A DNA stretch of 55,353 nt from Azoarcus indigens (GTDB lineage: Bacteria; Pseudomonadota; Gammaproteobacteria; Burkholderiales; Rhodocyclaceae), in contig NZ_SNVV01000030.1 in the NCBI RefSeq assembly GCF_004361735.1, forward strand, positions 1 to 55,353, written 5' to 3'. The translations under genes were made by a program, and so were the position numbers. Each line of letters starts with the position of its first letter. Positions within the stretch are counted from its first letter, which is position 1. Positions 1 to 55,353 of this stretch are shown here, piece after piece. The notes under the pieces are model-generated. The model searched no databases and had not been told where the DNA came from. It was given only the letters and a program-made list of their open reading frames with translations.

Positions 1-163
1 TTGCTCCTGAGATGAATCGACGACGTGGCCTTCCCAGAAGACCACGCCCAACATAGCATCGCGCATGACGGGGAAGAGGAAGGGGATCGGTTTGTTTGGC
101 GACTGCCAATCTACCAACCTCCGAACCGTCAACCACTACTTCCCCCAGATTGCGCGAAGAACC
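1..163 (-). other. Window-edge stretch, possible 5' end of a gene
   Basis: No recognisable gene lies here. On the minus strand an open frame runs off the left edge. It could start at the ATG at 66 (first residues MRDAMLGVVFWEGHV), which would make it the beginning of a gene lying outside the window. No Shine-Dalgarno sequence or known family is visible, so this may be chance. Base composition is a little less GC-rich than the genes to the right. Confidence 0.2.
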
Positions 164-194
164 AAAAAAGGGCGCACCGAAGTGCGCCCTTTTT
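164..194 (-). terminator. Bidirectional intrinsic terminator
   Basis: A perfect 8-bp stem (GGGCGCAC, loop CGAA, GTGCGCCC; 170-189) has six A on its left and five T on its right. It can therefore terminate transcription in either direction. It lies 19 bp downstream of the stop codon of the minus-strand PEP-CTERM gene. Confidence 0.88.
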
Positions 195-212
195 AATGAC
201 TGCCAGCCCGTA

Positions 213-797
213 TCACTTGGCCTTGCGGCGGAAGGCCACGCCGGAGAGGCCGGCAGCGGCCAGCAGCGCCAGCAGAGAAGGTTCGGGCACATGGGTGGGA
301 TTACCCGGTGCGGAAGCCTCATCCACACCGTCCAGCCAGACGCTCCAGAAGGTGCCCTTGCCGGTGCCGTTGGCAGGCTGATCCCAGTCACCGATGGCGA
401 CCGGCGTTTGGGAGTCGAAGGTGAAACCGTCGCTCAGGGAATAGCCCAGCGCCCAGTTGTTGTAGGTTGCGATGGTAAAGATGTAGCTGCCCGCTTCCAG
501 GAAGGGGAGAGCAAAACCAGAGTCGAACCGGGTCTGGCCAGGAGCGATGCCAGCAGCATCATCGTTCTCGGCTACCCGGGTGCCGTCGGCCTTCCACAAT
601 GCGGTGATCGGGTCGAAGTTCACACCGTCCAGGAAGGAGTCGGTCCATACCCGCACGTTGGTGGCGTCATTGTTCAGCGTGAACGACACCTGGATCACAT
701 CATTGTGATTGGTGATATTCCCGGTGAAGTTGAACAGGGCGGCTTGGCTAGGCGCGGCCACCGTCAGAAGGGCGGCGGCCAGGATGGCGGTCTTCAT
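213..797 (-). CDS. PEP-CTERM exported protein, DVUA0089-like
   Basis: Predicted secreted protein of 194 aa. It has an N-terminal signal peptide (MKTAILAAALLTVAAPSQA) and a C-terminal sorting signal made of the VPEP motif, a hydrophobic stretch and a basic RRK tail. This is the PEP-CTERM signature read by exosortase and associated with exopolysaccharide or floc formation. The central beta-rich region, with FDPI.ALW.ADGT....NDD and an EAGSYIFTI.TYNNW segment, resembles the DVUA0089 family of PEP-CTERM proteins; molecular function is unknown. An in-frame ATG at 836 would add 13 residues, but it lies inside a sigma-54 promoter whose start site is predicted downstream of it, so 797 is chosen. No exosortase gene is in the window. 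The gene follows relA on the same strand but has its own promoter and terminator. Confidence 0.85.
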   Translation of the reverse strand: MKTAILAAALLTVAAPSQAALFNFTGNITNHNDVIQVSFTLNNDATNVRVWTDSFLDGVNFDPITALWKADGTRVAENDDAAGIAPGQTRFDSGFALPFLEAGSYIFTIATYNNWALGYSLSDGFTFDSQTPVAIGDWDQPANGTGKGTFWSVWLDGVDEASAPGNPTHVPEPSLLALLAAAGLSGVAFRRKAK

Positions 798-838
798 TGT
801 TAGCGGGTCCAGGATGGTCAAAAAAGCAGCTGGCATAA

Positions 839-854
839 AGCAAGGTGCGGACCA
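839..854 (-). promoter_or_regulatory. Sigma-54 (RpoN) promoter of the PEP-CTERM gene
   Basis: On the minus strand the 16-mer TGGTCCGCACCTTGCT fits the -24/-12 pattern TGGCACGN4TTGCW: GG and GC are at the required 10-nt spacing, the -12 half is perfect and the -24 half has two mismatches. The start site would fall near 828, giving about 30 nt of leader before the ATG at 797. PEP-CTERM genes are known to be controlled by sigma-54 with the PrsK/PrsR two-component system. A partly palindromic GTTATGTATGAC (871-882) just upstream could be an activator site, which is speculation. Confidence 0.65.
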
Positions 855-969
855 GATTGCCCAACTTGGTGTTATGTATGACCTTTTATAAAAACCGCCA
901 GATGGAAAAACACCAACATGTAAAAAATGCCGACAGCCTTATGCCAATCAAAAGAAATAGGTGCCCAAT

Positions 970-3180
970 CTATTTCCTCTGTGCGTCAATCACCCCTGAA
1001 ACCTCGCGAATTAACGAGATTACCTTCTGGATCTGAGTGCCACTGCCTACCTCCATGGTGAAGCGCATGAAGGCAGTGCCCTTCTTCGTAAGCGTATTCA
1101 CCGCGATGACGTTGAGCTTTTCCCTGGACAACACTTCCGATATATCCCGCAGCAATCCTTGGCGATCCGTCGCCTGGACCGCGATATCCACCGGGAAAAC
1201 GGCCTGCTTGTTGTTGTAGGCCTGGTCGCCCCACTCTGCCTCTATCACCCGCTCCGGATGACGGCGGGCCAGCAGTTGGAAATCATGGCAATCCACTCGG
1301 TGGATGGAGACACCGCGACCACGGGTAACGAAACCCTCGATGGCATCCGGGGGCGCCGGCTTGCAGCAGCGCGACAGCGAGGTCATCAGCTTGCCGACGC
1401 CGACGATGAGGATCTTGTCGCTGTTGTCGCCAGAACGGCTGCGGCCTACGACGATCTCCGGCTCCGCGGGGGCCTCAGCGGAGGCATCCGCCTCGCGCAG
1501 GGCCATCTGCACCGCTCGCGGCCCGATCTCGCCCCGCCCGGCGGCCACGTACAGCGCATCCGCGTTCTTGAAGCCCAGCCGTTCGGCCAGGCCGTCGATG
1601 TTGGCCTGCCCGTGGCCGTCGCGCTGCATCTCGCGGTTAACAAAGCTGCGGCCGCGGCTCAGCAGTTCCTCTTCCTCCTGCTGGCTGAAGTACTGCTTGA
1701 TCTTGGTCCGCGCCCGGCTGGTGGCGACATAGCCCTGGCGCGGGTCCAGCCAGTCACGGGACGGGCCGCCCTCCTTGGCAGTAGTGATCTCCACCGTCTG
1801 GCCGCTCTGCAGATGGGTATTCAGCGGCACCAGATGGCCATCCACCTTGGCGCCCCGGCAGCGATGGCCCAGATCGGTATGCAGCCGGTAGGCGAAGTCC
1901 ACCGGCGTCGCGCCCGTCGGCAGGTCCACTACCCTGCCCTGCGGCGTCAGCACATAAAGGGTGTCGTCCAGCGAGGCGCGCTTGAACTGCTCCACCCATT
2001 TCGCCGAGTCGGTGACTTCATCCCGCCAGGAAAGAAGATTGCGCAGCAGCGCGATCTTGTCGTCGTAATCGCCGCCGTGGCTGCTGCCTTCCTTGTAGCG
2101 CCAGTGCGCGGCAACGCCGAGTTCGGCATGGCGGTGCATGTCGTAGGTGCGGATCTGCACCTCCAGCGCGCGGCCGTCACCGGCCAGCACCGCGGTATGC
2201 AACGACTGATAATTGTTGCCCTTGGGCTTGGTGATGTAGTCGTCGAATTCCTGGCTGATCGGCTGCCACAGCTGATGCACGATGCCCAGCACCGTGTAGC
2301 AGTCCTTCACTTCCGCCACCAGCACCCGCAGGGCACGGATGTCATAGACCTGGGAGAAGTCCAGCCGCTTTGCCCGCATCTTGTTGTAGATGCTGTAGAT
2401 ATGCTTGGGACGGCCGTGGATCTCGGCCTTGATGCCGACTCCTTCCAGTTCCTCGCCCAGTCGGGTGATCGCGTTACGGATGAACTCCTCGCGCTCCACC
2501 CGCCGCTCGTCCAGCATCTTGGCGATGCGCTTGTAGGTGTCCGGCTCCAGGAAACGGAAGGAGAGATCCTCCAGTTCCCACTTCAACTGCCACACGCCAA
2601 GGCGGTTTGCCAGCGGCGCGTAGATGTCCAGGCTCTCCCGGGCGACTTCGAAGCGGGCCTCGCTCGGGTTCTCGGTGAAATAGCGCAAGGTCTGCGTGCG
2701 GGACGCCAGCCGCAGCAGCACGACGCGGATGTCCTCCACCATCGCCAGCAGCATCTTGCGCAACACTTCAGTCTGGGCGCGGATCTCCGGCGCGGTGGCG
2801 AGTGCGGTGGCGCGGGTGATGACACGCAGGCCGTTCAACCGCAACAGGCCATGCACAAGGCGCGCCACCGGTCCGCCGAAGCGGCTCTCGATGAGCCCGT
2901 TGCAATCGACGTCATCATCCAAGTATTCGCCGATCGCGAACAGCAAGGCAGCGATCCGCGTTTCTGCGTCCAGCCGCAGCGAAGCAGCAATCAGCGCCAT
3001 GCCGAGCGCGTGGGTCCAGACCGATTCGCCCGTACCCAGCACATGCCCCTCGTAAGTTTCGGCGGCCAGATCCAGCGCCTTCTCGATCAGCGCGCGATCG
3101 TTGGCGCAGAGACCGGCGGAGAGAAGGTCTACCGGGGGAGCGGCATCGTTGGGAGAGACGGCGTGAGTAACGGAAACCAT
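970..3180 (-). CDS. relA: GTP pyrophosphokinase RelA
   Basis: Ribosome-associated (p)ppGpp synthetase (736 aa) that transfers pyrophosphate from ATP to GTP/GDP during amino-acid starvation. Domains in order: degenerate HD hydrolase domain (about 25-200), synthetase (about 230-360), TGS (about 405-467), conserved-cysteine region with SRCCKP, and a C-terminal ACT domain. The HD motif of SpoT is replaced (GEYLDDD near 84-90), so hydrolase activity is not expected. The synthetase carries EFDD at 311-314, the EXDD form typical of RelA rather than the RXKD of SpoT. Length is normal for the family. A GATAAT box lies only 9 bp upstream of the ATG, so the leader may be very short. The gene is divergent from the PBP gene across 85 bp. 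Confidence 0.95.
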   Translation of the reverse strand: MVSVTHAVSPNDAAPPVDLLSAGLCANDRALIEKALDLAAETYEGHVLGTGESVWTHALGMALIAASLRLDAETRIAALLFAIGEYLDDDVDCNGLIESRFGGPVARLVHGLLRLNGLRVITRATALATAPEIRAQTEVLRKMLLAMVEDIRVVLLRLASRTQTLRYFTENPSEARFEVARESLDIYAPLANRLGVWQLKWELEDLSFRFLEPDTYKRIAKMLDERRVEREEFIRNAITRLGEELEGVGIKAEIHGRPKHIYSIYNKMRAKRLDFSQVYDIRALRVLVAEVKDCYTVLGIVHQLWQPISQEFDDYITKPKGNNYQSLHTAVLAGDGRALEVQIRTYDMHRHAELGVAAHWRYKEGSSHGGDYDDKIALLRNLLSWRDEVTDSAKWVEQFKRASLDDTLYVLTPQGRVVDLPTGATPVDFAYRLHTDLGHRCRGAKVDGHLVPLNTHLQSGQTVEITTAKEGGPSRDWLDPRQGYVATSRARTKIKQYFSQQEEEELLSRGRSFVNREMQRDGHGQANIDGLAERLGFKNADALYVAAGRGEIGPRAVQMALREADASAEAPAEPEIVVGRSRSGDNSDKILIVGVGKLMTSLSRCCKPAPPDAIEGFVTRGRGVSIHRVDCHDFQLLARRHPERVIEAEWGDQAYNNKQAVFPVDIAVQATDRQGLLRDISEVLSREKLNVIAVNTLTKKGTAFMRFTMEVGSGTQIQKVISLIREVSGVIDAQRK

Positions 3181-3232
3181 AGGGCGGGATTATCCCATAT
3201 CGGGTCTTTCGAGGTGCTAAGATCGCGCCACC

Positions 3233-3250
3233 GAAGGCCTGTCGGCCTTC
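3233..3250 (+). repeat. Perfect 7-bp inverted repeat in the PBP 5' leader
   Basis: GAAGGCC, loop TGTC, GGCCTTC. It ends 15 bp before the ATG of the penicillin-binding-protein gene and is not followed by a T-run. It may be a translational control hairpin or an operator between the divergent relA and PBP genes. No function can be assigned from sequence alone. Confidence 0.5.
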
Positions 3251-3265
3251 GCCCCCCAGCTAGAA

Positions 3266-6200
3266 ATGACGGAAAACAATACAGCCAGGCCTCGCAGCCG
3301 CCGGCGCATCTGGATTGCCTTGGCCGTACTGGTCATCATTGCCGGCGGCGTCGGCGGGGCCTTCGTTTCCGAAGAACTCATGACCTCCCGCCTGCAGGCG
3401 CGCTACCTCACCGCGCTGGGCCGGGAGCTGAGCTTCCCGATGCAGTCCGGCGCGAGCGAGTTCCTGCCCGCTCCCGACGGCCCCTATGACAGCCGCCTCG
3501 GCTACAACCAGATGCCTGCATTCGTCGACCGTCTGGTCGAGCGCGGTCATTTGGTGACCCGGCAGGCGCGCCCCTCGCCCCGCATGGTGGAACTCGCCGA
3601 TCTCGGCCTGTTCCCCGCCTACCACGAAAAGAACCGTGCGGGACTGCGCCTGCTCGATTGCCAGGGCGAGGTGCTGCAGGCCGGGCTTTACCCGGAACGG
3701 GGCTATGAGCGCTTCGAAGATATCCCGCCCTTGCTGGTCAATTCCCTGCTCTTCATCGAGAACCGGGAGTTGCTGGACCCCACGCAGCCGCGCCGGAATC
3801 CGGCCATCGAATGGGGGCGTTTCGCCAAGGCGGCGGCGGACCAGGTGATCAGCGTTGTCGCGGAGGACCGCAGCACGCCGGGCGGCAGCACGCTCGCCAC
3901 CCAGATCGAGAAGTATCGCCATTCGCCCGACGGCCGCACCGGCAGCCGCCGGGAGAAGCTGCGGCAGATGGGCAGCGCCTCGGTACGCGCCTACCTGGAC
4001 GGTGAGGACACGCTGAAGACCCGGCAACGCATCGTGCTCGACTATCTCAATACCGTTCCCTTGTCCGCCAAGGCCGGCTTCGGCGAAGTCAACGGCATGG
4101 GAGACGGCCTGTGGGCTTGGTACGGACGGGATTTCGACGAGGTGAACCGCATCCTCGGCCGCCCCTCTGCGGAAACCGGCCGGGTGGAGAACGGGGAGGA
4201 CCTGCCGACGCGTGCGCTGGCCTTCAAGCAGGCGTTGTCGCTGACCATCGCTCAGCGGCGTCCCTCCTACTACCTGGCGGGCGGCGCCCAGGGGCTCAAT
4301 GAACTGACCGACGCTCACTTGCGCTTGCTCGCCGACGAAGGCGTCATCCAGCCCTCGCTGCGGGACGCAGCACTGGCAGTGCAACTGAAACTGCGTGAAG
4401 AACCGGTGGCCGCGCCGCCGGTCGCCTTCGTCACGCGCAAGGCGGTCACCTCGCTGCGCACCCACCTCTCCGGCCTGCTGGGCGTGCCGCGGTTGTATGA
4501 CCTGGACCGCCTGGATCTTTCCGCATCCAGCACGCTGCACGGCGAGGTCCAGCGCAACGTCACCGCGGTGCTGCGCGAACTGGGCGACCCGGACCGTGCC
4601 CGCGCGGCCGGCCTGTACGGCTTCCGCATGTTCTCCGAGGGGCAGGATCCCTCCAAGGTGATGTTCAGCTTCACCTTGTACGAGAGCGCCGGCGGCGCAA
4701 ACCGCCTGCGGCTGCAGACGGACAACTACGACCAGCCCTTCGACATCAACGAAGGCGCCAGGCTGGACCTGGGTTCGACCGCCAAGCTGCGCACCCTGGT
4801 GAGCTACCTGGAACTCGTGGCGGCGCTGCACACCGAGTACGCCGGCCGCGACGCGGCCGAGTTGCGCCGCCTTCCCCGGCAGGGCTCCGACTTCCTCACC
4901 CATTGGGCGCTGGACTATCTTGCCACCGCGGGCGACCGGAGCCTGAAGCCGATGCTGGAAGCGGCCATGGACCGCCGCTACTCAGCCAGTCCGCAGGAGC
5001 AGTTCTTCACCGGCGGCGGGCTGCACACCTTCGGCAACTTCAACCGCGAAGACGACAAGAAGGTCATGACGGTGCGCGAGGCCTTCCGCAACTCGGTAAA
5101 CCTCGTCTTCATCCGCATGATGCGCGACATCGTTCGCTACCACGTCGCCCGCAACCCCGCCGCCTCCGGCATTTTCACCGACCCGGACGACCCGCGTCGC
5201 CGGGATTACCTCAACCGCTTCGCCGACCGCGAAGGCAAGGTCTTCCTCTCCACCTTCTACCGCAAGCACCAGGGGCACAGCCCGGACGAGAGCGTGAGCC
5301 TGATGGTGGAGGGACTGCAGCCGACGCCGCGGCGGCTGGCGGTGATCCTGCGTGCCACCTGGCCGGAAGCCAGCCTGGCCGAGTTCGGGAGCGCCCTCGG
5401 CAAGCATCTGCGCGAAAGCGACAAGCTGAGCGAGGGTGAAATCCTCGACCTCTACGACCGCTTCGGCCCGGGCCGCTATTCCCTGCCCGACCAAGGCTAC
5501 CTGGCCGGCATCCATCCGCTTGAGCTCTGGCTTGCCGGTTTCCTGCGCACTCACCCCGGCGCCACGCTGTCGCAGGTGCTGGAGGCCAGCGGCGACGAGC
5601 GCCTGGCGGTCTACACCTGGCTGTTCCGCACCCGTCACAAGAATGCGCAGGATGTGCGCATCCGCAGCCTGCTGGAGGTCGAAGCCTTCATCGAGATCGG
5701 GCACAGCTGGCGCCGGCTCGGCTACCCCTTCGAGTCGCTGACGCCCTCCTACGCCTCCTCCATCGGCAGTTCGGCGGACCGCCCGGCCGCGCTGGCGGAA
5801 CTGGTGGGCATCATCGTGAACAAGGGCAAGCGCCTGCCCGTGGTCCGCCTGGACAGCCTGCACTTCGCCGCTGGCACGCCTTACGAAACCGAGCTGGTTC
5901 GCGGTCCCGGTGCCCCTGAACAGGTGCTGCCGGAAGCGTTGACCGAGGTGGTGCGCGGCGCGATGGTGGATGTCGCCGAAAACGGCACCGCCCGCAGGCT
6001 CAAGGGCGTCTTCCACCGCGCAGACGGCAGTCCGCTGGTGGTCGGCGGCAAGACCGGCACTGGCGACCACCGCTACGACGTCTACGGCAAGGGAGGCCAG
6101 CTCGTTTCCTCCCGGGTGGTAACCCGCTCCGCCACGCTGGTCTTCCTCGTCGGCGACCGCTTCTTCGGCACCCTGACTGCCTACGTCGGCGAGCCCTACG

Positions 6201-6331
6201 CGGAGCAATACGCCTTCACCAGCTCGCTCGCGGTGCAACTTGCCCGCTCCCTGGCCCCCCTGCTGGAGCCGCTGATGGCGGAGGATGCGCAGGGCCAGCC
6301 GGCCAGTTGCCGGATCGCCAGCGACGCCTGA
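3266..6331 (+). CDS. Divergent class A penicillin-binding protein (GT51 + transpeptidase)
   Basis: Inner-membrane peptidoglycan polymerase/crosslinker of 1021 aa, longer than typical PBP1a/b/c. A basic N-terminus precedes one membrane segment (about 14-34). The glycosyltransferase-51 region has GGST at 206-209 and a YLNTVP segment near 260, but its first motif is altered: E165-N-R replaces the usual E-D-x-x-F. The putative catalytic Glu165 is kept. The transpeptidase has all three motifs: SxxK (S504-T-A-K507), SxN (S610-V-N612) and KTG (from K929). Both activities are therefore plausible, although the GT site is divergent. The start has no strong Shine-Dalgarno sequence and is preceded by a hairpin. 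The next gene, an exporter, follows on the same strand after 73 bp. No beta-lactamase-type or known PBP symbol fits confidently. Confidence 0.85.
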   Translation: MTENNTARPRSRRRIWIALAVLVIIAGGVGGAFVSEELMTSRLQARYLTALGRELSFPMQSGASEFLPAPDGPYDSRLGYNQMPAFVDRLVERGHLVTRQARPSPRMVELADLGLFPAYHEKNRAGLRLLDCQGEVLQAGLYPERGYERFEDIPPLLVNSLLFIENRELLDPTQPRRNPAIEWGRFAKAAADQVISVVAEDRSTPGGSTLATQIEKYRHSPDGRTGSRREKLRQMGSASVRAYLDGEDTLKTRQRIVLDYLNTVPLSAKAGFGEVNGMGDGLWAWYGRDFDEVNRILGRPSAETGRVENGEDLPTRALAFKQALSLTIAQRRPSYYLAGGAQGLNELTDAHLRLLADEGVIQPSLRDAALAVQLKLREEPVAAPPVAFVTRKAVTSLRTHLSGLLGVPRLYDLDRLDLSASSTLHGEVQRNVTAVLRELGDPDRARAAGLYGFRMFSEGQDPSKVMFSFTLYESAGGANRLRLQTDNYDQPFDINEGARLDLGSTAKLRTLVSYLELVAALHTEYAGRDAAELRRLPRQGSDFLTHWALDYLATAGDRSLKPMLEAAMDRRYSASPQEQFFTGGGLHTFGNFNREDDKKVMTVREAFRNSVNLVFIRMMRDIVRYHVARNPAASGIFTDPDDPRRRDYLNRFADREGKVFLSTFYRKHQGHSPDESVSLMVEGLQPTPRRLAVILRATWPEASLAEFGSALGKHLRESDKLSEGEILDLYDRFGPGRYSLPDQGYLAGIHPLELWLAGFLRTHPGATLSQVLEASGDERLAVYTWLFRTRHKNAQDVRIRSLLEVEAFIEIGHSWRRLGYPFESLTPSYASSIGSSADRPAALAELVGIIVNKGKRLPVVRLDSLHFAAGTPYETELVRGPGAPEQVLPEALTEVVRGAMVDVAENGTARRLKGVFHRADGSPLVVGGKTGTGDHRYDVYGKGGQLVSSRVVTRSATLVFLVGDRFFGTLTAYVGEPYAEQYAFTSSLAVQLARSLAPLLEPLMAEDAQGQPASCRIASDA

Positions 6332-6404
6332 CCTAGCGGCAGCGACCTGTGGGCACCGCCGGCCTTGTGCCATCATCCGGCCTCGACAATAAAAACGGCT
6401 CGCA

Positions 6405-7313
6405 ATGAAACCCTTCCGGAGCGGTGCCACGCTTGGCCATCCCTATCTCCTGCTCACCCTCACCGCCCTGTTCTGGGCAGGCAACATGGTGATGGGCCGC
6501 GCGGTTCGCGCGGACGTGCCACCTATCGCGCTAGCCTTCTGGCGCTGGGTCATCGCGCTGACGCTGGTGCTGCCCTTCGCCCTGCCCCCTCTGCGTACCC
6601 AGTGGCCGCTGCTGCGCAAGGCCTGGCGGCCGGTGCTCATCCTCGGCGCGGTCGGCATCGGCGGCTACAACACCTTCGCCTACGTCGCCCTGCAATACAC
6701 CACCGCCACCAGCGCCACCCTGCTCAACTCCTTCATCCCGGTCGCCACCATCGCACTGGCCTTCCTGCTGCTCGGCAAGCGGTTATCGGCCATGGAGGGT
6801 TGGGGCGTGCTGGTCTCCCTGTTCGGCGTACTCATGCTGGTAAGCCACGGCAGCCTGCAAACCTTGCTGGGGCTGAGCCTGAATACCGGCGACCTGTGGA
6901 TGCTCACCGCGGTGCTCACCTGGGGGCTGTACACCGTCGGGCTGCAGTGGCGACCGCAGGGCGTGGATCCGATGCTGATGCTGGCCGCCTTCACCGTGGT
7001 CGGCCTGATCGTGCTGGCGCCGGTCTATGCTTGGGAGTTGTCCGGCGGCCGCAGCATCAATCCGAGTCTGCCGGCCATCGGCGGCATCCTCTACATCGGC
7101 ATCTTTCCCGGCTTTCTCGGCTACGTGTTCTACAACGCCGGCGTCGCCGCCGTCGGCCCCAACCGCAGTTCGCTCTTCATCCACCTGATGCCGGTGTTCG
7201 CCACCATCCTGGCAGCGCTGTTCCTGGATGAGCGGCCCTACTGGTACCACTTCGCCGGCATCGCGCTGGTGTTCGTCGGCATCATTCTCACCACCCGCAA
7301 GCCGGCGGGCTGA
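6405..7313 (+). CDS. EamA/DMT-family transporter
   Basis: Integral membrane protein of 302 aa built of two EamA repeats with about ten hydrophobic segments, as in drug/metabolite transporters such as RhaT or YdcZ-like permeases. The N-terminal repeat begins PYLLLTLTALFWAGNMVMGR, the conserved EamA opening. The C-terminal repeat ends with FAGIALVFVGIIL before a short basic tail. Members export amino acids, metabolites or drugs; the substrate cannot be read from sequence. It lies 73 bp after the PBP gene and only 2 bp before mtfA, so it is probably cotranscribed with mtfA. Confidence 0.88.
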   Translation: MKPFRSGATLGHPYLLLTLTALFWAGNMVMGRAVRADVPPIALAFWRWVIALTLVLPFALPPLRTQWPLLRKAWRPVLILGAVGIGGYNTFAYVALQYTTATSATLLNSFIPVATIALAFLLLGKRLSAMEGWGVLVSLFGVLMLVSHGSLQTLLGLSLNTGDLWMLTAVLTWGLYTVGLQWRPQGVDPMLMLAAFTVVGLIVLAPVYAWELSGGRSINPSLPAIGGILYIGIFPGFLGYVFYNAGVAAVGPNRSSLFIHLMPVFATILAALFLDERPYWYHFAGIALVFVGIILTTRKPAG

Positions 7314-7315
7314 CG

Positions 7316-8095
7316 ATGTTGCAGCGTCTGAAACAGTGGCTGGGCCTGCGCGAAGCGCCGCCGCGGATCGAGGAGGAAACCTGGCGGGAGGTGGAAGCCA
7401 ACCTCCCCTTCCTCGACTTTCTTGAGGAGGCGGACAGGTTGCGCCTGCGCGCCATGGCCACCGAATTCCTAACGATCAAGCAGTTTCACGGCGCCCACGG
7501 CCTGCAGCTCACCGACCGGATGCTGCTGGCGATCGCGCTGCAAGCCTGCCTTCCCGTGCTCAATCTCGGCCTGCAGGCCTACAGCGGCTGGGTGGGCATC
7601 GTCGTCTACCCGGGTGATTTCGTCATTCCGCGCAAGGAAATGGACGAAGACGGCGTGGTGCACGAGTACGACGACGAGGTGCTGGGCGAGGCCTGGGAGG
7701 GCGGCCCGGTGCTGCTTTCCTGGTTCGAGGACGACGCGCCGGAAGGCGTGAACGTCGTCATCCATGAATTCGCCCACAAGCTGGACATGGAGAACGGCGG
7801 CGTAGACGGTCTGCCGCGGCTGCGGCCCGGCATGTCGGCCCAGGCCTGGGCGGAGGCCTTCGAGCCGGCCTACGAGCAATTCTGCGCCCAGGTGGACGCC
7901 GGCGAAGAAACCCTGCTGGACCCCTATGGCGCCGAACATCCCGGCGAGTTCTTCGCCGTGGCCTCGGAAACCTTCTTCGAGGCCCCTGCGCTGCTGCGGG
8001 AAGCCTTTCCCGAGGTTTACCTGCAACTGGCCCGGTATTACCGGCTGGACCCGGCCGCCGGTGAGGCCAGACGGCTCGGACTGCAGCAAAGGTAA
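7316..8095 (+). CDS. mtfA: Zinc-dependent peptidase MtfA
   Basis: Cytosolic metallopeptidase (259 aa) of the MtfA/YeeI family. In E. coli it titrates the glucose repressor Mlc and has aminopeptidase activity. The zinc site is visible as H150-E-F-A-H154, with downstream glutamates in EFFAVASETFFE (about 211-221) that supply the third ligand in this gluzincin fold. The flanking sequence HKLDMENGGVDGLP is characteristic of the family. It starts 2 bp after the EamA gene stop, and a terminator-like hairpin follows 18 bp after its own stop. No Mlc homologue is in the window, so the partner here is unknown. Confidence 0.92.
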   Translation: MLQRLKQWLGLREAPPRIEEETWREVEANLPFLDFLEEADRLRLRAMATEFLTIKQFHGAHGLQLTDRMLLAIALQACLPVLNLGLQAYSGWVGIVVYPGDFVIPRKEMDEDGVVHEYDDEVLGEAWEGGPVLLSWFEDDAPEGVNVVIHEFAHKLDMENGGVDGLPRLRPGMSAQAWAEAFEPAYEQFCAQVDAGEETLLDPYGAEHPGEFFAVASETFFEAPALLREAFPEVYLQLARYYRLDPAAGEARRLGLQQR

Positions 8096-8113
8096 TAAAA
8101 ATTCATTTGTCGC

Positions 8114-8136
8114 AAACCCCCTGTTCACGGGGTTTT
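8114..8136 (+). terminator. Intrinsic terminator after mtfA
   Basis: The stem AAACCCC / GGGGTTT (8114-8120 and 8129-8135) encloses an 8-nt loop, and the right arm ends in a T4 run. It lies 18 bp after the mtfA stop. The rest of the 177-bp gap up to the host-attachment gene shows no other clear signal. Confidence 0.6.
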
Positions 8137-8272
8137 CGGCGGCCCGATCCATTCCTGGGAATAGTTTTTCACATTGCGGGATCGAAGCCGTTTGGCACTC
8201 CCCCATTCGCCTGCCTAAGCTGGAATTACCGCTTTTGCGGCGGTGATTTGTTCTTGCAACGGAGGGTGTCAC

Positions 8273-8713
8273 ATGGCCATTACCTGGATTCTGGTTGCCA
8301 ACGCCAGCCTGGCGAAGCTGTATGCGAACCTCGGCCCGAACAAGGGCCTGAAGCTGGTAAAGGAACTAATCCATCCGGCGAGCCGCCGGAAAAACGCCGA
8401 CCTCGTAACCGACCGCCCCGGCAGCATGGCAGCAGGTGGTGTCTCCGGGGGCGCCAAGCAGCCGCAAACCTTGCCGAAGCAACACGAGGCCAAGGTATTC
8501 GCGCAGGAGATCGCACAGACACTCTACCTGGGGCGGGCGCAGAACGCGTTCCGCCGCGCCATCATCGTCGCCCCGCCGGCGTTCATGGGGATGCTCAATA
8601 CCGTGATGGACGGGCCCACGGCCCAGCTCGTCTCGGACCGTTTCGAAAAGGACTACACCAAGACGCCTGAACCGGAACTGGCCATGCGCCTTTCCACCGC
8701 GATCTACCTCTGA
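8273..8713 (+). CDS. Host attachment family protein
   Basis: Small soluble protein (146 aa) of the host-attachment protein family, named from Agrobacterium genes required for attachment to plant cells and found widely in proteobacteria. The diagnostic layout is visible: ITWILVANASLAKLY at the N-terminus, a central RPGSMAAGG segment followed by KQHEAKVFAQEIAQTL, and FRRAIIVAPPAFMGMLN near the C-terminus. The ATG at 8273 is preferred over an upstream in-frame start at 8243 because GGAGGG lies 7 bp upstream of it. The biochemical role is not established. It is monocistronic, followed by a cluster of three hairpins and then the convergent thpR gene. Confidence 0.85.
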   Translation: MAITWILVANASLAKLYANLGPNKGLKLVKELIHPASRRKNADLVTDRPGSMAAGGVSGGAKQPQTLPKQHEAKVFAQEIAQTLYLGRAQNAFRRAIIVAPPAFMGMLNTVMDGPTAQLVSDRFEKDYTKTPEPELAMRLSTAIYL

Positions 8714-8721
8714 TTTCGACT

Positions 8722-8789
8722 GCCTCCCTCAGGGAGGCGCGAGGGCCGCTCCGGACGGCCCGACCACCGCGGGGCGCTTGGCGCCCCGC
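8722..8789. terminator. Three tandem perfect hairpins between convergent genes
   Basis: Three separate inverted repeats lie side by side: GCCTCCC/GGGAGGC (8722-8738, 3-nt loop), GGGCCG/CGGCCC (8743-8761, 7-nt loop) and GCGGGGCGC/GCGCCCCGC (8769-8789, 3-nt loop). They fill the space between the host-attachment gene (plus) and thpR (minus). None has a long T-run, but position and stability suggest a transcription barrier acting on both strands. Confidence 0.6.
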
Positions 8790-8791
8790 AT

Positions 8792-9337
8792 TCATTCCGG
8801 CGCCCTCAAACCTACCAGTGGCCATTCTCCCAGCGTACGGTAGCTGGCCCCCTCCGGCAGCCGTTGCGACTCGACCAGCCGGAAGGCGTCCACCGTCCAC
8901 TCCAGCCCGTCCCCGCAGCACGCATTCCCCGGCGCGCTCCGGGCATTGCGCAGTATCGTCACATGCGGGTTGTAGCTGCCCTCCTCCAGCTGGAATCCAG
9001 CGCTGCGCAGTTCGGCACACAGACTCGCCTGCAGCAGATGCAAGTGCGCTGGCACCTCCCCGGGCGCCAGCCAGACGATGCGATGCCCATGCCAGCTACC
9101 CTGACGCGTCAAGCCGAAACGGAAAGGCGCGGCGGCCAGCCGGGATGCCACCGCCTGAAGTTCGGGGAGGCGGTGGCGTTCGACATCGCCGAGAAAGGCC
9201 AAGGTCATGTGCAGGGTGTCCGGCCGCATCACCCTGCCCTTGCAGCTTTGCTGCAGCCGGAGCGCCTGACGGTGGATCGCCGCGGCCAGCACGGGCGAGG
9301 GCCAGCAGGCGAAGAACACCCGGGCGGGCTCGCTCAT
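8792..9337 (-). CDS. thpR: RNA 2',3'-cyclic phosphodiesterase (2H family)
   Basis: 181-aa member of the 2H phosphoesterase superfamily, the LigT/ThpR group. It hydrolyses 2',3'-cyclic phosphate RNA ends to 2'-phosphate and in vitro can join tRNA halves through a 2'-5' bond. The two catalytic HxTx motifs are present: HMTL at 43-46 and HVTI at 125-128. Length matches the family. It is the last gene of an ispD-ispF-thpR run on the minus strand, 24 bp after ispF. No functional link to the isoprenoid genes is obvious. Confidence 0.9.
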   Translation of the reverse strand: MSEPARVFFACWPSPVLAAAIHRQALRLQQSCKGRVMRPDTLHMTLAFLGDVERHRLPELQAVASRLAAAPFRFGLTRQGSWHGHRIVWLAPGEVPAHLHLLQASLCAELRSAGFQLEEGSYNPHVTILRNARSAPGNACCGDGLEWTVDAFRLVESQRLPEGASYRTLGEWPLVGLRAPE

Positions 9338-9361
9338 CGCAGTCTGCCGCTTGCCCGCCTC

Positions 9362-9850
9362 TCACCCAGCGCGGGCGAGCAGGCAGACGACCTGCGCTGC
9401 AATGCCCTCGCCGCGGCCGGTGAAGCCCAGCTTCTCGGTGGTCTTGCCCTTGATGTTGACTGCTGCCGCTTCCATCTCCAGATCGGCCGCGATGTTGGCC
9501 ACCATGGCCGGCGCATGGGGCAGGATGCGCGGCGCGCGGCAGATCACCGTCGCGTCCACATTGACCACCTGCCAGCCTGCCGCGCGCACCCGCGACCACG
9601 CCTCGCGCAGCAGTACGCGGCTGTCGGCGCCGGCATGAGCGGGATCGGTATCCGGGAACAGGCGGCCGATGTCGCCCAGGCCGGCGGCGCCCAGCACCGC
9701 ATCGGTCACCGCGTGCAGCAGCACGTCAGCGTCGGAATGGCCCAGTAATCCCTGGGGGAAGGGAATGCTGACGCCGCCGATGATCAGCGGCCGGCCGGGT
9801 ACCAGGGCATGCACGTCGAAACCCTGGCCGATGCGGAAAGGCACGCTCAT
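9362..9850 (-). CDS. ispF: 2-C-methyl-D-erythritol 2,4-cyclodiphosphate synthase
   Basis: MEP-pathway enzyme that cyclises CDP-methylerythritol 2-phosphate to MEcPP with release of CMP; works as a zinc-dependent trimer. The metal ligands in GFDVH (D12, H14) and the family signature [20 protein letters not shown] are intact, and [15 protein letters not shown] closes the protein. The start at 9850 gives 162 aa, the usual size. An upstream in-frame start at 9883 lies inside ispD and is rejected. The ATG overlaps the ispD stop as ATGA, which indicates translational coupling; ispD and ispF are fused or adjacent in many bacteria. Confidence 0.96.
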
Positions 9851-10557
9851 TCCATGTTCTCCTCGCGGTTCTGCAGTATCCACTCGGCCAGGTGCAGGTC
9901 CAGCGGCCAGGTCACCTTCAGGTTGGTCGCATCGCTTTCCACCAGCCGCGGATGCAGGCCGGCGGCTTCCAGCGCGCTGGCCTCGTCGGTGACTTCACGT
10001 GCGCTCTCCAGCGCCCGGCGCAGCATCACGTAGCGGAACATCTGCGGCGTCTGCGCCTGCCACAGGCTGTCGCGCGGCACAGTGGCGGCAACGTGGCGCT
10101 GGCTGTCGGCGCGCTTCAAGGTGTCGGCCACCGGCACCGCCAGCAGACCGCCGACCTCTTCGCCGGCGAGTTCGCGTATCAGCTTGTCGATGTGCCAGGG
10201 TGCAAGGCAGGGGCGCGCGGCGTCGTGCACCAGCACCCAGTCGGACTGCTCCGCCTCGTTGGCGATGGCGCGCAGGCCGGCCAGCACGCTGTCCGCCCGG
10301 CTGGGACCGCCGCAGAACATGGGCACCAGCTTGGGGCCGAGTTCGCTCCAGTCGTGCCTGGCCCACTCAGCGTCACCCACCGACAGCACGACGAAGACCT
10401 TGTCTATGTCCGGCGCCTGGCACAGCACCGACAGGGTGTGAAACAAGAGCGGCCGCCCGAGCAGCGGCAGATACTGCTTCGGCAGGGCCGAACCCATGCG
10501 CGAACCGCTACCGGCAGCGGGCACCAGGGCGAAATGGCGGGGATGGAAATTTTGCAT
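9847..10557 (-). CDS. ispD: 2-C-methyl-D-erythritol 4-phosphate cytidylyltransferase
   Basis: MEP-pathway enzyme that couples CTP and methylerythritol 4-phosphate to CDP-methylerythritol. The nucleotide-binding signature [20 protein letters not shown] lies at the N-terminus and VHDAARPCL in the middle, both diagnostic. The start at 10557 ([14 protein letters not shown]) gives 236 aa, the normal family length. A longer in-frame version to 10638 adds 27 low-complexity residues and is rejected. It is the first gene of the ispD-ispF-thpR run. dxr, the preceding step, is in the large array further right. Confidence 0.96.
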
Positions 10558-10684
10558 GGCGCGGATTCTAACCGCGCCCTTCCCCGCCGCAATCTCCTTC
10601 TCCATATGCGTCGGCGCAACACCGTGCCTTGCCGACATCCGCTCGATCCAGCCGCCGGCTGGTGGGCCTGCCGCGCGCCGCGCC

Positions 10685-10690
10685 TATAAT
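10685..10690 (+). promoter_or_regulatory. Perfect TATAAT -10 box upstream of the Memo gene
   Basis: TATAAT preceded by GCGCC. The -35 region 17 bp upstream (GTGGGC) is poor. A start site near 10697 would leave a leader of 30-60 nt before the Memo-family gene. It probably drives the Memo-AMMECR1-CooA-like series. Confidence 0.5.
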
Positions 10691-10759
10691 CGAAGATCAA
10701 GTCCGCAATGCGGGCGCGGTTTTTGCTCCATGTCACCTGTCCATAGTTCCATTCACGCC

Positions 10760-11584
10760 ATGGCCATCGCTTCCGTCCGTCCGGCTGCCGTCGCCGGCCA
10801 GTTCTACCCCGCCGATGATCGGGTGCTGCGTGCCCAGATCGGCGAAATGCTCTCGTCCGCGGTCGCGCTCGACGAGGCGCCCATGCCCAAGGCATTGGTG
10901 GTGCCCCATGCCGGCTACATCTACTCCGGGCCAGTGGCCGCCACGGCCTACGCCAGCCTGGGGGCGCTGCGGCAGCAGATCCGCCGCGTCGTGCTGCTCG
11001 GCCCGGCGCATCGCATGCCGGTGAACGGCTTCGCGCTACCGGCGGCGCAGGCCTTTGCCACACCGCTGGGCGAGATCCCGATTGCCCGGGAGGACTGGCT
11101 GGTGCTGCAGGAGAGGCCAGACGTGGTCGTCGACGACCGCCCGCATGCGCTGGAGCACTCCCTGGAAGTGCAGTTGCCTTTCCTACAGCTTTGTCTGGAC
11201 AGCTTCGAACTGGTGCCGCTGCTTGTCGGGCGTGCGACCCCCGAAGCCACCGGCGAGTTGCTGGAAGCACTATGGGGCGGCGCGGAGACGCTGATTGTCA
11301 TCAGCTCCGATCTCTCCCACTATCACCCTTACCACCAGGCCTCCACCTGCGACCGCGCGACGGTGCAGCAGATCCTGCTGATGCATGGCGGCATCGACCA
11401 TGAACAGGCTTGCGGCGCCACGGCGGTCAATGGCCTGATTCCGGTTGCCCGCCGCCACGGGCTGGTGCCCCGGCTGCTCGACCTGCGCAACTCCGGCGAC
11501 ACCGCCGGCGACCGCAGCCGGGTCGTCGGCTACGCCAGCATCGCCTTCTGCGATCCCCTCCCCGATGCCGCCCTCAGACACTGA
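10760..11584 (+). CDS. amrB: AmmeMemoRadiSam system protein B (Memo family)
   Basis: Memo-like protein (274 aa from this start), related in fold to class III extradiol dioxygenases. Its bacterial reaction is unknown. Conserved metal-site segments are visible: HAGYIYSGPVAATAY, LLGPAHRM, EHSLEVQLPFLQ, SSDLSHYHPY and a late CGATAVNG. The start at 10760 gives MAIASVRPAAVAGQFYP, matching family N-termini. An in-frame ATG at 10730 would add ten residues, and neither start has a clear Shine-Dalgarno sequence. It overlaps the AMMECR1 gene by 20 bp. Memo, AMMECR1 and a radical SAM protein recur together as the AmmeMemoRadiSam system, and all three are present here. Confidence 0.9.
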   Translation: MAIASVRPAAVAGQFYPADDRVLRAQIGEMLSSAVALDEAPMPKALVVPHAGYIYSGPVAATAYASLGALRQQIRRVVLLGPAHRMPVNGFALPAAQAFATPLGEIPIAREDWLVLQERPDVVVDDRPHALEHSLEVQLPFLQLCLDSFELVPLLVGRATPEATGELLEALWGGAETLIVISSDLSHYHPYHQASTCDRATVQQILLMHGGIDHEQACGATAVNGLIPVARRHGLVPRLLDLRNSGDTAGDRSRVVGYASIAFCDPLPDAALRH

Positions 11585-12128
11585 ACTCGGCGGGCTGCTG
11601 CTGGCCCGCGCCCGCCAGGCCATCGCCCATCATCTCGGCCTGGGCGAGCCACCGCCGCCCGAGCCCGCGCTGGCCGAACGCGGCGCCACCTTCGTCACCC
11701 TGACCAAGGACGGCGAACTGCGCGGCTGCATCGGCAGCCTGCGGCCGCAGCGCAGCCTGGCAGAGGATGTCGCGGCCAACGCGGTCGGAGCCTGCCGCGA
11801 CCCACGCTTCCCGCCGTTGTCGGCCGACGAGTTTCCGTCGATCAGGATCGAAGTCTCGCTGCTGTCGGCGCCCGACTTCCTGGCCTTCGCCGACGAGGCG
11901 GACCTGCTGTCACAACTGCGTCCGGATGAAGACGGCCTGATCCTGTTCGCCGGCTGCCGCAGCGCCACCTTCCTGCCGCAAGTCTGGTCCCAGCTGCCGG
12001 AGCCGGCGCGCTTCCTGGCGGCGCTCAAGCACAAGCTTGGATTGGCGGCGGACCATCCGGCCGAGCGCTTGATGGCGGCGCGTTACTCAGTGCGCAAGTG
12101 GGCGGAAACCGGAGCGGACGGGGTATGA
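11565..12128 (+). CDS. amrA: AmmeMemoRadiSam system protein A (AMMECR1 domain)
   Basis: 187-aa AMMECR1-domain protein. The diagnostic LRGCIG hexapeptide is present (GELRGCIGSLRP), followed by AEDVAANAVGACRDPRFPPL and a C-terminal FLAALKHKLGL segment, all typical. The function is unknown, although the human homologue is linked to disease. The start at 11565 lies within the end of the Memo gene. A longer in-frame opening at 11445 reads low-complexity sequence antiparallel to no known domain and is rejected. The stop overlaps the start of the CooA-like gene as ATGA, so the regulator is translationally coupled to this system. Confidence 0.9.
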   Translation: MPPSDTELGGLLLARARQAIAHHLGLGEPPPPEPALAERGATFVTLTKDGELRGCIGSLRPQRSLAEDVAANAVGACRDPRFPPLSADEFPSIRIEVSLLSAPDFLAFADEADLLSQLRPDEDGLILFAGCRSATFLPQVWSQLPEPARFLAALKHKLGLAADHPAERLMAARYSVRKWAETGADGV

Positions 12129-12856
12129 AAACCGGCCCGACCGACCTGCCTCCGCCCCACGCAGCCCCCCAGGCGCATGAACATGGAAAGGGGCATGGGC
12201 AGGGTGGACACGGCGGCCATCCCGGCGCCGCCGGCGGCCTGTTCCAGCTGCCCGAGCTCAAGCTGCGGCGCTACGCCAAAGGCGAATACATCACCTATCC
12301 CGGCAGCGGCGACGACGCTGTATTCCAGCTGCAGAGCGGCCGCCTGCGGGTCTTCCTGTCCGGCGACGACAAGGAGTTGACCCTGGCCTTCCTCGAACCG
12401 GGCGAAGTCTTCTCCAGCCACACCCGTGCCTGGGTGGAGGCGGTGAGCGATTGCAGCCTGCTGATCGCCGACACCAAGCGCTTCCAGGCCCAGCTGCTCT
12501 CCGATCCCAAGCTCACCCCGGCCATCATCCGGGTGTTCGCCCGGCTGCTCAGCAATTCGATCAACATCATCGAAAACCTCGCCTTCCGCGACGTCAGCGC
12601 CCGGCTGGCAAACTTCGTGCTGGGCCTGGCGCGCGCCGCGGACGCCGATCTGCCGATGGGACTGCGGGTGCCGCTGCAGCTGCGTACCGAGGACATCGCG
12701 CGCCTGCTCGGCACCTCGCGGCAGACGGTGTCCTCGCTGATCAGCCAGCTGGTGCGCGACGGCGTGCTCGCCCGCGAGGGCCGCCGCGCCCTGCTGCTGC
12801 TGGATCCCGCGGAACTGGCACGGCGCGCGAAAGGCAGCGAATTGTCGTCTGGCTGA
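12125..12856 (+). CDS. CooA-like CO-sensing Crp/Fnr-family regulator
   Basis: 243-aa Crp/Fnr-type regulator. It has a cyclic-nucleotide-fold sensor (about 40-160), a dimerisation helix, and a C-terminal helix-turn-helix (RTEDIARLLGTSRQTVSSLI). It resembles Rhodospirillum rubrum CooA: SGRLRVFLSGDDKELTL and GEVFSSHTRAWVEA align with CooA segments around its heme site. H99 aligns with the CooA heme ligand His77, but S97 stands where CooA has Cys75. An unusual N-terminal extension holds six histidines between 12 and 32; in CooA the N-terminus supplies the heme ligand displaced by CO. cowN follows directly, and a CooA-type operator overlaps this gene's stop codon. Heme and CO binding are inferred. 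The start overlaps the AMMECR1 stop (ATGA). Alternative: another heme or redox Crp family regulator. Confidence 0.8.
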   Translation: MKTGPTDLPPPHAAPQAHEHGKGHGQGGHGGHPGAAGGLFQLPELKLRRYAKGEYITYPGSGDDAVFQLQSGRLRVFLSGDDKELTLAFLEPGEVFSSHTRAWVEAVSDCSLLIADTKRFQAQLLSDPKLTPAIIRVFARLLSNSINIIENLAFRDVSARLANFVLGLARAADADLPMGLRVPLQLRTEDIARLLGTSRQTVSSLISQLVRDGVLAREGRRALLLLDPAELARRAKGSELSSG

Positions 12857-12858
12857 CA
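12843..12858 (+). promoter_or_regulatory. CooA-type operator upstream of cowN
   Basis: TGTCGTCTGGCTGACA is a TGTC-N8-GACA palindrome. It matches the CooA consensus TGTCA-N6-CGACA at all outer positions. It overlaps the last codons and stop of the CooA-like gene. A CAGAAT box at 12881-12886 would put the start site near 12893 and the operator centre near -43, the class II activation distance. cowN starts at 12918. Confidence 0.72.
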
Positions 12859-12917
12859 GACAGCGGTACGGGGTGGCCCCCAGAATCGCGTCCATCGCCA
12901 ACTCCGAGGACTGCCCC

Positions 12918-13253
12918 ATGAACGCACCGCTTCCCCCCAAGAGCCAGCAGCTGAGCAACCCCTTCGCCGAGGCCCTGGACAAGCCGGACCGCTACATCTC
13001 CTTCTGCGGCATCGACTGCGACGGCAACGCCAAACTGCTGATGACCTACATCCGCCGCCACATCGACGCGCCGGGCCAGAGCAACGCCTTCTGGGACAAG
13101 TTCCGCGACAAGCTGGAAGGCCGCAGCAGCGAGCGCTGCGACGAACTCTTCCTGGTCCACAGCTACATCAACATGATCCGCGAGCTGCTGGAAACCTACG
13201 ACGACGAGGAAGGCCTGCTGCTGCTGGACAAGCTCGAAGAGGAATGCTGCTGA
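12918..13253 (+). CDS. cowN: CowN, protects nitrogenase from carbon monoxide
   Basis: Small acidic protein (111 aa) of the CowN family, which sustains nitrogen fixation in the presence of CO and is found in diazotrophs. The core reads RYISFCGIDCDGNAKLLM, then FWDKFRDKLEG, and the protein ends LDKLEEECC; the paired terminal cysteines and the GIDCDGNA segment are typical. The N-terminus is about 20 residues longer than in short members. The ATG at 12918 has GAGGA 7 bp upstream and is preferred over an upstream start at 12873. In R. rubrum cowN is induced by CO through CooA, which fits the CooA-like gene and operator immediately upstream. No nitrogenase gene is in the window. Confidence 0.9.
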   Translation: MNAPLPPKSQQLSNPFAEALDKPDRYISFCGIDCDGNAKLLMTYIRRHIDAPGQSNAFWDKFRDKLEGRSSERCDELFLVHSYINMIRELLETYDDEEGLLLLDKLEEECC

Positions 13254-13343
13254 GGACTTTCCGTCAGCGTCTCCGGACGCCGTCCGGCAGATCCCCGGCA
13301 CCGTGCTAGCCTGAAAGCTAGGACTGTTCAGGCCGGCACAGCG

Positions 13344-14435
13344 ATGGAACCCAGCAGCAATCACCCCGCCCGCTACTGGCACGCCCTGGACGACGGGCGC
13401 CTCCAGTGCGATCTGTGCCCGCGCTACTGCCATCTGCACGAAGGCCAGCGCGGCGCCTGCTTCGTGCGCATGAACGATGGCGGCCGTCTGGTCCTCACTA
13501 CCTGGGGCCGCAGCTCCGGCTTCTGCATCGACCCGATCGAAAAGAAGCCGCTCAACCACTTCTACCCTGGCAGCAGCGTGCTCTCCTTCGGCACCGCCGG
13601 CTGCAACCTCGCCTGCAAGTTCTGCCAGAACTGGGACATCAGCAAATCCCGCGACATGGACCGGCTGATGGACCAGGCACGGCCGGACGACATCGCCCTC
13701 GCCGCCCAGCGCAATGGTTGCCGCAGCGTCGCCTTCACCTACAACGACCCGGTGATCTTTGCCGAGTACGCGATGGACATCGCCGACGCCTGCCATGAAC
13801 GCGGCATCGCCACCGTAGCGGTCACGGCCGGCTATATCACGCCAGATGCACGGGGGGATTTCTTCTCCCGCATGGATGCGGCCAACGTGGACCTCAAGGC
13901 CTTCAGCCCGGCCTTCTACCGCCAGCTCTGCGGCGCCGATCTGCAGCCTGTGCTGGATACGCTCGTCTGGCTGCGCCACCACAGCGACGTCTGGCTGGAG
14001 ATCACCACCTTGCTGATCCCCGGGCACAACGACAGCGAGGCGGAACTACAGGCGCTGTCACGCTGGGTCCGCAGCGAACTCGGCGACGAGGTGCCGCTGC
14101 ACTTCACCGCCTTCCATCCCGACCACAAGATGCGCGACGTGCCGGCGACGCCGCCGGAGACGCTGAGTCGCGCCCGCCGGCTCGCGCAGGACGCAGGCCT
14201 CAAGCACGTGTATACCGGCAACGTCCATGACCCCGCCGGCGGCACCACCCGCTGCGGCCAGTGCGGCGAGGTGCTGATCGTGCGGGACTGGTACCGGATC
14301 CTCGACTACCACCTGACTGCCGAGGGCGCCTGCTCCCATTGCGGCACTCGTCTCGCCGGCCGCTTCGGCCCCTACGGCAAGCCCTTCGGCCCGCGCCGCA
14401 TTCCCATCGCGATACACGCCGCAAGGCCCGCCTGA
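13344..14435 (+). CDS. amrS: AmmeMemoRadiSam system radical SAM enzyme
   Basis: Radical S-adenosylmethionine protein (363 aa). The 4Fe-4S motif CNLACKFC (CxxxCxxC) follows FGTAGC and precedes QNWDIS, the family signature. An N-terminal cysteine cluster (CDLCPRYCHLHEGQRGAC) and a C-terminal CGQCGE / CSHCGTR pair may bind further metal. It is related to pyruvate formate-lyase activating enzymes, but the substrate is unknown. It is separated from the Memo and AMMECR1 genes by the CooA-like gene and cowN. The 90-bp gap upstream has a short CTAGC/GCTAG hairpin and no obvious Shine-Dalgarno sequence. Confidence 0.92.
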   Translation: MEPSSNHPARYWHALDDGRLQCDLCPRYCHLHEGQRGACFVRMNDGGRLVLTTWGRSSGFCIDPIEKKPLNHFYPGSSVLSFGTAGCNLACKFCQNWDISKSRDMDRLMDQARPDDIALAAQRNGCRSVAFTYNDPVIFAEYAMDIADACHERGIATVAVTAGYITPDARGDFFSRMDAANVDLKAFSPAFYRQLCGADLQPVLDTLVWLRHHSDVWLEITTLLIPGHNDSEAELQALSRWVRSELGDEVPLHFTAFHPDHKMRDVPATPPETLSRARRLAQDAGLKHVYTGNVHDPAGGTTRCGQCGEVLIVRDWYRILDYHLTAEGACSHCGTRLAGRFGPYGKPFGPRRIPIAIHAARPA

Positions 14436-14524
14436 GCCGGCTTGCCCGCATCGGGCGGCTGTGCCATGCTGGCCCAACGCCTGCGGCCGGCCCCGGCCGC
14501 GGCCCCAGCCGAGAAGAAGCGCCC

Positions 14525-15253
14525 GTGAAGCTCCGCCACACGCTGATCAGTCTGCCAACCGAAGGCATCTGGCTAGATGGCCTGCTCTCCCATGCCCCGG
14601 ATGTACGCGCGCTGGCCATCATCCTGCAACCCAACGCCCACCATCCCGCCCGCGCCCGCGAGTCGCTGATCGCCGCCACCCTCCAGGAGGCCGGCTTTGC
14701 CACGCTGACGATGAATCTCCTGAGCCACTACGAGGAGAGCCGCGATCCCGACGCCCACTTCAATGTCCCCCTGCTGGCCAACCGGGTACTGGCCACCGCC
14801 GACTGGGTGCTGCATCAGCCACCGCTGATCGGGCTGCCCATCGGCCTTGTTTCCCTCGGCACCGCCAGCGGCGCCGCCATCCGTGCGGCGGCCAAGTCGC
14901 CCGAGTGTTTCGGTGCCCTCGCCTGCCTGGGCGGCCGGCCCGACCTCGCCGGCGCCGCGCCGCTGCGCACCCTGGTAAGGCCGGTGAGCTTCATCGTCGG
15001 CAGCCGCGATGAAGGCCTGGAGATGCTGCGCCAGGCCTACGACCTGATCACCGCCACCCGCAGCTGGAAGACGCTGAACACTGGCGATTTCAGCCATGCG
15101 GACGACACTGACATCCACGCCGGCGCCCGGCTTGCCGCCGAATGGCTGATCGCCCACCTGCCGGAACGTCCGCCCGCGATCATCGAACCGCCCGCGGCTG
15201 ATGCAGACGCGCCCCTCGCCTCGCCCTCGGCCCCGCCCCATCAACCGGATTGA
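14525..15253 (+). CDS. Alpha/beta-hydrolase-like protein (dienelactone hydrolase type)
   Basis: 242-aa protein with an alpha/beta-hydrolase outline: an early strand ALAIILQPNAHHPA, an elbow region VSLGTASGAAIRAAA, an acid-region strand VSFIVGSRDEG and a late histidine in GDFSHADD. The GTG at 14525 is chosen because coding character begins here and a purine-rich GAGAAGAAG lies upstream; in-frame sequence further left overlaps amrS. At the nucleophile elbow, related proteins have G-x-S-x-G, but here the order is G-T-A-S-G, so the nucleophile position is alanine and a serine sits one residue later. The catalytic state is uncertain. The C-terminus is rich in Pro and Ala. It lies 89 bp after amrS. 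Confidence 0.7.
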   Translation: MKLRHTLISLPTEGIWLDGLLSHAPDVRALAIILQPNAHHPARARESLIAATLQEAGFATLTMNLLSHYEESRDPDAHFNVPLLANRVLATADWVLHQPPLIGLPIGLVSLGTASGAAIRAAAKSPECFGALACLGGRPDLAGAAPLRTLVRPVSFIVGSRDEGLEMLRQAYDLITATRSWKTLNTGDFSHADDTDIHAGARLAAEWLIAHLPERPPAIIEPPAADADAPLASPSAPPHQPD

Positions 15254-15353
15254 GCTTCGCTGGGTCCCGCCGCCCAGCCCGACGAACGCGCTACCGAAGC
15301 CCGGCATCGGCGACTAAGCTCGAAGCGTTGCCTCCAGTTGCAGCCCTGCGTGC

Positions 15354-15908
15354 ATGAGCATCTCCGGCATTTCCTCTTCCGGCCACGTCCACCCGCCCAT
15401 CGATTCCCGCTCCAGCGCAGGGAAGGAACAAGGCTTGGCGCGCGAGGAGGCGCTGACCGAGGCGGAACAACGCGAAGTCGCCGAACTGGAGGCGCGGGAC
15501 CGCGAAGTCCGTGCGCATGAGGCCGCGCACGTAGCCGCCGGCGGCGGCCTCGTCACCAGCGGCGCGACCTACTCCTTCCGCACCGGCCCGGATGGCGAGC
15601 GCTACGCCGTGGGCGGCGAAGTCCGCATCGACACTTCCGAGGGCAGCACCCCGGAGGAGACCGCCGACAAGGCGCGCCAGATCGCCGCCGCCGCGCTGGC
15701 GCCAGCCGATCCCTCCAGCCAGGACCGGCAAGTGGCCGCCAAGGCCCGCGCGATGGAAGCCGAAGCCCGGGCCGAGATCGTCGCCCTGCGAGCGGAGGAA
15801 GCCCAGCGTGGCAGCGAGCAGGAAGACCCCGCCACGCCGGTGCACGATCTCTCCCGCGCCTACGGCAACTCTGCGCCCTCCGGCCGCAGCGTAGACGTCT
15901 ACGCCTGA
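15354..15908 (+). CDS. SprA-related putative metalloprotease
   Basis: 184-aa protein with the core REVRAHEAAHVAAGG, which contains an HEAAH (HExxH) zinc motif. This is followed by GATYSFRTGPDGERYAVGGEVRIDTS, the conserved block of the SprA-related / CJM1_0395-type putative metalloprotease family. The flanks are charged and probably coiled (AREEALTEAEQREVAELEARD before, Ala/Glu-rich after). No signal peptide is evident. Substrate and role are unknown. The ATG at 15354 has no strong Shine-Dalgarno sequence. It stands alone, 100 bp from the hydrolase-like gene and 170 bp from mfd. Confidence 0.8.
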   Translation: MSISGISSSGHVHPPIDSRSSAGKEQGLAREEALTEAEQREVAELEARDREVRAHEAAHVAAGGGLVTSGATYSFRTGPDGERYAVGGEVRIDTSEGSTPEETADKARQIAAAALAPADPSSQDRQVAAKARAMEAEARAEIVALRAEEAQRGSEQEDPATPVHDLSRAYGNSAPSGRSVDVYA

Positions 15909-16016
15909 GCCGGTTGAGTCCGGCCTCGTGCTCGAGCCACGCTGAAAGCCGCGCCGCGTCTCGCGCTACGACTTGTCCCCCAGCCTTCCGGCGGCGCTGG
16001 CGGCGGGGCCTTCCTC

Positions 16017-16022
16017 TATAAT
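16017..16022 (+). promoter_or_regulatory. TATAAT -10 box upstream of mfd
   Basis: Perfect TATAAT 56 bp before the mfd ATG; no good -35 is seen at the usual distance. A small GCCGG/CCGGC hairpin (15909-15924) directly after the preceding stop may end upstream transcription. Confidence 0.45.
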
Positions 16023-16078
16023 CCGGCCTCATTCCATCCCGTTTCCGCGCCGCGTGCCCACCGCCGCGGCCCGAGTTC

Positions 16079-19000
16079 ATGCCCAGTTTCGACGCCCTGC
16101 TTCCCGGTCTCTCCGCGCTGCCCCTGCCCAAGCCGGGCGGCAGGCTGGATCTCCCCCCCCTGGCCGGCTCCAGCGATGCGCTGGCGCTCGCCCAGCTTGC
16201 CAGCCGCGGACAGATGCTCACCGTGGTCACCGCCAACCCGCTGGACGCCCAGCGCCTGCAGGACGAACTGGCCTGGCTGGCGCCCGGCCTGCGACTGCAC
16301 CTGCTGCCGGACTGGGAAACCCTGCCCTACGACAGCTTTTCCCCGCACCAGGACCTGATCTCCGAGCGCCTGTCCACCCTCTACGCCATTAGCCGCGGCG
16401 AGGCAGACGTGGTACTGGTGCCGGCCAGCACAGCCCTCTACCGCATGGCGCCAGCCGCCTACCTGGCCGCCTACACCTTCTTCCTCAAGCAGGGTACGAA
16501 GCTGGACGTGGAGCAGCTGCGGGCGCAGATGGCGCTGGCCGGCTACGCGCATGTGACGCAGGTGGTGAGCCCGGGCGAGTTCTCGGTGCGCGGCGGGCTG
16601 GTGGATCTCTTCCCCATGGGCTCGCCGCTGCCCTACCGCATCGACCTCTTCGATGACGAGATCGAGAGCATCAAGACCTTCGATCCCGACACCCAGCGCA
16701 CCGTCTACCCGACCAAGGAAATCCGCCTGCTGCCGGCGCGCGAGTTTCCGCTGGACGATGGCGGCCGCACCCGTTTCCGCAGCCGCTTCCGCGAAACCTT
16801 CGAGGGCGACCCGTCCAAGGCCTCCATCTACAAGGACGTCTCCAACGGCATCGCGCCGGCGGGCATCGAGTACTACCTGCCGCTGTTCTTCGAAGAGACG
16901 GCCACGCTGTTCGATTACCTGCCGGTCGACACCCCGGTGCTGCTGCACCGCGACGTTTCCGCCGCCATCGCCGAGTTCTGGCGCGACACCCGCTCCCGCC
17001 ACGACCTGCTGAAGGGCGACCGCAGCAAGCCGGTACTGCCGCCGGAGCAGCTCTTCCTTTCGGAAGAAGCCTTTTTCCTTGCGCTGAAGAACCGGCCCCG
17101 GCTCACGCTGGCCTCCGGCGCCGCGGGCGAGGCCGCGCGGGCCCTGCCGGAACTGGCGGTGGAGCGCAAGGCCAGCGATCCGCTGCACAAGCTGAAGGCG
17201 CTGCTGCAGGGCGAATGGTGCAGCCAGGGCGGCCGCGTGCTGCTGCTGGCCGACTCTCCCGGCCGCCGCGAAACCATCTCCGAATACCTCGCCGAGTATG
17301 GCCTCAAGCCCAGCGCCAGTGCCGACTTCCATGCCTTCGTCGATAGCGGCAGCGCCTTCGCCCTCGGCGTCGGCCCGCTGGCTGCGGGCTTCCTGCTGCC
17401 GGAGGCAGGCATCGCCGTCGTCACCGAGGCCGAGCTCTATGCCACCACCGCCCGCAGCCGCGCCCGCCGCGAGGCGAAGAAGGCGGCGACGATGGAAGGC
17501 TGGCTGCGCGACCTCTCCGAGCTCAAGATCGGCGACCCGGTGGTGCACGTCTCCCATGGCATCGGCCGCTACCTCGGCCTGGTGCACATGAACCTCGGCG
17601 AAGGCGACACCGAGTTCCTGCACCTGGAATACAACGCCGGCGACAAGCTCTATGTGCCGGTATCGCAGTTGCATGTGATCACCCGCTACGCCGGCGCCGA
17701 CCCGGAGGCGGTGGATCTCCACCGCCTGGGCTCCGGCCAGTGGGAGAAGGCGAAGAAGAAGGCGGCGATGCAGGTGCGCGACACTGCCGCCGAATTGTTG
17801 GCCCTCTATGCCCAGCGCGCCGCGCGCCCCGGCCACCGCTTCGACTTCAAGCAGCACGATCTGGAAGCCTTCGCCGAGGCTTTCGGTTTCGACACCACGC
17901 CCGACCAGCAGGCCGCCATCGACGCGGTGGTGGCCGACATGAAGTCCGGCCGGCCGATGGACCGCCTGGTGTGCGGCGACGTCGGCTTCGGCAAGACCGA
18001 GGTGGCGCTGCGGGCCGCCTTCATCGCCGTGGCCGACGGCAAACAAGTGGTGGTGCTGTGTCCGACCACGCTGCTGGCCGAACAGCACTACCAGACCTTC
18101 GCCGACCGCTTCGCCGACTGGCCGATCAAAATTGCCGAGCTGTCGCGCTTCAAGTCGGCCAAGGAACAGGCGGAAGCGCTGGTACAACTCGGCGAGGGCA
18201 AGGTGGACATCATCATCGGCACCCATCGCCTGCTGCAGAAGGATGTGGTGTTCAAGCGCCTGGGCCTGGTCATCATCGACGAGGAACACCGCTTCGGCGT
18301 GCGCCAGAAGGAAACGCTGAAGCAGCTGCGCAGCGAGGTGGACATCCTCACCCTCACCGCCACGCCCATCCCCCGCACGCTGGGGCTGGCGATGGAAGGC
18401 CTGCGCGAGTTCTCGGTGATCGCCACCGCGCCGCAGAAGCGCCTCGCCATCAAGACCTTCGTGCAGCGCTGGAGCAAGGGCATCGTGCGCGAGGCGGTGC
18501 TGCGCGAGTTCAAGCGCGGCGGCCAGGTGTACTTCCTCCACAACGAGGTGGACACCATAGAGAACATGCGCAACGACCTGGCGGAACTGCTGCCGGAGGC
18601 GCGCATCGTCGTCGGCCACGGCCAGCTGCCGGAGCGCGAGCTGGAGCGGGTGATGCGCGACTTCACCCAGCAGCGCGCCAACCTGCTGCTGTGCACCACC
18701 ATCATCGAAACCGGCATCAACATCCCCACCGCCAACACCATCATCATCAACCGTGCCGACCGCTTCGGCCTCGCCCAGCTGCACCAGCTGCGCGGCCGCG
18801 TCGGCCGCTCCCACCACCAGGCCTACGCCTACCTGCTGACCGACGCGAACGCCAAGCCTTCCGCCCAGGCGCAAAAGCGGCTGGAAGCCATCTCGATGAT
18901 GGAAGAGCTAGGTTCCGGCTTCTACCTGGCGATGCACGATCTGGAGATCCGCGGCGCCGGCGAGGTGTTGGGCGAGAACCAGTCCGGCGAAATCCAGCAG

Positions 19001-19525
19001 GTCGGTTTCAGCCTCTACACCGAGATGCTCAAGCGCGCGGTGAAGGACCTGCAGGCCGGCAAGGAGCCGGACCTGTCGCAGCCGCTGGAGGTGGTATCCG
19101 AGATCAATCTGCACGCCCCCGCCCTGCTGCCCACCGACTACTGCCCGGACGTGGGCGAGCGCCTGACCTTGTACAAGCGCCTGGCCAACTGCGACGCGGA
19201 GGACGAACTGCGCAGCCTGCAGGAGGAGCTCATAGACCGCTTCGGCGAACTGCCGCCGCAGACCCAGGCGTTGATCGAGACACACCGCCTGCGCCTGCTG
19301 CTCAAGCCGTGGCACGTGCAGAAGCTGGACGCTTCCGAAGCGCAGATCAGCGTGCAGTTCGGCCCGGCGGCGCCCATCGACCCGGCCAAGGTCATCTTCC
19401 TCATCCAGAAAGACAAGAACACCCGCATGGCCGGCCCGGACAGGCTGATCCGCAAGGTCGACCTGCCGGTGCTCAAGCAGCGCGCCCAGGCGGTGCGGGA
19501 ATTGCTGGACGCGGTGAAGGCCTGA
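16079..19525 (+). CDS. mfd: Transcription-repair coupling factor Mfd
   Basis: DNA translocase (1148 aa) that removes RNA polymerase stalled at lesions and recruits UvrA. Domain order is standard: N-terminal UvrB-like modules (to about 450), the RNA-polymerase interaction domain (GDPVVHVSHGIGRYLG about 480-545), then the RecG-like helicase with Walker A GDVGFGKT (about 634-641), DEEH box in IIDEEHRFG, TATPIPRTL and RGRVGRSHHQAYAYLL, and the C-terminal TRCF domain. Length is normal. No strong Shine-Dalgarno sequence precedes the ATG. It is followed after 31 bp by corA on the same strand. Confidence 0.97.
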   Translation: MPSFDALLPGLSALPLPKPGGRLDLPPLAGSSDALALAQLASRGQMLTVVTANPLDAQRLQDELAWLAPGLRLHLLPDWETLPYDSFSPHQDLISERLSTLYAISRGEADVVLVPASTALYRMAPAAYLAAYTFFLKQGTKLDVEQLRAQMALAGYAHVTQVVSPGEFSVRGGLVDLFPMGSPLPYRIDLFDDEIESIKTFDPDTQRTVYPTKEIRLLPAREFPLDDGGRTRFRSRFRETFEGDPSKASIYKDVSNGIAPAGIEYYLPLFFEETATLFDYLPVDTPVLLHRDVSAAIAEFWRDTRSRHDLLKGDRSKPVLPPEQLFLSEEAFFLALKNRPRLTLASGAAGEAARALPELAVERKASDPLHKLKALLQGEWCSQGGRVLLLADSPGRRETISEYLAEYGLKPSASADFHAFVDSGSAFALGVGPLAAGFLLPEAGIAVVTEAELYATTARSRARREAKKAATMEGWLRDLSELKIGDPVVHVSHGIGRYLGLVHMNLGEGDTEFLHLEYNAGDKLYVPVSQLHVITRYAGADPEAVDLHRLGSGQWEKAKKKAAMQVRDTAAELLALYAQRAARPGHRFDFKQHDLEAFAEAFGFDTTPDQQAAIDAVVADMKSGRPMDRLVCGDVGFGKTEVALRAAFIAVADGKQVVVLCPTTLLAEQHYQTFADRFADWPIKIAELSRFKSAKEQAEALVQLGEGKVDIIIGTHRLLQKDVVFKRLGLVIIDEEHRFGVRQKETLKQLRSEVDILTLTATPIPRTLGLAMEGLREFSVIATAPQKRLAIKTFVQRWSKGIVREAVLREFKRGGQVYFLHNEVDTIENMRNDLAELLPEARIVVGHGQLPERELERVMRDFTQQRANLLLCTTIIETGINIPTANTIIINRADRFGLAQLHQLRGRVGRSHHQAYAYLLTDANAKPSAQAQKRLEAISMMEELGSGFYLAMHDLEIRGAGEVLGENQSGEIQQVGFSLYTEMLKRAVKDLQAGKEPDLSQPLEVVSEINLHAPALLPTDYCPDVGERLTLYKRLANCDAEDELRSLQEELIDRFGELPPQTQALIETHRLRLLLKPWHVQKLDASEAQISVQFGPAAPIDPAKVIFLIQKDKNTRMAGPDRLIRKVDLPVLKQRAQAVRELLDAVKA

Positions 19526-19556
19526 GCCGGCCCTGCCGCCGACCGGAGGACGCCCC

Positions 19557-20525
19557 ATGCTGATCAACTGCATTGCCTACCAGCACGGCCGCAAGCTGGC
19601 CGACCTCCAAGTCGAGCAGATCAGCGACTACCTGGCCAAGCCGGACTGCTTCGTCTGGGTGGCGCTGAAGGATGCCACCACCGAGGAGCTGGCGACTATG
19701 AAGCAGGAGTTCAACCTGCACGAGCTCGCCATCGAGGACGCCGCCCACGGCCACCAGCGGCCCAAGATCGAGGAGTACGGCGACGAGGTGTTCGCGGTGA
19801 TGCACCTGGTCGAGGAGCATGAGGGCCAGCTTCATGTCGGCGAGGTGGACGTCTTCGTCGGCCCCAACTACATCCTCTCGGTGCGCAGCGGCAGCAAACA
19901 GGATTTCCTCGGCGTGCGGGCGCGCTGCGAGCGCGAGCCCAAGATGCTGGCGCGCGGTTCCGGCTACGTGTTCTACGCGCTGATGGACGCGGTGGTGGAC
20001 CGCTACTTCCCGCTGATCGAGAAGCTGGAGAACGAACTGGAGCTGCTGGAGGAGCGCATCTTCACCAAGGGCGCGGCACGTACCAGCAGCATCCGCCGCC
20101 TCTACCGCCTGAAACGCAAGGTGACGGTGCTGAAGCATGCGGTGACGCCGCTGATGGAGGCCGCCGGCAAGCTGCAGAGCGGCCGGGTGCCGCCGGTGTG
20201 CAGCAGCAGCCGCAACTACTTCCGCGACGTCTACGACCACCTCACCCGCATCAATGCCTCGCTGGACAGCACGCGTGAAACCATCGCCACCGCCATCCAG
20301 GTGAACCTCTCCATGGTCGCCATCGACCAGACCGAGGTGAGCAAGCGGCTGGCGGCCTGGGCGGGGATATTCGCCGTCGCCACCGCCTTCGCCGGCGTCT
20401 GGGGCATGAACTTCGTGCACATGCCGGAGCTGCAGTGGGAGTACGGCTACCCGACCGCGCTGGGCCTGATCGCCGCATCCTGCGGCCTGCTGTACTGGCG
20501 CTTCAAGAAGGCGCGCTGGCTGTAG
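19557..20525 (+). CDS. corA: CorA-family magnesium/cobalt transporter
   Basis: Inner-membrane divalent-cation channel (322 aa) that forms pentamers. A long acidic, helical cytoplasmic N-domain precedes two C-terminal membrane helices, and the selectivity signature GMN (about 283-285, in GVWGMNFVHMPEL) sits between them. The protein ends in a short basic tail. A GGAGGA Shine-Dalgarno sequence lies about 7 bp upstream of the ATG. It is followed by a hairpin and the convergent GGDEF-EAL gene 23 bp away. Confidence 0.93.
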   Translation: MLINCIAYQHGRKLADLQVEQISDYLAKPDCFVWVALKDATTEELATMKQEFNLHELAIEDAAHGHQRPKIEEYGDEVFAVMHLVEEHEGQLHVGEVDVFVGPNYILSVRSGSKQDFLGVRARCEREPKMLARGSGYVFYALMDAVVDRYFPLIEKLENELELLEERIFTKGAARTSSIRRLYRLKRKVTVLKHAVTPLMEAAGKLQSGRVPPVCSSSRNYFRDVYDHLTRINASLDSTRETIATAIQVNLSMVAIDQTEVSKRLAAWAGIFAVATAFAGVWGMNFVHMPELQWEYGYPTALGLIAASCGLLYWRFKKARWL

Positions 20526-20545
20526 CGCCGCCGCCGGCAGCGGCG
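20526..20545. terminator. Hairpin between convergent corA and GGDEF-EAL genes
   Basis: CGCCGC (20526-20531) pairs with GCGGCG (20540-20545) around an 8-nt loop. It begins right after the corA stop codon and has no T-run. Confidence 0.35.
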
Positions 20546-20548
20546 AAA

Positions 20549-22912
20549 TCAGCCGAAGCTGCCCGCCGGGCTCGCCCCCAGCAGGCTCCATTCCGCCTTC
20601 GGCTGGCCGAACAGGAAGCCCTGGAAGGCCTCGCAGCCATGGCGGGAGAGGAAGGCGTACTGCGCTTCCGTTTCCACCCCTTCCGCCATCACGCTCAGGC
20701 CCAGGCTCTGGCCGAGGGCGATGATGGTGCGGGCGATCACCGCGTCGTTCGGGTCGGTAAGCACATCGCGGACGAAGGAGCGGTCTATCTTCAGCTGCTC
20801 TATCGGCAGGCGCTTCAGGTAGGCCAGCGAGGAATAGCCGGTGCCGAAGTCGTCCAGCGAGAAGCCGACGCCCAGCTGCTTCAGGCGCGTCATCTTGGCG
20901 ACGATCTCCTCCACGTCGTCCAGCAGCAGGCTCTCGGTCAGTTCCAGCTTGAGGCGCAGCGGATCGGCGCCGCTGCGGTCCAGCGCGCCCACCACCAGGT
21001 CGACGAAATCCGGGTGGCGGAACTGGCGCACGCTAACGTTCACTGCCAGCGTCAGCTGGGCCGTGTCCGGCAACTGCGCCCAGGCGGCCAGCTGGCGGCA
21101 GGCGGTTTCCAGCACCCAGCGGCCTATGGGCACGATGAGGCCGCTGCGCTCCGCCAGCGCAATGAACTCGGACGGCGGGATGTTGCCGCGCACCGGGTGG
21201 TGCCAGCGCAGCAGCGCTTCCGCGCCGGTGGCCTTGCCACCGCGGTCCAGCTGCGGCTGGTAGTGCAGCAGGAACTGCCCTTCCCTCAGCGCCTGGCGCA
21301 GATCGGACTCCAGCGCGGAATACGCCGCCACCTCCGCCTGCATGGCGGGGTCGAAGAAGCGCAAGGTGTTGCGGCCGGCTTCCTTGGCCTGGTACATCGC
21401 CAGGTCGGCGCGCTTCAACAGCTCGTCGATGTGCTGGTCGGCAGCATCGAACAAGGTGATGCCTATGCTGGGCGTGCTGTGGAATTCACGGCCGGCGATG
21501 GTGTAGGGGCTGTTGAGGGCAAGCAGTATCTTGTCGCCCACCGCCTCGGCCGCCGCCACCGCCTCCCGCGCACCGGCGCTGAGGTCCTCAAGCATGACGA
21601 CGAACTCATCGCCGCCCAGTCGGGCCACGGTGTCTGCCCCACGCACCGAGGCCACCAGCCGCTCCGCTACCTGGCACAGCAGATGATCGCCGTACTCGTG
21701 GCCCTGCGTGTCGTTCAGCGTCTTGAAGTTGTCCAGATCGATGAACAGCAGCGCGCCGTGACGCTGGCCGCGGACATGTCCGGCCAGGGCATGGCGCAGG
21801 CGGTCCATCAGCAGGCGGCGATTGGGCAAGCCGGTGAGCGGGTCGTAGAAGGCGAGCTGGCGGATTTCGTCCTCAGCCGCCTTGTGGCGGCTGACGTCGT
21901 GGGCATAGCCGTGCCACAGCACGCTGCCATCGCCTTCCAGCTGCGGCGTGGCGTAGGCGCTCACCCACACCGGGCTCTCCTGGCGGGCGACGCGGTACTC
22001 GCAGTTCCACGGCTGCAGCGTCTGGGCCGACAGCAGCAAGGACTCCTTGACCCGCTCGCGGTCCTCGGGATGGATGGCGGCCAGTACCTTGTTGCCATCT
22101 CGTCGCACCTCTTCCGGCGACACCCCGAACAGCGCGCGTATGCCCTGGCTGGCGTAGGGATAGGCGGAACGGCCGTCCACGCTCTGGCGGTACTGGTAGA
22201 TGACGCCGGGAACGTTGTCGGCGATCTTCTCCAGCCGCTCGCGCAGTTCCCGTTGCACCGCCTCGCCGGCGCGCAGTTCCCCGTCGCGCTGCTCCAGGGC
22301 GCGGATGCTGCGCTGCTGGCGCAGCAGCAGCCCGGCCAGCCCCAGGCCGAAAGCCCCCAGCAACACGATGAGGGCGGACATGCTCTGCCGCAACTCGCCC
22401 AGCGAGGTGCGCTGGCGGGAGGCCTGCTCCATCGACGACTGGAACAGGGCATCGTTGAGCGACTGCAGTTCCCGGCGCAGGGCGCTCATCCTCTCCAGCT
22501 CTGCGCTCAATCCGGCGCTGTCAGGCGGCTGGCTGGCGCTCAGCGTGTCCAGGCGCGCCAGCACCGCCGCCAGCTCGCGGTTGAAGGCGTCCAGGCCCTC
22601 GACGCCGGACTCGCCGTACACGCCGATGTTGTCGCGCTGGCGCAGAGCGGCGAGGTCGAGGGCGAAGTCCAGCGCGGCGTAGTTCTTCTCAGTGGGCACC
22701 GCCGCCGCAAGCTGCAAGGCGGCCTCCAGCCGGGTGAGGTCGTGGAAGAAGGCGGAAAAGTCGCGCTCGCGGTAAAGCGAGGTCAGCGGCAGCGCCGCCT
22801 CGATGCGCGAGACATTCACCCACAGCTGCACCATGCCAACGGCCGAAAGCGACAGCGCCAGCAGCGCGAGCACATAGAAACGACGACGCCAGACCTGGAT
22901 CACACGCGGCAT
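20549..22912 (-). CDS. Membrane GGDEF-EAL protein with PAS domain (c-di-GMP turnover)
   Basis: 787-aa inner-membrane signalling protein. Two membrane segments (about 11-31 and 178-198) enclose a helical periplasmic domain. Then come a PAS fold (about 225-345), a GGDEF domain with intact GGDEF at 433-437 and an RxxD inhibition site (RGAD 424-427) five residues before it, and an EAL domain with EALLRW at 565-570 and DDFGTGYSSL. Both diguanylate cyclase and phosphodiesterase motifs are complete, so either activity is possible. The start follows the upstream SUOX-fold gene by 2 bp, so the two are almost certainly cotranscribed and the exported partner may act on the periplasmic sensor. The ligand is unknown. 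Confidence 0.92.
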   Translation of the reverse strand: MPRVIQVWRRRFYVLALLALSLSAVGMVQLWVNVSRIEAALPLTSLYRERDFSAFFHDLTRLEAALQLAAAVPTEKNYAALDFALDLAALRQRDNIGVYGESGVEGLDAFNRELAAVLARLDTLSASQPPDSAGLSAELERMSALRRELQSLNDALFQSSMEQASRQRTSLGELRQSMSALIVLLGAFGLGLAGLLLRQQRSIRALEQRDGELRAGEAVQRELRERLEKIADNVPGVIYQYRQSVDGRSAYPYASQGIRALFGVSPEEVRRDGNKVLAAIHPEDRERVKESLLLSAQTLQPWNCEYRVARQESPVWVSAYATPQLEGDGSVLWHGYAHDVSRHKAAEDEIRQLAFYDPLTGLPNRRLLMDRLRHALAGHVRGQRHGALLFIDLDNFKTLNDTQGHEYGDHLLCQVAERLVASVRGADTVARLGGDEFVVMLEDLSAGAREAVAAAEAVGDKILLALNSPYTIAGREFHSTPSIGITLFDAADQHIDELLKRADLAMYQAKEAGRNTLRFFDPAMQAEVAAYSALESDLRQALREGQFLLHYQPQLDRGGKATGAEALLRWHHPVRGNIPPSEFIALAERSGLIVPIGRWVLETACRQLAAWAQLPDTAQLTLAVNVSVRQFRHPDFVDLVVGALDRSGADPLRLKLELTESLLLDDVEEIVAKMTRLKQLGVGFSLDDFGTGYSSLAYLKRLPIEQLKIDRSFVRDVLTDPNDAVIARTIIALGQSLGLSVMAEGVETEAQYAFLSRHGCEAFQGFLFGQPKAEWSLLGASPAGSFG

Positions 22913-22914
22913 GC

Positions 22915-23454
22915 TCAGTTCACCGGCTCGATGCGCTCTATGAGCCAGACCCAGCGGAGGCGGTAAAGCGTGTCCTCCAGTGTCTTGTCCATGTCGCGCG
23001 GGTAGATGATGCGTACCGGCCCCTTCTCCCGCCGGGACAAGGGATGGCCCTCGCGGCGGGTGGCGAGCACCAGCGGCCAGCGCTCCCAGTCCTCGCAGGG
23101 AATGAGTTGCGAGAAGCCATCGCCGCCGAACACCCGTATGGCCTTGACCTTGCCCATGCCGTAACGGCTCAGCACGTCGGCCAACAGCGGGCCCTGGTAG
23201 ACGCCGTCGTCCGCCGGCCAGAAGCTGCGGGTGCGAACCTGGTAGAGCATGCCGCGCTCCAGCTCGGCCGTGTTCACTTGCCGGGCTGATCCGCGTATGC
23301 CCAGGGCGATGACCGGAAGCTCACCGCTGAGCGGCGCCAGGCTGGTGGGTTGTGGACGCGCCGGGGAATAGCTGGAGTAGCTGGAATAGCCCGCCGCGCT
23401 CCAAACGGAGGCGGCGAACAGGAACAGGCACGGACCAGCGAATAAGCGCTTCAT
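22915..23454 (-). CDS. Exported SUOX-fold (molybdopterin-oxidoreductase-like) small protein
   Basis: 179-aa protein with a signal peptide (MKRLFAGPCLFLFAASVWS). It resembles small periplasmic proteins with the sulfite-oxidase/YedY molybdopterin-binding fold: GPLLADVLSRYG, DGFSQLIPCEDWERWPLVLATRREG, then KGPVRIIYPRD and a terminal VWLIERIEPV. Such short homologues often lack a full cofactor site and may be binding proteins rather than enzymes; the cysteine in IPCEDW is the only one after the signal region. The ATG at 23454 is preferred because it starts the signal peptide; a longer frame to 23526 is rejected. Immediately followed by the GGDEF-EAL gene. Confidence 0.78.
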   Translation of the reverse strand: MKRLFAGPCLFLFAASVWSAAGYSSYSSYSPARPQPTSLAPLSGELPVIALGIRGSARQVNTAELERGMLYQVRTRSFWPADDGVYQGPLLADVLSRYGMGKVKAIRVFGGDGFSQLIPCEDWERWPLVLATRREGHPLSRREKGPVRIIYPRDMDKTLEDTLYRLRWVWLIERIEPVN

Positions 23455-23650
23455 CACACTCGGGTGGGTGGAACCGGGGGTCTTCCACCTTGGGCGGAGG
23501 CTCGGCCTGGCGCATGCGCGAGCCATGAACGAAGCGCCGAAACTGGAATCGGCGGATATTACCTTAGCAACATGCGCTCACCCAGCCCCCCCGCCCGCCC
23601 ACACCGGTGTTTCCCACAGAGGAAGCTACGGCAGAGCTGGGCCGCAGCGT

Positions 23651-23656
23651 TACAAT
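23651..23656 (+). promoter_or_regulatory. TACAAT -10 box upstream of aroG
   Basis: TACAAT lies 34 bp before the aroG ATG, giving a leader of about 27 nt. The -35 region is weak, and no palindrome resembling a TyrR or TrpR operator was seen. Confidence 0.4.
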
Positions 23657-23689
23657 GCCGCTCTTTTCCCTGTGCTGCGGGAGCGCATC

Positions 23690-24766
23690 ATGTCTGTCGC
23701 CCAGACCGAGAACCTGAACATTGCCGCGGTCGATCACATGCCCTCTCCGGAGGAGATCAAGGCCGCCGTCCCGCTGACCGACCGTGCCGCCGCCGCGGTG
23801 CTCGCCGGCCGCCAGGCCCTTGCCGACATCCTGGACCGCAAGGACCCGCGCCTCTTCGTCGTCGTCGGCCCCTGCTCCATCCACGACCCGGCCGCCGGCC
23901 TGGACTACGCCCGCCGGCTGAAGGCGCTGGCCGACGAGGTGTCCGAAACCATGTTGCTGGTGATGCGCGTCTACTTCGAGAAGCCGCGCACCTCCACCGG
24001 CTGGAAGGGATTCATCAACGATCCCTACATGGACGACTCCTTCCGCATCGACGAAGGCATGGCCAAGGCCCGCCGCTTCCTGCTGGACGTCAGCGAAACC
24101 GGCCTGCCGACCGCCACCGAGGCGCTGGACCCGATCGCGCCGCAGTACTACGGCGACCTGATCTCCTGGACCGCCATCGGCGCCCGCACCTCCGAATCCC
24201 AGACCCACCGCGAGATGGCCTCCGGCCTGTCCACCCCGGTGGGCTTCAAGAACGCCACCGACGGCGACCTGGAGGTGGCGATCAACGCCATCATCTCCGC
24301 CTCCAACCCCCACAGCTTCCTCGGTGTGAACGGCCGCGGCCAGTCCGCCATCCTGCGCACCCGCGGCAACCGCCACGGCCATGTGGTGCTGCGCGGCGGC
24401 GGCGGTCGGCCGAACTACGACACCGTCTCCATCTCGCTGGCCGAGCAGGCGCTGGGCAAGGCCAAGCTGCCGGTAAACATCGTGGTCGACTGTTCCCATG
24501 CCAACTCGTGGAAGAAGCCGGAGATGCAGCCGCTGGTGATGAAGGACGTGATCCACCAGATCCGCGAGGGCAACCGCTCGGTGGTCGGCCTGATGATCGA
24601 GAGCTTCATCGAAGCCGGCAACCAGCCGATTCCCGCCGACCTGTCGCAGCTGAAGTACGGCTGTTCCGTCACCGACGGCTGCGTCGGCTGGGACACCACG
24701 GTGGACATGATCCGTGGCGCCCACACCGTGCTGCGCGAAGCCCTGGCCCGGCGGGAGCGCGCATGA
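23690..24766 (+). CDS. aroG: 3-deoxy-7-phosphoheptulonate synthase (class I DAHP synthase)
   Basis: First enzyme of the shikimate pathway: condenses phosphoenolpyruvate and erythrose 4-phosphate. 358 aa, the size of AroF/G/H-type enzymes. Family segments are clear: VVGPCSIHDPAAGLDYARRL, MRVYFEKPRTSTGWKGFIND, GARTSESQTHREMASGLS, GFKNATDG, and DCSHANSWKKPEMQ with a late CVGWD. The start at 23690 (GGGAG upstream) is preferred to an in-frame upstream ATG that adds 74 non-homologous residues. Which aromatic amino acid inhibits it cannot be told. Its stop overlaps the serB start as ATGA. Confidence 0.95.
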   Translation: MSVAQTENLNIAAVDHMPSPEEIKAAVPLTDRAAAAVLAGRQALADILDRKDPRLFVVVGPCSIHDPAAGLDYARRLKALADEVSETMLLVMRVYFEKPRTSTGWKGFINDPYMDDSFRIDEGMAKARRFLLDVSETGLPTATEALDPIAPQYYGDLISWTAIGARTSESQTHREMASGLSTPVGFKNATDGDLEVAINAIISASNPHSFLGVNGRGQSAILRTRGNRHGHVVLRGGGGRPNYDTVSISLAEQALGKAKLPVNIVVDCSHANSWKKPEMQPLVMKDVIHQIREGNRSVVGLMIESFIEAGNQPIPADLSQLKYGCSVTDGCVGWDTTVDMIRGAHTVLREALARRERA

Positions 24767-25596
24767 ACCTCGTCGCCCAGGGCGAGGACATCGACAACCT
24801 CGCCTTGAAAACGCTGGCCAAGCTGGTGCGCGCCAGCGCCATCGAGCAGATCACCCCCAGTGCCTTTCGCCTGCTGGGCGCAGACCCGGCGACCGACATC
24901 GCACCTCACTGCCGCGCCCACGACATCGACTGGGCCTGGGTGCCGCCCGGCCGCAGGCTGACGGACATGGGCCTGTTCGTCACCGACATGGATTCGACGC
25001 TGATCAACATCGAGTGCATCGACGAGATCGCCGACATGCAGGGGTTGAAGCAGGAGGTGGCCGCCATTACCGAATCGGCGATGCGCGGCGAGATCGACTT
25101 CCGCGAATCCCTGAACCGCCGCGTCGCCCTGCTCGCCGGCCTGCCTGAAAGCGCGCTGGGCCGCGTCTACGAGGAAAGGCTGCAACTCAACCCCGGCGCG
25201 GAAGTACTCATGCGCGGGCTGCGCGACGCCGGCGTGCGCACCGTATTGGTCTCCGGCGGCTTCACCTATTTCACCGAGCGGCTGCAACAGCGCCTGGGCT
25301 TCGACTACGCCTATGCCAACCAGTTGGAAGTGCTGGATGGCCGGCTGACCGGCAAGGTCACCGGCCCGGTGGTGGATGGCGAGGCCAAGGCCGCCCACTT
25401 GCGCCGCATCCGCGATGAACTCGGCCTGCCCCCGCAACAGGTGATCGCCGCCGGCGACGGTGCCAACGACAAGCCGATGCTGGAAGCCGCCGGCGTCGGC
25501 ATCGCCTATCACGCCAAGCCGGTGCTGCGGGAAGCGGCGGATTACCGGCTGGATTTTGTCGGCCTGGACGGCATCCTGGCGCTGTTCGCCGGCTGA
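24763..25596 (+). CDS. serB: Phosphoserine phosphatase SerB
   Basis: HAD-superfamily phosphatase (277 aa) that makes L-serine from phosphoserine. Catalytic motif I is D75-M-D77-S-T79 in FVTDMDSTLINIECIDEIA; motif II is VSGGFTYF, and motif III is the AAGDGANDKPML segment. The N-terminal 65 residues form the short ACT-like region seen in proteobacterial SerB. The ATG overlaps the aroG stop (ATGA), so translation is coupled. A convergent hairpin and the M14 carboxypeptidase gene follow. Confidence 0.95.
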   Translation: MNLVAQGEDIDNLALKTLAKLVRASAIEQITPSAFRLLGADPATDIAPHCRAHDIDWAWVPPGRRLTDMGLFVTDMDSTLINIECIDEIADMQGLKQEVAAITESAMRGEIDFRESLNRRVALLAGLPESALGRVYEERLQLNPGAEVLMRGLRDAGVRTVLVSGGFTYFTERLQQRLGFDYAYANQLEVLDGRLTGKVTGPVVDGEAKAAHLRRIRDELGLPPQQVIAAGDGANDKPMLEAAGVGIAYHAKPVLREAADYRLDFVGLDGILALFAG

Positions 25597-25642
25597 ACCT
25601 CCGAGCAGCGCGGCGGCGCTCCTGCCGTCAGCTTCATGCCTT

Positions 25643-25664
25643 GCGGGCGCCAGCAGGCGCCTGC
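25643..25664. terminator. Hairpin between serB and the convergent peptidase gene
   Basis: A 9-bp stem, GCGGGCGCC / GGCGCCTGC with one G-U pair, closes a 4-nt AGCA loop. It occupies the 86-bp gap between convergent genes. No T-run is seen on either side. Confidence 0.45.
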
Positions 25665-25682
25665 CCTCCCCCTCGCAGCGCC

Positions 25683-26813
25683 TCAGCCGCCACCCTGGAC
25701 ATGCCCCAGGATGGCCGGCAGCATGGCGGCGCCCAGGCGCTTGCTGCGCTCGCCGTTCCAGCCCCGCTCGCCGTCCGGCAGATTGGCGTTGTCCTTGAAC
25801 GGCATCTCCAGCGTCAGCGACACGCAGCCGAAACGGTGTGCCACCCACTTGCTCGCCAGCGACAGCAACTCCTCGCCGAAGCGCCCCGGCAGATAGCCAT
25901 GCAGGGTCTGGAAGTCCGGGCTGGCGGCTGAGAAGGCAGCGACGAAGCGGGCCTGCTGCTGCGCCATCGCCGGGGTGAAGCCGGGCACCTCTTCCGCGGT
26001 GGAAAAGAATACGTAGGGCAGCGCCTCGTCGCCATGGATGTCGAGGAAAAGCACGCAGCCGCTGGCTTCCATCGCCTGGCGAACGTAAAACACCTCCGGG
26101 CTGCTTGCCACGTCCGGGTTGCGCCACTCGCGGTTCAGGTTGCGGCCGGCGGCGTTGGTTCGCAGATTGCCGCGCACCGCGCCGTCCGGGTTCATGTTGG
26201 GCACGATGTAGAGCAGCGCCTGCTCCCGCAAGCGCCGCGCCACCGGGTCGGCCTCGTCCAGCAAGCGCTCCAGCAGCCCTTCCACGAACCACTCCGCCAT
26301 GCTTTCGCCCGGATGCTGGCGCGCGGTGATCCACACCGGCTTGCGGCCGGGAAACTCACGGCCGACCACCACCATGTCCAGATCCCGCCCTTCCACCGTA
26401 GCGCCCAGGTTGCGCACTACCGCATGGGGCGAGCGCTGGACGCGGCCCAGCAGATCCAGGTGGCGTTCCAGCGAATAGGGCTCGAAGTAGGCGTAATAGA
26501 CGCTGTCGAACTCGGGCTGGTGCTCGATGATGAGCTGACCGTTCTCGTAGCGGGTGGTCCCGACGCGGAACCATTCCTGGCGGTCATAGGAGGCCACACA
26601 GCGGTAGTCCGGCCAGCCGTCCGGGTAGGCGGCGTCGGCGGCGTTCTCGAACACCATGCGCACCGCCTTGCCGGCGGCGCCGTGCAGGCGGAAGTGGAAC
26701 CACTGGCGGAAGGCGGCAGCGTTGTCCGCCCGCAGCCGCAGGCGGATGTCGGCCGGGTCGGCCAGGCTGACGACCTCGATGGCGCCGGAGTCGAAGCAGG
26801 CGCTGATGCGCAT
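25683..26813 (-). CDS. M14-family zinc carboxypeptidase (cytosolic type)
   Basis: 376-aa metallocarboxypeptidase resembling the cytosolic carboxypeptidase (CCP/AGBL-type) subfamily. An N-terminal beta domain precedes the peptidase domain. Zinc ligands are H167 and E170 in RQHPGES plus the His in LFLDIHGDE; the catalytic Glu is probably in SLTLEMPF. NMNPDGAVRGNLRTN and GRNLNREW form the substrate-binding region. The ATG at 26813 is supported by AGGAGA upstream; a longer frame to 26855 is rejected. No signal peptide, so it acts in the cytoplasm; the substrate is unknown. It follows yaaA on the same strand by 54 bp. Confidence 0.88.
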   Translation of the reverse strand: MRISACFDSGAIEVVSLADPADIRLRLRADNAAAFRQWFHFRLHGAAGKAVRMVFENAADAAYPDGWPDYRCVASYDRQEWFRVGTTRYENGQLIIEHQPEFDSVYYAYFEPYSLERHLDLLGRVQRSPHAVVRNLGATVEGRDLDMVVVGREFPGRKPVWITARQHPGESMAEWFVEGLLERLLDEADPVARRLREQALLYIVPNMNPDGAVRGNLRTNAAGRNLNREWRNPDVASSPEVFYVRQAMEASGCVLFLDIHGDEALPYVFFSTAEEVPGFTPAMAQQQARFVAAFSAASPDFQTLHGYLPGRFGEELLSLASKWVAHRFGCVSLTLEMPFKDNANLPDGERGWNGERSKRLGAAMLPAILGHVQGGG

Positions 26814-26867
26814 GGTGCTCTCCTTGGCCGCGCACGGAATTTGCCGGCGCGGCATGCGGGTCGGTGC

Positions 26868-27653
26868 TCAAGCCACGCGGCGGCGGAAGACCCAGGTGTC
26901 GCCGTCGGAAGCGGCCTCGTCGTAGGCATAGCCTTCGCTGTTGAAGCCCTTCAGCGTATCTACGTCTTCCACCCGCTGGTCGATGGCATAGCGGCTCATC
27001 AAACCGCGAGCGCGCTTGGCGTAGAAGCTGATGATCTTGTACTGGCCGGCCTTCCAGTCCTCGAACACCGGTGTCACCAGCCGGCCGCGCAGTTTGCGCG
27101 GCTTCACCGACTTGAAGTACTCGCCGGACGCCAGATTGACCAGCACCGGCTCGCGCCCCGCCTTCTCCTCCCGGGCCAGCAGCGCATTCAACTCGTCGGT
27201 GATGCGTTCTCCCCAATAAGCGTACAGATCCTTGCCGGCGGGGTTGGCCAACTTGGTGCCCATTTCCAGGCGATAAGGCTGCATCAGGTCCAGCGGCCGC
27301 AGCACACCGTAAAGGCCGGAGAGGATGCGCAGGTGGTCCTGCGCCCAGGCCAGGCCGGCTTCGTCCAGCGTGGGCGCGGCCAGGCCTTCATAGACATCGC
27401 CATTGAAGGCCAGCACCGCCTGCTTGGCGTTGCCGCTGTCGAAGGGCCGCGACCAGGCGGAATAGCGCGCCGCATTCAGCGTGGAAAGGTGGTCGGACAG
27501 GGACATCAGCTCGGCGATCTGCGCCGGGGATTTCTCGCGCAGGATGTCGATCAAGCCTTGTGCCTGATCGAGGAAATCCGGCTGGGTGTACGTGCTGGTG
27601 GTGGGGGGCGTGTCGTAGTCGAGGGCTTTGGCGGGGGAGATGACGAGAATCAT
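26868..27653 (-). CDS. yaaA: Peroxide stress protein YaaA
   Basis: 261-aa member of the YaaA/DUF328 family, which in E. coli lowers free iron and limits Fenton damage under hydrogen peroxide stress and binds DNA. Signatures: the N-terminal [46 protein letters not shown] cores, and [10 protein letters not shown]. The start at 27653 places MILVISPAK first, as in homologues; the longer frame to 27698 is rejected. It is divergent from bioA across a 189-bp gap and heads a two-gene run with the M14 peptidase gene. Confidence 0.94.
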
Positions 27654-27780
27654 GGGGCGAATCGCTGAAAACGGATTGGGGGAATGACTGGATCGCAATG
27701 CTGTTGCTTTGGGCCCCGGTGCGGAAGTTCACCGGCGACGCGCGATGTTAGCCCGGAAGCCCCCATCCCGCAGCGCCGGT

Positions 27781-27809
27781 TTGACACCTCCGGACCGATT
27801 GCGCACCAT
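27781..27809 (+). promoter_or_regulatory. Possible sigma-70 promoter of the bio operon
   Basis: A perfect TTGACA -35 (27781-27786) is followed after 17 bp by CACCAT (27804-27809), a weak -10. The start would be near 27816, leaving about 27 nt before the bioA ATG. No BirA-type palindrome was recognised in the 189-bp yaaA-bioA gap. Confidence 0.4.
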
Positions 27810-27842
27810 TCGCCGGTTCTACGCCCCCGCCCTCCATTCCCC

Positions 27843-29174
27843 ATGTCCGCCAACCTGCTCCAGCGTTCCCTGGCTTCCGTCTGGCATCCCTGCACCCAGA
27901 TGAAGCACCACGAGTCCATGCCGCTGGTGCCGGTGGTGAAAGGCGAAGGCGCCTGGCTGATCACCGAGGACGGCCGCCGCCTGCTGGACGGCATCAGCTC
28001 CTGGTGGGTGAATCTCTTCGGCCACTGCAACCCGCGCATCGGCGCCGCGCTGCACGACCAGTTGGACAGGCTGGAACATGCGATGCTAGCCGGCTTCACC
28101 CATCCGCCAGTGGTGGAGTTGTCCGAACGCCTGAGCGCGCTCAGCGGCCACCGCCTGGGCCACGCCTTCTACGCTTCGGATGGCGCCTCGGCCACCGAGA
28201 TCGCGTTGAAGATGAGCGTGCACTATTGGCGCAACCGCGGCCTGCCGGCCAAGAACCGTTTCGTCAGCCTCGCCGGCAGTTATCACGGCGAAACCGCCGG
28301 CGCACTGGCGGTGACCGACGTGCCACTGTTCCGCGACGCCTACGCACCGCTGGTGCGCCCTGGCGCAGTCGTGCCGGTGCCGGACAGCCGCCTCGCCAGC
28401 GGAGGGATCTCCGCCGCAGACATCGCCCGCCAGGCCGCCCGTGCGCTGGAACGTCACCTCGAAGAACACCACGCAGAAACCGCCGCGCTGATCGTAGAGC
28501 CGCTGGTACAGGGCGCCGCCGGCATGGTGATGTACGACGAGGAGTACCTGCGCCTCGCCCGTGCCCTGTGCGACCGCTACCAGGTACATCTGATCGCTGA
28601 CGAGATCGCCGTCGGCTGCGGCCGCACCGGCAGCTTCTTCGCCTGGGAACAGGTGGACAACAGCACGCACGCCGGCTGGCCGGATTTCCTCTGCCTGTCC
28701 AAGGGCATCTCCGGCGGCTACCTGCCGTTGTCGCTGGTGCTCAGCCGCCACGAGATCTACCACGGCTTCTACGCCGACGAGAGCGCCCGCGGCTTCCTGC
28801 ACTCCCACTCCTATACCGGCAATCCCCTGGCCTGCCGGGCAGCGCTGGCGACGCTGGACATCTTCACCGAGGACGAGGTGCTCGCCACCAACCGCAGCCG
28901 TGGCGACCGCCTGGAGCAGTTGCTGCGCGAACGCTTAGGCAGGCATGCCGCCATCCGCCATCTGCGCCGCCGCGGCATGATCTTCGCCTTCGACGTGGCC
29001 GGCGCCGCGCCGGATTTCGCCCGCCGCTTCTTCACCGCCGCGCTGGAACAAGGCGCACTGCTGCGGCCGATAGGCAATACCGTCTACTTCATGCCGCCCT
29101 ACATCCTCGACCAAGCCGAATGCGAGCACCTGGTGAGCGCCGCCGCCGCCGCGCTGGACGTGGTGCTGAACTGA
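27843..29174 (+). CDS. bioA: Adenosylmethionine-8-amino-7-oxononanoate aminotransferase
   Basis: PLP-dependent class III aminotransferase (443 aa) that makes 7,8-diaminopelargonate using S-adenosylmethionine as amino donor. The BioA-specific WHPCTQM opening is present, then [43 protein letters not shown] and [14 protein letters not shown]. The PLP lysine lies in [14 protein letters not shown]. The ATG at 27843 matches homologous N-termini; upstream in-frame codons are non-homologous. First gene of bioA-bioF-bioH-bioC-bioD; bioF starts 1 bp after its stop codon. Confidence 0.96.
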
Positions 29175-29175
29175 G

Positions 29176-30363
29176 ATGAGCCGCCTGCTCGACGACCTGC
29201 AGGCCGACCTGGCCGGCCTGCGCCGCCAATCCCTGCTGCGCAGCCGCCGCAGCAACGCCTTGCCCTGCGGCCCCTGGGCGGAAGTGGACGGCCGCCGGCT
29301 GCTGTCCTTCTGCAGCAACGACTATCTTGGCCTCGCCGGTGCGCCGGAACTGGCTGCCGCATTGGCGGCGGGCGCGCAGCGCTGGGGCACCGGCTCCGGC
29401 GCCTCCCACCTGGTCAGCGGCCACTACGACTGCCATGACGAACTGGAGCGGCAACTCGCCGGCTTCGTCGGCTGCGAGCGCGCGCTTTACTTCTCCACCG
29501 GCTACATGGCCAACAGCGGCGTCATCCCCGCCCTGGTCGGCCGCGGCGACGCTGTCTTCGCCGACCGCCTGAACCATGCCTCGCTGGTGGACGGCATGCT
29601 GCTCTCCCGCGCCGAGACGCACCGCTACCCGCATGCCGACTGCGCCGCGCTGGAAAGCCGGCTGGTTGCCAGCACTGCGAAGCGCAAGCTCATCGTCACC
29701 GACAGCGTGTTCAGCATGGACGGCGACATCGCCCCGCTGGCCGAACTGCTCGCCCTGGCCGAGCGCCACGACGCCTGGCTGATGGTGGATGACGCCCACG
29801 GCTTCGGCGTGCTCGGCCCGCAAGGCCGTGGCGCGCTGGTCTCACTGGGGCTGGCCTCCTGGCGTCTGATCTACGTCGGCACCCTGGGCAAGGCCGCCGG
29901 CGTCTCCGGCGCCTTTGCCGCCGGCCAGGCCGACGTCGTCGAATGGCTGCTGCAGAAGGCGCGCACCTACATCTTCACCACCGGCGCTCCGCCGGCGCTG
30001 GCCCAAGCCCTGCTCGCCAGCCTGGCACTAATCCGCGATGGCGACGAGCGCCGCGCCCACCTCGCCCTCCTGATCGCAACCCTGCAGGCACGCTTGGCTG
30101 GCTCGCGCTGGCGCCTGCTGCCCTCCTCAACCCCCATACAACCGCTGGTGATAGGCGACAACGCCGCCGCGGTGACGGTGGCGCAGGGGCTGATGGAAGC
30201 CGGCCTGTGGGTGCCCGCCATCCGCCCGCCCACCGTTCCCGCCGGCAGCGCCCGCCTGCGCATCTCGCTATCCGCCGCCCACAGCCTGGAGGACGTGCAT
30301 CGCCTGGCGGACGCGCTGGCCGACCAGGAGCGCGACCTGGGCGGCAAGAGGCCGGCATCTTGA
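29176..30363 (+). CDS. bioF: 8-amino-7-oxononanoate synthase
   Basis: PLP-dependent alpha-oxoamine synthase (395 aa) joining pimeloyl-ACP (or CoA) and L-alanine with decarboxylation. Signatures: [55 protein letters not shown], and the PLP lysine in [14 protein letters not shown]. It begins 1 bp after the bioA stop and ends overlapping the bioH start, so translation is coupled at both junctions. Confidence 0.96.
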
Positions 30364-31109
30364 AGCGCTCGCCCGTCGTGCTGCTGCATGGCTGGGCCAT
30401 GCGCCCCACGGTGTGGACAGGCGTGCGCGCCCTGCTGTCCGCCGATACGCCGGTATACGCTCCCGCCTTGCCCGGTCACGATGGCAGCCCGGCCGTCGGC
30501 GCCAGCCTCGCCGGATGGAGCGATGCACTGCTGGCGGCGCTGCCACCCCTGGCGGTGTACTGCGGCTGGTCGCTGGGCGGCATGCTGGCGCTGGACATCG
30601 CGGCGCGCCATCCGGAGCGGGTCGCCGGGCTGCTGCTCATCGGCGCCACGCCGCGTTTCGTCGCCGGCGCGGACTGGCCCCATGGACTGGCGGCCGACAT
30701 CGTCGCCGGCTTCCGCGGCGGCTACGATCAGGCCCCGGAAGCAACCCTGCGCCGCTTCCTCGCCCTGCAACTGCTGGGCGACCCGGCGCGCAAGCGCCTG
30801 CAGCAAGCCTTGGCCGACGCCCGGGACCCCACGGCGGCGCCGGGCGCAGGCAGGAGCGGAAACGGCTTCGCCGACGGCCTGCGCCTCCTGGCCGAAAGCG
30901 ATCTGCGGCCGGCCGCCCGCGACATCCGCTGCCCGGTACGCCTCCTCCACGGCGCCGCCGACGCCCTGATGCCAGCCGGCGCATCCCGCTGGCTGGCCAG
31001 CGAGCTGCCGGCTGCCGAGCTGCACCTGCTGGAACAGGCCGGCCACGCCCTGCCGCTGAGCCACGCCGAGGCCTGCGCGGCGCTACTGGACGATTTCCGT
31101 GCAGCCTGA
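30360..31109 (+). CDS. bioH: Pimeloyl-ACP methyl ester carboxylesterase
   Basis: Alpha/beta hydrolase (249 aa) that releases the pimeloyl methyl ester during biotin precursor synthesis, ending the BioC-initiated cycle. The nucleophile elbow is CGWSLGG (GxSxG), with the acid in [11 protein letters not shown] and the histidine in [14 protein letters not shown] near the N-terminus matches BioH. A TTG at 30360 overlapping the bioF stop (TTGA) is inferred as start: the first downstream ATG would remove the conserved LLHGW strand and oxyanion region. A rare start codon with overlap suggests tight coupling to bioF. Confidence 0.87.
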
Positions 31110-31899
31110 GGCGGAGGAGCGGCGCGCGCACAAGCGCGCAGTCCGCCAGGCCTTCGACCGGGCGGCCGCGAGCTATGACGCGGCAGCAGCGCTACAGCGG
31201 GAGATCAGCGCGCGGCTGGCGGATTTCGTACTGGCACAAGCCGGGCCGACACCACGTCGCATCCTGGACGGCGGCTGCGGCACCGGCCACGGCCAGGAAG
31301 CGCTGGCGCGCCTGTGGCCTCAAGCCGAGCGCATCGCGCTGGACTTCGCCCCCGCCATGCTGGCCCAACTGCCGGCCGCGGCCGCCGCGCGCCTGTGCGG
31401 CGACCTGGAGAGCTTGCCGCTTGCCGACGCCAGCCTGGACGCCGTCTGGTCCAGCCTGGCCCTGCAGTGGTGCGAGCCAGCCACCGCGCTGGGGGAGATC
31501 GCCCGCGTGCTGACGCCGGGCGGCCGCGCCTGGATCGCCACGCTGGGGCCAGAGACGCTGTGGGAGCTGCGCGCAGCCTTCGCCGCGGTGGATGACGACC
31601 GCCACGTCATCTCCTTCCATCCGCTCGCCCACTGGCTGGAAAGCGCCGCCAGCGCGGGGCTGGACTGCACTGCACGGGATGGCAGCAGGGTCTACGCCCG
31701 GGCAGCGGACTTGAAGCGCCTGCTGCGCGATATCAAGCAGATCGGCGCTCACCGGATCGGCCCCGGCCGTCGCCGCAAGCCGCTGGGCCGCATGGCATGG
31801 CACCGTCTGGAGGCCGCCTACGAACGCCACCGCCTGGCCGACGGCAGCCTGCCGGCAAGCTACGACCTCATCCTCCTCTGCCTGGAGAGACCCGCATGA
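31099..31899 (+). CDS. bioC: Malonyl-ACP O-methyltransferase
   Basis: SAM-dependent methyltransferase (266 aa) that masks the malonyl-ACP carboxyl so that fatty-acid synthesis can extend it to pimeloyl-ACP methyl ester. BioC features: AVRQAFDRAAASYDAAAALQ at the start, the SAM-binding loop LDGGCGTGHG, LALQWCEPATALGEI, and a late GSLPASYDLILL. The GTG at 31099 overlaps the end of bioH by 11 bp and is the best start. Its stop overlaps the bioD start as ATGA. With bioH this supplies a complete BioC-BioH route to the pimelate moiety. Confidence 0.93.
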   Translation: MQPEAEERRAHKRAVRQAFDRAAASYDAAAALQREISARLADFVLAQAGPTPRRILDGGCGTGHGQEALARLWPQAERIALDFAPAMLAQLPAAAAARLCGDLESLPLADASLDAVWSSLALQWCEPATALGEIARVLTPGGRAWIATLGPETLWELRAAFAAVDDDRHVISFHPLAHWLESAASAGLDCTARDGSRVYARAADLKRLLRDIKQIGAHRIGPGRRRKPLGRMAWHRLEAAYERHRLADGSLPASYDLILLCLERPA

Positions 31900-32573
31900 C
31901 GCTGGCCCGCGCCTGGTTCATCACCGGCACCGACACCGAGATCGGCAAGACCTACTCCACCTGTGCCCTGCTCCATGCCGCCCGCGCCCAGGGGCTGAGC
32001 GCGCTGGGCATGAAGCCGGTCGCCGCCGGCGCCGAACAGCGGAATGGCGAATGGATCAACGAGGACGCCGCCTGCCTGCGGGAAGCCAGCAGCTTCGATC
32101 CCGGCCTGGCGCTGCTGAACCCCTACTGCCTGCGCAGCCCCATCGCCCCGCATATCGCCGCACAAGAGGAAGGGCGCACCATCGCAACCGCTCCCCTGCT
32201 GCGGGCCTTCGGCGAGTTGCGCCGGCAGGCGGACATCGTGCTGGTGGAAGGCGTGGGCGGTTTCCGGGTTCCGCTGCGCCACGACTACGACACCGCCGAC
32301 CTTGCCCGCGACTTCGGCCTGCCGGTAATCCTGGTCGTCGGCATGCGGCTAGGCTGCATCAGCCATGCGTTGCTCACCGCCGAAGCCATACGCCAACGCG
32401 ACCTGGAACTGGCCGGCTGGGTTGCGAACACCGTGGATCCGGCCATGCTGCGGTTCGAGGAGAACGTAGAAGCATTGCGGCAGCGCCTGGAAACGCCGTT
32501 GCTGGGCGTGCTGCCCCATCTGGACTCGCCGGCGGAAGCCGCCGCACGCTGCGGACTACGCCTTCCCGCCTGA
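31896..32573 (+). CDS. bioD: Dethiobiotin synthetase
   Basis: ATP-dependent carboxylase (225 aa) that closes the ureido ring of 7,8-diaminopelargonate. The P-loop FITGTDTEIGKTYST and KPVAAGAE are typical, and VEGVGGFRVPL provides the second nucleotide-binding region. The usual threonine after the P-loop lysine is present. The ATG overlaps the bioC stop. It is the last gene of the operon; bioB, the final step, is not next to it and must lie elsewhere if the strain makes biotin. Confidence 0.95.
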   Translation: MTLARAWFITGTDTEIGKTYSTCALLHAARAQGLSALGMKPVAAGAEQRNGEWINEDAACLREASSFDPGLALLNPYCLRSPIAPHIAAQEEGRTIATAPLLRAFGELRRQADIVLVEGVGGFRVPLRHDYDTADLARDFGLPVILVVGMRLGCISHALLTAEAIRQRDLELAGWVANTVDPAMLRFEENVEALRQRLETPLLGVLPHLDSPAEAAARCGLRLPA

Positions 32574-32586
32574 CGGGAGAAGACAA

Positions 32587-32617
32587 GCCAGTCCGCAGCG
32601 GCCCCGTCGGGCCTGGC
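32587..32617 (+). terminator. Nested hairpin after bioD
   Basis: Outer GCCA/TGGC and inner GGCCC/GGGCC with a CGTC loop. It starts 13 bp after the bioD stop and has no T-run, so termination is only a possibility. Confidence 0.35.
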
Positions 32618-32677
32618 AGTCCTTCGGCGGGTTCGGAGGCAGACTACTCACCACAGCCCGCGCCCTGCGTGGCAAAA

Positions 32678-32726
32678 CCCTTCGATGGACTGACGCTGAG
32701 CAATGCCCAAGGACTCAGGGCGAACG
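32678..32726. repeat. Diverged REP-like intergenic element
   Basis: CCCTTCGATGGACTGACGC followed by GGACTCAGGGCGAACG resembles, in two broken parts, the TTCGACAGGCTCAGGGCGAACG-type interspersed repeat common in GC-rich beta- and gammaproteobacteria. It lies in the 206-bp gap between bioD and the convergent hypothetical gene. Only one degenerate copy is visible in the window. Confidence 0.35.
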
Positions 32727-32779
32727 ACATTTCCGGCTCGGCTGAAGGGCCTGATCCACCGGGGAATCCCATCGCACGC

Positions 32780-33283
32780 TCAGATCACCGCCTCCAGCCT
32801 CGCCCGCAGCGCGGCAGCCTGAGGACGCGCGGCGCTGCTCTCGTTCATCGCCTTCATCCAGTCCTCCAGCAGCAGGCGCAGCTCGGCGCCGTCGCGGCTG
32901 GCATCGATGCGTTCCATCAAGCTCAGCTTGGCGTAGGGGCCACTGAAGGTCTTCAGGGTATTGAGCATGAAGTTGCGCGCCATCTGATGGCGCACGACGG
33001 GATCTTGCGGCACCTCGGCGGGCCGCGCGGACGCGCTTGGGGCAGGAACAGCCGGCGCTGCGGTTTCCTGCGCCAATGCGCCGGCCACCGCCTCGATGTA
33101 GCCCTCGCGCTCCAGTTCGGCCAGGGTCTCCGCGAAAGCGGGATCGGGCAACATGCGCTGCAGTTCCGCGCTATCCCGTTTGCCATCCGCCAGAATCAGC
33201 AGGCGGCGTGCGCGCGGCCCCAGCGCCCCGCGGCGAACTTCCATTTCCTCCAGCCCTTTGCGGGTCTTGGCGTATGCCGGCAT
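32780..33283 (-). CDS. Conserved hypothetical protein
   Basis: 167-aa soluble protein; no established function. The N-terminal part (YAKTRKGLEEMEVRRGALGPR, then LLILADGKRDSAELQRML) looks like a small winged or helical regulatory module with the pattern LADGKR...EL..L, ending in a hydrophobic LEREGYIEA segment. A Pro/Ala-rich linker (about 83-105) separates it from a helical C-terminal domain (HQMARNFMLNTLKTFSGPYAKLSL...LLEDWM). The ATG at 33283 has a perfect AGGAGGAG upstream; the longer frame to 33385 is rejected. It has a single-gene layout between bioD (convergent) and the lpx/trmH array (same strand). Confidence 0.75.
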   Translation of the reverse strand: MPAYAKTRKGLEEMEVRRGALGPRARRLLILADGKRDSAELQRMLPDPAFAETLAELEREGYIEAVAGALAQETAAPAVPAPSASARPAEVPQDPVVRHQMARNFMLNTLKTFSGPYAKLSLMERIDASRDGAELRLLLEDWMKAMNESSAARPQAAALRARLEAVI

Positions 33284-33416
33284 CGGCGTCTCCTCCTTTG
33301 GTGGAATCCTTGTCCCCTGAGCGGCTTGATGCCCGCTCTTTCTTTTGTGGCAAGGAGCTTCGCTGGAGGAAAACGACATTGTCAAGTCGACAACGTCACG
33401 TTCCGGACTAGGTCGA

Positions 33417-34205
33417 TCAGCCTAGGTTCGTCTGTCGGCGCTGTTCGAACAAGCAGATGGCGGCTGCGGCAGCGACGTTGAGGGACTCGACGCCCGCCGC
33501 CATCGGAATCAGCACGGTGGCATCGGCACGCCGCAGCAACTCGGGTGACAGCCCCTGCCCCTCCGCGCCGAACAGCCAGGCCACCGGACCGTCCAGCGGC
33601 ACTTCGTAGAGGGAGCGTGAGCCATGTACCAAAGCCGTCGCCAGCACCTTGCCGGGATAATCCTGCAGCGCGGCAAGCAGATCGCAGCGCTCGCAGATGC
33701 GTAGCAGGAAGTGCGCGCCCATGGCGGCGCGCAGCGCCCGCGGCGACCAGGCCTGGGCGCAGCCTTCCCCGAGCAGCACCTCACTCAGCCCCGCAGCCGC
33801 GGCGGTGCGCAGCAGGGTGCCGAGATTGCCGGGGTCCTGCACGCCGTCCAGCACCAGGAGGGAACCGGGCTTTCGGGAGGGGGCCGCGGCGCCCGGCAGG
33901 GCAATCGCGGCGAGGATGCCGGAGGGCGCATCCACCGGGCTGATGTGGGCGAACAGGGCGTCCGGTAGCCGAACCGGCTCCAGCTGCGCTGGCAGGCGTG
34001 CGAGCAGATCGGCGATTTCCGCCGCTTCCCTGGCGGATTCGGCCAGATAGACCGCCTGCAACGGCCAGCCCGCGTCCAGTGCGGCAGCGAGCAGATGTGG
34101 CCCATCCAGCAGCGTCAGCCCGTGCTTGCGCCGTTCCCTTGCCGAGCTCGCCACACCATGCAGTTTCTTCAGCGTCGGGTTGTCGCGCGAACTGATCGTC
34201 TTCAC
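33417..34205 (-). CDS. SpoU/TrmH-family RNA methyltransferase
   Basis: 262-aa SPOUT-class enzyme that methylates ribose 2'-OH in rRNA or tRNA. An N-terminal substrate-binding domain (about 1-95: KTISSRDNPTLKKLHGVASS) precedes the knotted SpoU domain. All three SpoU motifs are visible: DPGNLGTLLRTAAAAG, WLFGAEGQGLSPEL and IPMAAGVESLNVAAAAAI. The exact target nucleotide is not predictable; it resembles the RlmB/TrmH-like group. It is the last gene of the long minus-strand array and starts 7 bp after the CopD-like gene. Confidence 0.9.
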   Translation of the reverse strand: MKTISSRDNPTLKKLHGVASSARERRKHGLTLLDGPHLLAAALDAGWPLQAVYLAESAREAAEIADLLARLPAQLEPVRLPDALFAHISPVDAPSGILAAIALPGAAAPSRKPGSLLVLDGVQDPGNLGTLLRTAAAAGLSEVLLGEGCAQAWSPRALRAAMGAHFLLRICERCDLLAALQDYPGKVLATALVHGSRSLYEVPLDGPVAWLFGAEGQGLSPELLRRADATVLIPMAAGVESLNVAAAAAICLFEQRRQTNLG

Positions 34206-34212
34206 GCGGCCC

Positions 34213-34668
34213 TCAGAACGCCAGCCCCAGGGTTGCGGCGGCGATGGTGACCACGCCCAGTGCGAGGTTGAAGGCGACGCGCTGGCGGATGCGGTTCATC
34301 GCGATGGCGCCGCGGGCCCAATCCTCCACATGCACCGCCTGTCGCAGGGAGCGCCAGGGGCCGAACCAGATGGAGAGGAAGACGGCGATCATCACCAGGC
34401 CGGTAAAAGTCATCGCATGCCAGGCGGCGGGCGCCCGGGCGAAGCCGACCTCCATCAGCATCGCACTGCCGGACAGCAACAGGAGCGCGATGGCGATCCA
34501 TACCAGCAGGAAGAAACGCCCAAGTACCGCCACCCATAAGGCGAGGCGCTGTGCCGGCGCGAGCACCCCCACCGCCGGCCGCAAACACCCCCAGGCGAAC
34601 GCCATTCCGCCCACCCAGGCCGTCACCGCCAGTACATGCAGGAACAGCATCAGGTGGTGGAAGGTCAT
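34213..34668 (-). CDS. CopD-like four-helix membrane protein
   Basis: 151-aa inner-membrane protein with four hydrophobic helices and short loops. The opening [19 protein letters not shown], with a conserved His and WVGG, and the final helix pair resemble the CopD-domain (copper resistance D) family and related small heme- or metal-associated membrane proteins. No periplasmic copper-binding partner is nearby, so a copper role is not supported by context. GAGGAG precedes the ATG, which overlaps the rnhB stop (ATGA). Tight coupling to rnhB and to the SpoU gene places it in the lpx array. Confidence 0.68.
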
Positions 34669-35267
34669 GTCTGCGGCTCCTCGATCCACAAGGGCGGATT
34701 GGCGATGACCTCGCGCACTGGAGCGAAGCTGCGGCGGTAGAAGTCAGCTACGCCATGGCGGCGCAGGGCATCCAGGTGTGCGGCCGTCGGATAGCCCTTG
34801 TGGGCGGCGAGTCCGTAGTGGGGATAGAGGATGTCCAGCTCTCGCATCTGCCGGTCGCGCTCGGTTTTGGCCAGGATGGAGGCGGCGGAAATGGCCGGCT
34901 CGGTGGCGTCGCCCTTGACGATGGCGCGCGCCGGATAAGGTACATCCGGACAGCGGTTGCCATCGACCAGCACCTCGCCGGGCGCCTGGCCCAATGCGAT
35001 CACCGCCCGGCGCATGGCCAGCATGCTGGCGTGCAGGATGTTGAGGCGGTCTATCTCCTCGACGCTGGCCTCTGCCACCGCCCAGGCCAGCGCCTGCTCA
35101 CGGATCTGCAAGGCCAGGCGCTCCCGTGCCCGCTCGGTCAACTTCTTGGAATCGGCAAGGCCGGCAATCGGCCGCAGCGGGTCCAGGATGACCGCGGCGG
35201 CCACCACCACACCGCACAGCGGGCCGCGACCGGCCTCGTCCACCCCGCAGATCAACAAGGTCGTCAT
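34665..35267 (-). CDS. rnhB: Ribonuclease HII
   Basis: 200-aa endonuclease that cuts RNA in RNA-DNA hybrids and removes single ribonucleotides from DNA. Catalytic carboxylates: [14 protein letters not shown] (DEAGRG motif), then the Asp in [21 protein letters not shown] and HKGYPTAAH are family signatures. The start at 35267 overlaps the lpxB stop (ATGA); a longer frame to 35558 lies in lpxB. The lpxB-rnhB order is common in proteobacteria. Confidence 0.96.
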
Positions 35268-36439
35268 GCCGGCTTGTGCGCTGCGCGCCACTGAGGGTTG
35301 TCGCCGAGATACGGCAGGATGGCGGCGGCGGCCTTCTCCGCGGTGTTCTGCCGCAGCGTAAGGTGCAGCTCGGTGAAACGTTGCTCCAGTTCCGCGCAGG
35401 CGGAAGCATTTGCCAGCCAGGCTTCCAGCGCCTCGGCGAGGCGCTCCGGCGTGGCTTCGTCCTGCAGCAGTTCGGGCACCACCGATTCGCCACACAGTAC
35501 GTTCGGCAGGCCCACCCAGGGCAGGTAGGCCATGCGCTTCATCAAGCGATACTGCCACTTGCCCATGCGGTAAGTGATCACCATGGGACGTTTCAGCAGC
35601 GCGGCTTCCAGCGTGGCGGTGCCACTGGCGACCAGCACCACGTCCGCCGCTGTCATCGCATCCACCGCATGACCAAACAGGAGGCGGATGGGCAACTCGC
35701 CGGCCTCCTGCCTGTGCATCGCCTCCTGGAACAGCTCACGCGTCTCCCGCGTAGCCAGTGGTACCAGGAAGACAGCGTCCGGATTGCGCTCCGCCATCAG
35801 GCGGGCGGTGGCGATGAAGGTCTCACCGAGGTTGCGGACCTCGGACTGGCGACTGCCAGGCAGCATCGCGACCACCCTGAGCTTGGCGGAGAGGCCCAGC
35901 CGTTCCCGCGCGGCGGCCCGGCTGGGCTCCAGCGGAAAGACGTCGGCCAGCGGATGACCGACATAGCTCACCGGCACACCGGCTCTATCGTAGATCTCGG
36001 GCTCGAAAGGGAAAAGGCACAGCATGCGGGTGACCGAACGCGCGATGCGTTTTATCCTGCCGCCGCGCCAGGCCCAGATCGAGGGGCTGACGAAGTGCAC
36101 CGCCGGCAGCCCGGCGGACTTCACCTTGCCTTCCAACCACAGATTGAAATCGGGTGCGTCCACACCGATGAACGCCGACGGGCGGTTGCGCAGGATGTCC
36201 TTCAACAACGCCTTGCGGATACCCGAGAGCTCGCGGTAGCGCTTGAGCGCATCCACATAGCCGTGCACCGCCAGCAGTTCCGAAGGCCAGCGCGCATCAA
36301 AACCCTCGGCCTGCATCTTGGGGCCGCCAATGCCATAGAACTGCGCGTCCGGGCAGTGGCGCTTGATGGCGCGGATCAGGTGGCTGGCGAGCAAGTCGCC
36401 GGACGCTTCTCCGGCAACCATGGCGATACGCGGGGCCAT
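35264..36439 (-). CDS. lpxB: Lipid A disaccharide synthase
   Basis: Peripheral inner-membrane GT19 glycosyltransferase (391 aa) joining UDP-diacylglucosamine and lipid X to the lipid A disaccharide. Signatures: [59 protein letters not shown] and LPGSRQSEV. The start at 36439 sits 4 bp after the lpxA stop; the longer frame to 36583 is inside lpxA and rejected. Confidence 0.97.
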
Positions 36440-36443
36440 GGCT

Positions 36444-37214
36444 TCACCGAACGATACCGCGACCGGAGGCGGCGATAAATTCGGAGAACAGGGCCACTTC
36501 AGGGAATTCGGCGGCGATCTCCGCGACCTGCTCCCGCGCCTCGTCCAGCTTGAGGCCGGAGCGATACAGCACACGGTAGGCACGCTTGATGGCGGCGATG
36601 CCTTCGCTGGAATAGCCGCGCCGCTTCAGCCCTTCGCTGTTGATGCCATGCGGCGCCGCCGGATTACCGGCCACAGTGACGAAAGGCGGCAGATCCTGCA
36701 GCAACACGGTGCCGACGCCGCAGAAGCTGTGCGCCCCGACGCGGCAGAACTGGTGCACCCCGGTGAACCCGCCAAGGATTGCCCAGTCGCCGACGTGGAC
36801 ATGGCCGGCCAAGGTGGCGTTGTTGGCGAAGATGGTGTGATCGCCCACCTGGCAGTCATGGGCCACGTGCACATAGGCCATGATCCAGTTGTCGCTACCG
36901 ATGCGGGTGACGTGCGCATCCTGGCTGGTACCGACATTGAAGGAGCAGTACTCGCGGATGGTGTTGCGATCGCCGATTTCCAGCCGGGTCGGCTCATCGT
37001 CGTACTTCTTGTCCTGCGGCACCGCGCCGATGGAACAGAACTGGAAAATCTCGTTGTCGCGCCCGATGCGGGTATGGCCCTCGACGACGACGTGCGGCCC
37101 GATGCGGCTGCCGTCGCCGATCTCGACATGCTCGCCGATGATGGAGTAGGCGCCGACCTCCACGTTGGCGCCCAGCTTGGCCCCAGGATGAACGATCGCG
37201 GTCGGGTGGATCAT
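36444..37214 (-). CDS. lpxA: UDP-N-acetylglucosamine acyltransferase
   Basis: First enzyme of lipid A synthesis (256 aa). It is a left-handed beta-helix of hexapeptide repeats, forms trimers and transfers a 3-hydroxyacyl group from ACP. The catalytic histidine lies in YVHVAHDCQVGDH; GGFTGVHQFCRVG and the helical C-terminus are typical. The ATG at 37214 shares one base with the fabZ stop (TGATG). A longer frame to 37235 is rejected. Confidence 0.97.
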   Translation of the reverse strand: MIHPTAIVHPGAKLGANVEVGAYSIIGEHVEIGDGSRIGPHVVVEGHTRIGRDNEIFQFCSIGAVPQDKKYDDEPTRLEIGDRNTIREYCSFNVGTSQDAHVTRIGSDNWIMAYVHVAHDCQVGDHTIFANNATLAGHVHVGDWAILGGFTGVHQFCRVGAHSFCGVGTVLLQDLPPFVTVAGNPAAPHGINSEGLKRRGYSSEGIAAIKRAYRVLYRSGLKLDEAREQVAEIAAEFPEVALFSEFIAASGRGIVR

Positions 37215-37648
37215 CACAGGGTCTTGAGCGCACACATCAGTTCGGCTTCGGTGGCGATCTCGTCACCGACACGGGCGACACCCTTGTACTTGTAGATATT
37301 GCGCTTGTTCTGGGTAATGGAGACGTCGAACAACAACTGGTCGCCCGGCACCACCGGACGCTTGAAGCGAACGCCGTCGATGCCGGCGAACAGCACCACC
37401 GAATTCTCGTCGGGCTGCATCCCCATGGTCTTGAACGACAGCAAGGCCGCCGCCTGGGCCATGGCCTCAATGATCAGCACGCCCGGCATCACCGGGTGGT
37501 GGGGAAAATGACCGGGGAAAAAGGGCTCGTTCATGGTGACGTTCTTCAGCGCCAGGATGCGCTTGCCCTCCTCCAGTTCCAGCACCCGGTCCACCAGCAG
37601 GAAGGGGTAACGATGGGGCAGGTACTTGAGGATTTCGTTGATGTCCAT
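37214..37648 (-). CDS. fabZ: 3-hydroxyacyl-ACP dehydratase FabZ
   Basis: Hot-dog-fold dehydratase (144 aa) of fatty-acid elongation. It competes with LpxA/LpxD for 3-hydroxyacyl-ACP. Catalytic His and Glu lie in [20 protein letters not shown], and [16 protein letters not shown] opens the protein. It sits between lpxD (5 bp upstream) and lpxA (1-bp overlap), the standard order. Confidence 0.97.
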
Positions 37649-37653
37649 GTCGT

Positions 37654-38679
37654 TCAGTTCGAGCTCTTTTCTTCGAGGCGTTGTTCGAGGGCGCGTATTC
37701 TATCCACCAGGGCGTCCAGATGGCGAAGATGGGCGAAGTTTTTCACCCAGTCCGCGTGGCCCTGGACGGGCAGATTGGCGGTATAGACCCCCGCCTTGTT
37801 GATCGATTTGGTCACCAGCGTGCCGGCGGAAATCACCACGTCGTCGGCGATATGCAGGTGCCCGATGATGCCAGCCTGACCGCCCACCATGCAGCGCGCA
37901 CCGATGACGGTGCTGCCGGCGATCCCCACGCAGCCAGCAATGGCGGTGTAATCGCCGATGCGGACGTTGTGGCCGATCTGGATCTGGTTGTCTATCTTCA
38001 CACCCTTGCCGATCCAGGTATCGTCAAGCGCACCGCGGTCTATCGTGGTGTTTGCGCCGATCTCCACCTCATCACCAATGACGACCCGGCCAACCTGGGG
38101 AATCTTCACCCAGGCGCCGCTCTTCTCACGGGCAAAGCCAAAACCGTCCGAGCCAATGACGGCGCCGGAATGGATCAGGCAATCCTGCCCTATCACGCAG
38201 TCGGCATAGATAGAGACCCGGGGAGAAATGCGAGTGCCCCGCCCTACCGCACAATTCCTGCCAATGTAGCTGCCGGCGCCGATTACGACGTCTTCGCCGA
38301 TCCTCGCACCGGCTTCTATGACTACCCCGGCGGCGACCGACACCGACGCAGGAATCGCTACCGAAACCGCCGCTGTCGGATGGATGCCGGGAACCGCAGG
38401 CTCAGGCGGGTTGAAAAACTGGGCGACGCGCGCGAAATGCAGGTAGGGGTCCGGCGCCACAATGCGCGGACGGTCGGTCAGGAGGTCCCGTGCGCCAGGG
38501 CCGACGATGACTGCCGCCGCCTGGCTGGACTTCAGCTTGGAAACGTAGCGTGGATTGGCGAGGAAGGAGAGATCGCCCTCTCCCGCCTGATCAAGCGTGG
38601 CTACCCGCCGGACGACGACCTTGCCATCGCCGACCAGTTCTCCACCAAGGCGGTTGACCAGCTCTTCAAGACTGTACAT
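37654..38679 (-). CDS. lpxD: UDP-3-O-(3-hydroxyacyl)glucosamine N-acyltransferase
   Basis: Third lipid A enzyme (341 aa). An N-terminal uridine-binding domain ([19 protein letters not shown]...[13 protein letters not shown]) is followed by a hexapeptide-repeat beta-helix (about 105-300) and a C-terminal helix that binds ACP. Catalytic-histidine region [14 protein letters not shown] is intact. It lies 18 bp after skp and 5 bp before fabZ. Confidence 0.97.
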
Positions 38680-38697
38680 GCGCCGTAGGCTGGGATC

Positions 38698-39204
38698 TTA
38701 CTTGCCCTCGGACAGGGACTTGATCACCTTGTCCGTGATGTCGATCCGCGGACTGGCGTAGACCGCTTCCTGGAAGATGATGTCGAACTTCTCGGCTTCA
38801 GCGATCTGCTTCACCGTGCGGTTCGCCTTGTCCAGTACCGACGCCAGTTCCTCGTTGCGGCGCTGGTTCAGATCTTCGCGGAATTCGCGCTGCTTGCGCT
38901 GGAAATCGCGGTTCAGGTCGTTGAAGGCGCGTTCCTTGTTACGGCGATCGGCCTCAGCCATGGTCATGCCGTTGCGCTCAAGGTCTTCCTGCATGGATTG
39001 CAGGTCCTTGGCCATGCGCTGCATTTCCTGATCGCGCTTCTCGAACTCCTTCTCCAGGCGCTGCTGGGCGCGCACGGCGGGCACCGCCTCACGCATCACC
39101 CGGTCGGAATTGACGAACCCAATCTTGGTCTCGGCCGCCGCGGCGCTCTGGGCGGCGATTCCGAGCACTGCTGCTGCGAGAATGGAAAGGGTGCTGACTT
39201 TCAC
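38698..39204 (-). CDS. skp: Periplasmic chaperone Skp/OmpH
   Basis: Holdase (168 aa) that carries unfolded outer-membrane proteins across the periplasm. Signal peptide MKVSTLSILAAAVLGIAAQSA is cleaved before ETKIGFVNSDRVM. A long, charged coiled-coil section (about 45-130) forms the tentacles, and the C-terminus returns to the beta body (FDIIFQEAVYASPRIDITDKV). It lies between bamA and lpxD, the usual order. Confidence 0.94.
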   Translation of the reverse strand: MKVSTLSILAAAVLGIAAQSAAAAETKIGFVNSDRVMREAVPAVRAQQRLEKEFEKRDQEMQRMAKDLQSMQEDLERNGMTMAEADRRNKERAFNDLNRDFQRKQREFREDLNQRRNEELASVLDKANRTVKQIAEAEKFDIIFQEAVYASPRIDITDKVIKSLSEGK

Positions 39205-39242
39205 TTAAGCCTCCAACGAAAACGATAAGGGCGGCGGGTTTA

Positions 39243-41531
39243 TCAGAACACCGAGCCCATCTGGAACTGGAACCGCTGGACCTCATCCTCGGACTTGGCA
39301 TTCAGCGGGAAACCAACGCTGAACTTCAGCGGACCGATAGGCGAACTCCACGCAAACGCCAGTCCGCTACTGTAGCGCAAGTCGCCGAACTTGAGCTTCT
39401 GGTCCTCCCCCCACACCTGACCGGCATCGAAGAAGGCGGAAATACGGAAGGAACGGTCCATGCCGGCGCCCGGCATCGGGAAATAGAACTCCGCGTTGCC
39501 AACGACCTTGCGGGTACCACCCAGGGAGTCGCCATCGGTGTTACGGTCGGTACCCAGCGAGCTCTGCTCGTAGCCGCGCACCGAGCCAATACCGCCTGCG
39601 TAGAAATTCTTGTAGAAAGGCATGGGCTTGCCACCGTAGCCCTTGGCCCAACCGAAGTCGCTATTGAGCATCAGCGCATAGTCCCGCCCGATCGGCAGCC
39701 AGTACTGGTACTGGTAGTTCAGCTTGCCGTATCGGATGTCGCCGCCGGGAACCGCGACTTCGCCGTAGATGCGTTGATAGATACCCTTGCGCGGGTAGAG
39801 GACGCTGTCACGGCTATCGCGGGCCCAGCCAGCGCTCGCGATCAAGCTCATCAAGCCGCCGCAATCGTAGCTATCGCAGAACTTGATGTACTGCGAGGGG
39901 CTGTCGGAATAGGTGGTGATCCGGGTCCGGTCCAGGGTCAGACCAAAGCTGATGCTGTCATCCTCGGCAATCGGGTAACCGAGACGTAGGCCGACACCGC
40001 TGGAAACCGTCTTGTACGGCGCGACAGAATAGGACTCGGACGGATCGTAGGTACGGTGGTAGACATCCCAGCCCAGGCTGACACCGTCAACGGTGTAATA
40101 CGGGTTGGTGAAGGACAGGGCATATGTCCGGTTGGATGCGCTGGTGTTCAGGCCCAGAGTCAGCGCATTGCCGCTACCGAAAAGGTTCTGCTGGGAAATA
40201 GAGGCCGACAGGACGACCTTCTCGGAGCTGGAGAAGCCGGCGCCCAGCATCAGGTTGCCGGTCGCCCGCTCCTTGACATTGAAGTTGGCGTCGACCTGGT
40301 CGGTCGTACCCGGCACCGCCGGGGTCTCGACGGTGACTTCATCGAAGAAGCCCAGGCGGTCCACCCGGGTGCGGGAGCGATTGATCGCCGAGGCGTCATA
40401 CCAGGCCCCCTCCATCTGCCGCATCTCGCGACGCACCACTTCGTCGCGCGTCTTGGTGTTGCCGCCGACATTGATGCGGCGCACATACACCCGACGGCCC
40501 GGATCCACGAACACGGTGAAGGCGACTTCCCGCTTCTCCTTGTCCACTTCGGGTGCCGCATTCACGTTGGCGAAGGCATAACCTTCGTTGCCCAGCTTGT
40601 CGGTAACTGCCTTAGTGGTCTCGGTAAGCTTTTCACGCGAGAAGATCTCGCCTGGCTTGATGGTACTGAGCGCCAGATAGTCGGATTCGGGGAGGATCAG
40701 ATCGCCGGTGAAGCGGACGCCGGTAACGGTATAGACCTCGCCCTCGGTGATGCTTAGGGTGATGTAGATGTCTTTCTTGTCCGGAGTAATCGAAACCTGG
40801 GTGGAATCGATGTTGAAGTCCAGGTAGCCCCGGTTGAGATAATACGAACGCAGGTTTTCCAGGTCAGCAGACAGTTTCTGGCGTGAATACTGGTCGTTCT
40901 TGGTATACCAGGTCAGCCAGCCCGGCGTGGTCAATTGGAAGAGATCGAGCAAATCGTCCTCGTCGAACGCCTTGGCACCGATGATGCTGATCTGCTTGAT
41001 CTTGGCGACCTCGCCCTCGTCCACCGTGAAGTTGATGGAAACGCGGTTGCGCTCTAGCGGGGTCACGGTGGTGGTGACGGTCGCCGCGTATTTGCCGCGG
41101 CTGAGGTACTGCCGCTTCAATTCCTGCTCTGCTCGGTCCAGCAGCGCGCGGTCGAAAATACGGGATTCGGCGAGGCCGACTTCACGCAGGCCCTTCTTCA
41201 GCTGATCCTTGTCGAATTCCTTCACGCCAACGAAATCAATCTGCGCGATCGCGGGGCGCTCATCCACCAGCACGACGAGCACGTCGTTCTCGACTTCGAT
41301 GCGCACGTCACGGAAGAAACCGGTAGCGAACAGGCCGCGGATTGCTTCCGCGGCCTGACCTTCATCAAAACGCTCGCCAACCTTGACCGGCAGGTAATTG
41401 AACACCGTACCCGCCTCGGTTCGTTGAATTCCTTCGACACGGATGTCTTTAACGGTGAACGGTTCGAAAGCAAACGCCGGCGAAGCGGCAAAAAGGGCCG
41501 TGATCAGCCCGGACAGAAGCTTACGGTTCAT
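39243..41531 (-). CDS. bamA: Outer membrane protein assembly factor BamA
   Basis: Essential Omp85 barrel (762 aa) that inserts outer-membrane proteins. Signal peptide MNRKLLSGLITALFAASPAFA; five POTRA domains (about 22-420, the first opening FTVKDIRVEGIQRTEAG); then a 16-strand barrel. The barrel carries the VRGYEQSSLG motif of loop 6 and ends FQFQMGSVF, with the C-terminal Phe used as a Bam signal. Starts 11 bp after rseP and precedes skp by 38 bp. Confidence 0.98.
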   Translation of the reverse strand: MNRKLLSGLITALFAASPAFAFEPFTVKDIRVEGIQRTEAGTVFNYLPVKVGERFDEGQAAEAIRGLFATGFFRDVRIEVENDVLVVLVDERPAIAQIDFVGVKEFDKDQLKKGLREVGLAESRIFDRALLDRAEQELKRQYLSRGKYAATVTTTVTPLERNRVSINFTVDEGEVAKIKQISIIGAKAFDEDDLLDLFQLTTPGWLTWYTKNDQYSRQKLSADLENLRSYYLNRGYLDFNIDSTQVSITPDKKDIYITLSITEGEVYTVTGVRFTGDLILPESDYLALSTIKPGEIFSREKLTETTKAVTDKLGNEGYAFANVNAAPEVDKEKREVAFTVFVDPGRRVYVRRINVGGNTKTRDEVVRREMRQMEGAWYDASAINRSRTRVDRLGFFDEVTVETPAVPGTTDQVDANFNVKERATGNLMLGAGFSSSEKVVLSASISQQNLFGSGNALTLGLNTSASNRTYALSFTNPYYTVDGVSLGWDVYHRTYDPSESYSVAPYKTVSSGVGLRLGYPIAEDDSISFGLTLDRTRITTYSDSPSQYIKFCDSYDCGGLMSLIASAGWARDSRDSVLYPRKGIYQRIYGEVAVPGGDIRYGKLNYQYQYWLPIGRDYALMLNSDFGWAKGYGGKPMPFYKNFYAGGIGSVRGYEQSSLGTDRNTDGDSLGGTRKVVGNAEFYFPMPGAGMDRSFRISAFFDAGQVWGEDQKLKFGDLRYSSGLAFAWSSPIGPLKFSVGFPLNAKSEDEVQRFQFQMGSVF

Positions 41532-41542
41532 TCTTCAGTTGT

Positions 41543-42907
41543 TCAGCCGGAAATAAGACGATTGATGTCGTTGTAGAAGGCGAATGCCATAAGCATTGCG
41601 AGGAGAACGAGACCGATTTGTTGACCGATCTCCATGACGCGTTCCGGAATCGGACCGCCCTTGATGATCTCCACCACATAATACAGTAAATGCCCACCAT
41701 CCAGCACCGGGATGGGGAGCAGGTTCAGCACGCCCAAACTGATGCTGATGAGGGCCACGAACTTGAGATAGTGGCTGAGTCCGAGTTGAGCTGTCTGGCC
41801 TGCGTAGTCGGCGATGGTGACGGGGCCGGAGAGATTTTTCCACGACACCTCCCCGGTCAGCATCCGACCCATCATCTTCAGGCTGAGGACACTGGTTTCC
41901 CAGGTCTGGGATACCGCCTTGACCAAGCCCTGCACCGGCCCATAGCTCACTACGGTAAACATCGACAGGCCGCCATGCACGGGCTCGGCAACCGCCACAC
42001 CGATGCGGCCGATCTGTTGGCCATTCTCGCTGCTGACCTCCGGCACGACGGAAAGCTGTATGCGCGCACCGCCACGCAGCACTTCAAGATTCACGCTCCT
42101 CCCGCCGGCCTCGCGGATCCTGCCGACCAGTTCGGTCCAGGAATCGATTGCTGCGCCGTCTATCCCCAGCACCTCATCCCCGACGCGCAGGCCGGCACGA
42201 TCAGCCGCAGCGCCTTCCACCAGCTTGCCGATGACTGGCGGAATCGCCGGCCGCCAGGGCTTGAGACCCATACGGGTGATCAGGTCTTCTCCACCATCGT
42301 CTATCGGCAAACCAGCGAGATCAAGCACCCGCACCGCGGGACGCTCATCAAGCGTCGTCACTCGGAGTTCCACCTGTCGGCTCTCCAGCACGTGGCGCAG
42401 CAGTGCCCAACGCAACTCCTGCCAACTGCGGACCTCCTCGCCGTCGACCGCCCCCACCAGATCGCCTTCGACAACGCCGGCGGCAACCGCAGGGGAGTTC
42501 TCGCTGGCTATCGCCAGCCGTGGGCGCAACTCCTCGGTTCCCGCAACGAAAACGCCCCAATACACAGCGATCGCCAACAGGAAGTTGGCCAGCGGCCCTG
42601 CTGCGACGATGGCGAAGCGCCGCCACACACTCTTGCGGTTGAACGCACGGTGCAACTCTGCTGGCGCAACCTCGCCTTCCCGCTCGTCCAGCATCTTCAC
42701 GTACCCGCCCAGCGGAAACGCGGAAAGAGCCCACTCCGTGCCATCCCGTCCCGCCTTGCGGACCAACAATGGGCGGCCGAAACCGATGGAGAAGCGCAGC
42801 ACCTTCACACCGCACCAACGGGCAACGAGGTAATGCCCCAACTCGTGAACCAGAATCAGGACACCAAGGGCAACCGCGAAAGGAATCAGATAGTTCAACA
42901 GGGACAT
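41543..42907 (-). CDS. rseP: Site-2 protease RseP
   Basis: Inner-membrane zinc metalloprotease (454 aa) that cleaves anti-sigma factor RseA-like proteins within the membrane and releases the envelope-stress sigma factor. H21-E-L-G-H25 lies in the first membrane helix; two PDZ domains occupy the middle (VEGDLVGAVDGEEV and RAGLRVGDEVLGIDG); the second active-site motif is NLLPIPVLDGGHLL near the C-terminus. The ATG shares one base with the dxr stop (TGATG). Confidence 0.96.
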   Translation of the reverse strand: MSLLNYLIPFAVALGVLILVHELGHYLVARWCGVKVLRFSIGFGRPLLVRKAGRDGTEWALSAFPLGGYVKMLDEREGEVAPAELHRAFNRKSVWRRFAIVAAGPLANFLLAIAVYWGVFVAGTEELRPRLAIASENSPAVAAGVVEGDLVGAVDGEEVRSWQELRWALLRHVLESRQVELRVTTLDERPAVRVLDLAGLPIDDGGEDLITRMGLKPWRPAIPPVIGKLVEGAAADRAGLRVGDEVLGIDGAAIDSWTELVGRIREAGGRSVNLEVLRGGARIQLSVVPEVSSENGQQIGRIGVAVAEPVHGGLSMFTVVSYGPVQGLVKAVSQTWETSVLSLKMMGRMLTGEVSWKNLSGPVTIADYAGQTAQLGLSHYLKFVALISISLGVLNLLPIPVLDGGHLLYYVVEIIKGGPIPERVMEIGQQIGLVLLAMLMAFAFYNDINRLISG

Positions 42908-44106
42908 CAAGCAGCCTGGCGTAGTCGGATTTCCTTGCGCGCGTACTCCCGCGCGCAAGCATCGGCGGCAAGCACCGACTCGAGCGAATCGACCGCAAGC
43001 CCTCCGGCACGTTCCATACAAGCAGCGATCACTTCCGGAATCCGCAGGAAACCGATGCGACGCTCCAGAAAGGCCCCGACTGCCTCTTCATTGGCGGCAT
43101 TCAGGACAGCGGCGGCGGCACCGCCGGCGCGCAAGGCCTCATAGGCCAGCGCAAGGCAAGGGAAGCGGGAGAAATCGGGACGCTCGAAAGTCATCCTGGC
43201 GACCTCGAAGAGGTCCAGCGCTTTGACGCCAGAGTCGATCCGGTCAGGCCAGGCCAGCGCATGCGCAATCGGCGTGCGCATGTCTGGATTGCCCAGCTGC
43301 GCCAGCACCGAGCCATCCTCGTAATCCACCATCGAGTGAATGACGCTCTGCGGGTGAACCACCACCTCGATGCGCTCGGCCGGCACCCCGAACAGCCAAT
43401 GGGCTTCGATCACCTCCAGCCCCTTGTTCATCATCGTCGCCGAGTCCACCGAGATCTTCCGCCCCATAACCCAGTTGGGATGAGCGCAAGCCTGCTCAGG
43501 CGTCACTTGCTCCAACTGTGACAGCGGCGTCTCCCTGAAGGGGCCACCAGAGGCAGTCAGCAGCACACGGCGAACACCATGGGAACCCGGGTTGCGGCGG
43601 AAATCCCCTGGCAGCGACTGGAACACCGCGTTGTGCTCGCTATCGATGGGCAGAAGCGTGGCGCCCGCCTTCTCCACTGCATCGATGAACAGCTGACCCG
43701 ACAGGACCAGAGCCTCCTTGTTCGCTAGCAGAACCTTCTTGCCCGTGCGGGCCGCAGCCAGCGTTGGCGCAAGCCCGGCTGCACCGACGATAGCGGCCAT
43801 CACGGCATCGACGTCAGCGTGGCTGGCGACATCCACCAGCGCCTGTTCACCGCACAGCACCTCGGTCCTGCTGCCTGCGTCCTTCAGGGCCTGCCGCAAC
43901 AAACCGGCGGAGGCTTCGTCCCCCATCACTGCGTAGCGCGGCGCAAAACGCAGGCACTGGGCATGGAGTTTCTCCCATTGCCGGCTGGCGGTCAGCGCGA
44001 AGGCAGTGAAACGGTGCGGATGGCGGGAAACGACATCCAGCGTGCTGACACCAATCGAGCCGGTGGCACCAAGAACGGTGAGTTGCTGCGGACGGGTTGA
44101 GGACAT
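42907..44106 (-). CDS. dxr: 1-deoxy-D-xylulose-5-phosphate reductoisomerase
   Basis: NADPH-dependent second enzyme of the MEP isoprenoid pathway (399 aa), upstream of IspD/IspF encoded elsewhere in this window. Signatures: the NADPH motif [50 protein letters not shown] and [19 protein letters not shown]. It lies 24 bp after cdsA and overlaps rseP by one base. Confidence 0.97.
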
Positions 44107-44130
44107 CGGGAAATGGGAAACGGTTACCGG

Positions 44131-44955
44131 TTAGGCAATCAACAACAGGGTCCCGAGCCCGATCAGCGGCAAGGTGGAGGTCAGGCTGTCGATGCGATCC
44201 AGCACGCCGCCGTGGCCGGGGAGCAAGGTGCCGCTATCCTTCATGCCTGCTTGACGTTTGAGCAGGGACTCGAAAAGGTCTCCGATGATGCTGACCGCGG
44301 TTACGAGCACGAGGATAGGCGCCAGCAGAAGCAGATTTCCAGCCGGTTGTGCTGCGCCTCCGACGGAGAACGCCACGATGTACCCAAACAGCAGGACACC
44401 TGCCGCGGCGCCGTACGCCCCCTCCCAGGTCTTGCCGGGGCTGATCGCGGGCGCCAGCTTGTGCCGGCCGAAGGCGCGGCCAGAAAAATAGGCTGCAATG
44501 TCTGCAACCCACACGACCGCCATGGCCGCAAGCAACAGCCAAGGGCCAAACTGCCTGAGGTGCGCCAATGCCAGGGCCGGGGGGACCAGTACCAGCACCC
44601 CGACCAACATGGCCAGGATCGGGGAGGAAAGGCGCCACTTGCTCTTAAGCCAGATGGGGACCAGCAGCAGCCAGAACAGCACGCTCAAGCTATAGGCTGG
44701 AAGGAGCAGAGCCGGATCAGTGCCCTGCCCGGTCAGGCCAGCGAAATGCCCAATGACGAAACAAAGGACGGCCGCTCCTACGCTGAAAGCCAACCTCAAA
44801 GGGGTGCGAAAACCGGCGAGCGCCCCCCACTCCCATGCGCCAGCAAAACACACTAGCGCACAAAAACCCAGCCACGCAGCGGGAGGAAGCAGGAAGAGGA
44901 CGGCCAACAGGCCGAACAGGAGAACCAGCGCGGTGATGACCCGCGTTCTAAGCAT
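44131..44955 (-). CDS. cdsA: Phosphatidate cytidylyltransferase
   Basis: Polytopic inner-membrane enzyme (274 aa) making CDP-diacylglycerol from phosphatidate and CTP. About eight hydrophobic segments are followed by the family signature [19 protein letters not shown] with [12 protein letters not shown]. The start at 44955 overlaps the end of uppS by 8 bp; a longer frame to 45129 lies in uppS and is rejected. Confidence 0.96.
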
Positions 44956-45751
44956 GATGCCCCGGATCCGGTACCGCTGTTTCGACTGCGGCAACGGGTT
45001 CGCGCAACTGTTCGCTGGTCCTGCCGAAGCGGCGTTCACGGCCACCATAGGACGCGATGGCCTGATCCAGCGTACCGACGTCGAAGTCGGGCCAGAGGGT
45101 ATCGGTGAAGAACAGCTCGGTATAGGCAAGCTGCCAGAGGAGGAAGTTGCTGATGCGCTGCTCGCCGCCGGTACGGATGAAAAGATCCGGCTCGGGGGCG
45201 TAGCTCATGGACAGTTCCGCAGCCAGCTCCTGTTCGGTGAACTCGCCGACCCGCTCGGGAGCGCGGGCGGTCAATTTGTTGACCGCCTGCATGATGTCCC
45301 AACGGCCGCCGTAATTGGCGGCGACCGTCAGCGTGAAGCGTTCATTTGCCGCGGTGAGCTCCTCGGCAGAACGAATGATCTCCACAAGTTTGGGATCGAA
45401 GCGCGAAAGGTCACCGACGACGCGGAAGCGGATGCCGTTCTGGTGCAAACGGGTCACTTCCTTGCGCAGCGACTTCATGAAGAGCTGCATCAAAAAGGAA
45501 ACCTCGTCCACCGGCCTACGCCAGTTCTCGGAACTGAAGGCAAACAGCGTGAGGTATTCCACTCCGCGTTCCATGCAGGCGCGGATCACCGTCCGCACCG
45601 TCTCCACGCCCCGGCTGTGACCAGCGACGCGGGGCATGAAGCGCTTCCGGGCCCAGCGGCCATTGCCATCCATGATGATGGCGATGTGACGCGGCACCGT
45701 TGTTACCTCGGGGATGTCCCGAGTGGAACTGCTAAAACGCGCGTCGGCCAA
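44948..45751 (-). CDS. uppS: Di-trans,poly-cis-undecaprenyl diphosphate synthase
   Basis: Cis-prenyltransferase (267 aa) that builds the C55 carrier lipid for peptidoglycan and O-antigen. Signatures: [15 protein letters not shown] with the catalytic Asp, [26 protein letters not shown] and [18 protein letters not shown]. It lies 49 bp after frr and overlaps cdsA. Starting at 45751 gives a short 20-residue N-terminal lead before the core. Confidence 0.97.
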
Positions 45752-45800
45752 GATCCGCCTCCTGTGATTCGCCCGGTTGTTGCAAGACCGGCCGAAGGGC

Positions 45801-46358
45801 TCAGATCTGCATCAGTTCCTGTTCTTTCTGCGCCAGCAGCTTGTCGATCTCAGCGACATAACGGTCAGTCAGCTTCTGGATGTCTTCCTCGGCACGACGC
45901 TCGTCATCCTCGGAGATGGTCTTGTCCTTGACTGCATCCTTCAGCTGTTGATTTGCATCGCGACGCAGATTGCGCACGGCGACCTTGGCACCCTCGCCTT
46001 CCTGGCGGACGACCTTGGTCAGGTCACGGCGACGCTCCTCGGTCAGCGCCGGCATCGGCACCCGGATCAACTCGCCCATCGTAGCTGGGTTAAGGCCAAG
46101 ATCGCTATCGCGGATCGCCTTCTCGACCTTGCCCACCATGTTCTTTTCCCAGGGCTGAACGCCGATGGTACGGGCATCGATCAGGGTCACGTTCGCCACC
46201 TGGTTCACCGGAACCAGGCTTCCGTAATACTCGACCATGACGTGGTCGAGCAGGCCGGTGTGCGCACGGCCGGTGCGGATCTTGGCGAGGTCGGTCTTGA
46301 GCGCCTCGACCGACTTCTGCATCTTCTGTTCGGTCGTCTTCTTCAGCTCGGGAGTCAT
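45801..46358 (-). CDS. frr: Ribosome recycling factor
   Basis: Two-domain tRNA-mimic (185 aa) that splits post-termination ribosomes with EF-G. Signatures: [24 protein letters not shown], then [21 protein letters not shown], and [18 protein letters not shown]. It lies 10 bp after pyrH, the usual order. Confidence 0.98.
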
Positions 46359-46368
46359 GCTCGCTTCC

Positions 46369-47085
46369 TCAGGAGTGAACCAAAGTGCCTTCGTCTTCGC
46401 CCATCACCACGCGTGTCAACGCGCCGGGCTTGAAGATGGAAAACACGTTGATCGGCAGTTTCTGGTCGCGGCAGAGGGCGAATGCAGTGGCATCCAGCAC
46501 CGCGAGATTGCGGCCGATGGCCTCATCGAAGCTGATGCGGTGATAGCGCTGGGCCTGCGGATCCTTCTTCGGGTCCGCGGTATAGACGCCATCCACCTTG
46601 GTCGCCTTCAGCACGATCTGGGCGCCGATCTCGGAACCGCGCAGCGCGGCAGCGGTATCGGTGGTGAAGAACGGGTTGCCGGTGCCGGCGGCGAAGATCA
46701 CCACCCGGCCTTCTTCGAGGTGACGGATCGCCCGCCCCCGGATGTAGGGCTCAACCACCTGGTCGATACGCAGCGCCGACTGCACGCGGGCTTCCAGATC
46801 GTTACGGCGCATCGCATCGGCCAGCGCCATCGCATTCATCACCGTCGCCAACATACCCATGTAGTCGGCCGTGGCGCGGTCCATACCGGAGGCTGCACCC
46901 TTCATGCCACGGAAAATGTTGCCGCCGCCGATAACCACACCCACCTGCACACCGAGGCGATTCACCTCGGTGATCTCGGCAACGATGCGGCTGACGACCT
47001 CCTCGTTGATGCCGTAGGCGTCGTCGCCCATCAGCGCTTCACCGGAGAGCTTGAGCAGGATGCGCTTGTATGCGGCGGCGGACAT
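46369..47085 (-). CDS. pyrH: UMP kinase
   Basis: Hexameric kinase (238 aa) of the amino-acid-kinase fold making UDP. Signatures: [63 protein letters not shown] and [17 protein letters not shown]. Lies 11 bp after tsf and 10 bp before frr. Confidence 0.98.
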
Positions 47086-47096
47086 GTAGCTGCTCC

Positions 47097-47990
47097 TTAC
47101 TTCTGGGCAGCGGCGGCCTGGGCGGCCACTTCGGCGGCGAAGTCGGTGACCTTCTTCTCGATCCCCTCGCCCACCAGATAAAGCACGAAGCTACCGACCG
47201 AAGCGTTGCGCGCCTTCAGCAGTTGCTCGATGGTCTGCTTGCCGTCCTCGGCCTTCACGAACACCTGGGCCAGCAGGGTGACTTCCTTCAGGAACTTCTG
47301 CACGGTGCCGTCGGCGATCTTCTCCAGCATGGCTTCGGGCTTGTTGTCGGCGCGAGCCTTCTCGATCGCCACGCGGCGCTCGGTGTCGATCAGATCCTGC
47401 GACACACCGGAGGCATCCAGCGCCTTCGGCTTGGACGCGGCGATGTGCATCGCGATGTCCTTGCCCAGTTGCTCGTCACCGCCGACCAGGTCCAGCAGCA
47501 CGCCAACCTTGGCGCCACCGTGGATGTAGCTGTACAGCTGACCCTTGGCCTCGATGCGGGCAAAGCGGCGCAGGGACATGTTCTCGCCGATCTTGCCGAC
47601 CAGCGCGGCGCGGGTCGATTCGATGGTGCCTTCACCGAAGGGCAGCGCGGACAGCGCAGCCACATCGGCCGGGCTCTGGCTGACGACCAGGTCGGCAGCG
47701 CCCTTGACCAGCGCGAGGAAGTCGTCGTTCTTGGCCACGAAGTCGGTTTCGCAGTTGACTTCGATGATGGCGCCTTGCTTGCCATCGGCGGACACGCTGA
47801 CAGCCACGATGCCTTCAGCGGCAACGCGGGCCGCCGCCTTGGAAGCCTTGTTGCCCAGCTTGACGCGCAGGATCTCTTCGGCCTTGGCCATGTCGCCGGC
47901 AGCTTCGGCAAGGGCCTTCTTGCATTCCATCATCGGCGCGTCGGTCTTCTCGCGCAGTTCCTTGACCATGCTTGCGGTGATTTCCGCCAT
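47097..47990 (-). CDS. tsf: Translation elongation factor Ts
   Basis: Nucleotide-exchange factor for EF-Tu (297 aa). The N-terminal UBA-like domain and signature [15 protein letters not shown] are clear, followed by the core [10 protein letters not shown]-like segment ([15 protein letters not shown]). The ATG at 47990 has AGGAG 5 bp upstream; an in-frame GTG/ATG lead to 48014 is rejected. It is 84 bp after rpsB; two hairpins lie in that gap. Confidence 0.97.
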
Positions 47991-48016
47991 GCTAACTCCT
48001 GGGATCTCAGTCAAAT

Positions 48017-48070
48017 CCGGCGGCTCCTGGCCGCCGGTATTCGGTTTTCTATCGGGAAGGAAAACCTTCC
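48017..48070 (-). promoter_or_regulatory. Two hairpins in the rpsB-tsf gap (candidate attenuator)
   Basis: A perfect 8-bp stem CCGGCGGC/GCCGCCGG with a 5-nt loop (48017-48037) and a second 6-bp stem GGAAGG/CCTTCC with an AAAA loop (48055-48070, TTTT on minus). A partial terminator or processing site between rpsB and tsf would set S2:EF-Ts ratios. No long T-run follows the stronger stem. Confidence 0.5.
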
Positions 48071-48074
48071 GGAA

Positions 48075-48833
48075 TCAGGCTTGCTGTTCCTGGGTGCCGT
48101 CTTCTTCGACTTCGACGAATTCGTCGGTGCCGGCGGCCACGATCTCCTGCAGCACCTGGCTGCGGCCTTCCAGAACGGCATCGGCCACGCCACGGGCATA
48201 CAGGCGGATGGCGCGGGAGGAGTCGTCGTTACCCGGGATCACATAATCGATGCCTTCGGGGGAGTGGTTGGTATCCACCACGGCCACGACCGGGATGCCC
48301 AGCTTCTGGGCTTCGGTGACGGCGATCTTGTGGTAGCCGACGTCGATGATGAACAGCGCGTCCGGCAGGCCGCCCATATCCTTGATGCCGCCGATGCTCT
48401 TCTGCAGCTTCTCGAGCTCGCGGGTCACGGTCAGCGCTTCGCGCTTGGACAGGCGCTCGATGGAGCCGTCTTCGATCATCGCCTCGATTTCCTTCAGGCG
48501 CTTGATGGACTGCTTGACCGTCTTGAAGTTGGTCAGCATGCCGCCCAGCCAGCGCTCATCCACGAAGGGCATGCCGGCGCGGCGGGCTTCTTCGGCGATG
48601 ATCTCGCGAGCCTGGCGCTTGGTGCTAACAAACAGGATGGTGCCGCGATTGGAAGCGAGCTTGCGCACGAAGCTCATCGCTTCGTTGTACTTCACCATCG
48701 TCTTTTCAAGGTTGACGATGTGGATCTTGTTGCGCTGGCCGAAGATGTACGGGGCCATGCGCGGATTCCAGAAACGGGTCTGGTGGCCGAAATGGACGCC
48801 CGCTTCGAGCATCTGACGCATCGTGACAGTCAT
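48075..48833 (-). CDS. rpsB: 30S ribosomal protein S2
   Basis: Structural 30S protein (252 aa). Signatures: [22 protein letters not shown] near the N-terminus, [15 protein letters not shown], and [19 protein letters not shown] with [19 protein letters not shown]. The ATG at 48833 has GGAG upstream; a longer frame to 49043 reads through the leader and is rejected. The C-terminus is acidic ([12 protein letters not shown]). It is the first gene of the 17-gene minus-strand array, preceded by a long leader. Confidence 0.98.
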
Positions 48834-49159
48834 TGTATTACTCCGAATTGAAGGTTGAGCCTCCGCCCCCGGGGCACCACCGAAAGGAACTTCCATTGAG
48901 AGGAAAGCTCTCCACCGACTGGCACCACTCACCGGGAAAGGGGCACCGGAACCCCGGAGCCCGACTCTTTCCCGGACCTTCCCGCCGCTTGCGATGAAGC
49001 AGCAGCCAGGAGGCGTGTGGATTTTGTCCGCCAATGCAGACAAGCCCGCGATGATATCACCGCCACATGACGCTTCTCAAGGCCGAAACCGTTACCAGGT
49101 TTGCCCGGCCGGGGCGCATGCGCTAGCCTTGATGCCTTTTTCGAACCCCGATCCCGCCC
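48834..49159 (-). promoter_or_regulatory. rpsB promoter and about 210-nt untranslated leader
   Basis: On minus, TTGAGA (49075-49080) and TATCAT (49051-49056) are 18 bp apart, so the start is near 49044 and the rpsB leader is about 210 nt. Long structured leaders upstream of rpsB mediate S2 autoregulation in other bacteria; whether this one does is an inference. The part between 49081 and 49159 must also hold the map promoter, for which only weak boxes are seen. No gene is present in this 326-bp gap. Confidence 0.55.
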
Positions 49160-49978
49160 ATGAGCATCGTCATCAAGACCCCGGAAGAAATCGAGAAAAT
49201 GCGCGTGGCCTGCCGCCTCGCCGCCGAGGTGCTGGACTATATCGAGCCCTTCGTGAAACCGGGCGTGACGACAGGCGAGCTCGACCGGCTCTGCCATGAA
49301 TATATGGTGCAGGTGCAAGGTACCGTGCCGGCGCCGCTCAATTACGCGCCGCCGGGCTACACGCCCTACCCCAAGGCCATCTGCAGCTCGGTCAATCACC
49401 AGGTCTGTCATGGCGTTCCGGGGGACAAGGCGCTTAAGAAGGGCGACATCGTCAATCTGGACATCACCGTGATCACGCCGGACGGCTTCCACGGCGACAC
49501 CAGCCGCATGTTCATCGTCGGCGGCGAAGCCAGCATCCTGGCGAAGCGCCTATGCCAGGTCACATATGAATGCATGTGGCTGGGAATCGCGGCAGTCCGC
49601 CCTGGCGGCCGACTGGGCGACATCGGCGCTGCCATCCAGAAACATGCGGAAGGCAATGGCTTCTCGGTAGTGCGCGAGTTCTGCGGCCACGGCCTCGGCC
49701 GCAAGTTCCACGAAGAGCCGCAAGTGCTGCACTGCGGCAAGGCAGGCACTGGTGTCGAACTGCTGCCCGGCATGATCTTCACCATCGAGCCGATGATCAA
49801 CGCCGGCAAGGCCGCCATCTCCGAACTGCCGGACGGCTGGACCATCGTGACCAAAGACCGCAGCCTCTCGGCCCAGTGGGAGCATGCAGTGCTCGTCACG
49901 GACAGTGGCGCGGAAGTTCTGACCGTCTCCGCGAAATGCCCGCCACCGCCGGCCCTAGTCGCCGCAAGCTTCGCCTGA
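49160..49978 (+). CDS. map: Methionine aminopeptidase, type I
   Basis: Removes initiator methionine (272 aa, two-metal pita-bread fold). Metal ligands are in NLDITVITPDGFHGDTSRMF (two Asp), GHGLGRKFHEEP (His), FTIEPMIN (Glu) and QWEHAVLV (Glu). The N-terminus MSIVIKTPEEIEKMRVACRL matches type Ia. It is divergent from rpsB, a frequent arrangement, and is followed by glnD after 11 bp. Confidence 0.97.
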   Translation: MSIVIKTPEEIEKMRVACRLAAEVLDYIEPFVKPGVTTGELDRLCHEYMVQVQGTVPAPLNYAPPGYTPYPKAICSSVNHQVCHGVPGDKALKKGDIVNLDITVITPDGFHGDTSRMFIVGGEASILAKRLCQVTYECMWLGIAAVRPGGRLGDIGAAIQKHAEGNGFSVVREFCGHGLGRKFHEEPQVLHCGKAGTGVELLPGMIFTIEPMINAGKAAISELPDGWTIVTKDRSLSAQWEHAVLVTDSGAEVLTVSAKCPPPPALVAASFA

Positions 49979-49989
49979 GGGAGCGCACC

Positions 49990-52575
49990 ATGACCTCCTC
50001 CCCGATTTCCACCGATGCCCTGCAGGACGCGATCGGCGAGGAGCGCAAGCGCCTCAACGAAGGCTCGCTCGCCCTGCGCCAGGCCTATGAGGCGCACCCG
50101 CTGACTTCCGGCGTGCTAAAGGGCCGTGCCCGGCTTGTGGATGGCGTCATTCAGCGCCTGTGGAACGCCTGTGGCATGCCGCCGGAGGCGGCACTCGTCG
50201 CCGTCGGCGGCTATGGCCGGGGCGAGCTCTACCCCTGCTCCGATGTAGACATCCTCATCCTGCTGGCGGACCAGCCCGATGGCAGCCTGCAGTCCCGACT
50301 CTCCACCCTGGTCGGTGCCCTGTGGGACGTTGGCCTGGAAATCGGCCACAGCGTGCGTACGGTGGAAGAATGCCTGGACGCCTCCGCCAGCGACATCACC
50401 GTGCAGACCAACCTGCTGGAGGCCCGCCTGCTGACCGGCAATGCCGGACTGTTCGACGACTTCGCGCGCCACTACCGCGAGATGCTGGACGTGCGCACCT
50501 TTTTCAAGGCCAAGCAACTGGAGCAAGAGCAACGCTACACCCGCTACAACGACACGCCCTACTCGCTGGAGCCCAACTGCAAGGAAAGCCCGGGCGGCCT
50601 GCGCGACCTGCAGATGCTGGGCTGGATCTCCCGTGCCGCCGGCCTGGGGCGCAACTGGCGGGAGCTCGCCCGCCGCCGCCTCCTCACTGGCGAGGAAGCC
50701 TCGGATCTGCGCAGTGTGGAGCGCTTCCTCCAGCACGTGCGCATCCGCCTGCATTACCTCACCGGCCGCTCCGAAGACCGCCTGCTTTTCGACCACCAGG
50801 AAAAGCTCGCCCGCATCATGGGGATAGAGGCCACCGCCGCCAAGCGCGCGTCCGAAGTCTTCATGCAGCGCTATTACCTGACGGCGAAGAAAGTCACCCA
50901 GATCAACACCATCCTGCTGCAGAACTACGGCACCGAGATCTTCCCGGACCGCGGGGGCCCGGCCATCACCATCAACGCCCGCTTCCAGGCAGTGCGCGAA
51001 CTGCTGGACATCCGCAGCGAACAGATTTTCGAGCGCCACCCCTCCGCCCTGCTCGAGTGCTTCCTGCTGCTGCAACGGCATAGCGAACTGAAGGGCATGA
51101 CCGCTCGCACCCTGCGCGCCGTCTGGCTCAACCGTAACCGCATCAACGCCGCCTTCCGCGCCGACCCTGCGAATCGCGCCCTCTTCCTTCAGATACTTCA
51201 ACAGAAGCGCGGCATCGTTCATGAATTCCGGCGGATGAATCAATACGGCATCCTGTCGCGCTACCTGCCACCCTGGCGCAAGATTCTGTGCCAGATGCAG
51301 CACGATCTGTTCCACGTCTACACCGTCGACCAGCACATCCTGATGGTGCTGCGCAATGTGCGCCGCTTCACCATGAGCGAGCATGCGCACGAATACCCGC
51401 TGATGACGCGCCTCATCCTCGGCTTCGAACGCAACTGGCTGCTCTACGTCGCCGCCCTCTTCCACGACATCGCCAAGGGCCGCGGTGGCGATCACTCCAA
51501 GCTCGGCATGGAGGACGCCCGCGAATTCTGCGAAGACCATGGCTTGTCCACGGAAGACACCGAACTGGTGGTGTGGCTGGTCGAGCACCACCTCACCATG
51601 TCCCAGTATGCGCAAAAGGAAGACACTTCCGACCCGGAAGTCATCCGCCGCTTCGCCGACATCGTCGCCAATGAACGCCGCCTCACCGCGCTCTACCTGC
51701 TCACTCACGCCGACATCCGCGGCACCAGCCCCAAAGTGTGGAACGGCTGGAAGGGCAAGCTGCTGGAGGATCTGTTCTTCTCCACCCAGCGGCTGCTGCG
51801 TGGCGCCACGCCGCAACAGGCCCTCGGCCTGGACGACCGCCAGGAGGACGCGCGCCGCCTGCTGCGCTACCACGGCTTGCGCTCCGGCGTGGAGGAAGCG
51901 CTGTGGGCGCAGTTGGACGCGGTGTACTTCATGCGTCACTCGGCCGAGGAAATCGCCTGGCACACCCGGCTGCTCTACTTCCGCCCGGAAGCTGACGATC
52001 CGGTGGTAAAGGCGAGGGTCTCCGACGAAGAGCACGGCGTGCAGGTGATGGTGTTCACCCGCGACCAGAAAGATCTCTTCGTCCGTCTCACCGGCTTCTT
52101 CGGCCGCATGGGCTTCACCATCCTGGACGCCAAGGTGCATACCACCCGGCACGGCTACGCCCTGGATAGCTTCATCCTGCAGGACCCTGGCCAGGCCGCG
52201 CCCTACCGCGACATCGTGTCGCTGATCGAGCACGACCTCACCGAGCGTCTGCGCAAGCCGCTCGCACCGGAGCGCCCTTCCTCCGGCCGGCTGTCACGGC
52301 AGGTCAAGCACTTCCCGATTACACCCACGGTCAGCATCCGCCCGGACGACGCCGGCAAGCACTACATCCTGTCCCTGATGGCCGCGGACCGCCCCGGTCT
52401 GCTGTTCGACGTCGCTGAGGTGCTAGCCAACTACGGCATCAGCCTGCAGACAGCCAAGATCGCGACCCTGGGCGAACGAGTGGAGGATACCTTCCTCATG
52501 TCCGGCGCCGGCCTTTCCCAGGATGCGCAGGTGGTACGCATAGAGCGCGACCTGCTGGAGCGGCTGCAGGTCTGA
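49990..52575 (+). CDS. glnD: Bifunctional uridylyltransferase/uridylyl-removing enzyme GlnD
   Basis: Glutamine sensor (861 aa) that uridylylates PII proteins when glutamine is low and deuridylylates them when it is high; it controls nitrogen metabolism and, in diazotrophs, nitrogenase. Nucleotidyltransferase motif GGYGRGELYPCSDVDILI (about 73-90, with D85 and D87); HD domain with LFHDIAKGRGGDHS (about 490-505); two C-terminal ACT domains (about 690-770 and 790-861). The ATG at 49990 has GAGGGAG upstream; the longer in-frame opening lies in map. Cotranscribed with map, and 21 bp from the convergent XRE gene. Confidence 0.97.
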   Translation: MTSSPISTDALQDAIGEERKRLNEGSLALRQAYEAHPLTSGVLKGRARLVDGVIQRLWNACGMPPEAALVAVGGYGRGELYPCSDVDILILLADQPDGSLQSRLSTLVGALWDVGLEIGHSVRTVEECLDASASDITVQTNLLEARLLTGNAGLFDDFARHYREMLDVRTFFKAKQLEQEQRYTRYNDTPYSLEPNCKESPGGLRDLQMLGWISRAAGLGRNWRELARRRLLTGEEASDLRSVERFLQHVRIRLHYLTGRSEDRLLFDHQEKLARIMGIEATAAKRASEVFMQRYYLTAKKVTQINTILLQNYGTEIFPDRGGPAITINARFQAVRELLDIRSEQIFERHPSALLECFLLLQRHSELKGMTARTLRAVWLNRNRINAAFRADPANRALFLQILQQKRGIVHEFRRMNQYGILSRYLPPWRKILCQMQHDLFHVYTVDQHILMVLRNVRRFTMSEHAHEYPLMTRLILGFERNWLLYVAALFHDIAKGRGGDHSKLGMEDAREFCEDHGLSTEDTELVVWLVEHHLTMSQYAQKEDTSDPEVIRRFADIVANERRLTALYLLTHADIRGTSPKVWNGWKGKLLEDLFFSTQRLLRGATPQQALGLDDRQEDARRLLRYHGLRSGVEEALWAQLDAVYFMRHSAEEIAWHTRLLYFRPEADDPVVKARVSDEEHGVQVMVFTRDQKDLFVRLTGFFGRMGFTILDAKVHTTRHGYALDSFILQDPGQAAPYRDIVSLIEHDLTERLRKPLAPERPSSGRLSRQVKHFPITPTVSIRPDDAGKHYILSLMAADRPGLLFDVAEVLANYGISLQTAKIATLGERVEDTFLMSGAGLSQDAQVVRIERDLLERLQV

Positions 52576-52596
52576 GGCGGCGACAAGTCCCCTGCG

Positions 52597-53316
52597 CTAA
52601 TCCTCCCAGGGAGGGAACTGGAACACGAAGTGCTCCCCGCGCCGCCTCTCCAGCAGTTCGACCAGTATCTCCGGAGAGAGGGCGCGACCATCTATCACCA
52701 GCACCCCTTCGCCGACGTAACCCACCAAGGTGTCGGTGAGCATATGCAGGGAGGCGTCCGGCGCAAGCGCCAGATAGCGGCGTGAAATTCCCTTCTGGAT
52801 CTTGCGTCTGAGGCGCAATAGCGCCTCCACCTCATTGCAGCCGCTTGCGGCAAAGCAATACCCCCCCTTCTCGTCCAGCGGCCGCCTTTCGCGGGCCAGC
52901 ATCCAGACTGGAGAAGAGCCCCCGGCCACGAGTTCGATCACGAATTCGCGCTCCTTGCCGAGACAATCCAGAAAACGCTCTATCGCGGGGAGGAGCACCG
53001 CTTCCAGGCCCATCCCATTCAGCGCCAGCCCCGGCAGCTTTGTCTCCACCTCGGCCGCCCGACCATCACAGCCCGTCGCCAGCCAGTCGAGGCTCACCCC
53101 GGCTGCCTTCGCAATCATGACCAGATGGCGCATACCCGGCGCCTTCTCCCCCTTCAGATACGCACTGAGAAGACCATCGGAAAAACCGCAACGACGAGCG
53201 AAGGAGCGCTTGCTTTCATCGCCTATGGTTTTGAGCAAGCGCTCCCCGAAAGCCCGAATCGTGTCCTCAGCACCTTCCGCCTTGGCAACAACCTCTCCCG
53301 CCTTCTTACTAGTCAT
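52597..53316 (-). CDS. XRE-family transcriptional regulator
   Basis: 239-aa DNA-binding protein. The helix-turn-helix lies at about 37-82 (SKRSFARRCGFSDGLLSAYLKG, MIAKAAGVSLDWLATG), as in CI/XRE repressors with a downstream SLDWLATG turn. The rest has no recognised domain: no serine-lysine protease (S24) motif is seen, and the mid-region is helical with a short cysteine-containing stretch (GGYCFAASGCNE). The ATG at 53316 is preferred to a TTG at 53322. Neither has a Shine-Dalgarno sequence, and a GATAAT box directly upstream could give a leaderless message. The target is unknown; the AT-rich gap to the next regulator gene is a candidate. Confidence 0.72.
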   Translation of the reverse strand: MTSKKAGEVVAKAEGAEDTIRAFGERLLKTIGDESKRSFARRCGFSDGLLSAYLKGEKAPGMRHLVMIAKAAGVSLDWLATGCDGRAAEVETKLPGLALNGMGLEAVLLPAIERFLDCLGKEREFVIELVAGGSSPVWMLARERRPLDEKGGYCFAASGCNEVEALLRLRRKIQKGISRRYLALAPDASLHMLTDTLVGYVGEGVLVIDGRALSPEILVELLERRRGEHFVFQFPPWED

Positions 53317-53391
53317 TCGCAATTATCATCAATTAACCACAGGACATAACCGAGATCCGGGCACCTGATCCCAGAGGCGCTCTCTAAAAAG

Positions 53392-53419
53392 TTGACAGTC
53401 CACTCTTTAGGTTTATACT
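53392..53419 (+). promoter_or_regulatory. Near-consensus sigma-70 promoter
   Basis: TTGACA (53392-53397) and TATACT (53414-53419) are 16 bp apart, the best sigma-70 match in the window. The start would be near 53426, 283 nt before the LuxR-type gene. Confidence 0.7.
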
Positions 53420-53425
53420 TTCGTC

Positions 53426-53478
53426 TTAAATCCACGCATGAAGCGCTATCTCCGGGGATACCTGGATGTCTTTTTTTT
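53426..53478 (+). ncRNA. Candidate small RNA or attenuated leader
   Basis: A transcript from the 53392 promoter would run about 50 nt to a T8 tract (53471-53478). Before it, TATCT and GGATA can pair around CCGG, and ATCCA can pair with TGGAT to give a longer stem. The combination of strong promoter, fold and T8 fits a small RNA or a leader that terminates before the response-regulator gene. No family was recognised. Confidence 0.35.
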
Positions 53479-53708
53479 ATTCTGTTTCGACAAGAGAAGA
53501 GCATTTTCGAGCAGTCGGAACATGTGAATGCGTTTGCGGCCCCCGAGCGGGCTGAATCGGCACTCTGCTGGAAGTAACAGCGGCCATCCAGCCTTAAGCG
53601 GAAGCCCGGCACTTTCCCGCAGACCGCCCACTGCTCGAGCAGACAGGCGGCCTACCCCCGCAAGATCGCGCCCAGCGATCGTGCTATAGCCGTCTTCCCC
53701 AAGCGGTC

Positions 53709-54440
53709 ATGAAAAACCAGACATCGCGCGACAGCACCATGCTCCCGGCATCTCCGCCCCAAGCGCCCCGGTTGCCGAGGCATGGCACCCAGATCGAAGC
53801 GGCGCCCTCTTTCATCCGCGTTCTCACCGCAGACAGTCACACGATCTTTCGCGCTGCCTTGCGCGCGCTGTTCGATACCACACCAGACATGGCGATCGTG
53901 GGCGAGGCCGGCAACGGCAGCGAAGCCCTGAAGCACGCGCGCTCCACTGCTGCGGAAGTGATGCTTCTCGCCACTTCGCTCCCCGACACCCCGAGCGCCG
54001 ACCTGCTGCACCAGCTCGGGCGCCACTGCCCCGGGTTGCCCTGCGTGGTGCTTTGCCAGAACTGCGAACCCGGAACCGTGATGCGTGCGCTCAAGGCCGG
54101 CGCCTACGGCTATGTGAGCAAGGAGGCCGATCCCCAAGTGCTGTTCACCGCGATACGCAAAGCGGCGACAGGCCGTCGCTATATCGACCCCGCCCTGCTC
54201 GACACCCTACGCTTCGACGAGAAAGGCGAAGCGCACGACCCGGAACAACTCCTCTCCCGACGTGAATACCAAGTCCTGAAACTGTTTGCCGAAGGGCACT
54301 CTCCGACCCGGATTGCAGGCCTTCTGAACCTCAGCGTCAAGACCGTCAGCACGCACAAGACGCGGGTCCTGCAGAAGACCGGCCTTAGCACCACTGCGGA
54401 TCTGGTTCGCTACGCCTTCCGCCATAAGCTCGTCGCCTGA
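53709..54440 (+). CDS. LuxR/NarL-type regulator with degenerate receiver
   Basis: 243-aa protein with a receiver-like domain (about 36-150) and a LuxR-type helix-turn-helix (about 178-238, LSRREYQVLKLFAEGHSPTRIAGLLNLSVKTVSTHK). In NarL-type receivers the phosphoacceptor Asp stands where this protein has A88 (VMLLATSLP); the acidic pair is reduced to one Asp (TADSHTIF, D42), while the Lys (K138 in GYVSKEAD) is kept. Phosphorylation by a kinase is therefore unlikely and control may be by ligand, partner or expression. A 35-residue N-terminal extension is rich in Pro and Ser. An in-frame ATG at residue 11 is an alternative start. No kinase gene is adjacent. Confidence 0.85.
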   Translation: MKNQTSRDSTMLPASPPQAPRLPRHGTQIEAAPSFIRVLTADSHTIFRAALRALFDTTPDMAIVGEAGNGSEALKHARSTAAEVMLLATSLPDTPSADLLHQLGRHCPGLPCVVLCQNCEPGTVMRALKAGAYGYVSKEADPQVLFTAIRKAATGRRYIDPALLDTLRFDEKGEAHDPEQLLSRREYQVLKLFAEGHSPTRIAGLLNLSVKTVSTHKTRVLQKTGLSTTADLVRYAFRHKLVA

Positions 54441-54704
54441 TACCCACCCCCTTGCAGCTTCGCTAGCGTCACTTTAGATGCTATCTAGGATACGCCCTCT
54501 ATTGCGGCCATGTATCTCCTTTGGCCTATCCAGATTACTCTCTTTAGGAAATTTCCCACGCTCAATAAAGAAAATTCTTCGCGCATAAACAGAGAACTCC
54601 TATATACCGGATGACTTGGGAATTCCCATAATCAGGGCAAGTCCTGATTTACGTTTTCTCACAAATTCTGATTCACGGCGTCCCCCTAAAGCACGAGAAA
54701 TCAT
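54441..54704. other. AT-rich gap with palindromes before the chemoreceptor gene
   Basis: 264 bp without a gene. Visible signals: GGAAATTTCC (54547-54556) and GGGAATTCCC (54618-54627), two related perfect 10-bp palindromes; an AATCAGG/CCTGATT hairpin (54630-54649); and a sigma-28-like site (54562-54588). Base composition is much lower in GC than the flanking genes. Confidence 0.5.
54562..54588 (+). promoter_or_regulatory. Possible sigma-28 (FliA) promoter of the chemoreceptor gene
   Basis: TCAA-N15-GCGCATAA resembles FliA promoters (TAAA or TCAA, N15, GCCGATAA) with 6 of 8 matches in the -10 part. The leader would be about 105 nt. Chemoreceptor genes are often FliA-dependent. Confidence 0.35.
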
Positions 54705-55353
54705 TTGAGCCAACCGAAGACGCCTCGACTTCGCCTGTATTGTTTTGTGCTGCCCTTATTGCTGGGCTTGCTTGCTGCCGCGGCGCTCCAGCTGAGTGGT
54801 AGCTCTCCCTATACCGTCATCCTGCTTGCCCTCAGCGGCCTCTGCTGCGCCGCATGGTTGTGGCATGCGGCGGGCAGCGGGTGCGCCCAGACCATGTCGC
54901 TGGAAGACGCCCCTGTGCGGGCGCCTAGCCTGCAGCCGGAGGTGGACGGGCTGGAACTGCTGTGCGGGCGCCTGCTGCCCCTATGGCAGCGGCACATCGA
55001 TGCCGGACGCGTGCAGATGGAAGAGGCGCTCACCGCGCTGTCCACCACCTTCTCCTCGCTCTCCGCGCAGATGAGCCAGGCGTTGCAGGCTTCCGGGGGC
55101 GAAGCCGCCGAGTCGGTATCCGCGGTGCTGGTGCGCTGTCGCGGCGATCTGAAGGCGGTGATTACCGATCTGCGCGCCTCGTTGCAGGCACGGCAAAGCC
55201 TGATGGACGATATCGGCCAGCTTTCCAGCCTAGCCGGCGAGCTTCAGACCATGGCGGACGAGGTCGGCGAGATCGCCGCGCGCACCAATCTTCTTGCGCT
55301 GAACGCCTCCATCGAGGCGGCCCGCGCCGGCGAGGTCGGGCGCGGCTTCGCCG
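54705..55353 (+). CDS. Methyl-accepting chemotaxis protein, 5' part
   Basis: The first 216 codons of a chemoreceptor; the gene runs off the right edge. TTG at 54705 is taken as start: the frame is closed by TAA at 54687 and the next ATG lies after the membrane region. Two close hydrophobic segments (about 10-30 and 36-54) form a hairpin with almost no periplasmic loop. A helical cytoplasmic region follows, leading to the conserved signalling tip EIAARTNLLALNASIEAARAG. A short receptor without a periplasmic ligand domain would sense an internal or membrane signal. The upstream pseudo-receiver gene is on the same strand, but the 264-bp gap argues for separate promoters. Confidence 0.85.
   Translation, partial: MSQPKTPRLRLYCFVLPLLLGLLAAAALQLSGSSPYTVILLALSGLCCAAWLWHAAGSGCAQTMSLEDAPVRAPSLQPEVDGLELLCGRLLPLWQRHIDAGRVQMEEALTALSTTFSSLSAQMSQALQASGGEAAESVSAVLVRCRGDLKAVITDLRASLQARQSLMDDIGQLSSLAGELQTMADEVGEIAARTNLLALNASIEAARAGEVGRGFA

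Follow-up and report, generated by a model that had tools for sequence, protein, structure and literature searches.

The cooA-cowN locus

The stretch of DNA analyzed here (the window, 55,353 nucleotides) is contig C30 of the 5.46 Mb, 76-contig assembly of Azoarcus indigens, for which completeness is listed as 99.99%. It carries a gene for a CooA-type Crp/Fnr regulator followed directly by cowN, and the coordinates that a first-pass annotation had given for these two genes are exact when checked on the sequence (Table 1). The pair splits an AmmeMemoRadiSam cluster, the full order being Memo, AMMECR1, cooA, cowN and the radical SAM gene (10760-14435), with the stop TGA of AMMECR1 overlapping the ATG of the regulator (ATGA).

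Table 1. Coordinates of genes and predicted regulatory elements at the cooA-cowN locus
Feature	Position	Strand	Details
Memo-like gene (AmmeMemoRadiSam protein B), upstream neighbor	10760..11584	+	TIGR04336, 268.8 bits
AMMECR1 gene (AmmeMemoRadiSam protein A)	~11565..12128	+	TIGR04335, 168.9 bits; start codon (11565) picked by eye
CooA-type Crp/Fnr regulator	12125..12856	+	ATG 12125, TGA 12854-12856, 243 aa
Predicted CooA operator TGTCG-N6-TGACA	12843..12858	+	only exact match in the window
-10-like hexamer CAGAAT	12881..12886	+	22 nt after the operator; weak
cowN, N2-fixation sustaining protein	12918..13253	+	ATG 12918, stop 13253, 111 aa; PF20543, NF033689
AmmeMemoRadiSam radical SAM enzyme, downstream neighbor	13344..14435	+	TIGR04337, 624.9 bits

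The identity of CowN is clear from its scores against PF20543 (132.1 bits, cut-off 27) and NF033689 (130.5 bits, cut-off 48); it is the sole PF20543 match in the A. indigens genome, and the closest named relative found, in Azoarcus sp. TTM-91, is 99% identical. The same genome holds four PF00148 genes, which are NifD, NifK, NifE and NifN (all over cut-off); no Vnf or Anf subunit reaches its cut-off.

The gene order of the window is repeated at four further loci (L009, L028, L020 and L021, where L020 has a short flank and no Memo match). Other CooA-CowN loci show no Memo, AMMECR1 or radical SAM match in the flanks covered (about 1.5 kb; 8 kb for most of one set). Among the genomes sampled from the genus of the window, cowN is borne by G000, G394, G454 and G498. 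Literature on the function of the AmmeMemoRadiSam cluster did not appear among the matches listed.

Identity of the regulator

The first-pass annotation described the gene upstream of cowN as a CooA-like member of the Crp/Fnr family, and here the ranking against the PDB, the tree and the individual residues agree with that description. In a phmmer search of the PDB the top matches are to CooA of Carboxydothermus hydrogenoformans (3e-41, 4e-39), followed by CooA of Rhodospirillum rubrum (1e-29), all as full-length chains, and the best CRP other than CooA stands at about 1e-14. Pfam reports generic Crp domains; the 18 NCBIfam models listed all stay below their cut-offs and no CooA model is among them, so the assignment to the family is drawn from similarity, tree and residues.

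The tree of 69 rows splits 29 CooA-type rows (27 regulators taken from loci or genomes with cowN, together with the R. rubrum and C. hydrogenoformans proteins) from 40 generic CRPs at 100/99, and the grouping with non-heme Crp proteins that the first-pass annotation had allowed for was not found. This split is to be read with the long-branch warnings of the tool and with the origin of the generic rows, which came out of the same profile searches with low scores and include no named FNR or RcoM references. The cowN-linked rows do not form a clade separate from the two known CooAs.

The AlphaFold model of the regulator has a mean pLDDT of 82, with residues 15-37 below 50. The fold search with this model places CooA 2hkx first (E 1e-21, TM by query 0.73) and 2fmy second, and two CRP entries (2e-16, 4e-16) rank above R. 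rubrum CooA 1ft9 (4e-16, fifth), which means that the fold alone cannot tell CooA from CRP. The low TM values of 2fmy and 1ft9, with an rmsd near 12, we read as an effect of domain orientation. As judged from its sequence, the regulator is a CooA by its grouping, its axial histidine and its operator, and its other two ligands set it apart from the R. rubrum type.

Linkage of cooA and cowN across genomes

Of the 369 genomes in the class sample 4 encode CowN, and of the 199 in the family sample 33 do; all of these 33 carry PF00148 nitrogenase-type genes. A CooA profile built from 19 cowN-adjacent regulators (A1) scores 252-311 bits in 21 of the 199 family genomes, with 109.3 bits as the best of the next genome. 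CooA is therefore, by this profile, present in 21 of the 33 cowN genomes vs. 0 of the 166 others (Fisher 3e-20, kinship ignored), and the regulator and cowN matches lie at most 160 bp apart in 20 of these 21 genomes and 2,667 bp apart in G483. The profile searches scored no more than 7 (385-genome search) or 14 (family sample) candidates per large genome, so that weak relatives can be missed. A search for further CooAs in two other classes of the phylum gave, in 48 genomes, a single high scorer (L053) and, in 385 genomes, four matches of 108.7-114.4 bits that lack the axial His. Among 72,556 plasmid records, one matched at 1e-20.

Since 12 of the 33 cowN genomes in the family sample are without a high-scoring CooA, cowN does not need CooA. 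Among the matches listed, cowN lies 1.7-1.9 kb from a PF00148 gene in seven of these genomes (G375, G424, G442, G488, G490, G522 and G552) and 39-95 kb from one in three (G388, G449 and G495), and for G427 and G473 no PF00148 gene is listed on the cowN contig. The exact CooA site is absent at the loci of genomes without a high-scoring CooA where cowN is near a nitrogenase-type gene (L029, L034, L038-L041 and L046), and at L041 a gene with FeMo-cofactor-binding domains stands just upstream.

Operator and promoter between the two genes

The CooA site has been given as tGTCg-N6-tGACa (PMC8047169). In the window, the predicted operator spans the last codons of the regulator together with its stop codon and ends 59 bp before cowN. 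When one mismatch to TGTCR-N6-YGACA is allowed, the window holds 4 matches vs. 4.9 expected, no more than chance. A search of the 250 bp leading up to cowN finds the exact operator at 23 of the 29 loci where CooA is adjacent and at 0 of the 13 where it is not (Fisher 1e-6, near-duplicates included). The best site at those 13 has one mismatch at two loci, two at eight and three at three, and the six imperfect operators among the 29 have one mismatch (L030, L032, L033, L045 and L047) or two (L035). The operator overlaps the CooA stop in the register of the window at 15 of the 29 loci and in another register at L027 and L031; in the rest it is nearby, except at L032, where the site is far off, away from the gene junction. 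Four near-duplicate pairs (L009/L028, L010/L023, L011/L024 and L012/L022) make the independent cases fewer than 29, and L013, at a contig edge, was left out of the operator, promoter and ligand counts.

A candidate -10 element keeps a fixed distance from the operator. In all 24 distinct promoters, drawn from 28 loci (L032 was left out of this count because it has no junction operator and its genes overlap), a hexamer of the form nA...T begins 21-22 nt past the operator, a spacing that shuffled sequences give in 1.9 cases on average and in 7 at most (2000 trials). In 13 of the 24 the hexamer reads TA...T at 21 nt. If transcription starts about 7 nt after the hexamer, the operator center would fall near -42, the class II position.

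Loci outside the set follow the same plan to varying degrees. Both L053 and L121 (Rhodobacter sp. CZR27, operator at the stop codon) have the exact operator, a 21 nt spacing and a hexamer (TATACT and TATCCT, respectively) ahead of cowN. L101 is a less good fit, with a one-mismatch operator and GAACAT at 22 nt. In G483 (L100), where cowN is 2.7 kb off, a one-mismatch site follows the regulator with no nA...T at 21-22 nt, and ARAGORN reports no tRNA at this locus. A scan for sigma-70 hexamer pairs over 10600-14600 of the window returned none; a missing -35 may occur in an activator-dependent promoter and gives no support to the one proposed. The LSxG that recurs at the C-terminus of relatives may stem from constraint on the DNA site and not on the protein. 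Together, the linkage and the conserved operator and -10 element lend support to the proposal, made on first inspection, that regulator and cowN form a CO-response module, as far as sequence can speak to it.

The same 12843-12858 also fits TGT-N10-ACA, the NifA upstream activating sequence, such that one 16-bp stretch comprises a stop codon, a predicted CooA site and a possible NifA site. It could be supposed that NifA and sigma-54 drive cowN at this palindrome with CooA secondary or idle, and two observations would favor such an arrangement: every TGTCR-N6-YGACA site is also a TGT-N10-ACA site, and in Gluconacetobacter diazotrophicus, whose algH-cooA-cowN genes were described in 2021, a CooA site some 60 bp ahead of cowN overlaps a NifA-type site and CowN is 30-fold higher in N2-fixing than in ammonium-fed cells (PMC8047169). 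We consider this unlikely, however, as a sigma-54 promoter for cowN was sought and rejected (no + strand TGGCAC-N5-TTGCW match begins in 12859-12953 even when 3 mismatches are allowed), none of the 13 cowN loci that lack a neighboring CooA has the exact palindrome (7 of these loci lie next to nif genes), and the spacing of the sigma-70-like -10 is fixed.

Heme ligands and the N-terminal arm

His99 of the regulator aligns with His77 of R. rubrum CooA. A histidine at this position is shared by 29/29 cowN-adjacent regulators, 22/22 high-scoring regulators and 8/40 low-scoring CRPs, which makes His99 consistent with CooA but not sufficient. At the position of Cys75, a ligand of the ferric heme in the R. 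rubrum protein, the regulator has Ser97, and the 29 cowN-adjacent regulators have S (15), V (6), T (5), C (2) or A (1); both Cys rows (L020 and L021, in genomes G454 and G394, respectively) belong to the genus of the window. CooA of C. hydrogenoformans keeps the Cys but is not known to use it as a ligand. Ligation by Cys75 would mark R. rubrum-type proteins rather than all CooAs, so its loss is no bar to membership of CooA and need not alter the cue that is sensed. Ser97 argues against a redox switch of the R. rubrum type, not against the assignment to CooA.

The N-terminal arm (residues 1-45) is rich in histidine. It starts MKTGPTD, is longer than that of R. rubrum CooA and holds no equivalent of Pro2. 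Histidine occurs in the arms of 27 of the 29 cowN-adjacent regulators and His-Pro in 21, counts that carry some uncertainty from relatives' start codons having been picked by eye. His makes up 9.8% of arm residues vs. 1.5% of the remaining residues, and the presence of His-Pro in 17 of 25 distinct arms was equalled by only 2 of 5000 same-letter shuffles. The arms of both solved CooAs (R. rubrum and C. hydrogenoformans) have no His. Arm length and the position of the His vary among the cowN-adjacent regulators, and five arms (L010, L011, L019, L023 and L024) are at most 15-16 residues long, as set by an upstream stop, where R. rubrum CooA has 23 residues ahead of the same point in the alignments. 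In R. rubrum CooA, the ferrous heme is ligated by His77 and by the Pro2 that the partner subunit contributes (PMC9670170, PMC12750200). From the above we infer that the heme of the present regulator may be bis-His, with an arm His as the displaceable ligand.

A broader proposal, which we put forward tentatively and somewhat doubt, is that the CooAs linked to CowN make up a CO-sensor class of their own: the heme would be bis-His, with the arm His (often in His-Pro) displaced by CO, and the thiolate redox switch of R. rubrum would be lost, leaving CO sensing free of redox gating, while the operator fused into the stop codon would make a compact sensor-promoter-target cassette able to land in unrelated operons. 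The parts of the CooA and CowN literature consulted describe neither an operator in the stop codon nor the His pattern of the arm, and no priority is claimed for them. The differences at Cys75 and in the arm are likewise not claimed as unpublished; Youn, in 2004, is said to have reported that CooA of A. vinelandii binds CO and may already note them. Residues 12-34 of the arm (12158-12226) form a His/Gly-rich stretch whose six His might also coordinate a metal, e.g., nickel or copper.

The same variation can be taken to mean that the heme sensor, after losing the R. rubrum ligands, drifted to NO, O2/redox or a heme cue and drives cowN under N2-fixing or low-oxygen conditions. The scarcity of Cys at the Cys75 position and the differing length and residues of the arms, five of them shorter than that of R. 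rubrum CooA, would suit such a change. A drifted cue nevertheless seems quite improbable to us given that the regulator is tightly linked to CowN, whose tested role is relief from CO (PMC8047169), and that the operator is of the CooA type; the loss of Cys, as argued above, does not by itself imply a new cue.

CO dehydrogenase genes and the use of CO sensing

The first-pass annotation noted no CO dehydrogenase genes in the window, and this absence extends to the assembly as tested. No match to CooS (Prismane, PF03063) was found in its 5.46 Mb and 76 contigs, and a CoxL-like match on contig C37 was rejected as CoxL (best TIGR02416 467 bits vs. a cut-off of 991). A motif scan of L048-L051 found none of the CoxL active-site motifs. 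With NifD, NifK, NifE and NifN present, no CooS and no CoxL over cut-off, the suggestion that CO sensing here is protective rather than catabolic fits. Across the family sample a CooS-type gene occurs in 2 of the 21 CooA genomes (G477 and G565) and also in G424, which has no CooA; the matched stretches score 431-452, under the cut-off of 478, and cover positions 39-601 of 621. The other genomes with PF03063 matches (G442, G473 and G509) hold hydroxylamine reductases.

Proposed mechanism and relation to known systems

We regard it as highly probable that the pair is a CO-protection module in which a heme regulator of the CooA type senses CO, activates cowN and so sustains Mo-nitrogenase. The regulator, encoded within the Memo-AMMECR1-cooA gene string, would act as a homodimer whose heme is held between His99 and a residue of the N-terminal arm. 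CO binding would displace the arm ligand and allow the dimer to bind the TGTCG-N6-TGACA site where its own gene ends; the center of this site lies some 42 bp ahead of the presumed start point of cowN (class II). There the dimer would recruit RNA polymerase to the sigma-70-type promoter, and the additional CowN would keep Mo-nitrogenase working under CO. Heme and CO binding, the distal ligand, the transcription start point and the induction of cowN are the conditional parts of this scheme; family membership, linkage, operator and promoter layout, the NifD/K/E/N genes and the lack of a CooS match are what can be read from the sequence itself. That the regulator is instead a non-heme Crp protein, with cowN read through from the Memo-AMMECR1 operon, is hardly credible: the overlap of its ATG with the AMMECR1 stop, the generic Pfam Crp domains and a TATAAT upstream of Memo (10685-10690, for which the hexamer-pair scan gave nothing) would allow it, but the PDB ranking, the tree, the axial His in 29/29, the conserved operator and -10 between the two genes and the occurrence of the pair elsewhere with no Memo or AMMECR1 match in the flanks covered all speak against it.

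A cooA-cowN module of this type is already known from Rubrivivax and G. diazotrophicus. In Rubrivivax gelatinosus CBS, cooA beside cowN was printed in 2014, and both genes also occur in strains without anaerobic CODH genes (PMC4257681). The pair of R. gelatinosus and R. benzoatilyticus resembles that of the window in joining cooA to cowN, the AmmeMemoRadiSam setting being the window's; in the portion of PMC4257681 consulted, no discussion of ligand residues or operator was found. G. diazotrophicus is like the window in having CooA upstream of cowN and Mo-nitrogenase only (PMC8047169), whereas the window has no algH among the neighbors scanned and has Memo-AMMECR1 upstream and the radical SAM gene downstream. 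In that species the level of CowN goes up with CO and under N2-fixing conditions (PMC8047169), which favors the module proposed here.

Among the CooAs themselves, R. rubrum CooA (1ft9) shares with the regulator its fold, His77, SRQT in the recognition helix and the type of operator, but the regulator has Ser for Cys75, lacks Pro2 and has an arm that is 22 residues longer and His-rich. The closest solved relative in the fold search, CooA of C. hydrogenoformans (2fmy, 2hkx; 38-39% identity), differs in its retained Cys and His-free arm and is named a regulator of a CO oxidation system.

The comparison across genomes suggests a testable rule, by which CooA-linked cowN with its own operator marks diazotrophs that shield nitrogenase from CO on demand, while in other diazotrophs cowN is part of the nif cluster or adjoins an RcoM-like gene. 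The comparison further supplies a natural set of CooAs with non-textbook heme ligands, which should help in working out which ligand gives way to CO and what purpose the Cys switch serves.

The RcoM-type (PAS-LytTR) gene is another likely CO sensor adjoining cowN, but its protein is unrelated to CooA. Such a gene lies beside cowN in R. rubrum (PMC4257681), and at L042 and L044 (genus g292 of the same family) one is divergent from cowN in place of CooA, with the exact CooA operator absent at both. At L042, TTCGTGCAGG-like words are repeated upstream of cowN.
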